Below, in pieces: positions 1 through 64,000 of a stretch of DNA of 64,000 nt; the stretch's first letter is position 1, and the number at the start of each line of letters is the position of its first letter. The translations under genes and the position numbers were made by a program. The notes beneath the pieces were generated by a model that ran no database searches, was not told the DNA's origin, and saw nothing but the letters and a program-made list of their open reading frames with translations. Location: assembly GCA_030062745.1 (NCBI GenBank), contig CP099845.1:21970556-22034555 (forward strand), given 5' to 3'. Source of the stretch: Capitulum mitella (lineage: Eukaryota; Arthropoda; Thecostraca; Pollicipedomorpha; Pollicipedidae).

Positions 1-3000
1 ATCAGCAGCCTGTACTCTCCAGACACCGCCTCAGAGACCAACGACTCCGCACCTTTGGTGCAAATGACGGCAGCCGTCCCCGATGTCACCGATTTGCCCA
101 GCTTGCCGCCCAGGCGCTGGATGCGCTTGGTGACGTCATCGCCGACGTCACCGGCCACGGCGAACGTCAGCTTCGTCAGCGGAGTGGCGTTGGCTTTCTG
201 CTCCCTGCGGTCGCCAACAAGGTGCAGCAACTTCTGTTACACTGGGAAACGGCAGTCTGCGCGAAGGGAATACTTGAAGGGCAGCTTTCCGCGAATGTGC
301 CACTACATGCAAGACGGCTTTGAAAACACCACAAACACGTACGCTCTCGAATGGGGGACTGCAATGCAGTCTAAAACGTAAGCACCACTGGGTGCAAGAT
401 TTCCCAGTGCAGCCAACATTCTGGCTGCTTCACTCTGAATCACTCCACCGACCGTTGCCACCCCGAAGCTCACACAAACCACGCGTTGGTACAAAGAACC
501 AGCACCTGAAAACAGGTTCCTGAAACTGTACGGACTAAAAAGACAGCCCTGTCGCCGACAGGTCCAACTCTAGCCGAAGACCTGGGGTCGGGGAGGTGGA
601 TATGTCCGGCAGGCCACCGCCGCCACTCACTCCTTCTCTCGGCTCGTCGAGGCCGAAGTCTCCCCAAGGTCCGCCATGAGGCGCTTGCCCAGCTTGCACT
701 TGTACTTTTTCCTGCGACATATGGCGTGAATCAGGAGAAACAAGCGCAGCGTCGCCACGCTGGTTCGGTAGCGTGAATGCGCTGCGATCGCACTGAACTG
801 CGATACTGCGTGAAGGCGCCGACACGTGTACAGCAACACTCGGCGCAGCAACCTCCTGCGCAAATACTTCGAAGCACACGTGGAGACGGCTCTCCCGACA
901 ACACTTTCAGTAAAGCCGCTGGGCAGTACTGACAGTCGAGGTGTCAAGAATCCGTGATAAAACAAAAAACAGCACAACGAAAGAAGTGACAATCGATACA
1001 ACTCATCTACCCATCCCACCATGAAACTGGCCGACAACTCCCAGTCAAACGGCAGGATGGCAGAGTTAGTCAATGCAGAGATCAGCTATGACGCAGAAGC
1101 AGCCGTGGCCGTCTCCTGAGCGCGCTAACGCCAACTGGGTACACAATGGTTCCTTACAAGAACGGATACTCGTCAGAAAGCTCCTTGGGCACGGTGAAAC
1201 GCCGCCGCTTGGGCTCCTTCTCCACGTTGGTGCACTTGGTCCACTCTGTCAGATTACCCAAACACTGGTAACCGATTCCACTCCTGCGAACAAGGGCAGC
1301 GGCCAATGAAATCATCCCAATACGGGTAACCGGCCCCGCTCCTGCGAACAAAAAACACACCGCAAACGTCCCCGTCACCGTGAAACAGTCCGCCGCGACA
1401 CTGACAGAGCCATTGTCCAGCACGGGGCGGTTCTGCCCGCGCACCGAGCCAAATCGCGGAGGATGGTTTTCGCGTCCGGGAATTGCCGTGACCTTTCGCG
1501 TCGGGCGTTTTCGTGTCGTGAACTCAGTCACAAACCGCCCGTGACCGGCGGATCACCGTCACTGATCTCGGCTCGGGGATACGTGACCATCCCTGCATGC
1601 AGTCATTGATCTCGGCTCGGGGATACGTGACCATCCCTGCATGCAGTCTTTTTTCCGTCCGCCCCCCACCGGAGTCTTCATCCGCACCCGTGACCCGTCA
1701 GCTCCCATGGAGACGACCTGACCCGGTCTGACCCAGCGCCGGGCCCGCCTCTGCGGGCCGCGCACTGACCTGAACACCAGCTGGCCCTGTTTGCAGACGG
1801 TGCAGGCCTCCAGCGCTCCGAACGTCATCTGATCGGCAAGCCGGTCCAGCATCTGCGGCACGCTGCCTCCTTCAGTAGCTCGTCAACACGGGCTTCACAC
1901 CCACACCTCCAGCGCCCAAACAGCACCGCCGTACTCAACGTCTCCGCCTGCGTCATGAACGAACGATCACAGTCACCGAAACGGATTCCTGCTAGCTGGA
2001 AAACTGCCGAAAAAGCAGGAACATCGTTATATCGGTTTATTATCCGATATTAACAATTATTAATCCCGCTATTACAAAACGGAACTGTTCAAGTAAAACT
2101 GCGCTGCACTGCAACTGAAACAGACACCATCCGTCGTCAAAAGCGCTTAATCCTATGTCAATGAAAAATTACTCCAAGGAGCAAATTTCAAGGTGCCGTT
2201 CAGGGCATCTAAGGTCACCACGCAGAATCCCGCTCGGAGACGTTCGCGGCGCACCTTGTCCTCGCCGGAGGGCACCTCCTGGTCGTTCTGCTCCAGCAGC
2301 AGCTGCAGCTCGCGCTTCCCGAGCTGCTTCAGCTGGTCGCGGAACTTGAAAATGGCCTGATTCTGCTGCTTGAGCTGGGCGCGGTCGGCGCTGTCGGTTT
2401 TGTCGGTGCGAGGCTTCTTTGACGGCCCGTCCACGGCGTCCTCGGCGGGACGCTTCCTGGGGACAGCCGCGGCCGGCGTCAGCCGTCGCCCGCGCCCACG
2501 TCAGCGGCGACGTCACCAGTGATGTCGGCGGACCAGGGCTAGTTCGTGTCGGTCATGATGTCGCCAAGCTTGGCCGTTCGAGTCGATGATATCGCCGGAC
2601 TTGGACCAATCACGTCAATGGTGACGTCACTGGTGTGGCTAACATTTACAGGCCGTTAACGGCACTGGATTTCGGTCGTTAACGCACTGTGCCTAGGAGG
2701 CGGCGGTCGACTGCGGCAGTCGTCATGTAACGCAAGGCGACGAGAAAACTCTACTTCCATGAAAAGCTCTGCAGCGCAACCAGCGGATGCAGCGATGTTT
2801 TATGAATGTCTGACGAATGCTTTAAAGCCGAGGGCCTGACGCTTTACTTCGCGACCCGTCTCAGACCTGTGTTCACGCTAAATAACGCATAGTGCAACAC
2901 ATGTGCAAACAGATGAGCTGTTGCTTGTTTATTGGGGCTTAAGGGAGCACACCTTTGGACAAACTAAACCTGTTTGGTTCTGTGCAGTTGTTTAGCAACA

Positions 3001-4673
3001 CAGTCGAACCACTGCGTCTCTGGCTCGTGAGACACCACTACACCTCAATACTTACGCTTCGATTTTCTTCAGCTTCGCCTTGAGCATGTGCTGGTCCTCC
3101 TTGGACAGCGTCTTGAAACCGGGTAGTTTGGAGGCCTCCTCGAAGAACTCGAGCTCCTGGCGTTTCTCCACGAAGCAGTCGACGTGGTGCCATCCCATGT
3201 ACGGTCCGTAGGCGCGAGCTCGCTCCGAATCAAACACCTTCTTCCCCAGTCGGACTTCGCCCTGCGCCGCGAATTCCGCAAATCAGCAGAGGTGCCACAA
3301 ACGGCACTCAGTACAGCCACGGGGACGGGCAACGCAGACATGAAGGCGGTAGCTGAACAAATGGGGAGATTGACTGTGAAGCGTTGGTGAACAGTTGACA
3401 CTGCACAAGTCTGATATCAGTGTTAGTAAATAATAAATAATAACTAGTGTCAGTAAACCCAGACAGAATCCACTCCACTGCTTAAAAGGTTTGCATATGC
3501 ATTATGCACGAAAGTGATTCGCGGTAGAAATACAAAGATTCAGAATCCGGGACCAACATCTGATACAGATCCTAATCTACCTTCAGGATCTTTTCCTCGC
3601 ATTTTCTGCACTTGGCAGCACCGGACTTTGCATATTCCGTCTCAAAGTCCTTGAGAGCCATCTTGGCCTGGGTCTTGGTGGGCGCGGCGCCGCTCCCTCC
3701 AGCCGAGTCGCCTCCACCGGCGCCTGCCCGGCCAGACAGGCACAGCGGTGACGCCGACCCGCCGGCGCGGACACCCTCAACATTCCCCGGGGGTGAACTG
3801 CGGCCAGCAACCTTCTGACGTCATCCGGCACAGGGATGCCACAGAATGGGGACTCGGTCCCAACGTAATCCGGCGCCATCAGTAACGGGAAAAGCAAGGT
3901 CGCATCACAATTACGTACAAAAACATTACGCAGATCAAGCGCAAGAAATGCCTAACCCATACACCACGTGTCACGAATAGTTGTCAGGTTTCCTTGCCGT
4001 CGTTGCCACGGGCTTTGATGACTTGATGACACTGTCTGCCTACCTCCCAGCTTCTGGCGAATCTTCTCCTGGTCCTCGAAGCGGAGCGACTCGAAGTGTG
4101 CGATGTCGGCCACCGCCTTCGGCCGCTGTTTGGTGAAGAAGCACGAGAAGTGGTACCAGCTGGCCTGCTTCCCATCAAAGAATGGAGACTGAAAAACGGA
4201 CATACACGGAATGTTTGATGACCAAGGGGCTGCGGGCAGGGCTGGAAACGTCATGTTTTAGCGCCAAGGAGTACAAAACTTGCACTACAAACGCATTTTG
4301 TACTCCAAAAGTTCGTCCCTCTGCCTTAATAAAAAACCGCTTCGCAGGCATTTGAACATTTTCACAGGTATCTGAGCAAATCACTGTCTCCATCCAGTAA
4401 GATCCAGATGTGATGTATTTACTGACTCGGACCAAGAAAACTGGTTTCGACTTGCATTTCCGCTCACACAATGGGCAAAGTTTTGTGCTCCCACAGAAAA
4501 TGTAGACGTGGACACCACGCGCCTGAGAGCTGGCGCGCCCCGCGGCACCCGAGGCCCACCTGAACCATGGCCGCCAGTCGGAGCGTGTCCTTGCCGATAT
4601 TACCCTTGCAGCCCTTGCAGCCGGCTCGGCCGGATTTGGCGTACTCGGCGCGGAACGGGAGATCGTCCTCCAT
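1..4673 (-). CDS. PARP1: Poly(ADP-ribose) polymerase 1, N-terminal part (exons 1-9, truncated by window edge)
   Basis: Nuclear enzyme that binds DNA breaks and makes poly(ADP-ribose) from NAD+. Nine exons join in frame with GT/AG borders: 4673-4560, 4188-4044, 3723-3581, 3261-3056, 2456-2255, 1852-1770, 1283-1158, 711-631 and 204-<1, about 434 residues. Zn1 shows C19-x2-C22 with H51-x2-C54 around WYHFSCF. Zn2 shows C125-x2-C128 with H160-x2-C163. The third zinc site (PADR1) shows C287, C290, C305 and C315, next to WTKC. The last exon carries the start of a BRCT domain ([20 protein letters not shown]). Spacing matches animal PARP1. I chose ATG 4673 because it directly precedes the conserved EYAKSGRA block; the GTG just upstream is not needed. 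WGR, regulatory and ADP-ribosyltransferase domains must lie left of position 1. No breaks are seen. Introns of about 300-800 bp hold no other gene. Confidence 0.95.
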
Positions 4674-7211
4674 CACTGCCGACAGAATCGCGCATCACTA
4701 CAAAGCGTGCCCAGAGCAGCAGCCAGCAACCGCCACCAGGGCGCAAGGGGACCAGGTGTGACCTGCTCCCCAAAACGGGAAAGACCTCGGATTTCGGCAA
4801 CTTTACTGTCGAATTCCGCAGTTTTTATCCGTTTCTTTTTCGGTTGGTAAAGAAATGTTAAATCTGCGTCTTCATGGAACGGGCCATGATACCATGGTCC
4901 CTCCTTGACTATGCTTCTGCTGGGTAGCCAGGCGCAAATCCAGAGGGGAAGGAAACCATGCGGCTCAAAGGCTTCTCCAGTGGGAGATAACATCTAATAA
5001 AAGTACACAAAATATGTCAAGAAAGTCATAACGGAAACAGAAGGAGACGGCCACCGACTCCCGAATGCAGGTATCCCTTCCGGTCCATTCTACCCTAGGT
5101 AGATTTCCAGAAACAATCCACTCTCTGTGGAATGTTTCCGGGTTATGGGTTCTGGACTATGGGTTATGATCCTTTGGGATAATAACCCATAGGAACAAGT
5201 TCAAATGTTGCAACAAATCATGACTTAATACATTCTCCTTCACTCAAGAAATGTTCATTAACTTATTAGCGCACCATTACATTCCATGTCCTGAGGGTAG
5301 TTCCCTGGCTTCGCCATCTTTCCATGAGTAATTGTCACTGTCAATGAAGCAGGGAACTCCTCTAATCCCCCTAGGAACACAGAACCCTCACTGTTAACCT
5401 TTACCACCACCAGTAGTCAAACCCAAGTCTTTTCATGTTCACTGCTCAAGTCCTTTAAAAGTGAGGCAGTGGTTTCACGGAACAGCAGCTATTTGCTTCA
5501 TCTGGGTCTCCATCTTCCCTTATTTTTGACATCCTTCATTGTTAGATATTGCCATTTCATCCACATAGTGGGCTAAGTATATTCAGTTAAGAAGCAGTGT
5601 CATGCTGGGTTGTGTGTTTCCAATTCTGCAACCGTGGCACACAGTGTTGCCCACTAATGGCATCAGCTGGCTGCTGACAGTATTGCCTTTGGCCCACAGG
5701 TGAGTTGCATGGTTGCCAGATGCACAAACTGTAAAAGGTCTCATGATTTGTAGGTAAAAGTCTTCATGCCCGTTCACAATCTAATCAAATTTAGAAGCAT
5801 ATGAGTAATTTGGAACACTGTCTGAGGGATTTGGAAGACTGATGACAGATGAAGGGGGATCATTATTGAGGATACCTAATGATGCACAAGTTATGCATGT
5901 CCTCATCATATGCACAGAGTTGCAGCATGCAACCCCAGCTACCTCTGGCACTTGCACTGTGTGTGTCTATGGTATGTTGGGAAAACACACCTTTTTAGAT
6001 GCATTCAACCCAAACATGTGTAAATGGGTAGCATTGGGTCAGTGTCCACACTGACCTGAGCTTGTTCCTGGACTTTGGTCCTGCCATCCAGACATTAATG
6101 CATACTGTGTACACACTTCTAACAGGGCATGAAAGCACTGTCTGAAATGGACAGGTGTGGTTCGTCCTGCTAAGATGGACAATCCACAGCGACACCAGAG
6201 AATTCAGCTGTTGATGTGGTGCACTCAGCCCTTACCATACCTGCGTACCATATGGCTACCTGCAAACCACACCACAATGCTCTGTTGCTCATAAGCACTG
6301 CCAGAAAACATAGGCAAACAGCAAAATTGGGTGCACATTATAAAATAATCCAGTGGTGAATGGTGGTACAGGATACAGGCCCCTAACGACCAGTCTCTGC
6401 CACAAATGTCATCAGGTGTATTGTTCAGTTCATAAGTGTTTGGACATCACAGAAAGTTACATGGTTTTTTATCATATTTGTTCTCTTTCTGGGACTATCT
6501 CTACTTACCTGGACACACTATCATTTACATAGCTTCCAAAATAAATGCTCTTGCAGCTGTCCAAATGCAATAAATCAGGCATGAAATGTGTAATGCAATT
6601 ATGAGTCAGTGTTTGCAGGAAAATGTAAAAACAACAGCATATGTACTGGTTGCAATAAGGTCACTAAAAAATCTCAATACGTCAGCATACTGGCAGCTCA
6701 TTCATAAAAAAACTGATGGCCAAAAAGGTTCATAAATGTCCTAAAAAGAATAAAAAGGACATAAAAATAAAAACAAGAAGAATAAAGAAAACAGGCAGTT
6801 TTTTATCACCAATTTGAAAACATGGTCACCTGGCACTAAATTTTGCAATTTTATTTTATTTTTATCATTGCATCATCCAAAATGTGCAAGATGCTAATAT
6901 ATATGCACATACACATATATCTGCATATATAGGTATATATCCAAGGCTCTCCCATCCCATTCTGCATAACTACACAGAAATTACATTGGCAGATCCAACC
7001 TATGCTATCCAATGAACATGGATGCAGAAATTAAGCTTCTTGCAGAAAAATAATGGCCTTCAGAAAATGTCTACTTGATCTATTTACAAGATACAGGTAG
7101 GAACTCAGCAGCCTTAAACACCTCCAACACACACCAAGGCTGATGATGCCATTTGTGAATGAGAACAGGAACAAGGGTAATATCACATGCAAAAAGTTGT
7201 CTGGTACACCT
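4674..7211. other. Intergenic DNA upstream of PARP1
   Basis: The first few hundred bases should hold the PARP1 promoter and 5' leader, but I see no TATA box in a convincing place. The rest is AT-rich, with a short run of alternating purine-pyrimidine around 6895-6945. Open frames here are short and match no family I know. Confidence 0.5.
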
Positions 7212-7575
7212 AAGGTCTTGGGGTAATCCTTTAGAAGCGCACGCCATAAACCAAGCACACTGAATGACACACATACGGCGTGCCTGGCAAAAGGAGACGT
7301 CAGCTGTTGCAAGAAACAACAACATTATGCACTGGAGCTCCAGGGTCGTGGATCACCTACTATTTGCTAACCTAACGTAACCTAACCTAAACTAACCTAA
7401 CCTGCTGTGTAAAACAAGAGCGAATAGTAGGTGATCTACGACCTTGGAGCTCCAGTGCATAATGTTGTTTCTTGCAACAGCTGACGTCTCCTTTTGCCAC
7501 GCGCGCCGTATATGTGTCATCCAGTGTGCTTGGTTTAGGGCGTGCACTTCTAAAGGATTGCCAGGTCTTGGTTTC
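7212..7575. mobile_element. Foldback (long inverted repeat) element with CCTAA-rich loop
   Basis: Two arms of about 155 bp (about 7212-7368 and 7420-7575) are reverse complements with scattered mismatches. Landmarks are GGAGCTCCAGTGCATAATG on the right and its complement on the left. The 50-bp loop (about 7369-7419) is made of CCTAA/CTAACCTAA units, the arthropod telomere motif. There is no coding capacity; short open frames appear on both strands only because the arms mirror each other. Confidence 0.85.
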
Positions 7576-8578
7576 AGCCATCCTGCCAAAACTTCGAGCA
7601 TAACATGTGACACAATACCTGTGGCAGGTAATGCTAAAAAGGGCACAGACATAGGAAAATGAATGGAGCAACAATGTCATGAAAAGATGATAGACAAATC
7701 ACACATTTAGGGACTAAGGAAACAAACAGAGTTTCCTCATCATTCAATATTAATTTTAGTTGCATGACATTGGTGACTTAGCCAGGATTTTTGTAAGGAT
7801 ATGATTCAAGGCTAAGTAAAATGGCTTAGTACTGATCTTATCAACTGATAACTGCAAACATGGGAGACTGACCCTACCAAATAGCATATTAGAGAATTTT
7901 GAAAACAGAAGTACATTGCCTTTTAATAAAGAACTGCTTTTTAAACAAATAATTTACAATAATGGCAATGTTATTGCATTACATCTCACAATCACTGGGA
8001 CAGTGATGGATGTACACCACTACAAAATACACATAACACGGTTTAACCATATATTCTCGTACAAGCATAACCCGGCAGGAGTAATAACAAGCCAAGAACC
8101 AGGACCTACAACGCGAAACTCGCTTCAGCTTGCACCCGCCGCCAAACTTCAAAAGAAACCAAAAACGCATCAATGTACCTACCTGATCACTGGACACACC
8201 ACTCTGCGTCAGTTCTGGAGTGCTGTACGCACAAAAAGCACCAAAATCCCACGAACCTGAATGATAAAATGTCTTGTGTTGCAAAACTGGCAAACACGAC
8301 CCGCCGTCGATTCAGCCGCTCCACCACCCCGCGAGAATCGTGGCGCGATCGAAGGCTTCCACAGCGTGTTCGTTCGGGTCTTGGTAGCCGGCGCGCCAAA
8401 AATGAAGGAGTGGTACACCAGAGTCATCTATGAGCTATTGTTTCTACTACAATCTCTCGGTGAAGTGAAAGGGAGTAAAATGTGAAATCGACGGTATAAG
8501 ACTGTTTGCAGTTAGTAAGGCCAAAACCATTTTTAGGCTTTATGCAGTACCACATGCAGCACTGATGTTATCCAAAAT

Positions 8579-8621
8579 CGAAAGAGCTAAGAGCGTGCTT
8601 TGCGCGCTCTTACCTCTTTCG
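8579..8621. repeat. Short imperfect hairpin
   Basis: A 19-base arm starting CGAAAGAGCTAAGAGCG is followed, after a loop of about 5 bases, by its near reverse complement ending TACCTCTTTCG, with two mismatches. Confidence 0.6.
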
Positions 8622-9639
8622 ACCCGTTTTAGCGGGCGACATTTCAGACATGGCGGTCGCTCGGAAAAATTCAGATCGGGGTGCCAGTCAGTCCAAATTT
8701 CTGAACGTCCAGCGCCCCAACGCGCCAGCCGATCACGACACAAGTCGCGCCAGCCCACAAGGACACGGTCTGGTGCGCCGACTCGGCGAACAGATTGTGG
8801 TGCAGGTTTCGAAGGAATTCGTGGCGTATGGCGCGTGCCACGTGGCGCGAGCAGGACCTCTGCAGAATTCAGTTAATCACGGGTACGGGCCAAACGGCGG
8901 GTGCGGTTGACCCAAGACTTGGTGACAACATGGACCCCACTTGCGGGTGCGTGCTTTTATGGTCGGCACCCACGTGCGGTTTACGTGGCGATCCACAGGC
9001 ACGTGTTTCGGTTTGGACTCTGGGGCTTCCCGCTGCCAGAAGCAATGATTTAGGCGGCTGAAATTTGGTGGTTAGATAGACCTGTGTTAGGGCTATCCAG
9101 CGCTACTTCATATGATGAGGAGGGTGCAACGGGTCACGCACAGCGCGTGCGCCTCTTTTATACCAGTGTTTCTGATGGGCCAATGGCCGGAACGCAAACG
9201 GCGCAGTTTGGTGCGATGATGGTTTGGAAACGCGGACAAGCAGATGGGCAATGAATTTCGATGAATTCAGGCCGAAACGGGGTGCAGCTTGCATGTGAAG
9301 CGCGTGGTGCCTAAACGATTAACATCCCTTCTTTATTGCTGCAAAACTACTACATGTGAGATGCTGAAAATTCAGGAGTACGTGATACGTGGCATTCGAT
9401 ACATGTGACCGTATTGCATGCCAATAGCTTCAGCCTGATGTGTGCGGGGCGCACTTGCTGAGGTGTACCCCTTTGCCATTTAGGCCTTTGGTTTGGGAAC
9501 CGCTGATGCTGGAGGCGCCAAAGTTTGTGGTGGACTGCAGTCACAAACGCTGCCAAAGACAATCAAGATGCAGGGCATCAGTGGCAAGATGCTATCCATG
9601 TGAGCAAGGGTGCGGGAAGCGAGGGTCAGGGGGACCGCT

Positions 9640-9745
9640 GCTCCCAACTTTTTTGAAATTTAACATTGACCCTAAGCATGTTGACTGGAAAGAATTGACC
9701 CAAAATCCCTCTTTGCCCTCCCCCTTGTGAAATTCCCACGCCCCT
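9640..9745. repeat. Dispersed repeat, copy 1 (partner at 43.4 kb)
   Basis: Shares an ordered series of blocks with 43395-43510 in the same orientation: CCCAACTTTTTTG, then TTGACNGGAAAGAATT, then a pyrimidine-rich tail. It is probably the end of a DNA transposon; the rest of the element is not defined. Confidence 0.6.
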
Positions 9746-10449
9746 ACATGTGAGTGCTCAAGTTGTGAGATTTGGGATCCTCCGTTTGCGAAGTTTGTGA
9801 TTACCTTCCTTAGAAGCTTTATCAAGATAAAGGTACCAAGCGGGTGTTCAGGTCTGTGTGCGATATAAAACTTCGATTTTGACTCCAAACCAACCGTGTG
9901 ACGCGTTGTTTACCTCTAGTAATTATTCGAAGTTGAATAGGGCTACCGATAAATTATCGTAGAGCTGCGTTGCTATAAAGCAAGAGCTGCTCGAAATGTG
10001 CCGATCGGCGCGGGAAGGCTGGAAGCTGTCCGATGCCCCGAACGTCGGAAAAGAAATGCTGCAACGTGTTCAGAGGGTTCCAAAAATCCTTTTGACTATC
10101 ATTTCTCTAGGAGCAATCGGGGCAGACTAGAATTCTTTATATACAAAGCTGAGTGTCCAGTACGTGCATCCTGAGAATGACCTGATTTGTTCACAGTCTT
10201 CGATTTTCACATCATTGGAGGGGATCGAAAAAAGCCAGTCTGCTGTAAGCCCTAGCGTGGGTGTATTTACCCGGGTACGGGGACATGTCCCCCTGTTTTT
10301 GGCCCCTGGTGCGGACGCCCGCTTTACGTCTCAGAAAAAAATGGTTTCGATGGAAAACTAAAAAAAAAATGTCTGTTAAACCCGATCCGTAATAAGTAAC
10401 GAATACCGGGAGTTCCCCTTTTCTTTTTTTTGCTGAGGGGGCCTTTTAA

Positions 10450-11130
10450 AAGACGCACCCCCCACACATCGATTAACTACTCCTCGTGGACACGGCGCCC
10501 CGTACAGGTAAGTGCTCTCGTACAGGCCAGGTAACTCTGAAATGCCCGGCGCTCCATGCAGGCCATGCACCCCTCTCCTTGTGCAGATGAGACACCTCTA
10601 AAGAATTTGGCTTCCCTCGTAGACCAGACACGTCTAATATGGAGGCACCCTTACAGGCCAGGCGCCCCCCCCCCCTTCCAGTGCAGATTAGGCGACCCTC
10701 GGGGCCCGGCGACCTTGGAAAGCGAGGCGCCCCGTACACACAGGCACCCTTCGTATATTTGGCGCCCCTCTACAGAACAGGCGTCCGTACAGGATACCTC
10801 AAAGACCAGACACGTCTACGATACAGCCGCCGCTTGCGGACCAGGCGCGCCCGTACAGATCGGGCGTCCCTCGGGGGTTCGGCGCTCTTGGCGAGCGAGG
10901 CGCCTGGAACACATTAGGTGCCCCTCATATATTTGGTGCCCCTTTCTACTGGCCAGGCGCTCGTGCGAGACACCCTGCAGACCACACGCGTCTACGATGT
11001 GTGTGGTACTTACAGGTGCCCCTTTCAGGCCTGATGCCCCCGCCGCCCTCTGTAGATCAGGCGCCGCTCGTATATTTGGTGATCCGTCTGCAGACCAGGC
11101 GCTCGTACGGCACCAATGCCATTCTAAATG
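10450..11130. repeat. Degenerate GGCGCC-rich tandem array
   Basis: Dozens of diverged short units built round CCAGGCGCCC, GATCAGGCGC and CGTACAG recur at irregular spacings of roughly 20-35 bases. Open frames of 224 and 92 codons cross it, but their translations are only the repeat read in frame. Confidence 0.6.
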
Positions 11131-12140
11131 GACGGCGTCCCTGCTGGAGATCGGCGGACCCCCTCCCCCAGCAGGCTGGTGCCGTTGGAAGAGTGGACTC
11201 CCGCTTTTCGTCGCATTCCTACGCCTCTGAGCCCAGGGTGCCTGTGTGGAGGGAAGTTTTTTAATTTTTTAATTTTTATTTTTAGCCCATTTCTACAAGC
11301 CGGACCGTCCCTCAAGCACCCGGGTGCCTTGGCATCTTAAAGTCCCCATCTGGCAGAAGTCCAGAGGCGCTAAGATAGCTTAAGTGATCTTCTGACGGGT
11401 TAATGTGCTCCTCTGACAAGTCAAGATGCTGCTGCTCCAGCTCAGAGTGCCCTTTTGAAGCTTGGGGGTTCTCCTCTAGCGACTGATCTACACGGCCCCT
11501 GGCAAGTCGGAGTGCTCTTATAGGAGCTGTGGGACCCACAACTTCTACAAGGGCACTCCACACACGCAGTTTTGTACAATGCTAGAGTGCATACGACCAA
11601 ACCTTTACTTTGTTCGGCGTTCGTGTGCGGCACAAATCTAAATACAGTGCTACACTCGGCGCCTCGAACAACATATCCGTCGGTTTTCCAGTCACAAGTT
11701 CCTTCTTCTCAAGCTCAAAACACGTAACCACATAGAGGCATGTGTATGACAGCCAGAGGCGTAGCCAGGATTTCTCCAGGGAAAAACCTCTTGGGACCGA
11801 AACACCTCGGACTTCGGTCATGCTATCTTCGAGTTCCGGATATTTTTTATTCATTTTTAATTCTGGCGCCTAAAGAAACGTGGAGTTTTTGGCCCAAGTC
11901 CCCTCCCCTCGGTGATCACGCCCTACTAACAGCCCATAGGGCAAGCAGGACAGCGGCCATAATAGGTACAGATCTGAGGGGAGGGGCGAAAGGGACGGTC
12001 GCCCCCCCCCCCAACCCTTGGGATTATGGAGCTCTTACCCGTCGAAGGCGGGTAAGAGCATGAAAACCTTTCACGAACGAATGTTGTCCGTGGATTCATT
12101 CAGAAACCCTGCCGAAAAAGCGCACATACAACATCATTCA
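11131..12140. other. Intergenic DNA with transposon-end fragment
   Basis: At about 11753 a CAGAGGCGTAGCCAGGATTT sequence looks like a hAT-type terminus whose partner I cannot find. A short perfect hairpin lies at 12031-12059. No gene is seen. Confidence 0.4.
12031..12059. repeat. Perfect 11-bp-stem hairpin
   Basis: GCTCTTACCCG, a 7-base spacer, then CGGGTAAGAGC. The stem is perfect. No U-run follows to suggest a terminator-type RNA. Confidence 0.8.
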
Positions 12141-12149
12141 CCCCTTGAG

Positions 12150-13110
12150 ACATGGGCGTGGTTTTCGGAAAATGATTGTGGGTGCCCAAAACGCATATGG
12201 GGACATCCAGACATTGCGTATCTGGGGGAAGGGTCGTGGCAGGCGTTTATGCCTTAAGTTCAGAGAAATGATTTTAAAAGGGTTTAATGGGAGGTAAATT
12301 ACGGAAGGATGACCCGTAAATGATAGGTGGCTTCATGGCGGCGACTTCCTTAGAGATTATATGTGTTTTTCCAGTATCCCAAAAACGCACTCCGGGGAAT
12401 TTTTAAGATTGGTTATGGATTACCATGTAAATGAAAGTGCATTTTGGTCATCTTAGACCAATATTTCATGCATTTTAGTTATTGTATCTATCGACAGTGA
12501 TATCGGTAGGCAAAATGCATTGCACAGTATTAGAGGAAAGGGCCAATCGACGAATAGAAAAAACAAAGGTAAATCTTGGACGCATCCGATGCTTACTTAA
12601 CACTCTGCCTTATTGTGCCAGACGCAGTTATAAGTGGCAGCGATGACTGTTTTGAAAAGAAACAGCACCAACGTATTTCGACCTTTTTACGTAATGCCTG
12701 CCTGCGGAGGAAATTCGTGGCACTGCAGCGGTACTTATCTGAATCCATGGTGGCCGCCTTCATAACTTCGATGTTCGTTAGCTGCTGTCGGCTTCGACAT
12801 CGCTGAGGTTAACGATACGCTAACCCGATTCATCGGCGATTTAGTGTTGGGAAAGAAAATGGGGCAAATAAATTGAACTTGGGCTGGCAGCCAGCCGACT
12901 TACCTACCTCAGTGAAATATGAGCAAACGAGAATCCGTTGGTTAGAATGAATGGTAACTACACTTTGGTTCATAAAAATGTCCTCTTCAATCGTACTGGC
13001 ACAGTTAAAAATCGCGGTATGAGTAGATACACTCCCTTGAATGGAAGACGTTTCTCCAGGACCCGATTTGACACAATGTTACCTGGAGGGTGCATGAAAA
13101 AGCAACTGGT
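12150..13110. mobile_element. hAT-like non-autonomous element, partial copy inverted to the next element
   Basis: Blocks across this segment are the reverse complement of 13320-14290. Examples are GTGGGTGCCCAAAACGCATA near 12175 against the complement near 14245, and the match of about 12990-13105 to 13320-13440. The left end begins with a GGGCGTGGTTTT motif resembling the termini of its neighbour. No intact open frame. Confidence 0.65.
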
Positions 13111-13113
13111 GGA

Positions 13114-14487
13114 CAGGGGTGTGGTTTCCTATCTCTTTGTGAGTGTCCTGGCACCCACAAAGTGGAAATGGGCATCCACAATACGACTTAGGCACCCACA
13201 ACCTAAATATGTTTAAATGGTCAAGTATAGTTATATTCTCATGCCCATGACCTTAACCACCTGAAATCAGTTTTACCAGTAATAGTCGGAACTTATTTAC
13301 GTCATTGTTATCCACTTTTGCTTTTCCCCACCACCCTCGAGGTAAAATTGTGTCGAGCTGGGTCCTGGAGCAAGGTCCTCCATCACAGAGAGTGCACCTA
13401 CTCAGATCGTGATTTTTAATCGTACATGTGCGATTAAAGAGGACATTTTTATGAATCGAAGCCTAGGTACCATTCGTGCTTGCCAACTCGTTCTCGTTAG
13501 CTTGTATGTTACTGGGTTAAGTACACTGGCTGCCAGCCCAAGTTTTATCTGTTTACCCCAGTTTCTTTCACCACTGAAACCAACGATGAAGTGTGTAAGC
13601 GTATCGTTAGCCTCAGCGATGTCCAAGCTGACAGCAGCTGATGAACATCGGAGTTATGAAGGCGGCCGTCATGCATTCAGGCAAGTACCGCTGCAGTTCA
13701 ACGAACTGAATTTCTCCCGCAGGTTTGCGTTACGTGAATAGATCGAAATACGTTGCTGTTTGTCAAAACAATGTCGCTGCCGTTTATAACTGCGTCTGGT
13801 ACAGCAAAGCGCAGTGTTGGGCAAACATCGGGTACGTCCAAGGTTTACCTACGCATGTATTTTCTGCTCGCTGATTGGTTCCTTTCTCTAGCACCATGTT
13901 ATTGTATTTTGAGTACCAACAGCATTGTCGATAAGCACAATAACTAGAATGCGTGAAATGTTGGTTTAAGATAACCAAAATGCATTTCTCAATCACATGA
14001 TAACTCATAATCAATGGTAAATATTCCGCGGAGCGTGTTTCTAGGTAACGGAAAAACAGATGTATTCCCTTTAAGGATGTCGTTGCTATACAGCCATCCA
14101 TGATTTACGTAACACATCCTTCTGCAATTTACCTCTCGTAATACCTTTTTAAATTCATTTTTCTGAACTTTAGGCATAAACGCCTGTCACGACCCCTTCC
14201 CCCTCCCTTCCCCCGCGCGCAGCATATGGATGTCCCCATATGCGCTTTGGGCACCCACAATGATTTTCCAAAAACCGCACCCGTGCTGGTGGGTGGTAAT
14301 GGAGCAAATGAGTTCCGATCATTGTTTTCAAAGCTGATTTAGGTGGTTAACATCATGGGACTGAGAGTATAACTATCTTTTGATATTTAAACATAATTTA
14401 AGTTGTTGGTGCCCAAATCGTATTGTGGGTGCCCATTTCCACTTTGCGGGTGCCGGGGCACCCCCGAGATAGGGAACCACACCCCTG
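13114..14487. mobile_element. hAT-like non-autonomous element with about 165-bp terminal inverted repeats
   Basis: The ends are CAGGGGTGTGGTTTCC and, inverted, CAGGGGTGTGGTTCCC. Similarity continues inward about 165 bp through repeated GTGGGTGCCC motifs to TTAACCACCT. The CAGGGGTG start is typical of hAT termini, but flanking octamers (13106-13113 and 14488-14495) do not match, so the superfamily is inferred. There is no transposase. Confidence 0.7.
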
Positions 14488-14499
14488 CCTTAAGATATT

Positions 14500-15310
14500 A
14501 CATAGCGTTCTTAGATTTAAAAGAAGCTCCTGTAACATCGAGGAAACGACCATCATATAACTCACTGTGCCCCGTTCTTACCCGAGACTTACGTGCTTAC
14601 CCGAGAAGTCACCCTGGTGACATTAAAAAGACATCTTTTTGTACATACCTCCATTCAAAACGCGTTCCTGTGACACAAAGGAAGCCTCTGCGATAGGGTA
14701 CTGGCAACCTGTCGTTCAAAAGGCGCGACTGTGGCACCAAGAGTGTGTCCCCGTGATGGAGTATGGGCGCCCCGTTATCTAAAATGCGCCCCTTGTGATC
14801 CCAAAGAGCTACATCCGGAATGGGGTATGAGTGCCCTGTCGTTCAAAAGGCGCCCTTGACGCCAAGTAGGCGCCAGTATGATGGCTTATAGGCTGCGCTG
14901 TCGTTCAAAACGGTCTGCTGTAGTACCAAGAACGCGCCCATGTGATGGATGTAATTGCATACTGGCGCCCTGTTATTCAAAAGACGCATCTGAGCAACAA
15001 AGGCACCACGATGAAGAACCATACATCTGTTTCTTTAAAATGAGACCCTAGTAAAATCGAAGAGGAAACAAACGTGTAGTAATAGGCGTTCTGTTATCAA
15101 AATGGCCCCCATGTAACACAGAGACACAGAGCCAGACCTTACGTTCAAACTGGTGCTCGATCCAGTTTTTCATGGACGAACTTTGTCCGTTGATTCAAAG
15201 GCGTGTTGTCGTTAAAGACCGGACAAGTGACTTGTGACTTTATGCGCTCTGTAATAGGACATGGGCGACTTTCTGTTTAAAAGGAGGCCTGTAACATCGA
15301 GGAAGTGGCC

Positions 15311-15313
<3 letters not shown>
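14500..15313. repeat. Degenerate tandem array, unit about 60-70 bp
   Basis: Recurring landmarks GTCGTTCAAAAGGCGC, then GTGGCACCAAG or GTAACATCGAGGAA, then a GATGG...TATGGGCGC segment, repeat at about 60-70 bp from about 14500 to the TA microsatellite. Units are much diverged. Confidence 0.6.
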
Positions 15314-15371
<58 letters not shown>

Positions 15372-15443
15372 GCTAATTTGGGCATAATAATTATATTAAG
15401 CTAATTTGGGCGAATATATACATACGTATTACGCTAATTTGGG

Positions 15444-15495
<52 letters not shown>
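15313..15495. repeat. Paired (TA)n microsatellites with a GCTAATTTGGGC spacer
   Basis: Two TA tracts (about 15313-15370 and 15447-15495) flank a spacer containing three copies of GCTAATTTGGGC. Confidence 0.9.
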
Positions 15496-15496
<1 letters not shown>

Positions 15497-15617
15497 CCAA
15501 ATATGATATCGGCTTTCAAGCCCGTACGAGTAAAAGGACCCCTTGAGGCGTTTTGACGCCTAAGAATCGAAATGAGTTTCTGGAATCTATGTTTTCCAGT
15601 CAACGCCCATAAGACCC

Positions 15618-16373
15618 ATGTTAAATCTCTACAGCTTGGGGGGGGGGCACGTGCCCCTCCAAAGTGTATTAAAGTTCCATCCCTGGCTGCATGCACAGGT
15701 GGTTAGAACAAGGAGGGCTTGCGCTGAATCCTTTGCCGCGCAGGAACTGTCTCACTGCGAGGTTCCCCGACAGCATACAGAGCATGGCACGGCGCGCAGG
15801 CGAATGGATATCAATCACTGTGACCTCAGTGTACTCTCAGACGAAAAACTGACTCTGAATGCACATTGGCAATATCACATCGAAGGCAGATTGCGCGTTT
15901 GGGCATTTAATTGTGCCTTTTCAAACGGCCAAAGATGGAACATCATTATACGGCTGAAACAGCAATGCCATTTTGGCAACCTAAAACGCCAACATGAAGT
16001 CACTCTTAGAAGACTAATAAACACTGCCCGTGGTTTGGAAAGGGCAGAAAAGGTTCACATGAAGAGGGTCGAAAGCATGCAGCGCAATTCTGTAATGTGG
16101 ACCAGTGGACTCTGCCGTCTGAAAGGTGTTCTACTTGAGCACTGCAGCGTCTTTCGAAGAGACTGTGATACCAGAAGACGCCTCGTGTACTTTCAAATCG
16201 GAAGGCTGCCGGCCCGGCGCATGCAGAGTGGCCTGATGTTCCTCCGAAATGTTCACAGCCAGGCCAATGATTCTTTTCCTCTTCTGGGGCGTTTACCTCG
16301 GGCTGCCCCTTTGCGGATGCTGCGAGCTAAAATTTTATTTCGTGTCCCGCATGCTTGTGTGAGCAGAATATGA
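15618..16373 (+). other. Unclassified long open frame (251 codons)
   Basis: The frame opens at ATG 15618 and runs to a stop at 16373. It is Arg/Leu-rich with no signal peptide, membrane helix or motif I recognise. Its first 20 codons cross a poly-G tract of the kind found at transposon ends, so the ATG is unlikely to be a true start. It could be a degenerate transposon frame, an exon or chance; base composition gives no clear coding signature. Confidence 0.15.
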
Positions 16374-19360
16374 CCGGGATTGTTTTGCGCAGTGTCTGAA
16401 ATTTGTAATCAGCTTCTAGATAAAAAAGAGATGTGGATTTAGACCAATGGCGCCGTGCACTGATTTATTTAAGACACAATATCGCACACGCACTCGCTGC
16501 CGGTAATTAGATCTATCGTCACAGTTTCATCGCATTAGCCTCTTACCTTTAGGCAGTACCTTGCTGCATTCAGATCTTTTAAACGTACTAGTGTTTGTTG
16601 GTCTACTTCTTATCCTATCTTTATCGGCACACTGACTATTTACATGTCGTACCTGTGTACCTAATTCGAAGTAAACTGATGCATGACTTTATCGGCGACT
16701 GGGCTCATACACGTAGGTAAAAATATCCGAACTAAAGAAAACAAAGCTAAACGCGTCAAATTCTTCATACATTACATCCAACTTATCAGAACCGTATCAA
16801 CTAATCGAGTCCCACCCGACGCGAAAGCCAGCTGTTCCGCCGTTGATTACGCTTCGGGAACGAACGGAGCCTCGGCGTGTACGAAATGTTACCAAGAGCT
16901 CAGCAAGTGCGTCGTGTCCTACCCATCCCCCCCCCTCCCCCGACCTCCCCTCCCAGGAGGCCCAAAGCCAGAGAAAGCCCTGATGCCCCGACGGCGCCGG
17001 AGGGTTTTCGGAATTTCGAGCCACCGGTGTGAGCGAATGACACCTGGAGCTGGCTCGGGTTACTGGGCATGGGAAAGGGAGGCCGCTGAGATGGCTGGAT
17101 AAAATCCTGTGACTTTTAACGACAATGAAGAAATCCCAGGGAGTTGGACACCTCGCTGTTGGGCGTAAGCTCTTCAGACTTTCTTCAGCGGAACATTCGT
17201 GCCGGACCCGCTCGCCACTGTGCTATCACTGTAGCTGGCCATTTCTTCTTTCCGTCTCTTCATGTCTCTGCTCTGTCCCTTCAGTTAGCCATGTCCCTAC
17301 CTTCGTCCTCACACGGCTGATGCATACTGGAACGAATGGAATCTGTTTTCATGTCACGAGTTATTTGTGCAACAGTCAATGGAAGATAGGTTTCATAACA
17401 AATTTGTGATTTCAGTTTGTGTTCTTCTTCAGATAGAGAAAGACGCGTTTGAAAAACAATGGCTGATATCATGAAAGAAAAAAAATTCGATTAAGGTCCG
17501 GAAAAAGGCGGAACCGCCAACAACCTATGCCGACTCTCAAAACCAGACCACGACACGGTCTAGTCATGTCAATAGCCATGAGAAAGCAGCAGCTTGTTTC
17601 ATTCCATTTCCACCAAAATAGTTACAGCTGACGCTGCCGAACATCCCTATAATCCATTAGCAATATTCCGTGTCTCCCGAATGGCCGAGTGACGGAATTT
17701 AACACAGGGCCAATGAGAAATGTTCGCCAGCTGACGCCGAACGACGGAATGCGCCAGACGGTGCGCTGGACTTTTCGGCGCCGAACCGAAGAGCACGAGC
17801 TCAACTTTTCGGATGTTCGACGGCAAGCACCTGTTGTGACAGAAGCTCGTTGGATTATGTCCAATTTGCAACTGGACAACGAAGGAAGTATTCTTGTCAC
17901 GAATCTCGTTATTTTAATTGGTATTTTGGAAGATCATGGCCGCAGGATGTTGAATAATGTTGTAATCAACTGGACAGCCAGACATCCAAACAGCCCGACA
18001 AAATCTCTCAACGCAAGCTACGCCTCCACACAGTTTGATGTGGTTCACAACGTTTGCATCTGCGTGTTATCACGACACAGCGAGTTTAGAATAATTTCAG
18101 GAAAAACTCAATTTTGGTATTTGGCTGGCCACGGAAACACCATTTGATTTTCTGGCTCGCTATTGTTGGCATTTAACGTGGTTTTTGCGAGATGCTGCTC
18201 TTCTTTTAGGCAGCTGTCAATACCGAAGGGTCTACATAAATTTAATGCCGTCATCGTCATTGCAGCGCAAATCAGTACGTAGCAATGCAACTGACAAGAC
18301 ATCAGAAGACACTCGTCTTGATGGCAAGACAAAACACGTGACGGTATGACCATGCAATCGTGCTCCGAGTGACCGAATCGAGTTTTACATTTTTTTGTTG
18401 TCTTTTTTGTGCTTTATATGGGTACCAAGCATTTCCCTTTCCTTTACGATCCTTCACCATTCACCATTCAGCTTGAGTCCTTACATCGAACGCAGCGCCG
18501 GAACGACCGCAGTGATCTGCACTGGACCTTTTTCCTAGCATTGCCCTTACCTTCTTGTCAACAGAGCGCATTAGATAATATATACTATAATAATAATGCG
18601 CATAAGAGGAGCGCATTACCGAATTGTATGCTCGGCTGGGCACCTGCTGTCAAAGCCTCACCCTCTATTCGCATGCTCAGTCCTGACTACTAATACCACT
18701 TTCATGGTGTTGAAGTTTTTTTCTTTTTCCCCATCACGTATTTTTTTCGCGTGCGTAATAGCACTGGTTCAAAGAGGAGGCACATGTATATTAAATTAAG
18801 TGAACTCAAATGAAGTAACGTTCACCAACTGGTGCAAAGCTACATTCTTGCATGTTATGATTTCCTGGAACAGTGCCCAAATATGCACAACATTTAGAAT
18901 TAGTTCACTTGTTTATTAAACATTTTGCTAAGCCAAACAAAGGAACTGCTTCTTTTGTTGTCATTCTCTATAAATGTCACACAAATCCTTTCGGTACGTC
19001 GAAAGGACCAGTGGACCGCGACTTGAAATTCGACGCGTAATTTCCGTTGTTCGGCCATTTGGCGAGACGACAAATGTTGCCAGTGGACGCCCGGCTTAAA
19101 GGAGGGGCCCAGCCGTGGAGAAAAATGATGAAATGAACTATGAGCCTTTCAATAAATCAAACGTTTACATCACAAACGTTTTTTCTTCTAACCCCGTAGT
19201 ATATCTACAGGTAATATACATGCATATATATATATACATATACATATAGGTAATAACCACTCTTTCTTGCTTTTTAGTGCACGAAAGTAAGTATTGACCT
19301 CCAAACATGTAGAAAAACAGCCTTTGTAGCCGAAGGCATCCTGGGAGCCCTGAGTCATGC
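16374..19360. other. Intergenic DNA
   Basis: AT-rich DNA with a C-rich stretch at about 16925-16965 and an ATAT run near 19225. A 152-codon frame at 17689-18147 has no recognisable content. Nothing supports a gene. Confidence 0.4.
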
Positions 19361-19369
19361 GCTGGACCC

Positions 19370-19960
19370 GCCACCGAAAGAGCCGATCAGCTGGAGAAAT
19401 GGCGTCAAGTGCACGGCGGTGTGCCAGTTCCCGCGGCAGTCAGCGCGTGCGGCCTGCGGTTGCCTTTATTGCGACCGGAGTCGCCGCGCGCCTCAAGTCG
19501 TTCTCCTATAATGTGGAAACTCTGGGTTACCTGCTGGTGTAGGTATCCTGCGCTGCGCCGCCGCCGACTGGCGGCTGCGGCGGCCGGCGCGGCGGGAGGC
19601 GTGGCTGGCGGCGGCACGGAGGGGAGCCGCCACTCCGCTGGGTAAGGCTGGGGTCTGGACGCCGGCCGGGGTCCGACAGGCGGGAGAGGGGTAACTGCCG
19701 CGGGCTCGGGAGCCCCACAGCCTGAGTGAACCGGCACACGAAGCCCGGACGACGCGGGATTCCTGTGGAGGTCGCTCTCCGCTCGACGTTCACACGTCGC
19801 TCTCCCGAGGGGAGCGGACTACGGTCACTTGTCACGAGAACACGGCCAGCACGACCGCCAAACCAGGTGGGGTCGAAAACCGCAGACAGTAACCTCAGCG
19901 TCCCGTTTGGACTGCAGACCCTCTCTCTCTGCTCTGTCGGCCGCGGAAGGAGGCGTATGT
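19370..19960. other. GC-rich island, possible promoter or first exon
   Basis: A sharp rise in G+C and CpG with overlapping open frames on both strands. On the minus strand ACACCAGCAG|GTAACC at about 19525-19540 would be a good splice donor, so an untranslated or N-terminal exon is possible. I cannot link it to any coding exon. Confidence 0.3.
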
Positions 19961-21547
19961 GACGCAGTCACGTGCTGACCGGACAATGAACGGGAATTCT
20001 GCCAGAGGAAGTGATATTCGGTAGCGTGGGAGAGGGCTGATACAGATTGGGGTGCCGGTGAAACGGTCCCGACTAAGAATGTTTCGGTGGGTATTTCACG
20101 AACAAGCGGCTCCTGCTGCCACTGGCATGGCATCATCCAGCCTTAAGCGCGAGGTGGATGATCTGTTGCGAATAAATGAATCTGAAATGCGCGCTTTGTC
20201 ACGTGCCGCAAGAAGCAGAGTCAAAAGAGGACCGTATTGCGCTGTGTTTCGGCACTTCTTATTTGTCCTCTGTTCGTGTAAATATGTTCCCACGATTCAA
20301 TACTGGGGATCAAACGTTGACTTTTTACTTCGACTCGCATCGTCTGCTTTCGGGTATCTAGAATCTGCGCATGCTCAAGCGACTTTCAACTCGAATTGGT
20401 GTCCGGAGCCAACGTGTGGAATTATTATGACGGACTGGCAACGTTCGGGCTTTCGACTACCCATGCCGGAAAGCCTACATCTTCTGTTTCATTTCGATTG
20501 TCCAGGTCATTAATTACATTTTCACAATAATTGTTTCCTCTCAGCGGCATTTCTGTTGCTGGGCTCCATCTTCAGCTGTTTTTTTGTAAAGTGGTGTTCT
20601 GGCGTGCTGCTATTCGCCGTCCTGCCCAATTGGCGACACCAGCAGGAATGACGTCACTCGCGGTCAGTCCGCCTCCGGTAGTGGGTGGGGCCAGCGCCGA
20701 ATGGATGGCGTCATACGTCCGGAGGCTCTGTTCAGGGTGTCCCAGTCACCATGTTTTTTTAAGATCGGGTGTGTATAAGAAAACCCTTATTTTTGACAGA
20801 TTCTGACCGAACTCTTTCCGTAAGTCAGCGCTTACGCTGGAATGGTCATATGCGAAGCCTTATCAACGTTCAGTCATAATCATGGAAATTATCCCCCGTC
20901 AGAAAAAGGATACGTGGGACAGTATAAGCATGGTCTTGTCCAAGGAATTCTGGTTGGGGGGCAGGTCTTCTGGCCTGGTATTCTAGTAGCAGTTACCTAC
21001 TGCGGTGGAGTAGAAATGAAATGACGAAAAATCCGCATATATCTTAATGTAGCCTCTGGGAGCAACATTTTTTTCGTTTAGAGTGGTTCGTTACCGGCCT
21101 TTTTCAACCCATGCCTTTTTGCCTTGAAAACGATCGTTTTTCAACTGCTAGCCTTTTCATGAGCCACAACCTAGTTTAAACCACAACATCCCATTCTTTT
21201 AACCCCAGCTAGTTCAAAGGTGGCCTTGCATTTTGTCCCAGATAGCCTCATGGTGGCCTTTAGATGCAATTTTCGGGTTTCGGGCCATGCAGGGTCAAAT
21301 ATCAGGCCATTTTGCATTTTAGTGAGCTTTAAGTATATCGGGTTGGTGTGGTTAAAACGAGCTATTCCTCATGACAAGGCAAGTAGTTGGGGAAAACGGT
21401 CATATTCAAGGCAAAAACACATTAGTTAAAAATGCAAATTCTTTGGAAATAGACCACATACAAGTTGGGCAGTCCTGTCTTACGGGGTATAGATGCATAA
21501 AAGATAATTATGTTTTGAACAGTTTATAGCCCCAGATATTATGAATC
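19961..21547. other. Intergenic DNA
   Basis: Mixed composition with several short open frames, the longest 153 codons from 20052. None has recognisable domains. Confidence 0.35.
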
Positions 21548-21804
21548 GTTAGACGGTTAATGGAATCGTGAGGCGACTAGGTTACGGTTTTATTCACCGC
21601 CTGTTTCAAGCCCGTCTCGGGTTCGTCGTCAGGTGGCACAGGGCACTGAGCAGAACAGGTCACGACAAATGTGACCTGTTTGTTTATTGTGACCTGTTGT
21701 GCTCAGTACCCCGTACCATCTGACGACGAACCTGAGACGGGTTTGAAAATAATTTTGATTAAAACCATAACCTGGTCGCCTCACGATTCCATTAAACATC
21801 TAAC
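21548..21804. mobile_element. Foldback MITE with about 115-bp arms
   Basis: The left arm starts GTTAGACG and passes GGAATCGTGAGGCGAC; the right arm ends GTCGCCTCACGATTCC...CATCTAAC. The arms also share GACGACGAACC/GGTTCGTCGTC and CAGGTCAC/GTGACCTG. The loop is about 25 bp. No coding content. Confidence 0.85.
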
Positions 21805-23950
21805 AAAAGATGATTTTTTTAGACCCCGTTTTTCCTTTTCCTCTAACCTGCTATCTGCAGCGTCCTGTCTCCCTCATATTGCGACCGCATTGTTCTGGGC
21901 GGTTTTCGGTGTTAAATAGTGTTTGTGTTAAATGTTTTCGGTGATAAATAGTCGTTTACTTCCACTACCAATGGCGATTCAAGTGTACGAAAAATTCCAT
22001 TGATGAATCATTTTTGCAGTGGCTCCGCATTCGGAAAAATCCTACGTTTTCACAGAAAATGATGTATTTATCGTACCAACATACATATTTATATCGTTTG
22101 GTTATTTTTCTGGCATAAACAACCCTATGTTTGTATATACAAGCGTTGTTGAAAAGTCGACGGACGAGCATTTTAGCAGTGACTTCGCATTTGAAAAAAA
22201 ATGTTACGTCTCCACAGAACACCCTGTATTGGATTTTATAACTTCGATCATTCTAGCTGTGCCTCCCCTCACAGCTATCCAGTTTTCCCTTGATTTGGGG
22301 GGTGGCATCTGCACTGCGTGAGCAGAGCCCCCCCCCCTTTAACATGTTAAACGAGCCCCTAATAGTTTTTTTCCTCTAGTCTTTTTTCCTTTAGTCTCCT
22401 AAGTTAGGTTAACTTAGGAGACTCAGAACACCATATCGAGCCGGCCTCGAAGCTGAAGGACGAGCATTCGCGAGACGCCAATTAACTCCGTCGAGCCAGC
22501 GCCGCCGGATCGGTCAGGAGAGGGCGGACGGACATGAGTGGAAAAGGCGAACTTTGTGAAACGAATGTGCACTGAAAATCGTCGAGCAGCAGAGACATGA
22601 TGTGTCTGTCAACTCTGACCTCGTTTTGGCCTGCACTTCGTGGGCCAACTGTACCGTGTTAACACCGTGCAGTGGGCTTTGCGCAGTAAATCCTTGGTTT
22701 CGGTGCCACCTCTCAGCACACCAAAAATTACTGAAATCGCAGGGGTCTTCAAAATCAGTCCGTTATGCCACCGTGTCTAAGTCAATGGGAAGTAAAATAT
22801 TTGGTGAAAAGCAGCTATACAGACGGCGATACGTCAACAAGAGCCAGGGTAGGATCCAGCGCACATTTTTTGTGTCAGTGAAATCAATGAAATTTATCAA
22901 TCAAATGAAACCAAAGGGAATCAATCAATCATTTCAAGATTTTGTTTGACTAGATTTCGGCACTAACTTGTGCCGTTGCATTTCTGTTTTGCTTTCGCAT
23001 GTTTTTTATGCACGCATGCATTTCTGTGGAAACTAGTGCACTTCGTTCATTCACCTGACACGTTTTAGGCGATTTTAAAGGGCGCATAATTGGACTGAGA
23101 GTGGTCTGAGAGTTGGCTGAGCGTGGATTATTTTGACAGACACTAGGCCCTAGGCCTTTCGCAACGACCGCAAAATGCCCTAAGAGAGCTTGCGCACTGC
23201 ACCATGACCGAACGTCCAGATTCTGGGAAGGACGGGAGAATGTAGATCGCCACCATTCAGTGGTCCTAACATTAGGCTAATGGCAATGACTTAAAAGAAA
23301 CGGTATGCGATCTTATTCAGACTCCAATAATTTTCAAAAATTTCCAGTCATGGCTTGCGCAAGCTTGTTTGTTGACGTTCTTTCTGTTTCTAGGGCCCTT
23401 TTGACAAATTTGTCGTTTTTTGCATCCAGTTTCTCCCTTCTACAGAATCGGAAACAACACAACCGAGGCTGAATGATTATACAAACATGGCACTCCTGGT
23501 CTTGTTCGTCCTTTTAAACGTCAAGCCAACAAAACATCATGGTCAGCTTCTCTCGCTGCTCCCTGACGCCTGATACAGAAAGGGGTGACATTGTCTGAGG
23601 AGAACGTCATGAAAAAATCGAAAGCCGGAAGGAACAGGCGGCCATTCATCGCATCTGACGACACGCGAATGGCCAAGAGCGCCATGACGCGGTGGCAAAC
23701 CGCCAGCTGAGAAACTGCCCGGCCATCACACACAAATCATACTGCCGAGCACGTGCAGGCTTCAGAGAGGAAGACTCCCCTGTTGCACTCGAGGAGCGTC
23801 GTAAAAAACCGTAGGCACGAGGCCTGCGCGCCTCGTCACAAAGCGCCGCTGCTCTTTGAACTATTAATGATCTCATTCTACCTCGGCGTTTCGGACGGGC
23901 GTTCATTTCTCCCTGGATCCGCTCGGACAGTCGCGTAGTTTCAACCACCT
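21805..23950. other. Intergenic DNA
   Basis: Contains one short perfect hairpin (22393-22423) and small unrecognised open frames on both strands, including a 102-codon minus-strand frame at 23646-23954. No gene can be supported. Confidence 0.35.
22393..22423. repeat. Perfect 14-bp-stem hairpin with GGT loop
   Basis: AGTCTCCTAAGTTA, then GGT, then TAACTTAGGAGACT. The stem includes TTAGG/CCTAA-like bases. Confidence 0.85.
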
Positions 23951-24205
23951 TCACCGCTCAGCGCCGCAGTCAGCACGTGCATTCTCCTCGGACTTCGAAG
24001 CACCGCCGACGCGGCAGGCCGCCTGCCACCGCACCGCTCATCGGTCGCAAGGGTGGCCGCACCGGCCGTGCGTCACGCGGGGGTGGCGGGGAGAAATCGC
24101 GGGTCGCCGGCGCGCCGCGTTGCACCACTGCGGCGCGCCGGCGGTCAAGGGTGGCCGGGGCCGCTGGGAACCCGACACGCCCGGCGGCCGGCGCCGCGGC
24201 GACGG

Positions 24206-24212
24206 TATAAAG
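24206..24212 (+). promoter_or_regulatory. TATA box of the cuticle protein gene
   Basis: TATAAAG stands 75 bp before the start codon in a GC-rich context, which would place transcription start about 30 bp downstream (near 24236-24240). Confidence 0.7.
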
Positions 24213-24280
24213 CGGCCGCCGCCCGCTGTCCGTCACGAGTCGCCTGTCCACAGCACCGCCGGCCACCCTTCAGGAGAGCG

Positions 24281-25551
24281 ATGAAGTTGGTACGTCGGAC
24301 GCGCTCGGCGGCGGCAGGCCTCTGGTCTGGAAAACGGGCTTAATTGGTCCACCTCACCGCGGCAGCATGCGTGGCTTTCTTGTCTGAGAAAGTGGCACGT
24401 TAACTCCGCCGGAATGACTTCTCGAGTCATTTTGAACTCATGCTCGGTCGTCGGGCAGGGGCGTTCTTTTCGCGGGCGGATATCGTTCAATCAACTTGGT
24501 TGTCTCGACTCTGAAAGACGCCCACTGCCACCGCTCGCCTCGTGGTCGACAATGTCCGAACGTATTGCCCTCCACCTCTGCTTCCCCAGCTGATCGTGGC
24601 CTGTCTCGCTGCGCTGGCGGCCGCCGACGGCTCGGCCCCAGACGACGCGCACCAGCCGCCGGCCGAGCACGCCGGCACCGCCCGCCCGGCCGGCCACGCC
24701 GTCCGCCCGGCCGCCCACTACGCCATCGTCAGCCAGGAGCACGTGCAGCCCGGCGACGGCAGCTTCCAGTCGAGCTTCCAGACCGAGAACGGCATCTACC
24801 GCGCCGACAGCGGCAGCCCGACGGGCGGCCGCGGCGAGTCCGAGTATGGGCCGGCCGGCGGCTACGTCCACCAGGGCAGCTGGAGCTACACCGACGACTA
24901 CGGCCAGCCGGTCAAGGTCGACTTCGTGGCCGACGAGAACGGCTACCGGCCCAACAGCGACATCCTGCCGACCCCCGTGCCGACCCAGTACCCGCTGCCG
25001 GTGGTGCCGCAGGTGTACCAGGGCGAACAGAGCTACGGCCCCGCTCCGGCCAGTTACAAGGCCCCTGCTCCTGCCAGCTACAAGGCTTCTGCCCCTGCCA
25101 GCTACAAGGCCCCTGCCCCTGCCAGTTACAAGGCCCCTGCCCCTGCCAGTTACGAGGTTTCTGGCCCTGCCAGTCACAAGGCCCCTGCCCCTGCCAGTTA
25201 CAGGGCCCCTGCATACAAGGCCAACCTGCCAGTTACGAGGCTCCTGCCCCTGCCAGCTACGAGGCTCCTGTCCCTGCCAGCTACAAGGCTACCGTCTCCA
25301 GGAGGCATCGGGGTCCTGTCCGTGCCAATTACAGGGCTGCCGCTACTGCGAGCTACCAGGCTCCTGCTCCTGCCCCCAAGAGGCACCAGGCCCCTGCTCC
25401 TGCCAGCTATAAGGCTCCTGTGGCCGCTTCCCGTGGCTACGATGCTCCTGTTGCTGCTGCAGATGCCCAGGTTGCTGACAGCTACGGTGCTCCCGAGGAA
25501 GCGCGTGTTTCTGACAGCTATGGCGCTCCGAAAGGTCGTCGCTACAACTGA
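24281..25551 (+). CDS. RR-type cuticular protein with APAPASYK repeats (frameshift in repeat region)
   Basis: Secreted structural protein that would bind chitin in the exoskeleton. Exon 1 (24281-24289) encodes only MKL, then a 300-bp intron (24290-24589, GT...CCCCAG), the classic cuticle-gene layout. Exon 2 (24590-25551) completes the signal peptide MKLLIVACLAALAAADG. Residues about 58-131 form a Rebers-Riddiford domain closest to the RR-1 type, with GSWSYTDDYGQPVKVDF and ADENGYRPNSDILPTP. From about residue 154 the chain is an 8-residue repeat, APAPASYK, encoded by a 24-bp tandem unit. At about 25213-25232 the repeat slips by one frame. Beyond it the PASYEAP repeat continues in another frame to the natural end SYGAPKGRRYN and stop 25551. 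This is either an assembly indel or a real frameshift. Without the shift, the original frame runs on to 25624 as an unlikely Leu-rich tail. Confidence 0.88.
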
Positions 25552-25619
25552 CAGGACGACGTGTTTGCGACGTCGGCAGTGGCTGCCTCGTGCTTATTGT
25601 ATCTATGATGGTGTGAGTG

Positions 25620-25625
25620 AATAAA
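25620..25625 (+). terminator. Poly(A) signal of the cuticle protein gene
   Basis: AATAAA lies 69 bp after the stop codon at 25551. Confidence 0.75.
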
Positions 25626-25639
25626 GGCAAATACCTGCA

Positions 25640-27450
25640 GCTGTGATGAGAAGCGTGGAATACAGCATGGCGATTTTAATTAGAATCGAGCACGTCGAAC
25701 TCATTCCAGAACAATGGTAAAACGCGGTGTAACTGAGGAGCGCGGAAAAAGCTTAACATGCCAGCGTGAAGCGCATGCGGAAGAAACAGAGATGAACTCG
25801 GTCACGTAACCATATATTTTGATAAGAAAGAGGTTTTGAGGCACTAATATCTGAAGCTAATACTAAATGGCTAAGCCTTGGTTATGTACTTCGATTCAGA
25901 AAAACCACGGCTGAAAATTAAAAGGACGTGAGTTTCTTGCGTTAAGGCACTAGATTTTTCAGATAGGTACTTACTGCTCCCTATAATTATGGAGGGCATC
26001 TTGAGCGGAGACATACACATTACTCATCTTGGACAAACAAACAAAAAAAAACGCAAAAAACCTGCGGTGAAAATGCGACAAATAACCTGTGCGTCTACAT
26101 GAAGTAACTTCAGTAGCAGGCGTATTTGGTGCTTCAGCATCACAGCACAGTTAGCGCACGTACTTGCAGGCCACCACCGCAAACGTAACAGGGCAATTAT
26201 CAGACGCCAATGACTGGCCGTTACCACATCATGCGATTATCCCTCGCCGGATGTGAGGATGTTCACCCACGCTCTGGACAGGACGTGGTTACCACCCCAT
26301 TCCCGTGACGCTCCCAATGGAGACAGCACGATGCGATAAAAACGAGCGTGTAGCACACTTCTTCCCCATTGGAATGTCACCCATATTGGCTCTTCCAGTT
26401 CAAACAGTGACCTCTTAGATTACTGCGAAACACGATGTCACGGTAGTTCGCCGTTTCCGCTTCATCACAATTGTACAGTAAAACGGACTTCAAACCACAT
26501 ATTTTTTTAGCGAATTGGTCTTAGAACCCATCTATCGCTGTTGCCGAGGGCTGTTTCGTTCTTCGGGTCAAGGTCATGTCATTGGAAAGTCTAACATCGT
26601 TGTCATCTTCTATGACGCTGCTAGTGCCCCCAAAAATCATGCTCTGTGACCACAGACTAATTTTGATTACCAATAAGGGTAAAAATACTTGGCGCTACTG
26701 AAAGCAGCGTCACAAATTACCCTCAGACCGCCTCAACCCGGCACCGCCCGACGTGCTTTCGTACCCGCGACCGCCTGGGGATGTCAAAAAGTAAACCTCC
26801 TGTTATCTCAGGATCTGACCGTCAGATCTGAACTGGTCTGCCACCAATCGATAGCATAGCTCTGAGTCGTAAGATTCAGCAAATACTACGTTAGCCCTGG
26901 CCACGTGACTGATGACGCCACAGGTCACGTAAAATGCATAATACGTCAGAAAAACTGACATCGGTTTATACATCATATCATCAGCAATACTGATCTTAGA
27001 GCCTTCAACTGGATATCAAACAAAAGGTCACGATTTTCTGTATCAGAAGCATGCAAAAATGTCAAAAAATGTCCAGTCAAGGTCAACCTAGGTCAGATGA
27101 AATACTGGTCTTACCTTATATGCCAAAGATCGACACTTACTCGCAGCCGCTTTGATACACGTAACAAAAAGGACGGATGTGAAACCTTCTGATGAAAAGT
27201 TCTGCATTGCCGGCTTTTCATCCAGTCAAGGTTAGTCTAGGTCCGATCAGATAAGGCTGCATTACTCTTCCTGTCGAAGAGCAATAGTTACTCGCTGGGA
27301 TTCTTAACTGCGTCTCGTACAGAACTGCAATGACATCTCGTGATAATTAAATCCGCGCCGTCTGTTCTTTACCGGGTCAAGGTCAAGCCAGGTCTGAACA
27401 AATAGCCATTTTTCTTTTTCCGACTAGCAGCAATAATTGTCGTCTGCTGC
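25640..27450. other. Intergenic DNA, probably an old transposon, with repeated TCAAGGTCA-type motifs
   Basis: No coding signal. From about 26560 the motif TCAAGGTCA or a close variant recurs (about 26567, 27077, 27230 and 27378). Three of the sites are spaced about 150 bp and followed by CTAGGTC or CCAGGTC. This resembles the AGGTCA-rich elements at 53.6 and 58.4 kb, but I cannot define ends. Confidence 0.4.
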
Positions 27451-27556
27451 TGCTGGACTACCTTTCACAGACAAAGTTTCTTCCCTTCCGTTTTGACATC
27501 TGTGACGTAACTTGACATGACCTCACGTTGCGTTTGGTGAACAGTGCTAAGAGACG

Positions 27557-27557
27557 C

Positions 27558-27601
<44 letters not shown>

Positions 27602-27606
27602 ATATA
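27557..27606. repeat. (TA)n microsatellite
   Basis: An uninterrupted TA tract followed by TATGTATGTGTATATA. Confidence 0.95.
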
Positions 27607-27703
27607 CTATCGTCTGGCGAAGGTTAACGTGATCGGAACTAAGAGGAGCAGAAACGGGGGTCGCGGCCCTCCGTCTCAACTTCAAGAGAACGTTCTTCGT
27701 CGA

Positions 27704-27709
27704 TTTAAT
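27704..27709 (-). terminator. Possible poly(A) signal of the Mab-21-like gene
   Basis: ATTAAA on the minus strand, about 25 bp after the stop codon at 27734. It is a common variant signal; its closeness to the stop makes it plausible but not certain. Confidence 0.35.
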
Positions 27710-27733
27710 CCGGATGTTTCGCTCAAACGATAG

Positions 27734-29662
27734 CTAGTAAGACAGGCGGGCCAGCCTGACCGTCTGCTGGCGCGTCACCAACTGACCCCCGGCCGGAAGT
27801 CCAGCGTCGAAGCGATTCCACCCCGCCTTGTCGGGCGGACCGGCGCTCTGACCAGCTGCCCCACCGACCACGGCCAGCTGCCGGTCACAGGCCAGTCGGC
27901 CGGCGGAACGGGCGCCAGTCGTCATCTCGGGGCGAGGTCGACCGAAATGCCGCAGCCGCGGGAACCGTATCCGCCGAAGCCATCGGATCCCGACCGGCCA
28001 GCGCTTGGCGGGAGCGGCGGCGGCGGCAGAGGTGGTAGCGGGAGCCGCTGCGGTCGTGGCGTCGGCGGCGTCGGTGGCGTCGGTAATGACGGCGGCGTCG
28101 GTGGCGTCGGCGGTGCTGGTAGCGGCTGCGTCGATGGAGCTGGTGGCAGCGGCGGAGGGGGCAGCCACGTTGTCCGTGTTGGGGGTCGCGGCAGCGGAGG
28201 CGGCGGCGGCGGCGGCGGCGGCGGCGGGGAACGGCCGCACGACCGGAGACGGCCACATCCCGGTCAGAAGATTCTCCAGCGCGTTGGGCAGGAGGCAGCG
28301 CAGCGCGGCCACGTGCCGGGCGAGCTGCGCCAGCCTGGCTGGGCTCGGCTCGCGCAGCACGTTCAGCGGCGGCCACAGGAAGCAGTCGAGCCGGCCGCCC
28401 GCCACGCCGGCCTCCAGCATGTCCAGCACGGCCATCAGCGAGTCCAGCGTGTCGTCCCAGACGGCCGGCGCGCGCCGCTCGCACAGCCAGAACACGCTCG
28501 TCTTGAGCAGGTACGAGCTGACCAGCTCGACGGCTGGGCCGCAGCCGCGCCGCACCAGCTTCAGCAGCATCAGACAGAAGCGCGGCCGCGGCGGCAGCGC
28601 GCGCGCCAGCAGCGCCTCCGGCCGCGAGAACGAGAGCCGCCACAGCTGCCGGTCGGCCAGCAGCGGGCCCACGGCCACCAGGTGCACGCGGCCGGCCAGG
28701 CTCGCCAGCAGCGGCGGCGGTGGCCAGCCGGCCGGCCGCCGCCGCCGGCGCAGCGCGGCCAGCCAGCCGTCGAAGGCCGCCAGCCGCAGGCAGGCCACGT
28801 AGTCCTCGGGCGGGCGGCCGTCGCGGCCGGGCCGGGTCACGGCCGGCCCACTGACCGCCGCCGGCTCGCCGCCCAGCCGGCCGACAGCGGCCGCCAGCGC
28901 CAAGCGCGCGCGCTCGGCGGCCAGCGGCAGCGGCGCGCCGTGGCGGCACAGCGCCGAGCGGCGACGCAGCACGAGGAAGTAGCCGGCGTGTTCCGGGCTC
29001 TGCACGGCCAGCAGCTCGCCGGCCGGCCCGGCGCCGGAGTCCGCGCGCGCCACCGCCGTGGCCGTGCCCAGTTCCAGCATGTAGTCGCTGTCGGAGCGCA
29101 GCTCGTACTTCATCGCGTGCACCGTGATCCAGGCGAAGCGGTCGGCGACGCTGCCCGATATCTCGGCGTCGCGCACGTGCAGGCGGACGTCGCAGTGCGC
29201 GCAGTCGACGGCCGCGCTCTCGACGTTCAGCCGGCTCAGCTCGCCGTTTAGCTCGTTGCGGATGGCCGGACAGCGCCATTGCTGCTCGCGCACCAGATGC
29301 GGAGGCAGCAATTCGCCCGCGCCGGCTGACGCCGCCGGCGCGTACAGACGCTCGCAGAGCCAGCGCAGCTTGGCGACGCTCGGTGGCCGCAGCGGACGGT
29401 GTTCCTGCACCAAAGCAAGCCGCCAACGGATCCAGCGCGAGTAGCCCGCAGACCGTCCGAGACGCACTACCTCGAGGTTAGTCAACTGCGGAGACTGGCT
29501 GACCTCGTACGGTGAAAGCCCTGCAGAGTTCTGTAGCTCTTCTTCGCTCACAGTCGGCGTGAAGTCCGCAGACTCGGCAGGCCGTGACTGATCGGAACAT
29601 GGCTGCAGTCCGGGCGGGACACGGCTCGGACCGTCGATGGCAGCGAGAGAGGCCGCCTCCAT
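27734..29662 (-). CDS. Mab-21 / cGAS-like receptor family protein, single exon
   Basis: Predicted nucleotidyltransferase-fold protein of the Mab-21/cGAS-like family; some members sense nucleic acid and make cyclic dinucleotides, others are developmental. Open over 642 codons from ATG 29662 (good GCGATGG context). The frame is open about 57 codons further upstream but has no ATG before the in-frame stop at 29834-29836, so a spliced 5' exon remains possible. Residues 168-171 ISGS and 190-196 SDSDYML fit the GS...DxD metal site, and EDYVACLRL at 286-294 is positioned for the third acidic residue. WRLSFSRPEALL (341-352), SSYLLKTSVFWLCE (382-395) and GRLDCFLWPPLNVL (423-436) match the Mab-21 C-terminal helical domain. 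Residues about 479-551 are Ala/Thr/Asp-rich with a polyalanine run, followed by a basic segment (553-578) and a tail outside the family core. I know of no zinc-ribbon as in cGAS here. The family call is strong; enzymatic activity is inference. Confidence 0.82.
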   Translation of the reverse strand: MEAASLAAIDGPSRVPPGLQPCSDQSRPAESADFTPTVSEEELQNSAGLSPYEVSQSPQLTNLEVVRLGRSAGYSRWIRWRLALVQEHRPLRPPSVAKLRWLCERLYAPAASAGAGELLPPHLVREQQWRCPAIRNELNGELSRLNVESAAVDCAHCDVRLHVRDAEISGSVADRFAWITVHAMKYELRSDSDYMLELGTATAVARADSGAGPAGELLAVQSPEHAGYFLVLRRRSALCRHGAPLPLAAERARLALAAAVGRLGGEPAAVSGPAVTRPGRDGRPPEDYVACLRLAAFDGWLAALRRRRRPAGWPPPPLLASLAGRVHLVAVGPLLADRQLWRLSFSRPEALLARALPPRPRFCLMLLKLVRRGCGPAVELVSSYLLKTSVFWLCERRAPAVWDDTLDSLMAVLDMLEAGVAGGRLDCFLWPPLNVLREPSPARLAQLARHVAALRCLLPNALENLLTGMWPSPVVRPFPAAAAAAAAASAAATPNTDNVAAPSAAATSSIDAAATSTADATDAAVITDATDAADATTAAAPATTSAAAAAPAKRWPVGIRWLRRIRFPRLRHFGRPRPEMTTGARSAGRLACDRQLAVVGGAAGQSAGPPDKAGWNRFDAGLPAGGQLVTRQQTVRLARLSY

Positions 29663-31590
29663 CGCCGGCGGCACCGCGTCGTCGTTCGATGGCGTTTGAC
29701 CCGCGCCCGGCTGTAGCGCCTCGGGCGGAGAAGTTCCGAGACCTCTCTGAACCCCGCTGCTCGGCGCCGTTTGTTCTGTCCTCTGTCTGGCGTTGCTGTC
29801 AAGTATCGGCACTCGACGCTCGCTTTCGGCTGGCTAATCCATGCCCTGTGGCAGTGGCATCAGCTTCAGTCTGTGGTCTGAACGATGTGGTCATCGCGTT
29901 CGAATCGGTCGAAGAACATACACGCGACCACCACAGTCCAATGCCCGACACCGAGACCGAAAAAAACAGCAAATGTGAAAAACAAAGGCAACGTCACATA
30001 GCTCAAGGTCTCGCGCATTTAGCAGTGCGATTCGCGGCTAAGTGTCTGTCGAAGGTCGAGCCGAGCGGACGCCGGTCGAGGCGCGGACAAAACGTTCGAA
30101 CTGGCGGCGATCCAGGCGCACCATGGCAGGCACGGCGACGCCATGTTTCGTGGACTGAGTACGCTGCCGGGCACACCACCAACACTTTCAGGCTCCAGGT
30201 GGCGGCAAAGATGCCTGGTCTTGTCTGTCGACTGCTAATAAATACGGACTAAAGTATACCAATAAAAAATCACTAGAAATGATGGCCAATATTATGGCAT
30301 ACGAAGGCTTCACACGAGAAACTGAAAAGTTCCTTTTGTTTTAGATGGCCCACAAAAATGCCATGTGGGGATAAGGACTTTGATAACCAGACATATGCAA
30401 GGTTTATGGCATACGGCGTCATATACTGTCCCGCGACGGACTCGGTTGTACAGCTCCGCATCAGCCAGGCCAAGAAGGCAAGGCTTTTTCAACTGTTCGG
30501 CACAAATAATATTTACTATTTCCATGCTATTGTCGCGCAATGCAACATCACGGAGACTGTGCTAAATTCTTCAACATTGGTAGGGACGTCGCGTAACTGG
30601 TCCGCGGACCGCTACGCCCATGTTTTGACGCGCTCGAATCTGTCACCGGTGGCCTCACGGTTCGTTGGTACAGCGAATCATCGGCTTCCTTTGCCCTCGT
30701 TCATCTGGCTCTTGCCTTTACGCATTGGGCTCGTAAGACAAGCAGCTGATTCTAAGGATGATCTGTACTGTGCCACACGACAGGGGGTAACTCTGCACAT
30801 CTTTGGTATGAAGTTTTCCATGCCAAAGGAAATTATTGGTATGGAATTCCAAACCAATATCCTGAACCATAAAGAACTATAAGACCATTACATATGCCAC
30901 ATTTAGGGTTCAAAAAATATTTTTCTGCGCCAAAATTTAGCCCAGTTGAATTTACCTGCAATTTCGGCCCATACCAAAACGAGACCCATGACACACGGTC
31001 AACGAACATAAAAGGGAAGCGACGAAGTGGAAAGGCATGTTGAGAAATTCAGGTAGTCCAAACCCGAGACCCTCAATTCACAGCGAACAGATCACCCGGC
31101 GACCACACATCGCGTACACCTCCACTCATTGTTCACGTGGCGAATTACAAAATGACGGCAAAAAATCCACTTCATCTTCACTGGGCATATTCCGTCAGCA
31201 TTTAAACATGACCCGGATTTTTAGGATCTGCGCTAGTTTCAAGAACAGGCACGGACGCACCAAATGCACTTACGTGTGTTGCTCTGAATGCATCTCTACG
31301 AAACCGACACGGAATTTAAGGCAACTCTCACCTCTAAGCATGACTGGCGATCCCGTGAGGGCTGGACGGGGTCCGGATCCTCCCAATATTCAGGGATTTC
31401 ATCATTATGCCTATGGCAATGTTTGGAAAGAGGCCGACTGAAATCCAACGTGGACTCCCGACCCCAATAATTTTCGGAAATCTCCGGCCATGCCTCCAGG
31501 CACTGACGATCCACAGACCAGCGAGGTGAAACAATGGGACGGAGGTCAGGAGTGCGAGAAAAGAGCGCCAGGCTACACGCCACGTCCCCT
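29663..31590. other. Intergenic DNA upstream of the Mab-21-like gene
   Basis: The GC-rich part (to about 30200) should hold the minus-strand gene's promoter and any 5' exon. Beyond it composition is ordinary. A 174-codon plus-strand frame at 30358-30882 resembles nothing I know. Confidence 0.35.
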
Positions 31591-31850
31591 GCCGCTACCC
31601 GCCGGAGCAGCTGTTCCGCACTGCACTGACCCTGTCGCTACCCGCCGGAGCAGCTGTTCCGCACTGGGCTGACCCTGCCGCCACCCGCCGGAGCAGCTGT
31701 TCCGCACTGCACTGACCCTGTCGCTACCCGCCAGAGCAGCTGTTCCGCGCTGGACTGACCCTGTCGCTACCCGCCGGAGCAGCTGTTCCGCACTGGGCTG
31801 ACCCTGCCGCCACCCGCCGGGGCAGCGTTCCGCGCTGCACTGGCCGCTCA
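31591..31850. repeat. 43-bp minisatellite, six copies
   Basis: Units begin at 31591, 31634, 31677, 31720, 31763 and 31806, the last partial. Each carries CCCGCCGGAGCAGCTGTTCC, including a CAGCTG E-box core. The period is exactly 43 bp, so it is not a coding repeat. Confidence 0.92.
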
Positions 31851-32680
31851 GTGCTGACTGACGTCAGCCGGAAGACAGGCGTCCGGTCGGCGACGGGCTG
31901 CGTACGGCCGATTCCAGACAAGATGTTCCGGGAAGGGCCCGCCGCGCGAAACCGCGCCACTTCCGTCAGGGTGCTGCTGGGCGGCAGTGCACGCGCGATC
32001 ACCCCGGCCCAGGGGCGACCGGCGCCGGCCCACGGACAAATGGCTGCGACTTCTGGACGCAAGGCCACGGCATCGGCGGCGCTCGCAAGTTCGGCGCTGC
32101 GACGCACAACGCTCCAGGGAGCGCTGTTCCCGAGACCCGCACGACAGGCGAACGGCAGAGCAGACCAGCTGCACACGTCCGCACGGCCTGCGTTCAAACC
32201 GAGACTTTCGCGATCCGCGCGAGAGCTCCTGCGGCGGAGGAGCTTCGGACTCGGACTCGGGACTAGCGCGTTCCCCAAATTTCGATCGCCTTTCTTCCCG
32301 AAGCCGTCCAGCGTGGAGGCGCCGGGGGGCACCGAGCACAACTGGCGGCCGGTCTACTCGATGGAAGTCAGGCTGACGTCACAGGGCTGCCTGAATCGGC
32401 CCACCTGCAGCTATGTCGGCATCACGGACGCATCGCGCGTTTACGCAGCTCAACGCTCAGTGTTTCTTCCCAGGAGCCGCCTCTCACAATGTTGGTAATC
32501 TGAGTCCAACTCGTTGCCTGCTATATGCGCTGCCGCTCAGTATGCCCACTGATGATACCGGATTGGCAACTCCCGTTTCATTTCCACGACCTGGGCGTTT
32601 TTTAGTAGCAGTTTTTCTTTGCGCGCCAAAAGCACGGCGCTCTTGCGGCATGGCGGCGCAGCTGGCAGGTAAAACCGGCC
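31851..32680. other. CpG-rich island with overlapping open frames
   Basis: High G+C with frames open on both strands (215 codons plus at 31851-32498; 205 codons minus at 31724-32341). Neither gives a recognisable domain and they mutually overlap, so I treat the stretch as a possible promoter island, not a gene. Confidence 0.3.
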
Positions 32681-32684
32681 CGGA

Positions 32685-33614
32685 CGGTCGGTCAGGCGTA
32701 CACTCACCCTAATCACCAGTCAGCCGCGACAGTGACGCCTCCGACGGCGTATGGTGGAAACATGAAACGATCCGCTCGCTAGTGCTTTGAATCGGTACCA
32801 TTGGCGGGTAAAGAAGAAAATGGGGTGACGGTACATTACCTCGAGCGATCCAGGAAGGGTAACGGGACCAAAGTTCGTACGTGAAGGGTTCGCGAGGGAA
32901 AAGGTTCGTAGCCAAAGGTTCCTAAGCATAAGGTTCGTATCGGGGAGGGTCCATATATGACAAGATTCGTATCGGAAAAGGCTGGTTCCGGGTGTGAGCC
33001 AAAGGCGCAACCCCGCACCAGCGGCACGATATAGGACATTAGAGGCCGCAGGCCAATAAAGGGTGAGATCGGACTTGGCTCCGTCCAACAAAGAGGTCGG
33101 GTTAGGTCAGGTTAGATTGGGTTACGTTAGGTACAGCTAGGTTATTGTATTTTACGTCCATTCCTTTTCCTGTATCACCCTTTCTCGATACGGGCCTTAA
33201 GTTTACTAGCCTTTGGTTAAAAATCTTTCTCTTATGAGTCTGCTCTTACGAACCATTTTCGTACGAAACTTTTTCAGCACGAACCTAGCCCGGTACACGG
33301 TCACCTTTGAGATAAAACACAGTACAGTGCTTTGAGCGACCTCAACTCTTCGTTGGACAGAGCCAAGTCCGATCGTACCCTTTTATCAGCCTGTGGCGTC
33401 AAGTATCCTATGCCGCGCCTTTGGCGCGGCGCTGCGCTTTCGGCCAACATTACGCTCCATGAACGCCAACCACATCAACGCCAATGAAAGGTGGCGGGAC
33501 ACCCCGTTAAGGTGTGGAAAGCGAGTCTACGAGTCCTTTAGTTTCCTGGCCCCCGTCGTGGCGTTACTGTCGCAGGTGACGAGTTATTAGGAAGAGTTGA
33601 CGCCTGCCCGACCG
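32685..33614. mobile_element. Foldback DNA element, copy 1 (930 bp)
   Basis: Terminal inverted repeats of about 50-60 bp read CGGTCGGTCAGGCGT...CCTAATCACC...GCGACAGTGACGCC on the left and the inverse on the right. Arms continue inward: GATCGGACTTGGCTCCGTCC near 33070 pairs with GGACAGAGCCAAGTCCGATC near 33357. The left arm holds a degenerate GGTTCGTA tandem repeat (32870-32980). The loop (about 33095-33340) starts with TTAGG-like units. There is no transposase. Confidence 0.85.
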
Positions 33615-33658
33615 TTCGGGACTTCACGTCCTCGTCAGCGTAATGGATAGAGCGAGTG

Positions 33659-33962
33659 AGGTCAGCAGTAAGGCTTTGACCGAGCGCTTACTTAGAGGGA
33701 AAATAATCGTAGTAGTGGTTGCATGACGTCTGAAATGCAATATTGATACGTACTACTTACGATTTCAGCCGAAAAAACCTGAAACACACATTACTTCCCC
33801 CGAAACAGATTGCGTCGTCACTGCTACGCCAGCCGCCAGATGCTGGCGTAGGGATGGTCGTCGGTCGGACTCAAGGTTCGATCAGTATCAGAGTAACAAA
33901 AAAGGTTCGGAAATAACTGTTAAACGATATAAATTACCTTTAAAATGAAAAAGCTAGTCATT

Positions 33963-34038
<76 letters not shown>

Positions 34039-34750
34039 TAATCACAACACTAATACTAATAATAATACAACTGAAAATATTAGGAATATGAAAAAGTGAA
34101 GTTGCAATTTGAAAAGAGCATAAGGAAAATAATTAAAAAGCAGTGAAATGAAATATCTGAAAAGGAAATTACGGAACAAAACTTGAAAATATTAGCAAGC
34201 GAAATAAAACAATAAACGAAAATTTACCCTACCCGAACATAGTAACCTAACCTAACCTAACCTAACCTAACCTTACCTAATCTAGCCCAGCATAACCCAA
34301 TCTAGCAACCTAATGTAATCTAACGACTATTAAATGTCATAATGTAATAATACTGACATCAGATATCCCAAGAATTATCTAATACAATAATATAACGACG
34401 CAATAATTCAGTAGTTCCTCCAAGTTCAATTTGTGGCAACAGACTACAATTTTCCTACATATGACGTCATTAATCGCTTGAAGATGTATGCATGGTCTAC
34501 ACATCCTTGATGTCAATAACCTTAACTTTGGGGACACTACATTTTCCGTCGCGGAATAATGTTCTCTGTCAGCCGACTCCAGCACGGTAGTACTGTCTCG
34601 TACGTTATCGTTACAATTTTGTTGTTAGTTTTGAGAAATTCAACTGGTGGAAAGTATGATGACGAACAAGATGATACATTTTTTACATTAGTGGAAATCA
34701 CACAAAGGATTGTTCGCGATTTTGTCGGGCAGAAACTTACCTTTAGCTGA
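33659..34750 (+). mobile_element. TTAGG-bearing element, copy A (about 1.09 kb)
   Basis: Reverse-complement copy of 53792-55248. Shared landmarks are TTTGACCGAGCGCTTAC at one end, CTTACCT with TCTGCCCGAC at the other, an (AAT)n tract (33963-34040) and a CCTAACCTAA tract (about 34243-34276). Weak terminal inversions are GGTCARCAGTAAG and GCTGAAGGTAAG. No open frame of note. Confidence 0.8.
33963..34040. repeat. (AAT)n microsatellite
   Basis: A long run of AAT triplets inside the TTAGG-bearing element. Copy B has a shorter run in the inverse sense at about 54865-54895. Confidence 0.95.
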
Positions 34751-34762
34751 AACGTTTATTTT

Positions 34763-34860
34763 TGTCGTTTCTTTCCATGCAACGCCATAGGGTTGATGCA
34801 AAATGTCCCGAGTTGGGGGAGGGGCAGCTGTCCCCCTGCCCCCCGTTCCAGCACACCAGG
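34763..34860. repeat. Dispersed repeat, copy 1 (partner at 61.17 kb)
   Basis: TTTCCATGCAACGCCATAGG, GGGTTGATG and a GGGGAGGGGCAGCTG G-rich block appear in the same order as at 61170-61275. Probably a transposon end. Confidence 0.65.
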
Positions 34861-37135
34861 TTGTGAGTTCACATCTCAATGCCGTCCTGGTTCGGTGACA
34901 TGTATGATGTGTACTGAGCACGAACGCCCAGGTGCCCGTGCGTCCCAACCCAAACCAACCAATCAGCCTTTGACACTGGTGAAATGAGGACGTTTCCTGC
35001 GTTTTTAGTGAGTTTTTGAAACCCGAAATACAACTTACGACCAATCTTATAACGAAGGGTGTGAAACTAGTTTTTTTGGATGCAAGGGCAGAAATATAAG
35101 TCAGGTCATGAAGAATCATTTGAAGATGACAACTTGCCTTTTTTCCGGAACGGTCAAGCAAACGTCAACTCGCTCTTCTACTTTCACATCCGCGACAGTG
35201 GCGCCACGGACGTCTGGTTCGTGGCGACCGTTGACAGTTGACGGTTCGTCTGGGACTTTTGTCCCAAAGAAACTTATTCTAATCAAATTTTTGCCCCAGA
35301 CGAACTTTTTAATGTGGCATTTTTATATAGTTTATGCTTTAAAAACAGTTTAGTTGAAATGTTCAAAGGACTACCCACGATCATCCAATTGTGGGTACTG
35401 CTAGACACCAGCACTGTTAGACTTAGGATAGCACAGAGTTGGACATGTTTACTGGACGGGACATCAAAATCTTGCGGGGCCTTCTGCCAACCATCCATGC
35501 TCCTGACACGTCAGACGGGCGTCTAGTTCGTTGTTCTGAGATAGCTATCCGCGCCACTCGAACAACAGCTGACGAACTGCTGCGACCACGAGTTCGCACT
35601 GAGTCTGCGCGCGCTCATTTATGTTTCGTGCTTTTAAAAAAATGAAAGATGTTGCCTTCAGACGTCCCATTGTCAAGCACTACCAGCATGACGACTTTCA
35701 AGGCCAGCCTAGCCTCATGTATTTCTGAGAAATGACTGTCGATTGCTATATCCTGCTTCGTAATACCGATGTTTTTAATCTTCCATGACTCTTGTAAATC
35801 GACGCGGACGCCTGAAAATCCATCCTATGGAGGATCCGAAATACATACATCCATACAGACATATAGCATGCATGCATGCATACATACGTGCGTACATACA
35901 CACATTCATACATACGTACGTACGTACATACATACCCGTATCCTGGCAGTTATGTCTGTCCTCGGATCACCATAAGTCCTTTTGGCTTCGTAAATATACG
36001 CGGAAACGTGAAAAACACCCTATGTCGCCTCTGTTAAAAAGGCCGGTTGTACTTGCCAGCCGCGCCACGCGGCGCCTGTGTGATGGGTCTGGTCTTTGTA
36101 TGGCGTACAGCGCGTTGTCAATCCATTATACCCCCGGATTTACCATTATCCGTCATATATCTTATCCATAGAACACCTGTTACGTCCTATTCGTCTGGTA
36201 TGACGCTGCTGTTCGTCTGGTAGTTCCTTAATCAATTTTTCGTTTGCTTACATGCACTTATCGAGTCTGTTACAGTACTCACCTACTGTCCTCGTCTCGG
36301 CCTTGGGTGCGACAAGGCAGGCGTCGACCGGCCGACTATCAGCGCGTTGCTCACCACGCCAGACTTGCGGACAACAGATGCAGCGTATCACGCCCGGACG
36401 AGAGCGCGCGCGATACGGCTGTGACGTAGCAAAAATTGTCGGTTTCTAAACAGACAGTAAGTCCAAACGCGCGATGGTCAACACGCTCTTTTGGCTTGGG
36501 AGTCACTCCGCACTGACAGGATTGGCAAGTAAGGAGATCAATTAATTCCTTGTTGATGCGTCTACGACGTCAGGGTTTTTAGGTGTACAAACATCTTTCA
36601 TCAACGCACGTGCGTCCTCGTGTATGTGGAAGCCCAACAAGAACAGTGCAGGGACTGCGAAAAGTATGGAGTACCTGCAGGATGATCAGGAGGAACTGGT
36701 ACAAAGTATGGTTGTCAAGACAACAAAAGCAAACAAACAAAAGAATTTCTGATAGGGGTACCTTGTACACACCGGGACATTACCATTTTGTCTTATCTGG
36801 AAATTTCACATCTCATGTTTTGCGGATCTTAGACCATTTTCCACCAGTTCCCTTCGGTGATTCAAATGCAGTTGCCCTTTCACTAAAGAGCAGCCCAGTT
36901 GGATTATGTTCAAGTATAGTAAACGGCAAAGCTCGATGCTCTTGAGGAGAGCTTTCAGGAAGCTCCCGAACAAGCTCAGAATTGTACCCACGTTGATGGC
37001 CCTCCGCAGGCTATACAACATGTTCAAAACCGAAGCCTGGGTTCGCCCTTGCCATGTCCTCTGGCCGCACTCCGCCCGGTGCAGAAGACATCCGGAGGGC
37101 TAAGGACTGTTTCTGGCAGCAGCCCTAGGCCCACA
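34861..37135. other. Intergenic DNA with CATA microsatellite
   Basis: A CATA/CGTA-type microsatellite occupies about 35845-35935. No gene is supported in the rest. Confidence 0.4.
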
Positions 37136-37139
37136 TCAG

Positions 37140-37955
37140 GCCGGTCTCAGAACAGCTGCGAGTGCCTTTCGGAAATATCTCTAGGATCCTGAGGAAAAAG
37201 CTCAACTGAAAGCCGTTCCAACCCACCCCGCCTAGGTCGTCTCTTCTGCGAGCCATGAGTCCAGGCTGGCAACGTGCATGTTCTGACCGACCCATGAGAA
37301 GGGGTGGTTCGAGGTAGTGCCGTGGAGTGATGGGAAATGGTTTTCACTCCATCAGGCTCCCAGCCGCAAAGTGATGCAGTCTGGGCCCCGGAGAACCCGC
37401 TCACTGTGGTGGAGTGCCAGAAGGCGCAGCGCTCGGAAAGAACATGATGACCTCGGTGGTCAATGTGGATGGCAAATGAGTCCCAATGCAATGGATTTGA
37501 GGGATGGGCAGACGTTCCAGCCTATATGGAGATATTGCTGACGGAGGTGTGGCCAGCTATGAGGGACTGGCCACGCGCTGCCAGCACTGGTTCCAATAAA
37601 ATGGCGCACCACCTTAAGTGGCAGGAACAGTCATGGAGTCCCTACGCTCGAAGTTTGGAGACAGAATCAGCTCTCGCAACTCTCAGCACCACTGGCCTCT
37701 CTACAGCCTGGACTTCAGCTTGGTCACAGGCCATGACACACGTGGTCAGGTGTGAGCCAAAGACCATCCCCGAGCTGAATATGGTGATGGAGGACTTTGC
37801 TGCCAACATGGAAGAGGAGACGCTGCGGAAGATGGCCAGACACCCCAGGTACGGGGCAAAGCTCGGGTCTGAGGGGAGCGTCCGCTTCGAGCAGCTGATC
37901 GCAAAGGACTGGAAATGCGTCTGTCATCAGTCTGTGACCAAATGTCCGATCTAAT
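37140..37955 (+). pseudogene. Broken Tc1/mariner-superfamily transposase
   Basis: Fragments of one transposase lie in order but in different frames. At about 37150-37205 is a helix-turn-helix-like piece (LRVPFGNISRILRKKL). From 37325 DGKWFSLHQAPSRK marks the first catalytic block. At about 37490-37560 GWADVPAYMEILLTEVWPA follows in another frame. HHWPLYSLDFSL near 37692 corresponds to the family's PxYSPDxxPLDF block in yet another frame. The C-terminus, TIPELNMVMEDFAANMEEET, runs from 37769. Several frameshifts make it non-functional. Confidence 0.75.
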
Positions 37956-38017
37956 ATCTTCCAAATATGCCTTTAATAAGGAAAACTGAAACCGGTGCCT
38001 CCAAGGTGGCTGTTTAC

Positions 38018-39223
38018 TTAACCCTATTCCCGGAGGGCTAGACGGTATGGTCGATTCGCGGCAGGGGGCGGATTCGGCCCCCCCTGAGATCTCGAGAACC
38101 ACTCGTCCGATTTTGTCGCAACAAACGGCAATCGATTTGCCGTGACGTGAACTACATTTTCACAGAAAATTTTTTCAAAATTTTGAGATTTGTGGATACA
38201 GGGGGCAAAATGTCAAATGGGGGGTACTTTTGGACTTCTTATAACTCCGTTGTTTATCGACCGATTTCGATGAAACTGGCATGAACCGAGAGATTATGGA
38301 TAGGGCTTTTACCATGGGTCCGCAAATCTGGAATTTTGAGAAAATTCATGGGCGTTCACAGGGTTTTAAAAATAGGAGGATTAGTTTTCTAACAAATGAG
38401 TGAGCAAAAGACGCAAACACCCTTTTTTGTCTTCTGCTAGTCATGCTATACTAAAGAAGTACAAATCGCATTACAGTGTTTGTATAACGTTGGCATAGGC
38501 GGTGCCAGGGACATGAAAAAGGGGGAACTGTCATGGTCACACGTTTCTCAGATCAACTTGTGACCTTTGACCTTAAATGACCTCCAGTGACCTTGGGGTC
38601 ACTTGGAATGATCTCGTGTGCATTTAATGTTATCTGTAAACGTTTTCAGTCATTTGGATTCACTCTATTTCAAAAATTTCATTTTATGGCTATTGCGATA
38701 TAGGGTACGCGCACTGACGTTTTAGGTCATAGCTCCGTGACCCGACCTGATATGAAGCTGAAATTTGGTGCACAAGTAGAAGGTACCCTTCTACGTCATA
38801 TGTATTCCGGGTTTGGATTTTAAAGAAACGGCGCCGAAATTATAGCGAAAAAACAAATTGTGACTTTTGACCTTGACCTGACCTTGTAAAATGACCTCAG
38901 ACGAACAAAATTACGTCTACACATTGCCCAACTATTGAGCTATACATCCATATAAAGTTTTAAGTTCTATCTTTAAAACTCTGTTTTTGGCAGACATTTT
39001 CCTTTTACCCTCAACATGACCAAAAATGGCATGAGGTGCCTCCCAAAAACGTTGCCTGGCTCCGCCCCTGAGCAAAATAGAATTTTGAAATTTTATCACG
39101 ACACGCAGAAATAATAGCTAAGAAAAGTGATCAAGTTTCGTGAAGCTGCGTTAAAAAGCCTGGAATTGGCAAGCAAAAAACCCGATGGGGGCGGATTCAG
39201 CCCCCTGCCGGGAATAGGGTTAA
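38018..39223. mobile_element. piggyBac-type non-autonomous element, copy 1
   Basis: Bounded by TTAA on both sides (38018-38021, 39220-39223), with terminal repeats CCCTATTCCCGG and CCGGGAATAGGG. Behind them lie subterminal GGGGGCGGATTCGGCCCCC-type blocks, inverted at the two ends; the left end has about 26 extra bp between the two blocks. TTAA duplication and CCC-starting ends are the piggyBac signature. The interior has no transposase and contains many TGACCT/AGGTCA motifs (38570-38610, 38865-38905). Confidence 0.92.
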
Positions 39224-39429
39224 TATTGGTTGCTAATGATCACCCTGTAATATGAGTTATAGTATAATTACAAAGGTCGATAAGTCGCTGTTTTGTGAAT
39301 GGGATAGCGGCGAGTTGCGCGGCCAGGGGTTCCAAGGGAAGGGGCCCACCGAAATTAGAAGTACCCTTATAAAAGCCGAAGCCATGACCAAAATGCTTAA
39401 TGAACGGTAGCCAAGAGAAGACATAAGGT

Positions 39430-39431
<2 letters not shown>

Positions 39432-39471
<40 letters not shown>
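39432..39471. repeat. (TA)n microsatellite
   Basis: Pure TA tract directly before the GGGCCCC-rich array. Confidence 0.95.
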
Positions 39472-39474
<3 letters not shown>

Positions 39475-39479
39475 AAGAC

Positions 39480-39940
39480 TATACAGGGACCCCTATGGGC
39501 CTTTAGGGGCCCACTGCTGGCCTGTAGGGCCTCCTGTTAGCCTGTGGGGGTTCCCTGCCAGCCCGTGGGGCCCCTGCCAGCCTGTAGAGTCCCTGTCGGC
39601 CCTTAGGGCTCCTTGCTAGCGTATGACCCCTGCTGGCTTGTAGGAGCCCCTGCCGTCCTTTGGGGCCCCTGCCAGCCTTTGGAGGGCCCTGCTGACCTGT
39701 GGAGGGGCCCGTGCCGTTCTATGGGGCCCTTACAGCCTGAAGAGGCCCGCTGCCGGTCAGAAGGGACTTTCTGCTTGCCTGTCGGCATGAAGGGTCCCCT
39801 GCTGACATGCAGTGGCCCTTATCGCCGCCTGTAGGGGCCCCTGCCGGCTTGTGGAGGGCCTATGGAGGGGCCCCTGACGGCCTGTAGAGGAGAGCCCCGA
39901 CTAACTGCAGAGGGGCCCTCTGACAGCTGTGGAGAGCACA
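39480..39940. repeat. Degenerate minisatellite, GGGGCCCCTGCNGGCCTGTAG type
   Basis: About 15 diverged units of roughly 25-30 bp, each with a GGGCCCCTGC core followed by GGCCTGTAG-like sequence. Open frames across it reflect only the repeat. Confidence 0.8.
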
Positions 39941-42900
39941 GATGTATTTTTCCAACATTATTGGTGGATGTTCAAACGCATATATTTCGCTTTTTTGAAA
40001 TAGAAAATTTGGCCCTCGGTTTTGTGACCAGAATGTTTACGAGGCCGTTCAAATATTTTTCTTTGGTATGATGAGCTTTCCGCACCTGAGGACTGCTGGC
40101 TTCTGCGTGAATTTTGTACGGGATAGTGATGGGCAGGACAGGTCTGCTTGGTGCACCTTTTGTATTTGCCCTCGCTTACCCCCTTCCCTCGCGGAGAATC
40201 CTTGGTTCGCCTCTGTGGCGCATATTTTGGGAAATCATTGAAAACATGTGGGTGCTCCATCTGTACTGCTGGTGCCCAGTCCAACTTTGTGGGTGACGAG
40301 AAAACCACAGCCCTGGCCGCCCTAGCAAAAAATGTTTTTTAGGGTGGGGGGGGGATTGACAGAGAAGAGCCAGCTGGTTGCACCTAATAACGTCTAGGAA
40401 CGGCAAGCGTCCTCGTCGCAAATTTTCACGTTTTTTTATTTAGGGGTCCACTCAGAGGACAGGACCATTGGTCAAGCATCCCCAAAGTCTATGGCTGGAT
40501 GTGCTCCCCTATAAAATGTTACGCTAATATTTTTGTCCAGGGGTCCTGCATGAAGTGAGGGGCCACCGCCGGACAAGAACCGCCTGAAATTATTGGCTGG
40601 CAGCGCCCATGTTGCGAGATCCCCTGTTTGCCGTGATAGCAACGCTTTTTGCCTGCGCTCGCGTCTCCCGCGCAAACAAGTTCCGTAGCCGATACCGCTG
40701 TTTGAAGGAGGGCTGAGTTAGCCGCCGATGTGTAAGCGTAGTCTTCTAATTGGCACGCTGACTCATCACATGCAGCTCTATTGCAGCTCGATACGGCACA
40801 GTGACTCCCGCTTCGTTCCGCCCGCGCCGCCCGAACTCAGTGTTCGCAGTCCCCCGCGCCCGGCAACCTGACCTTGACTCTGCGCATCACGTGACATGCG
40901 GCATCTCGACCAGTTTGGACCGGCGCCACGCCGGTCAAGGTGCCCTACACCCGCCGGGCGCCGGCACGGACCGGCCCGGCGCCGGCCAGGGCGGCTGACC
41001 CGCATTCAAAGAGGGATGGGCAGCATGTCTCTATGCCGCGCAGCCCCCCTACATATGCATTTAACAAGGCCCCAGAAGACCAGGCAAAAACACTGAGTGC
41101 AGCACACTGGAGACGAATGCGCACTTGAGTTGCGACTGGGAAAGCAAGTTGTCCAAAACTATTCACATAATGTCCCGACCAAGGAAAATATGAAGACAGC
41201 CCAGAACCTCGGAAAAATTTTCCGTTATTGGTTTTGGCTTAAGATTTTTGCAATCACACAAATTCTGCGCTTTGACAGATTCAGATCTTTGTCGCTGAAA
41301 ACTACCATCATTTTTACTGGTCATCTCAAACTTGTCAACGTCAGTGTAAAAGAAGCCAAGTCCATTTTGAAAAACTCAAGTGCAAATTAGAACAAGTCAA
41401 GAACAGTTTAAAAAGATGGAGTTCAAGAGGAAAATGACCATGCAGAATCTGAAATAACTCAACTTCAAATTAAAACAGCTTAGACGACCAGTTTATTGAA
41501 TCGTCTACATGTTCGCATGTGGATCATTGGGTATTTAGAAATATATATGCCCGACCGGGACCGGGAAATTAAATCGTTTCAGCCAGTTTTTTTTTATCGG
41601 AGGCACCGAGGGCCGGTAGGCCCCAAGATGCCTTTACTTTCAGGTAGGCCCGAGGTACCTCCGATTAAAAAACAAGGTGAACAGATTTGATTGCTGGTCC
41701 CGGGCAGAAATGTTTCTACCATATGCCGCTCGTTTATTCCTTGCCGTATGGGGGGAGGGGATGATGCAACCCCCGAGGCTTTCCGAGGATAACTTCGAAC
41801 GGTTTGTTTGATCCATTTGAAACTCGGTGTACCTTCTGGGGCATCCTTTCCGCATGGTATGGTAAATTACCTTCCACGTTGCCATGGTAACGAACTATGA
41901 CGTCATAACGGGAACCATGCCGTTTTCGCCGTTTTCGCGTGCCTACGCGGCCGGCTTACAACGGTCTCAGCTTTATCTCACTGTGAAACGGTTGGAGTGC
42001 ACAAATACAATAAAATACAAATCAATCGACTCCAAATTGTATGCTCTATAAGGCTATACATAGGCTTAACAGGCGTATGATCACTGTCGGGACAATCGAG
42101 GGTGTAAATTGAGGTCATGAGTCATGGCGGTAAACATGTTACTTTTTGTCTTTGGGAATGCCGTAGGAAATAGGTATCGCAAAACAGCCCATATATTCGG
42201 ATTGCTTGGGATGTAAGAAATCAAGTGATATAAATTTGGTGCAATTTGCCCGTTATTTCATCACAAGAGGGCGCAATGCAGCCAACGCCTGAGTTTTGCT
42301 CCGGCGGTTGGAGCGACGTCGGCCGCGGAATGATGGGTCCATAGTACCACGGCATGCCTAAGATTAGACTATGTGCTGGATATCATCTCAAAAAACACTT
42401 TTAGTCATCTAAGTGACGATTTTTAGCTAATCCGAGGTCATTCTAGGCCATCAACCTCAGATAACCTCGGATGACCTAAGGTGACCTTATATGACCTAAG
42501 ATGACCTTTATATGTTATTCGGCAATATTACTTACTAGCTGAGATGTTCATTTGACTTAAACATCGATTATTATCTACAAAAATTATTATCTACAAAAAT
42601 GCCTCTGCAGCTCCGAGAACGCATTTAAGCCGAAGACCACGTTTGACAAGGATTGACCTAGCATGACCTGGATCGGACTCCATGGACAAAATACAATCAT
42701 GTGGTGTACATACAGACTCATAATTGGTTGACGAACACTGATATCCGTTTTGTTTCATCATCATTAATTTTTTATGTCCCTTTGCGCTTAAACTCAAAAA
42801 GTACCATTTTCTGCAAATTTTTAGCATTTGACCCGGATGACCTGGATGATCCGGATCAACAGATGACCTGGAAGGTCATCAGTTGGTCTGAGACCTTAAA

Positions 42901-44500
42901 AAAGATACACCAGTGGCGCGATCTAGTTACGCGCAACACGCTTATTTTTTTCCGCGACGCTCTAGGACGGTGTGGAAATGGCCGGGGGTCGTACCCCCAT
43001 ACTTCCGCGTTGCAGAAGACTCTATATGGGCGAGGTTTAAGAGGTTTATTTTTGAATAACAACAAAAACTATTTGGAGATGCACTGCCTCTGAGTTCAGT
43101 CATATTCCTGTGACCGGAAAGAAAGGAGATTCCATTTTTCGTACTTTCTAGGGTGGAAAGAAATGGAAGATTTTGAAGCAGTGGAAGCAAATTTGACACA
43201 GGAGAAGACCGAGCAGACATGGGGATAGGGGGACGGGACGAACCTAAAAATTTGTCAGTTCAGCGCGCAGCAGTGAAACAGCGAGAAATTCAGAATATTG
43301 GCTGCGGCGCTTGCAAAGGCACAACGAGAAACTGAATGGTGATATACCCCTTACAAGCCCAGACAAGACAGCACATAACCGCGGGAGCCATGAAGCCAGG
43401 GGGACTTCAGCCCCCAACTTTTTTGCAATTTGACATTGACCCAATGGGCGTTGACCGGAAAGAATTCATCCAAAACACTTTCCCCCCACTGAAGAGGAGC
43501 TACCGTGCCCCTGAGACAGCATAAACAAATGTTATCTGCTCGTTTTTAATGGAGGCCGAAAAAGAAAAAAACTGACGGAAACGATTACGAAATAGGCACA
43601 GTGCATTGTCTGTTCTCGATAATGAACCGGCTCTTTAAAGATCAGAAGCTCGGGAATCAGGAAACAGATAAGGAATATCAGGGAACCGGGGAGCCAGTCA
43701 TAATACGTAGCACACCTGACAGGCCACAGGTCCGTGAGCAGTCTAGAGAACTACGTAAAAGTAGCCATTACCGTGCAGCGAACAATGTCCGGAAGCGTTT
43801 TAAGGGGCGCCTAGTTTGGCGTGTCGAGCATTGTGACGTCATGACAGGCATCTGTAGCTTTTGACATCTCAGGCTGTGGGAACGTCCACATCGTCCAGAA
43901 GTAAGGGACACAATAGTAGGAGATTTGCTTTGCTTTGCTTCGGTCACGGCCTGCTTTTTTGCTGTAGGTTTATCTACGATTATTGTATCTCGCCTTACTA
44001 TGTTGTGTGTACGTTTGCTTTACACATCTGTGAAGCGGATACACCAGTGAAAATGCATTGTCCATAGACGAAAATGTATGAAAATTAATTCATTTACAGT
44101 GGATCGTTGACAGGGACCATTTTTTAGGGCAAACAAAGATGACGTCAATCAACAGATGTTTCATTTCTTAAATCACCTCCTTTCGGAATGTCGTGTCAAA
44201 ATGATGTTTGGGAAAATCCAAATGCCCTAGGGCCAAATCGTTACCCAGATACACTTTAAGATGGCTTGCAGCGTGCCAAACGTAGTTCCCAAATTCACGT
44301 GTTAATGCATAGCATATGTTCCGGCGTATGGTAAATGCAGTATTTGGCTGCATGAGGCTACTGCTATTTCTACAACACGCTTCCTTCAGAACATTTCCCA
44401 TGTCTCCTAGCCTGGCGCCTGGATTTATATATTTTACGACGGTAAAATATGATAATTAAAGGAGCTATTGCCGTATTTGCCAGACTTTCCATGACTTCCT
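39941..44500. other. Intergenic DNA
   Basis: Mostly featureless. A cluster of GACCTAAGRTGACC-like motifs lies at 42430-42510 and more at 42655-42890; a dispersed repeat copy lies at 43395-43510. A GC-rich patch at 40790-41010 has no coding signature. Confidence 0.4.
43395..43510. repeat. Dispersed repeat, copy 2 (partner at 9.64 kb)
   Basis: Same orientation and block order as 9640-9745: CCCAACTTTTTTG, TTGACCGGAAAGAATT, then a CCCCC-rich end. Confidence 0.6.
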
Positions 44501-44734
44501 AGTGGATCCCTTGTGCCACGCGACAGGTCAAAAGTCCACGAACCGACCTCTCATGAAAAATAATAGCAAGGCCAGAAATGGAGGAGGAGTCATTGTATGC
44601 GTCTCGTGGGTACCTTCTCGTTATTTTCTTAATGTGGAATGTAGACTGTAGAATTCCTTTGTAGCACCAAGAAAATCGCACAGATGTCAGATAAAAATAT
44701 ATATCGTTCACAACACAAATCCAGCGACCCAACG

Positions 44735-45615
44735 GTGCGGCAACACAGGTCGTTTTCACGTCCATCGAGAAATCAGCGAGGGCCAGGCAGCCCGGGAAGT
44801 GGCGCTGCACGTGGTTGTACGCCCACAAACATAGCATCGGTGTGGTCTTTGCCATGGCGCGATCGCTCTTTGCCTGCGGGTAACGCTGCCTGTGTTCAGT
44901 CTGCGTTACACCTGACTGTGTGAACAGCACGTCGCTGAAGATACCGGCCGCCTCACACTTCAGGTCCGCCTTCATTACTGATCAGCGCTCTTCGATGGGG
45001 CGGCGCGCTGCAGGGCACAGCGCGCAGGAGCTCGACGCCCGCAAACTCTTTGTTGTCCTGGACGACTGCTTCGAGGCCAGCATGTCCCGGAGCGCTGTCG
45101 CTGATAGCCATCAGCTGGTCCTCAGGCTCGTCGCAGTTGCGCAGTGTCCTGCGTAGCCAATTAGCACAGGCCTCTCTGAGGAATGATCCGCGACGCTGCT
45201 CCAAGTGCACCGGTCCTGTCTGGATGACAGCGCCGATTACAGGAATGTTGGGGCCGCTCAGTTTGCAGCTGGTTTCGTTCGCACATATTGTCTTCTTTCC
45301 GAGACCGATTACGGCCATGAGACGCCGGATGTAATTCATCCTCTTCTCCTTGTTGGATGTGTTATTCATGCTTATCAGATCCAGCAGGACCTTCGTGTGT
45401 GGGCGTTTGCAGTTGTCCGTGGATGTGCTTGTGTGCCGTTGTTGCTGAAATGCACAAGCCCGTCTGCGTCCACAGTTTTTCGTCGATTTCCTTCAGTGTG
45501 ATCACTGGGTTCTCTTCAACGAACTCGATGAATAGATCAATGTGTTGCTGTTCGACCTTCTTCCTTGCCAAGCCTCCTCGCGGTCTTGGGTAGCAGCCAT
45601 CGTCTTCCTTGGTTA
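44735..45615 (-). pseudogene. Broken IS630/Tc1-type DDE transposase
   Basis: Reading right to left, PRPRGGLARKKVEQQHIDLF and VEENPVITLKEIDEKL give the helix-turn-helix region (45600-45365). After a frameshift, KEKRMNYIRRLM and ICANETS mark the first catalytic block, where the family's Asp is replaced (N of ANETS) and the following stretch is deleted. GPNIPVIGAVIQTGPVHLE and ISDSAPGHAGLEAV carry the second block with D kept. The third acidic block is not preserved. YNHVQRHFPGCLALAD (about 44770-44820), in another frame, is the C-terminus. It cannot be active. Confidence 0.78.
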
Positions 45616-46061
45616 CGTAGGAATAGACTGTACTGCAACGTCATTGGCTGCTGCAGAGCGCTTCCAACACTTCCACGCTTTGCAGCACGCCATGGCAACC
45701 GAGAATGCGTTGGCGGGCATCTCGGCAGTTCTGTTCATACGGATCGCCAAGGCCCTCTAACGGCGAACAGATCCGCACTTCACGCCACGCTTACGAGGTG
45801 GTGTCTCACATGTTGTGTGGGTCCCAACTGTCGCGTTGGAAAAACCAGAAAGGTCCGACTGGTCCACAATCAAAAGACTTGTAGTATGGGGTCGGTATCT
45901 GATGTCTTTGCCTTACAACCAATAAAACAAGCCCAACAAACTAGCGTTCTCAGCTGCATTCACTTAGAACTGAGTTAGTCTAAATTGCGTTCATTTTGTT
46001 AACTTGGACTGTATCTTGTTTCAAATTCCCGTTCGTTTCTCTGATTTCCACAGGAGCTTAT

Positions 46062-47276
46062 TTAACCCTATTACCGGAGGGCTAGACAGTATGGTCGATT
46101 CCAGGCAGGAGGGGCGGATTCGGCCCCCCCTGAGATCTCGAGAACTACTTGTCCGATTTAATCGCAACAAACGGCAATCGATTTGCCGTGACGTGAACTA
46201 CATTTTTATAAAAAGAAATTTTCAAAATTTTGAAATTTGTGGATACAGGGGGGCAAAAATGTCAAAATGGGGGGTACTTTTGGACTTCTTATAACTCCGT
46301 TGCTTATCGACCGATTTCGATGAAACTGGCATGAATCGAGAGATTATGGATAGGGCTTTTACCATGGGCCTGCAAATCTGAAATTTTGAGAAAATTCATG
46401 GGCGTTCACAGGGTTTCAAAAATGGGAGGATTAGTTTTCTAACAACTGAATGAACAAAAGAAGCAAACACCCTTTTTTGGCTTCTGCTAGTCATGCTATA
46501 CTAAAGAAGTACAAATCGCATTACAATGTTTGTATAATGTTAGCATAGGCGGTGCCAGGGACATGAAAAAGGGGGAACTGTCATGGTCACACGTTTCTCA
46601 GATCAACTTGTGACCTTTGGCCTTAAATGACCTCCAGTGACCTTGGGGTCACTTGTAATGATCTCGTGTGCAATAAATATTGTCTGTAAACGTTTTCAAT
46701 CATTTGAATTCACTCTATTTCAAAAATTTCAGTTTATGGCTTTTGCGATATAGGGTACGCGCACTGACATTTTAGGTCATAGCTCCGTGACCCGACCTGA
46801 TATCAAGCTGAAACTTGATACACAAGTAGAGGGCACCCTTCTACGTCATATATATTCCGGGTTTGGCATTTGAAAAAAACGGCGCCGAAATTATAGCGAA
46901 AAAACAAATTGTGACTTTTGACCTTGACCTGACCTTGTAAAATGACCTCAGATAAACAAAATTATATCTACACATTGCCCAACTATTGAGCTATACATCC
47001 ATATAAAGTTTTAAGTTCTATCTTTAAAACTCTGTTTTTGGCAGACATTGTCCTTTTACCCTCAACATGACCAAAAATGGCATGAGGTGCCTCCCAAAAA
47101 CGTTGCCTGGCTCCGCCCCTGAGCAAAATAGGATTTTGAAATTTTGTCACAGCACGTAGAAAGAATAGCTAGGAAAAGTCACCAAGTTTCGTGAAGCTGC
47201 ATTAAAAAGCTTGGAATTGGCAAGCAAAAACCCAAGGGGGGGCGAATTCAGCCCCCCCTGCCGGGAATAGGGTTAA
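46062..47276. mobile_element. piggyBac-type non-autonomous element, copy 2
   Basis: Direct-orientation copy of the element at 38018-39223, matching along its whole length with scattered substitutions and small indels. TTAA flanks are at 46062-46065 and 47273-47276; ends CCCTATTACCGG and CCGGGAATAGGG. The high similarity suggests both copies inserted fairly recently. No coding capacity. Confidence 0.92.
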
Positions 47277-47499
47277 AATGGACTTGGCCTCTTTTAACTT
47301 TCAACTGTTAAAAACGAGAAAGCTGACAGGCCATGTTCAACCAGTTTTGCCTTGAAGGAGCATTGACCCTGCTTGCATTATGGGTGTACACGAACGTGCG
47401 CACACGTCACGCGCAAGAGGTGTGGCCAAATCATGTACGCGTGTACCGAGCACTTTTTTGCATGGACCCTGAAGCCTAAAACTATCTCCAGGCCACCGA

Positions 47500-47730
47500 T
47501 TACTGCATGTCTCGCACTCCTGCGATGCTGCTTGACACGGAGCACTGGAGACGCACGCCGTGCCGGCCGGCCTCGCAGAGCTCCGGTCGTCCCTCCCGAG
47601 CCGGTCTCCTCCCGCCGAACATGGACTGCACTCTCTCTACGGTCCGCACGTTGACCGGCGGCGGGTGGTCCGCCGACAGCGCCACCCTTCCGCTGGCCAA
47701 CAGGCAGCAGACGCCGACCACAGGCGTCAT
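47500..47730 (-). CDS. Candidate small secreted peptide frame (uncertain)
   Basis: From ATG 47730 a 76-codon frame starts MTPVVGVCCLLASGRVALSA, which could be a signal peptide. It is followed by a short chain with SMFGGRRP, a possible amidation and dibasic-cleavage site, and two later cysteines. It would be transcribed divergently from the membrane-protein gene at 47949. The frame is open a further 79 codons upstream, as expected in GC-rich DNA, and I recognise no family, so this may be chance. Confidence 0.15.
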   Translation of the reverse strand: MTPVVGVCCLLASGRVALSADHPPPVNVRTVERVQSMFGGRRPAREGRPELCEAGRHGVRLQCSVSSSIAGVRDMQ

Positions 47731-47948
47731 GGAAGCGGGGTTCGCTGTCTCGTGGTGACAGCATTTAACGGGAGGCCGCACAGGCGGCGCAGGCAGTCGG
47801 ACTCGAGGGCTCGAGGAATCTTGTCGAGACTGGGCGGCGGCGTGGGGCAGGTCGTGCCGGCCGGCGGCGCCGCGCCGCGACCGTCCGCACTCGGCGGACG
47901 GCGGCCGCCGCGCGCGCAGCCGCCCGCCGCCGCTCCGGCCGGCGCTCC

Positions 47949-49024
47949 ATGGAGGCGCCGCCGCCACCGACGCGGACGTGCGTCGTCGGCGCCGACGTGT
48001 CTGAGGGCGGGCGCCCGTCGCCTGGGCGTTGGCACACCGCAGCTCACTGCTTCGGCGTCATTCTGCTGGTGAGGAGACGGCCACAGCTGGGCCGTCTCGG
48101 CGCAGGCGCGCCGCCTGTCCGTGCGACGCCGTCCGTTCTTTGGGAAGGATTCACCGACAGGGGTGATAGCGGTGGAGGTGTGGCGTCTCGTGCGTACGTC
48201 TCGAACTCTTGATGGCTTTCGCAGGTACTTGCATTTCTGTAGATACCTAGTCTAAGTAAATGTTCAGAATCGAAGGGCGCAAAGCACATCCGAGTGCCAA
48301 GCATACCGCTGGGAACCATTTGTTGTGCTTTGAGGAATGAAGGCGTCTTTCTGTCGCTTCCTTCGTATGTCTGACACACAGATTAAACTGCTGTTGGACG
48401 CAGACTGAGAGTTTGCGGGTAGCCGTCGGGTCCCGTCAATATCTGAAACTCACGCCACATCATCCATCCATCCATCCATCGCTCAGGTGTGCCTCCAGCA
48501 CACACCTGCGCGGCTCGACAGACACGCTACGCTCGGCGCGCGCCCGTCGCGCCCGCTGCCGGACGTGCAGGGGCGAGTCACAGCACGGCCGGCTCGGCCC
48601 CGTCGCTCTGACGCCGTTCGCCCGTCCGCAGGCCCAGTCTCTGGCGTCGCTGGCGGCGGCCGGCGCGCTGCTGGCCTTCCGGCAGGCAGGCGCCGGCTGG
48701 CTGCTGCTCTCAGCCGGCCTGCTGGACGCCGGCGTGCAGCTGACGCTGCTGCTGCACGGCCTGCCGCGCCGCAGCGCCGCCGCCACCGGCACGGCCGCCG
48801 GCTGGCACGCGCTGAAGAGCGGCGGCCTGCTGCTGCTCCTGCCGGCCGCGCTGGCCGTCGCCCGGCCGCCGCCGCCGGCGCTGGCCGTGGCGCTGGCCGC
48901 CGTCGGCTGGCTGGCCGTGGCGCTGGCCGTCGTGCTGTACGTGCTGGCCGCCGCCGCGCTCGAGATGAGCGACGAGCGGCGGGCGCTGACACGGACGCGC
49001 CGCGACCCGTCGCAGGCCTGCTGA
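47949..49024 (+). CDS. Unrecognised small four-helix membrane protein, two exons
   Basis: Exon 1 (47949-48068) has 40 codons from MEAPPPPTRTC to HCFGVILL and ends CTG|GTGAGG. Exon 2 (48632-49024) starts after CCGTCCGCAG with AQSLASLAAAGALLAF and ends in stop 49022-49024, giving 170 residues. The splice joins two halves of one hydrophobic helix in frame, a good sign the model is right. Four membrane helices follow: about 33-56, 62-84, 100-120 and 124-153, with a charged C-terminus (EMSDERRALTRTRRD). Nearly all third positions are G or C. I do not recognise the family; tetraspan small proteins are the general class. The antisense frame is also open because of the base composition. No poly(A) signal is seen within about 300 bp. 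Confidence 0.5.
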
Positions 49025-49539
49025 CCGCGGTCCGGCGCCATCTCAGGGAGAGCGCGCTCCTGCTGCGCTCTGTGAGCCGGACAGCCAGCGCGGGCCGGGC
49101 TCGCACCGCCGTCGCGCGGCGGGGCGTTGTTGTCGTCCGTGTGCTCCGGCGAGTGCTTCTGATAGCCGGCTTGGCTGACTGTCTGCCAGATAATCCGGGC
49201 ACGGCCGTGTCGGTCCGGGGCCTGCCGCACTAATCTCAGCCGGAACGAGGTCGGTGCAACGCTCTTTTAAATAGATGTTTAGCTAGAACGTGATCAAGTG
49301 AGTTGCGTTAAGAAAAGAGTACGCCGTCGAGCTTGTTGCTCCAGGTGTAATCCCGTCACCCCAGCGTTTTCTGAGCGTGTAGTAATCCCGTTCACGAACT
49401 CGGCCAGGGTTTCTTCCCAGGAGGGACGAATCTTCGACGTCGCCAGCCGGGTCCTCATTTCTAGCGGCCCTCCTTTGTGCGTTTGGCACGACCGCCAGTA
49501 AAAAATTCCTCCCTATATCCGTTGCTTGCACATAGAAAG

Positions 49540-49930
49540 GCATCCAAGGCCGTCTTGAGGCAGCCCCGAAACCTCCCCAAAGGAGCTCTGGGGCTTCCCC
49601 GAACAGACCTGAGGCCCCCACGAGGGCCATTCATGTTCCCGAAGGGACCTCAGAAGCCTCCCCAGGGGTCTCCGAAACCCTACCGAGAGGGCCTCTGAAG
49701 TCTCTTCGAGGACTGTCCATGCTATTCCCCAACAGGCATCCGTGCTGTTCCCCAGGGACCTTTCAAGGTCTCCGAGGAGGTCTTTTAGGCCTCCTTTCGA
49801 AAAAAGAGGCTTCATTGAAGGCCCCGAAGGCTTGAATTCGTCCGCTGGAAACTGCACCGTCCATCGTTCTGCGTCACTTACCGAAGGAGGCCTCCTTGGC
49901 CCAAGGGGTGAGACCACTGTATTCGCCTCC
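49540..49930. repeat. Degenerate CCCCGAAG/CCTCNGAGG-type minisatellite
   Basis: Diverged units of roughly 25-28 bp with CCCCGAAAC, GGGACCTCAGAAG, GGGTCTCCGAAAC and GGGCCTCTGAAGTC cores. The style is the same as the arrays at 10.5 and 39.5 kb but the sequence differs. Confidence 0.6.
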
Positions 49931-50059
49931 CCCCCCCCCCTTGGATGCATCTCTGATCCCGTTCCGGGCGCTGAACCGGATGGTGGGTGATCTTGGACAT
50001 GCCGTTTAACTGTATGACATTGCCGCACCATGCACGACTGACCCTTTCGGTGTCGGGTC

Positions 50060-50160
50060 GAAGGCAAACGCCCGCTCCTGGAATCGAACCCAGGAACCGT
50101 TTCGCATCGCATCCTGCTGTTCGCCTGTTGAACCACCTGGCCCTCCTGCCACATTGTGCG
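50060..50160 (-). repeat. tRNA-derived SINE head
   Basis: On the minus strand TGGTTCAACAGG (50124-50135) fits a pol III A box, and GGTTCGATTCC closes a perfect T-arm, CCTGG-GTTCGATT-CCAGG (about 50077-50094), 44 bp downstream. The remaining arms do not fold into a proper cloverleaf, so a SINE is likelier than a tRNA gene. The nearby ATTGGGGCTTAGGGGCGCACC (50214) also recurs in diverged form at about 2931. Confidence 0.6.
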
Positions 50161-50199
50161 AGCACATCTCACCAGCAGGGGATGGGGTCAGGGTCCCCT

Positions 50200-51840
50200 C
50201 GGTTGGTTGGTTATTGGGGCTTAGGGGCGCACCGACTGCAGGGTCATTCGGCGCCCATCAGGGTCCCCTCGAGTCAGGGTGAAACCCTCGCTGCTCCCGA
50301 CCCGGTATGTGCAGACCGGCAGCTTTGGCGTGGGATCGGCTTAGCCCGATTAGGAAACTGCTCGGTGCGTTCCTTGAATCCCTCGTTCGGAAAAGATCCC
50401 GGCTCCGGGGCGTCCGCTTTCTTGCGTTTCGTTTGGCGAGCAGAGCAAGAGTTTGCGTCACTGAGGCTAATCGGTAACAGAGGAGATGTTTGACCGCGGG
50501 GAGGGCAGAAGTGGCTGCCTTATCTCAAATTGTTGATGTGACACATTGCTGCACATCATTGTACAATGCTGCAAACACGGATGAGACGCCCAACCACAGA
50601 GCCAAACTTAGATCTGAATCGTATTTGTTAGTTAATTATCAATGTGACGAATGAAACTGACGCATATATTGTAGACGCTGCAAAATGTTGCTGTACGCTC
50701 AAGCGCCTATCGGTACGAAGCATGATGACATTGCAGTGTAGCACCACCCAATAAAAAGGCGTCTTTGAAAGCATGGAGCATAACACCAAAAAGCACATGC
50801 TTCGACCAAGTAACCGAGTTGACCAGGTTAAAGCCACACGTATCACATGGAATTCGATGGTATGTTTATCTGCAGGACGATGGCTATTCAACTTAATTTT
50901 TCATTATTTTCTATCACGCTTATCTCCACGGCAGAAGGCCGAGCCTCGCCAGGACAGGGACGGAAACTGCTTCTATCTGGCGACAGTGGGCGGACAAATC
51001 CGCTCTTATCGCACTTGCCTCCTGCGACGGTTCGCCTTCCCCAATATCCGACACCGCAAAACTGCGCCAGATGTGACGTTTCATTTTGTGCCCGGGTAAA
51101 GGGCCATACATGAAATTAGTCCCGGAAGCGGAATGAAGACGGCCACCGAACGAACCCCGCACGCCACACGCGGTTTCGTCAGCGCCATCACGAGCCTGGC
51201 ACGGAACAGATTCCCGTCCGTTCGGTGCCTTCTGCTTCACTGAACGCCAATCAGTGCATCCGACGTGTGATGTCTACCAAGTTCCAGTGCATGCTGGTAA
51301 AAATAGGTCCATCTGATGCGGCTGATGGAACAGATGGTGAAGCGAGAAACAGACTGCGTCTCGGCAGCCTCTCTTCCGGTAACTAGCCTAGTGCAAAGAC
51401 CTAGTAACCTCGTTGATAAGCGTCCGGGGACACCACAGCAGAAGACCACAGTCACAGCGACTATCAGACAGTCGGACGCCTATCAGAGAGCATCGGTCAA
51501 CACTCGCCACTTCAATGGTGGCGCCGTCGGGGAGTGTTTGCACCCGTAGCAATGCGATGAGATGACAGTCCTGTGTCCTGTGTCATGTTGCCCCTGACAT
51601 CTAGTGCTTTACAAAGTCCATGTATCTGATGGTCATCTAACGGTTTTGTAGACCGTAGGATAGTGAGCCGTGATGTCATTTTGTATAAATGATTCGTAGG
51701 GCCGAGCCGCGTGCTGGACAACCTGGCATCCCCCAAATACGGTGAAGCCCATTTTATTTCGGCCGGAGGCAATTTTTCGTTTCTTATCCATTTTTGATTT
51801 GACAAATAACAAACTTTGCAAATCCTGCACACAGATACAC
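50200..51840. other. Intergenic DNA
   Basis: Several open frames of about 70-168 codons without recognisable content; no gene supported. Confidence 0.35.
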
Positions 51841-51849
51841 ACACATACA

Positions 51850-51885
51850 TCTATCCATTTATCTATCTATCTATCTTTCTATCTA

Positions 51886-51952
<67 letters not shown>

Positions 51953-51958
51953 ATGTGT
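51850..51958. repeat. Compound (ATCT)n-(TA)n-(GT)n microsatellite
   Basis: ATCT units (about 51855-51886), a TA tract (about 51888-51936) and a GT tract (about 51937-51952) abut. Confidence 0.95.
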
Positions 51959-51959
51959 A

Positions 51960-53536
51960 CTAGCTTGCTGTTCGGATCTGGTTTACCCACGTGTCCACGT
52001 CTTTCCAAATGGAACACTTTTGCTCATGGCATCGAATCAAATTGTATTTGATAGTTTTGTGATGCTATACGACCCCACGACACGACCGCCTGTGACCCGC
52101 TGACCCTTTCCGTCCCCGGCCAATCACAGGTGCCTTCTCAGAGACTTGAAACAAGCGCCTGCCACACATCGCGCTCTTTGACCGGGTCCTTATCCATCTC
52201 ATGGGTGTAACTTTATATACACAAGGGACGTACTTTCATCTCGAAATGTAAATTGCGCGCATCCTAAACTCATCCCTATGCATCACAGCTTTTTTGACAT
52301 CACTGTGGTCAAGTTAATGCTTCTTTCTGCAACACATGCAATCCTGTCCCAATATATCTGCAAAGTTAACATGGTAAGTGCTTAAATACAATGTTCTAGG
52401 GCATTTGACGTAGGTGTAATAATGAAAGGAACTGTTTTTTTCACACCATGTTACCATTTTCAAAAGCAGTATGCATCTTGCGATTCAATTCCATACGGAG
52501 TTTACACGAAACATTGCTGGCTTCACTGTCTTGTCGCCATGGCATTCTATGAGCACTTGCCCTCCATGCATCCCATATCTATGGTTGTAATACATGATGC
52601 GTCAAGATGATTAAACTCTTGCTGATGCTCCTAAAACGTCAGATATCATCTAAGCAATCTGGAAAGTTCACGAGATTAGTTCTTCTGCAAAGAGCACTGT
52701 CGTGTTGTTGCATATTAAGATAAGTTTCCTTGTAAGCAATTTGGAGCAATGACCTTACACGACCTGTACGTAATATTCCACACATGAAAGATGTCCTGTA
52801 ACAGCACAAGATTTGTTCGCGCAGTCAGACTTATGACTCAGTTATCTGTGTATGACTAATGCCATACATAAACTGATGGAATTTTAGGACATCACTTTGC
52901 TGGTGTTGTTATTGTCGAGCTTTCGGATCAACGAACTTAACAATATTTCAACAGAACTTTTGAATCTGAATTGAAAACTTGATTGCAAAACGTTGAATAA
53001 AGCCAAAATGCGGCGACGCAGTCTGATACTATTTAAATTTTTTCGGACCTTCCGTGGCTTGAGCTTGTCTTGGTTCAGAAAATCCAACCCTACTCCAGTA
53101 TTCGCAGATAGGCAGCAAAACCCGAATGCTAAAGAAGTCGCTCACGTGGCTAGGCGTTGCCGTGCATTTTTACGGTGCTATCGCATGCCATTCACTTAGC
53201 CAAGGCCCTATATAATTTAGGGAGGCTCGAAAAAAACATGCCGTGGCCAGGATGTGAGCGTTGGTTTCTGGTCTGTATGTAAAAGAATTATCATTAATTT
53301 TTTTTAGTCGGACGCTTTGAGCATGCGCGTTTGCAGTGTCGCAAATACGCTGACAATCAACGTTGCAGTCTTCATTGGCCGCGCAGCGTCGGCCGCCACA
53401 GTTAAGACCAAGCGGCGAGCGGCGGGCGGGCGAAAACGACCATGTATCGAGAAATATTGCTTTCGGCTGCTTTATTAAATCGACGCCGCACCGTGGATAC
53501 TGTCCTTTTATTCGCTCCCGTCCTAAGCTCCGAAAT
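51960..53536. other. Intergenic DNA
   Basis: AT-rich, no gene or clear repeat recognised. Confidence 0.4.
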
Positions 53537-53791
53537 TTTACACATCCCCGACTAGGGGGGGTCGGTTGAACGCTCCCTGAGGTTTTTCCGAGATTGCGAG
53601 AGAATGAACAAACGCAGCGCCACGAAACTTTGTGCAACTTTTATCTGATCATTTTTACACCTAGTATCAGATTTTTGACCTCAGGTCAAGCAAGGTGCCT
53701 GACCTAGGTCAGATCAAGTGGACCTATGTCCAAAAGAGTTAAGCGCCCTGGAACTTTTTCGCAAAACACGATACCACAACAAAACTGTTAA

Positions 53792-54860
53792 GGGCTGAAG
53801 GTAAGTTTCTGCCCGACGAAATCGCAAACAATCCTTTGTATAATTGCCACCAATGTAAAGAATGTATCATCCTGTTTTTAACCGTACTTTCCACTACTTG
53901 GTTTTCTAAAAAATAACGACAAAATCGTAACGATAACGTACCACACAGGAATACCGTGCTGCAGTCGACTGGCGGAGAACAGCATTATTCCGCGGCGAAA
54001 AATGTAGTGCCGTCAGGGTTAAGGTTATTGACATCAAGGATGTGTAGATCCTGCATGCATCTTCAAGCGATTAATGACGTCATGTATATGAAAATTCTAT
54101 TCTGTTGCCACAAACTGAGCTTGGAGGAACTGCTGAATTATTACGCCGTTCTATTATTGTATTAGACAATTGTTGGGATATCTAATATCAGTATTATTAC
54201 ATTATGACATTTAATACTCGTTACATTGGATTGCTAGGTTGGGTTGTGCTGGGCTAGGTTAGATAAGGTTAGGTTAGGTTAGGTTAGGTTAGGTTAGGTT
54301 TCTATGTTAGGCTAGGGTAAATTTTTATTTATCGTTTTATTTCACTTCCTGGTATTTTCCAGTTTTGTTCTGTGATTTCTTTTTCAGATATTCTATACCC
54401 TAGCCTAACATAGTAGCCTAACCTAACCTAACCTAACCTAACGTAGCCTAGCCTAGATGGCTAGGCTAGACTAAGCTAGGTTTGGTTAGGTTAGGTTAGG
54501 TTAGGTTACTGTGTTGGGCTAGGGTAAATTTTTATTTATTGTTTTATTTCACTTCCTAATATTTTCCAGTTTTGTTCCGTGATTTCTTGTGCTGGGTTAG
54601 GTTAGATAAGGTGAGGTTAGGTTAGGTTAGGTTAGGCTAGGCTAGGCTAGGCTAGGCTAGTTTAGGTTAGGTTAGGTTAGGTTTCTATGGTAGGCTAGGG
54701 CAAATTTTTATTTATTGCTTTATCTCACTTCCTGGTATTTTCCAGTTTTGTTCGGTGATTTCTTTTTCAGATATTTTATTTCACTGCTTTTTATTTTTTG
54801 TATTTTTCAAATTGCAACTTTACTTTGCCATCTTTGTAATATTTTTACTTTTTCATTATT

Positions 54861-54895
<35 letters not shown>

Positions 54896-55248
54896 AAAGG
54901 CTAACTTTTTTATTTTAAGGATAATTTATATCGCATGAGTTATTTCCCCAAACTTTTTTTTATCACTCCTGATTAGACTTTGAGTTCAACCGAGGACCAA
55001 TCAGCGTCGAGATCTCACGTAAACAAACTATTTAACGCAGAAACGTCAAAAACCCCTACGCGATCGTCTGGCGGTTAGCATACCAGTGACGGCGCAATCT
55101 GTTTCGGGTGAAATAATGTGTGTTTCAGGCTTTTCCGGCTGAAATCGTAAGTAATACTTATCAGTATTGCATTTGAAGCGCCATGCAACCACTACTACGA
55201 TTATTTTACCTCGAAGTAAGCGCTCGGTCAAAATCTTACTGTTGACCC
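53792..55248 (-). mobile_element. TTAGG-bearing element, copy B (1.46 kb), inserted in element R
   Basis: Reverse-complement copy of 33659-34750. Flanked by the direct duplication CTGTTAAGGG (53785-53794 and 55248-55257); part of it may belong to the element, so the target duplication is 6-10 bp. Ends are GGGCTGAAGGTAAG and, inverted, GGGTCAACAGTAAG. Internally the TTAGG tract has expanded: arrays at about 54240-54300, 54416-54442 (inverted), 54484-54508 and 54595-54682. These alternate with three copies of an AAATTTTTATTTAT...TTATTTCACTTCCT segment, where copy A has one. This explains its greater length. Confidence 0.85.
54237..54690. repeat. Interstitial TTAGG/CCTAA arrays, alternating orientation
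   Basis: Runs of GGTTA units, some drifting to GGCTA, alternate with a run of CCTAA, so the array is partly palindromic. Confidence 0.9.
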
Positions 55249-56225
55249 TGTTAAGGGTTAGGTTTGGTAAATACAACAAACCTGCTATCTGAGATTTTTC
55301 GGAAATATCCGGGTCATTAACCTACGGTCAATCCTGTTTTCAATACATGTCGCCGCTTTTCGAAAACTGATGGAATTTTTTTAAAACAATTTGAGTGTCG
55401 GGAGATCCAGAGATACATTCGCCGTCACTGGCTTAAGTTTCAATGATCTCCAGCCACGGACCTGAGGTCAGGTCACGAATAACTGTTTTGAGCCAAAATG
55501 CACTGCTATCAAAATCGGCGATGAATGACTCAGATCGGGTAGAAAAAGGCTCACACAGCTGCGTATAATACCAAAAAGTTTCAGAAAATGCCAAACTTTG
55601 GGGATAAACAGGACCTAGCAAATAAAGTTCCACCGATTGTGTAGATTAATAACCCCTTCTATATCTATGTTAATAACTAATGAATTATTCAAGATTTAAG
55701 CACGAGAAACCATCACAAGAACCACTATGATAACGAAGCAAGACTTGGAAAAGTGTATTTCGCAAAAATAAAAGAATGCTAAAATTAGTTCCCGTTAATT
55801 TCAAACAGCTTTCGTCGGCGTTGCCCGCCTTGCAGCGTTGCGAAAATCGCCGTTTCTTTAATTCAACGCTTTCGCGTATATATTTGACGAAAAAAGAAAT
55901 TAGACGTGTATCACCATCTGCAGACTTTTACCTGTCCGCTGGTTCCTTTATCTGGACTTATTAGTCACAGCCCTTGAGATTCAAGTCGTTTCTTGGTTTC
56001 ATGCAGGCGGCTGTGAGAAAAATATATAAAAGACGTAAATAACTTACATGTTATCCAAACTTAAAATGGGGTCCGTTTCAAGCTCTACTCGTCACGAGCT
56101 TTCCAATGGTGTGTTTATTTCTATCGTGTGACCAACCATTCGTGAGTTAGAAGGGGAGGGGGTGGTCAACCGCCCTCCCCCCAGTCGGGCGTGCAAGGTG
56201 CTGACCGACAGTCGGGCGTGGGTAA

Positions 56226-58174
56226 TAAGCGGCTCATAAATGACCAGTTAAATGTCATGTGACGGTTGAAAATTTTTAAACCCTTTCTGCTTTGCCTATA
56301 TATATATATATACTCAAACCTAATGAAATACATGTACTGAAAACATGGCTAGTTTCTGTTACATTGCAATGTAATAAATAAAAGAACCCTGTGACGAGAA
56401 ACTTGCAAATTTGTTGCAAAAAACTGTTGCAAAAACTTGCAAAAGATTGCATTGGTCAACATGTCATGCCTAAATAACGCTGGATTAAGTAGTGCATGGC
56501 GGCGTTCTCAGATAATTCGTGAACTCGTCGTCACGTTTTGTCAGTCTGATGATAAGTTCGCTCAGAAAAACGTTTAATTCTTGTTTTTGCTGAAATTTTC
56601 TCAAAAGCCGTACAGCTTACTGATGTCAGTGCACGACTTTTTTTTTGTTAATACTGGCGCTTGGTCTTTGATCAACCTTTCTATTAGGTCCAGAGTTTCC
56701 TTTTCTTTGCCTTCTTCCATTCTGTTTATAATCAGATCAAAGTTTGGGCATTTCATGCCCCGCAATCATGCCGCACTTTTACCTGTCTCTTTGAGTTGTC
56801 TTGTCGGACCTTGATCTTGACGTCTGTACGGCACTTCTGTTTGAAATGCGCGCTGAAAAAAATGGCATCTGGGAAAAAATTACAGTGGCACGTGACAAAA
56901 TCATTTAACGGAAGGTGGGTACAAAAAGTAAGGTGAAGTGAAGTGAAGGATTTAGTCTGAGAATTGTCGGGATCCCCACACATGGACTACGTGACCTTCA
57001 TGGGAGGTAGGGTGATGGAGTGATCAGGGCCTATTTTGACATGTTTAATGGAGGGCAACATCGCCTCCAGCGACCTTCGACCCCCCCGAACAAAGCGGAA
57101 TAGCCTCAATCAAAACGTTGTTTTGACAGTGGTTCACATCATGGGTGGACACTTGTGTTGAAAGTTGGTGTGGCAATGGTCATCCCAGTCAGTCCCATAT
57201 ACGCAGATCCCTTTTCTCCCCATTATTTTCTATCCAGATTCCATCCACTTCATTTTCGATTTTCGTAAAAATAGCTTAAAAACCATTATTTTTTGCTATT
57301 TGCATGTTTACACCGCAACACTGTGAGAACAAGCACTAAAGAGTACAACAAACTAAACGTTCATACTGCATGTAGTAATATTACATGTAGTATGTACCGT
57401 TTAGTGTTGGTGTAGTATTATTTAGTTAAGTTTAGTACATAGCACACAATCCAGTGGGTGTGTACACCCACTGATTGTGTGCTATGTCATCATAGCAAAC
57501 ATAGGAATCATAGGATCATAGCATCATAGCATCAAACACATCATAGCAATCATAGGAAAACGGAACAATGTCATAGCGCACTGATGACGTTTTTCCGTTT
57601 TCCGTATGTTTCTGCTGTTACACTTTTAATTGTGTACTTCGCAGTTTCGCGAAAAAAGCAGAATTTGGGGTGTGGATGGTTCCATGACACATCCAATTTT
57701 GGAAACACTCACTGTTAAAAGTTGGTGTGGCATGGCATACGAACTTTGGAGTTGGCGTGACGGAGGCCGCACCCGTCCCACCGCAGTCTCCACCCATGGT
57801 TCATGCCCGACCAGACTTTTGACACGCTTCAGGCAGAGACTTTGAGTAGCATATGGCTATTGAGATGGCATATAGACAGCTATTCGCAAATCAAAAAGAA
57901 GAAAACGAAAAGAGCGCGCGCCACTGTTTTCGTTTCAGAAAAGAAACGTCAGACGGCTCCAAAGTCCGTCAGTTGGAATTCGATTGGCGTAGATGAGCGC
58001 ACAGATTACGGCAAGGCTATCAACAATAAGTGCTCTCCACGTTTGTGAAGATTCTGTTGGATTCCGTTCTAATTCGTTCAGTTTGATGAACGGCTGCGAT
58101 TGCAAGCGAGATAAAACAGATCGCGTAAAAACATGGCGAATCCGGACGGCCTTTGGTCAACATGCCCTTCCCCC
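56226..58174. other. Intergenic DNA with hairpin and CATAGCA repeats
   Basis: Apart from the hairpin at 57438-57486 and the CATAG-rich stretch after it (57487-57562), nothing recognisable. A small TA run lies near 56298. Confidence 0.4.
57438..57486. repeat. Near-perfect 22-bp-stem hairpin
   Basis: CATAGCACACAATC-C-AGTGGGTG, loop TGTA, then CACCCACTGATTGTGTGCTATG; the only flaw is one bulged C. It is followed by reiterated CATAGCA/CATAGGA units to about 57562. A weaker palindrome centred on GTAATATTAC lies at about 57363-57395. Confidence 0.85.
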
Positions 58175-58182
58175 ACCGCATG

Positions 58183-59692
58183 CAGGCACGTAGCCAGAAT
58201 TTTCCTCGGGGGGGGGGGGGCAAATGTCAGTTTCGTCATATACTAGAGGCATATGACGAAATTTACAAGAAAAGGCAATAATTTTAGGCAATTTATCTTA
58301 TATTTAACCCGTCTCCGACTGGGAAACAGTTGACCGCCCCCCTGAGGTTTTTCTGGGATTGCGAGAGAACGAACAAAAACAGAGCCACGAAACTTTGGGT
58401 ACCTTTTGCTTCATTAATTTGACATCTCGTGTGAAAATTTTGACCTCAGGTTAGGTCGGGTGCTTGACCTAGGTCAGGTCAAACAGACCTATGCCCAAAA
58501 AAGTTTAGCGCCCTCTAACTTTTTCTCAAAACAAAATATCTCAGTAATACTTTGAGGGATTAGTGATCGTCATAGATGCAACAAATCTGCTATCTCAGAT
58601 TTTTTTGGAATTTTCCGGGTCATTGACCTAAGGTAAAGCCCATTTTCAACACATGTCGTCGTTTTTTCGCAAATTGACGGAATATTTCATAACATTTTTA
58701 GTGTGCAGTGGGCAGACATCTAGTTACCGTCATTGGGCAAAATATCAATGACTTCCAGCCATTGATCTGAGGTCAGGTCACGAATAACTGTAGTGAGCCA
58801 AAATGTACCACCGTCAAAATCGGCGATGAATTACTCAGAATTGGTAGAAAATGGTAGAACTACCTTGCACAGACGTAAGTAATACCAGGAACCTCAAAAA
58901 AGTTTGAAAAGTAGCATATTTTGGAAATAAACAGGCTCTCGCGAATAAAGCTCCGCCATTTATGTAGATTGTTAACTAATGAATTTTTCCAAAATTTAAG
59001 CATGGAAAAATATCACAGAAACCACTAAGATCAATAAAATCTACATAGATAGTCTTTTTTCGCGAAAATAAAGGAACGCTAAAATTAGTTCCTGTCAATT
59101 TGTTACTGCATACGGCAGCGGCGCACGCCGACAGCTGGCGCGAGAATTGCCGTGACTTTAACTCAACGTTTCGGCGTATATATATAAGAAATCTGGGAAA
59201 TTAGACGTGTATCGGCATCCGGTACACGTCACAAGTAAAGGCACCAGTGCACCTTTACTTGTGCGCTGGTGCCTTTACCTATGCGTTGTTAGTCACAGCC
59301 CTTGAGATTGGGGCCACTTCTCGGTTTCATGCAGTCGGCTATGAGAAAACATATATAGGGCGTAAATTGATTACATATTATCTAGAACTAAAAATGAGAC
59401 CAGTTTCAAGCTCTACTCGTCACAAGCTTCCGAACGGTATGCTTATTTTTATTGTGCGACCAACCGTTCGTGAGTTAGAGGAGGGGCGGCCAACTGCCCC
59501 CCCCCCCCAGTCGCGCATGTTCAAAACCGACCGACGGTCGTGCGCGAGTTAATGCATATAAAAACATATAATGTTTGGTTTTCCAACATATATATGATCA
59601 TTATTGCGTATTCATGCGAAATCGCCATGTATCTAATGAAGACCGCTTGGCTCGGGGGGCATGGCCCCGATGGCCCCCTGGCTACGTCCCTG
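58183..59692. mobile_element. hAT-like non-autonomous element with 8-bp target duplication
   Basis: Ends are CAGGCACGTAGCCAG and, inverted, CAGGGACGTAGCCAG. Flanking octamers ACCGCATG (58175-58182) and ACTGCATG (59693-59700) match in seven of eight bases, the duplication size of hAT elements. Most of its interior is a nested copy of element R. Confidence 0.8.
58304..59552. mobile_element. TTAA-type element R, copy 2
   Basis: TTAA stands at both ends (58304-58307, 59549-59552), with terminal sequence CCCGTCTCCGACTGGG on the left and, inverted, CTCGCGCACGACCGTCGG on the right. Inner inverted blocks around GGTTGACCGCCCC are shared. Possible piggyBac-like element without transposase, rich in AGGTCA motifs (58440-58500, 58620, 58768). 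Confidence 0.75.
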
Positions 59693-61042
59693 ACTGCATG
59701 CAACCCCAAAACGTGACCCCGTAGGTCCCCATGTACACCACAAGGCGCAAACGTTCCTCGGACGCACTGGCCGTTTTTTTTTGGCCGTCCGCTACGCCAC
59801 CCATTGCGTGTACGTATTTTGCATTCACATCGAGTTTCGGCCGAACTCCTGCATCGGGTTACGAGGCGTCACATGACCGGAACTCCCGCTGCACGCCTGA
59901 TTAGTGTTTGGCATCACCAGAACGGCAAAAAACGGGCCTTCCGTTGGTACAAATTTTGTGTCAGACAGTGACGCTTTTACCTTCGAAATTCGAGTGTAAA
60001 CTACTAGCGCGCGCCGCGGCTACCCTGATGGTGGATGAGGTAAAGGATTTCCTACCCGTACCTAAGTGTTGTGGTTGGTCGTCATGTCCTCGGGGCCGTG
60101 TCTTTAACGGTTTTCGACATCATGAATACACTTTGAAGCCTAACAGAACGGGCATTTGTCTTGTTCAAAACCAAGCTGCGACAGGGTCAGACAAAATAAG
60201 GTCGAGAAAATGCCCAGATTTTGTTTTCATGTTATCCCTAATTCGAGTGGCCGAAACCACTCCAGTGGTTTACTCTTAAAGTAGGCCCTGGCAGTGACGG
60301 TCATAATGTAGAGGTGTCCCATTATATTAGTGTTCTATACGTTCCTTCACGATGCTAGCAAACAGTGGTCGTTCTCTTTTTCGGCCAGGAGCATTCGTTA
60401 TGTCAGCATTCAATACAAGATGTTGAAGAACTCCGCATTTCACTTCGGTCATGCTCCCGGCTTTGGACACTTGCGGTGATGCTGGGACAATTGCAATATC
60501 TGTTGGCCTTGGACTGAACAGTATGACAACATATGAAAATACCTTATTATTCACATGAGTAACATCATACAAAAGAGTATGATCATTTCGCTCCCTGGGT
60601 ATCACAGCGTTTGTGTTGCATGCCTGGCGTAAGATGATCCAGCACGCCACAAAAAGTTGTCTAAAACGAAGTTATGGGTGACCAAGAAACGCAAAGTCCC
60701 ACGAAAAATTCCACATAGGAAGAAATCAGACAAATGACAATTCCACAGGCGCAGCCAAAAGGAAGCCGGGGAGGCTCGCCCACTCCCCTTAGGCCAACAT
60801 TTTTTGGGTGAAACCCACTGCACATCGTCTTCCCAGAAGGCGGTTTTCGTATGATTTCAGTTCACACTAAGCTCCGTCTCCCCCCTTTAAGAAAATCCTT
60901 GCTGCGCCCCTGCATTCCCCTAACCAAGAAAGACGAAACATATCCCAAATCCAGATGGTCACATGTGCTCAACATGTTCACCTTAAGCGCAAGCAAGGAC
61001 TGAAGCTGAATGGCAGAACGAGAGACCGCAAGGACGCGCAAT

Positions 61043-61133
61043 GAGCGCGCACGCGCGCTGAGACTGCGAAAGCTATCATAATGGATGATTCTCAGACTGA
61101 AGGGAATAATAGGCGAATGCAGGAGCGGAGGAA
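61043..61133. repeat. Direct duplicate segment, copy 1
   Basis: GAGCGCGCACGCGCG, GAGACTGCGAAAGCTAT and GAATGCAGGAGCGGAGGAA occur in the same order and spacing at 62285-62375. Confidence 0.85.
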
Positions 61134-61169
61134 TCTCTGTGGAGATGGGGGGGCAAACATGATTTTTAC

Positions 61170-61275
61170 CTTGTTTCTTTCCATGCAACTCCACAGGGTT
61201 GATGTTCAATGGTGCTCAAAGTTGGGGGGTGGGGGGAGGGCAGCTGCCCTCCGCCCTCCCCTGGTTTCAACGTCC
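61170..61275. repeat. Dispersed repeat, copy 2 (partner at 34.76 kb)
   Basis: TTTCCATGCAACTCCACAGG, GGGTTGATG and a GGGGGAGGGCAGCTGCCC block match 34763-34860. Confidence 0.65.
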
Positions 61276-62284
61276 CTGGACAAATGATACTCATCCTGAA
61301 AAAGAACGAGAAAGAGAATTTGCACAGCCGTTTGAACGTGATGTCAGGCCCAAATCTGGGGTGCCGTTTTTCGTCCGGACCTGATCACTATTTCTGAGAA
61401 GCATGGAGACCAATACATATCAAATTTAGGACGCCAAAAATATATTACACAAGGGATGTCGATTGAAACAAGTCATTATTTGGCCTCAATATTCAGATCA
61501 AACCTCAGGTCTGGCGGCCAAAAGCTTTTGAATTATGTATCTTCGGCGTCCCAGTTTTTATATGAAGGAGCTGCGACTTCCGCCAAAGTTGAAATCAGGA
61601 GGGAAAACAGCACCCGTCCGGCAGCATTAAACGCCATAAAAGACAAGGTGCACGATTTCAAGGTTGCACCGAGCCAAAAAACATGCAACTCAAACACTGG
61701 ATTGTCCAGTGTTTTTGTCTGAGGATTATACACCGGTTATCTTGAATTCATGTCACCCGCGCGAGTCTGATTGTCTGCAAGCACCAGCCTGATTTGTTTT
61801 CAGTCACCATTAGCCGCGTTTCCATGACACTAGCAAATCCGGATTTCCCTTCAAACCCTGATTTCAGAGGTTATGGAAACACTTTTCTTAACAAACTGGA
61901 TTGGATTTCCGAATCCGGATTGAAAAAGTTTTCGCGATGAAACCTGGAGTACCCATGAATTGGAAGCATATGGCAGCATTATGCGCCGCATTTGTAGTGG
62001 TGGCCTGCGAAGGGGAACTAGCGCCGAACTCAATTTCGTGCCTGTTGGCGTCTTGCTGACAGAAAAAAAACGTTGAAACAGGACTACGACGGTCTGAAAT
62101 CTCGCACAACACCAATCCCTCAGAGCTACTCGGTCCATTCAGTAATCCACTTTGGAATAAATTTCCGTACGCCCTGAAGAAAAAAAACCGCCATAATTGG
62201 CGGCGAATCCGAGATATCCCGAAGTAATCCGGACTCGGAAATCTCCAAGGTAACCCAGATTGGCGTTTCCGTGACAGACGCAAC

Positions 62285-62375
62285 GAGCGCGCACGCGCGG
62301 TGAGACTGCGAAAGCTATTATGATGGATGATTCTAAAATTGAAAGGAATAATAGATGAATGCAGGAGCGGAGGAA
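62285..62375. repeat. Direct duplicate segment, copy 2
   Basis: Matches 61043-61133 with a few substitutions. It lies in a stretch where GTTTCC(A/G)TGAC recurs (61818, 62265, 62390), probably parts of one decayed element. Confidence 0.8.
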
Positions 62376-63080
62376 CCATTTTCCGTTTCCATGACCCAGA
62401 CGGTCACGGAAACGCCACTTGAAATCCCGATATGCCCCCGAGGGCAATCCGAATTGTAATCTTATCATATCAAGGAAAGTGGTCTATTGACACAGATGCT
62501 GTCAATCAAGGGTGTCGATTTGTATTCTTTTGAGAGGGCCATGGCCCATCTTATTTCGGTTTGGGCCCACCCAATGGTAGCTTGGGCCCAACCAATATTT
62601 TCTGCCGGTTTTAAAGGGAAATGAATAATAGTAGCGGAAAAACGGCGGTAATAGATAAGAAATAGGTAAAAAGTACAGAATAAAGTCTAAAGAGATGTAT
62701 CTATCCATCTGTCACCTACACCGACATATATATGCATATATATATATACATACATATATATATACATACCTATAAACATGGGGATAAGTGCAATTTTTTC
62801 TTTGCTAATTAGTAACAAATAACTCAAATTTCCGTTGGTCAAAATAAAGTGCGCTGAATCCATCAAGAAATTCACATTTGGGGGAGGTTAGGTTGCCGAG
62901 CCCTGGGTTGGTCGCCCAGTCATTTACAGAAATCGACGCCCCTGCTGTCATTGATGGTAATAGCAGCACAGAAGCCAGCTGACATCTGTTTGGTTTGTTT
63001 TTGCTTGTGGAAGCAATAAAGCCAATGTGACAACAATTCCAAACAGGATGTAGGCAGCGACCCACAGCGAGCCCGTACGG

Positions 63081-63986
63081 ACGGGGCATGTGTCAACTCG
63101 CCCTAATGGCTCATCACCTGCGACAGTGACGGTGGCTGTGAAAGGAGTTGTAGACTCGCTTTGCTCACTAACGACTAGTGCATGGATTAACTGAGGTATT
63201 CCGCCACCTTTCATTGACTGCGGGGGCGTTCATGGGGCGTAATGTCAAACTGTAGGAGAAACGCTGCGCTGAAGTCGCGGCGTGGAATATTAAAGACCGC
63301 AGGCCGATGAAAAGGTGCGATTGGACTTTGCTGTGTCCAACGGAGTGGTTAGGTCGCGCGAAGCTCTATATTAGGTTTTATCTCAAAAGAGACCGTGTAC
63401 TGGGCTAGGTTCGTACTCAGAAAACTTTGCATGAAAATGTTTCGTAAGAGAAAAGGCTTGGAAGGGAAAAGGTCTTTACCCAAAAGTTGGGAAAATGAAG
63501 GTCCATATCGGAAAAGGCACGGACCTAAAATATAGTAAAGTTACTATATTCTACCTTACCCAACCCATCCTAAGATAGCCTTTTTGTTCAACCAAACCAA
63601 GTCCTATCGCGTTCTTTAACGGCTTGCGGCCTCTAATATCCTATACCTCGCCTTTGGCACGGGGTTGCGCATTTGGTTCAAACCCGGAACCAACCTTTTC
63701 CGATGCGAATCTTGTCATATAGGGGCCTTTCCCGATACGAACCTTGTGGTTAGGAACCTTTGGCTACGAACCTTTCCCCACACGAACCCTTGACTTACGT
63801 ACCTTGGTCCCGTTATCCTTCCTGGGTCGCTCTAGATATTGCACGGTCACCACATTTTCTTTTTCTCACCAATGGAAAGTTCAGAGCACTAGCGAGCGGA
63901 CCGTTTCATGCTTTGACCAGTCCAGTCGGAGGCGTCACTGTCGCGGTTGATGGGTGATTAGGATGAGTTGACGCCTGCTTGACCGC
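63081..63986. mobile_element. Foldback DNA element, copy 2 (about 0.9 kb, inverted to copy 1)
   Basis: The left end carries GTCAACTCGCCCTAATGG and GCGACAGTGACGG; the right end carries GCGTCACTGTCGCGG and GATGAGTTGACGCC, the same terminal repeats as 32685-33614. The GGTTCGTA-type tandem stretch here lies in the right arm (63690-63800), showing the inverted orientation. The central part contains TTGGACTTTGCTGTGTCCAA and a short TTAGG-like trace. No coding content. Confidence 0.82.
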
Positions 63987-64000
63987 TACGTCGCCAGCGT

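Follow-up and report, generated by a model that had tools for sequence, protein, structure and literature searches.

In the accessible part of Li et al. 2023, cGLRs are defined by homology across both lobes, an AlphaFold match to known cGLRs and ligand-stimulated synthesis of cyclic dinucleotides (PMC9980059). The same source gives a strict sequence motif, h[QT]GS[X8-20][DE]h[DE]h[X50-90]h[DE]h, and a looser curation rule, in which a G[S/G] loop is combined with an [E/D]h[E/D] X50-90 [E/D] triad. The Pfam nucleotidyltransferase (NTase) model PF03281 is named in the definition of the Mab-21/cGLR superfamily in the accessible part of PMC10732462.

Here we describe a gene that we read, with moderate confidence and from its sequence and a structural model, as the intronless gene of a cGAS-like nucleotidyltransferase (P0001) from a crustacean, probably a barnacle, whose core would be a cGAS-type two-lobed enzyme. 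This is a known kind of protein; the lineage-specific radiation to which it belongs and a conserved Cys/His signature are the new, interesting part. Our literature search found no paper joining 'mab-21' and 'barnacle'.

A single-exon gene among many

The window, that is, the whole 64-kb stretch of DNA analyzed, carries on its minus strand a single-exon open frame of 642 codons plus stop (27734–29662), which runs from the first in-frame ATG at 29662 down to 27734 and bears out the 642-codon frame reported, with no strand given, in an earlier note on this DNA; all further features of the gene given below lie on the same strand. The core exceeds chance, as judged by its third-position GC, by the 44–46% identity of relatives P0002–P0005 and by simulation, a frame of this length staying open in 2 of 1000 first-order Markov sequences. 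Third-position GC is 0.667 over residues 1–90 and 0.94 over residues 91–480; in the tail it is 0.87 over residues 473–557 and 0.76 over residues 552–642. No strong splice donor was found at the end of the core, the best site in 29900–27400 scoring 6.0 against 7.9 for the top 1% of the strand. Just past the stop lies ATTAAA (27704–27709), a possible poly(A) signal by consensus only.

A search of the genome (477 Mb in 16 contigs) with P0001 returned 42 matches, namely itself and 39 further loci, one of them with three matches; the number of paralog loci is at least 39. In the stretches fetched, each locus holds one long open frame of 410–1098 codons around its best match, the exceptions being L015, with one stop inside, and L011, whose matches fall in several frames. 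Mab-21 genes with a single exon therefore seem to be usual here and no peculiarity of P0001.

Elsewhere in the window, a cuticle protein frame on the plus strand (24515–25624) combines Chitin_bind_4 with a region of 24-base repeats in which Pro, Ala, Ser, Tyr and Lys abound, which points to an arthropod host. Ten other open frames gave no Pfam match at E 0.01. Interstitial tracts of a TTAGG-type (TAACC/CCTAA) repeat, the arthropod telomere motif, occupy 7367–7403, 34243–34284 and 54255–54683. Two direct repeats (38065–39108 and 46111–47159), ~8.05 kb apart and 88–95% identical, possibly represent a dispersed element.

Core fold and domain matches

The predicted core of P0001, an NTase lobe plus a helical lobe over residues 95–470 (28253–29380), shows the cGAS/Mab-21 fold, as the earlier note had supposed. 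The structural match of the model to known cGLRs spans both lobes, so that the cGAS-type two-lobed fold is present in the model; the sequence profile alignment to cGAS is confined to the core's second half. Mab-21_C (PF20266) matches residues 363–452 (28307–28576) at E 2e-7, above its curated cut-off, and is found in 17 of the 18 family members of alignment A3, while PF03281 gives no match to P0001 alone up to E 10 but does match 15 of the 18. By its predicted fold and its Mab-21_C profile, P0001 belongs to the Mab-21/cGAS superfamily. The top Foldseek row is MAB21L1, not cGAS, for the full-length model, and MiD51, which is not known to be catalytic, again not cGAS, for the core model, in both cases by a small margin.

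Putative active site, substrate pocket and the published motif

The activation-loop motif G170-S171 (29150–29155, within ISGSVADR), the putative metal ligands D191-S-D193 (29084–29092) and EDYV at residues 286–289 (28796–28807), in which D287 is the third acid, are found where the earlier note had placed them. D191 and D193 are putatively equated with the cGAS acids from motif order and model topology, and the family profile aligns D287 with the aspartate of VDIILALES in mouse cGAS. Following the residue roles assigned to the acceptor and donor pockets of cGAS (PMC4897736), WRLSFSRPE (residues 341–349; 28616–28642) holds the equivalents of acceptor-pocket residues in R342, S344 and S346 and of a donor-pocket residue in E349, and SSYLLK (residues 382–387; 28502–28519) those of donor-pocket residues in Y384 and K387. 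To the complete-looking catalytic triad noticed earlier can be added this substrate pocket, and both are conserved across the paralogs of the same genome.

GS, D191, D193 and D287 are invariant among all six aligned proteins, as are C154, C157, C239 and H241. Counting all loci, G[SG] and the three acids are kept in 34/39; outside this number fall L011, L015, L027, L043 (second D replaced by N) and L044 (a gap at S). For the conservation columns L011 (matches split over frames), L015 (no GS region, besides its internal stop) and L027 (no N-terminal half) were left out, and from the resulting 36 loci 21 non-redundant paralogs were drawn, under 80% identical and with a mean identity of 32%. Among these, conservation reaches 90% or more in 27 of the 311 columns of the core, and these 27 include 11 of 12 functional positions listed from the cGAS literature (P=2.7e-12), a value that serves as a guide only, because paralogs do not represent independent samples and the alignment had already been viewed when the list was drawn up. 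S435 is also on the list; the twelfth position, S383, appears as S in 14 of the 21 and as T in 6. We regard this conservation of catalytic and substrate positions as the strongest evidence that the paralog family is kept as an enzyme.

Neither P0001 nor any of the 39 paralog loci matches a regular expression for the strict cGLR motif as it stands in the accessible part of PMC9980059. P0001 departs from the motif in having S169 for Q/T, S192 and E286 for hydrophobic residues, and a gap of 93 residues between D193 and D287. The residue before GS is S in 33 of the 39 loci and T in four (none is aligned in L015 and L027), and the spacings in the paralog loci are often longer than those of the strict motif. 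Under the looser rule, the GS and three acids are present in P0001, with S as the middle residue and a spacing of 93. By the letter of the published motif, then, the P0001 sequence is outside the cGLR class.

The family also carries a Cys/His signature, made up of C154-x2-C157 (29192–29203) and C239-x-H241 (28940–28948). In the 21 non-redundant paralogs C157 is kept in 19, C239 in 18, C154 in 16 and H241 in 13, the main exception being a group of ~1000-residue paralogs. The core model assigns both halves to loops, with low confidence for the first of them, and we consider it possible that the four residues constitute a metal site.

The C-terminal tail and a near-identical copy

Past the core, an Ala/Thr/Asp-rich tail (residues 473–551; 28010–28246), seen only in P0001 and its recent duplicate L009, is followed by a basic tail (residues 552–642; 27737–28009) whose end is frameshifted in L009. 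The two are absent from four full-length relatives, P0002–P0005, which extend 3–24 residues beyond the position of residue 466, and from the closest paralog in the same genome, L010, which extends 10 beyond it; pLDDT is mostly under 50, so that the tail is predicted to be disordered. The absence in relatives, the low pLDDT and the L009 frameshift lead us to reject a family-specific domain. Here the earlier interpretation, in which the novel tail could be a family-specific addition, is not supported, while its fold and its complete-looking catalytic triad are.

Codon scoring with the core as training set gives +0.26 for the core itself but −0.16 for one part of the tail and −0.21 for the other, and a reverse-strand frame scores higher in the tail. 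That the tail frame is open is uninformative, because of 2000 simulated tails a fraction of 0.174 remained open as well. Compared with L009, the tail differs by two in-frame indels (6 and 18 bases), by a 1-base indel close to its end that alters the last residues, and by 11 substitutions, 5 silent and 6 replacement.

L009, at C7:22042496–22044385, is a near-identical copy of P0001 ~44 kb away. Substitutions between the two amount to 4/1140 in the core and 11/516 in the tail (Fisher p 0.0009), a contrast that is not proof of constraint because it is confounded, via conversion or a duplication boundary, by a gradient in the flanks, with 1/1838 substitutions upstream of the gene and 70/1732 downstream. 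The duplicated block (window 26002–31600, and C7:22040700–22046500 at L009) has a sharp divergence gradient, which could stem from gene conversion, from the edge of a duplication or from a haplotype in the assembly; L009 itself may be a haplotype that the assembly failed to collapse. Upstream of the gene lies a tandem array of six copies of a 43-base unit (31587–31842), which is also found at the edge of L009. These comparisons suggest weak or no constraint on the tail. Most likely, the stretch beyond residue 472 is a repeat-rich 3′ region read out in frame, either gained recently or under weak constraint, and no family domain; the tail may be translated, but none of these results supports a conserved function.

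Relatives and the paralog family

A first homolog search returned five proteins (P0002–P0006), one of them the Amphibalanus amphitrite hypothetical protein FJT64_025897 (P0003) and the other four unnamed ENA proteins. Core identity to P0001 is 44–46% for P0002–P0005 and 55%, over a shorter stretch, for P0006. All five have SGSVAD, SDxD, the third D and the Cys/His signature in common with P0001, whereas P0002–P0005 end soon after the core and none of these four has the tail. Further searches with alignments A1 and A2, each scoring ~7995 candidates, found only these proteins again and the short P0007. In a 42-row tree (L011, L015 and L027 not included; long branches, including P0006, are flagged by the program), P0001 and L009 fall within a clade of eight with L010 and P0002–P0006 at 100/100, and L010 groups with P0003. 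Since L010 is only 50% identical to P0003, the likely barnacle host is probably a species other than A. amphitrite.

In L013, L014, L016, L023 and other paralogs on C16, C14, C10 and C11, the core is followed by a conserved C-terminal extension of ~277 residues, 46–87% identical in five pairs; between L013 and L016 the extension is 46% and the core 61% identical. It has no convincing match in the PDB (two rows, E 0.06 and 0.09) and no convincing Pfam family (a weak DUF6166 row, E 0.009, in one of four members), and no relation to the tail of P0001 was noticed. L042, L044, L045, L046 and L047 form a deeply split group of ~1000-residue Mab-21 proteins, which extend ~500–680 residues past the core and mostly lack the Cys/His signature.

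Proposed function and alternatives

From sequence and model, we interpret P0001 as most likely working like a cGLR. We envision that ligand binding would order the GS loop, that two metal ions would be bound by D191, D193 and D287, and that the site between the lobes would link and cyclise a pair of NTPs to give a product read by the STING proteins of the same animal. STING_LBD scores above its Pfam cut-off at four genome sites with five matches (L048–L052), compared with 0/14 control genomes; two of the sites were checked by Pfam, and one of these also against solved STING structures, with a best E of 2.9e-9. Such domains make a cGLR–STING axis in this genome possible, with P0001 as its putative feeder. 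Catalysis by P0001, the identity of its ligand and product, its immune role and its link to STING are what we infer in this scheme.

The foremost alternative, which we judge unlikely, is a non-catalytic Mab-21 protein whose fold is a binding scaffold, as proposed for the IKK-epsilon-binding shrimp Mab21 or maybe MAB21L1. Such a role would fit the departure of P0001 from the strict cGLR motif, the place of MAB21L1 and MiD51 atop the Foldseek lists, and the shrimp proteins, which act via IKK-epsilon and are said, in the accessible part of PMC12928593, to lack the essential NTase residues. It sits poorly, however, with a paralog family that conserves its catalytic acids and substrate residues more strictly than most other positions, and which has the third acid and acceptor residues missing in MAB21L1. 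Less likely still is a catalytic nucleotidyltransferase with a non-sensing role, be it in development, in larval settlement or through a linear or unusual product: bacterial c-di-GMP is reported, in the accessible part of PMC11190208, to trigger mussel larval metamorphosis via a STING receptor, but a lineage-specific expansion with recent duplicates would rather be expected of immune families. That P0001 is a duplicate in decay or already silent, its frame intact by recency and the gene unexpressed or unneeded, is very improbable, for although the near-identical copy at ~44 kb (perhaps a haplotype left uncollapsed) and the repeat-rich, weakly constrained tail would suit it, the core has a GC3 of 0.94 and, at 44–46% identity to P0002–P0005, invariant active-site residues.

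Beyond the cGLR-like reading of P0001 itself, we tentatively suggest, as a picture that may well not hold in full, a crustacean radiation of ~40 cGAS-like enzymes, for the most part catalytically intact and largely encoded without introns, that would be set apart by an SGS loop, SDxD and a C-x2-C and C-x-H set (which would be a metal site unlike the cGAS zinc thumb). Some bear the ~277-residue extension, and together with several STING genes they would make up a multi-messenger antiviral network unmatched by the strict cGLR motif. Dozens of crustacean cGAS-like genes with strongly conserved active sites, along with STING domains, would make cyclic-nucleotide immunity in crustaceans directly testable, and the family would supply new enzymes for product discovery.

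Comparison with known systems

In structural alignment P0001 is 20% identical to Sp-cGLR1 (8gjy), 17% to Cv-cGLR1 (8gjw) and 16% to vertebrate cGAS. The zinc-thumb insertion that follows the donor-site Glu in vertebrate cGAS is missing from the P0001 family in a profile alignment with mouse cGAS. Between GS and DxD, P0001 has 19 residues, more than the 11 of human cGAS. In contrast to the prospect of cyclic-nucleotide immunity, the one crustacean study found, on three shrimp Mab21 proteins (LvMab21-1 to -3), detected no dsDNA or dsRNA binding and no cGAMP synthesis, according to its accessible part, which describes proteins acting via IKK-epsilon without the essential NTase residues and leaves other ligands and products open (PMC12928593). 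In MAB21L1, for its part, Q169 takes the place of the third acid and the acceptor residues are missing (PMC4897736), whereas the P0001 family has both.
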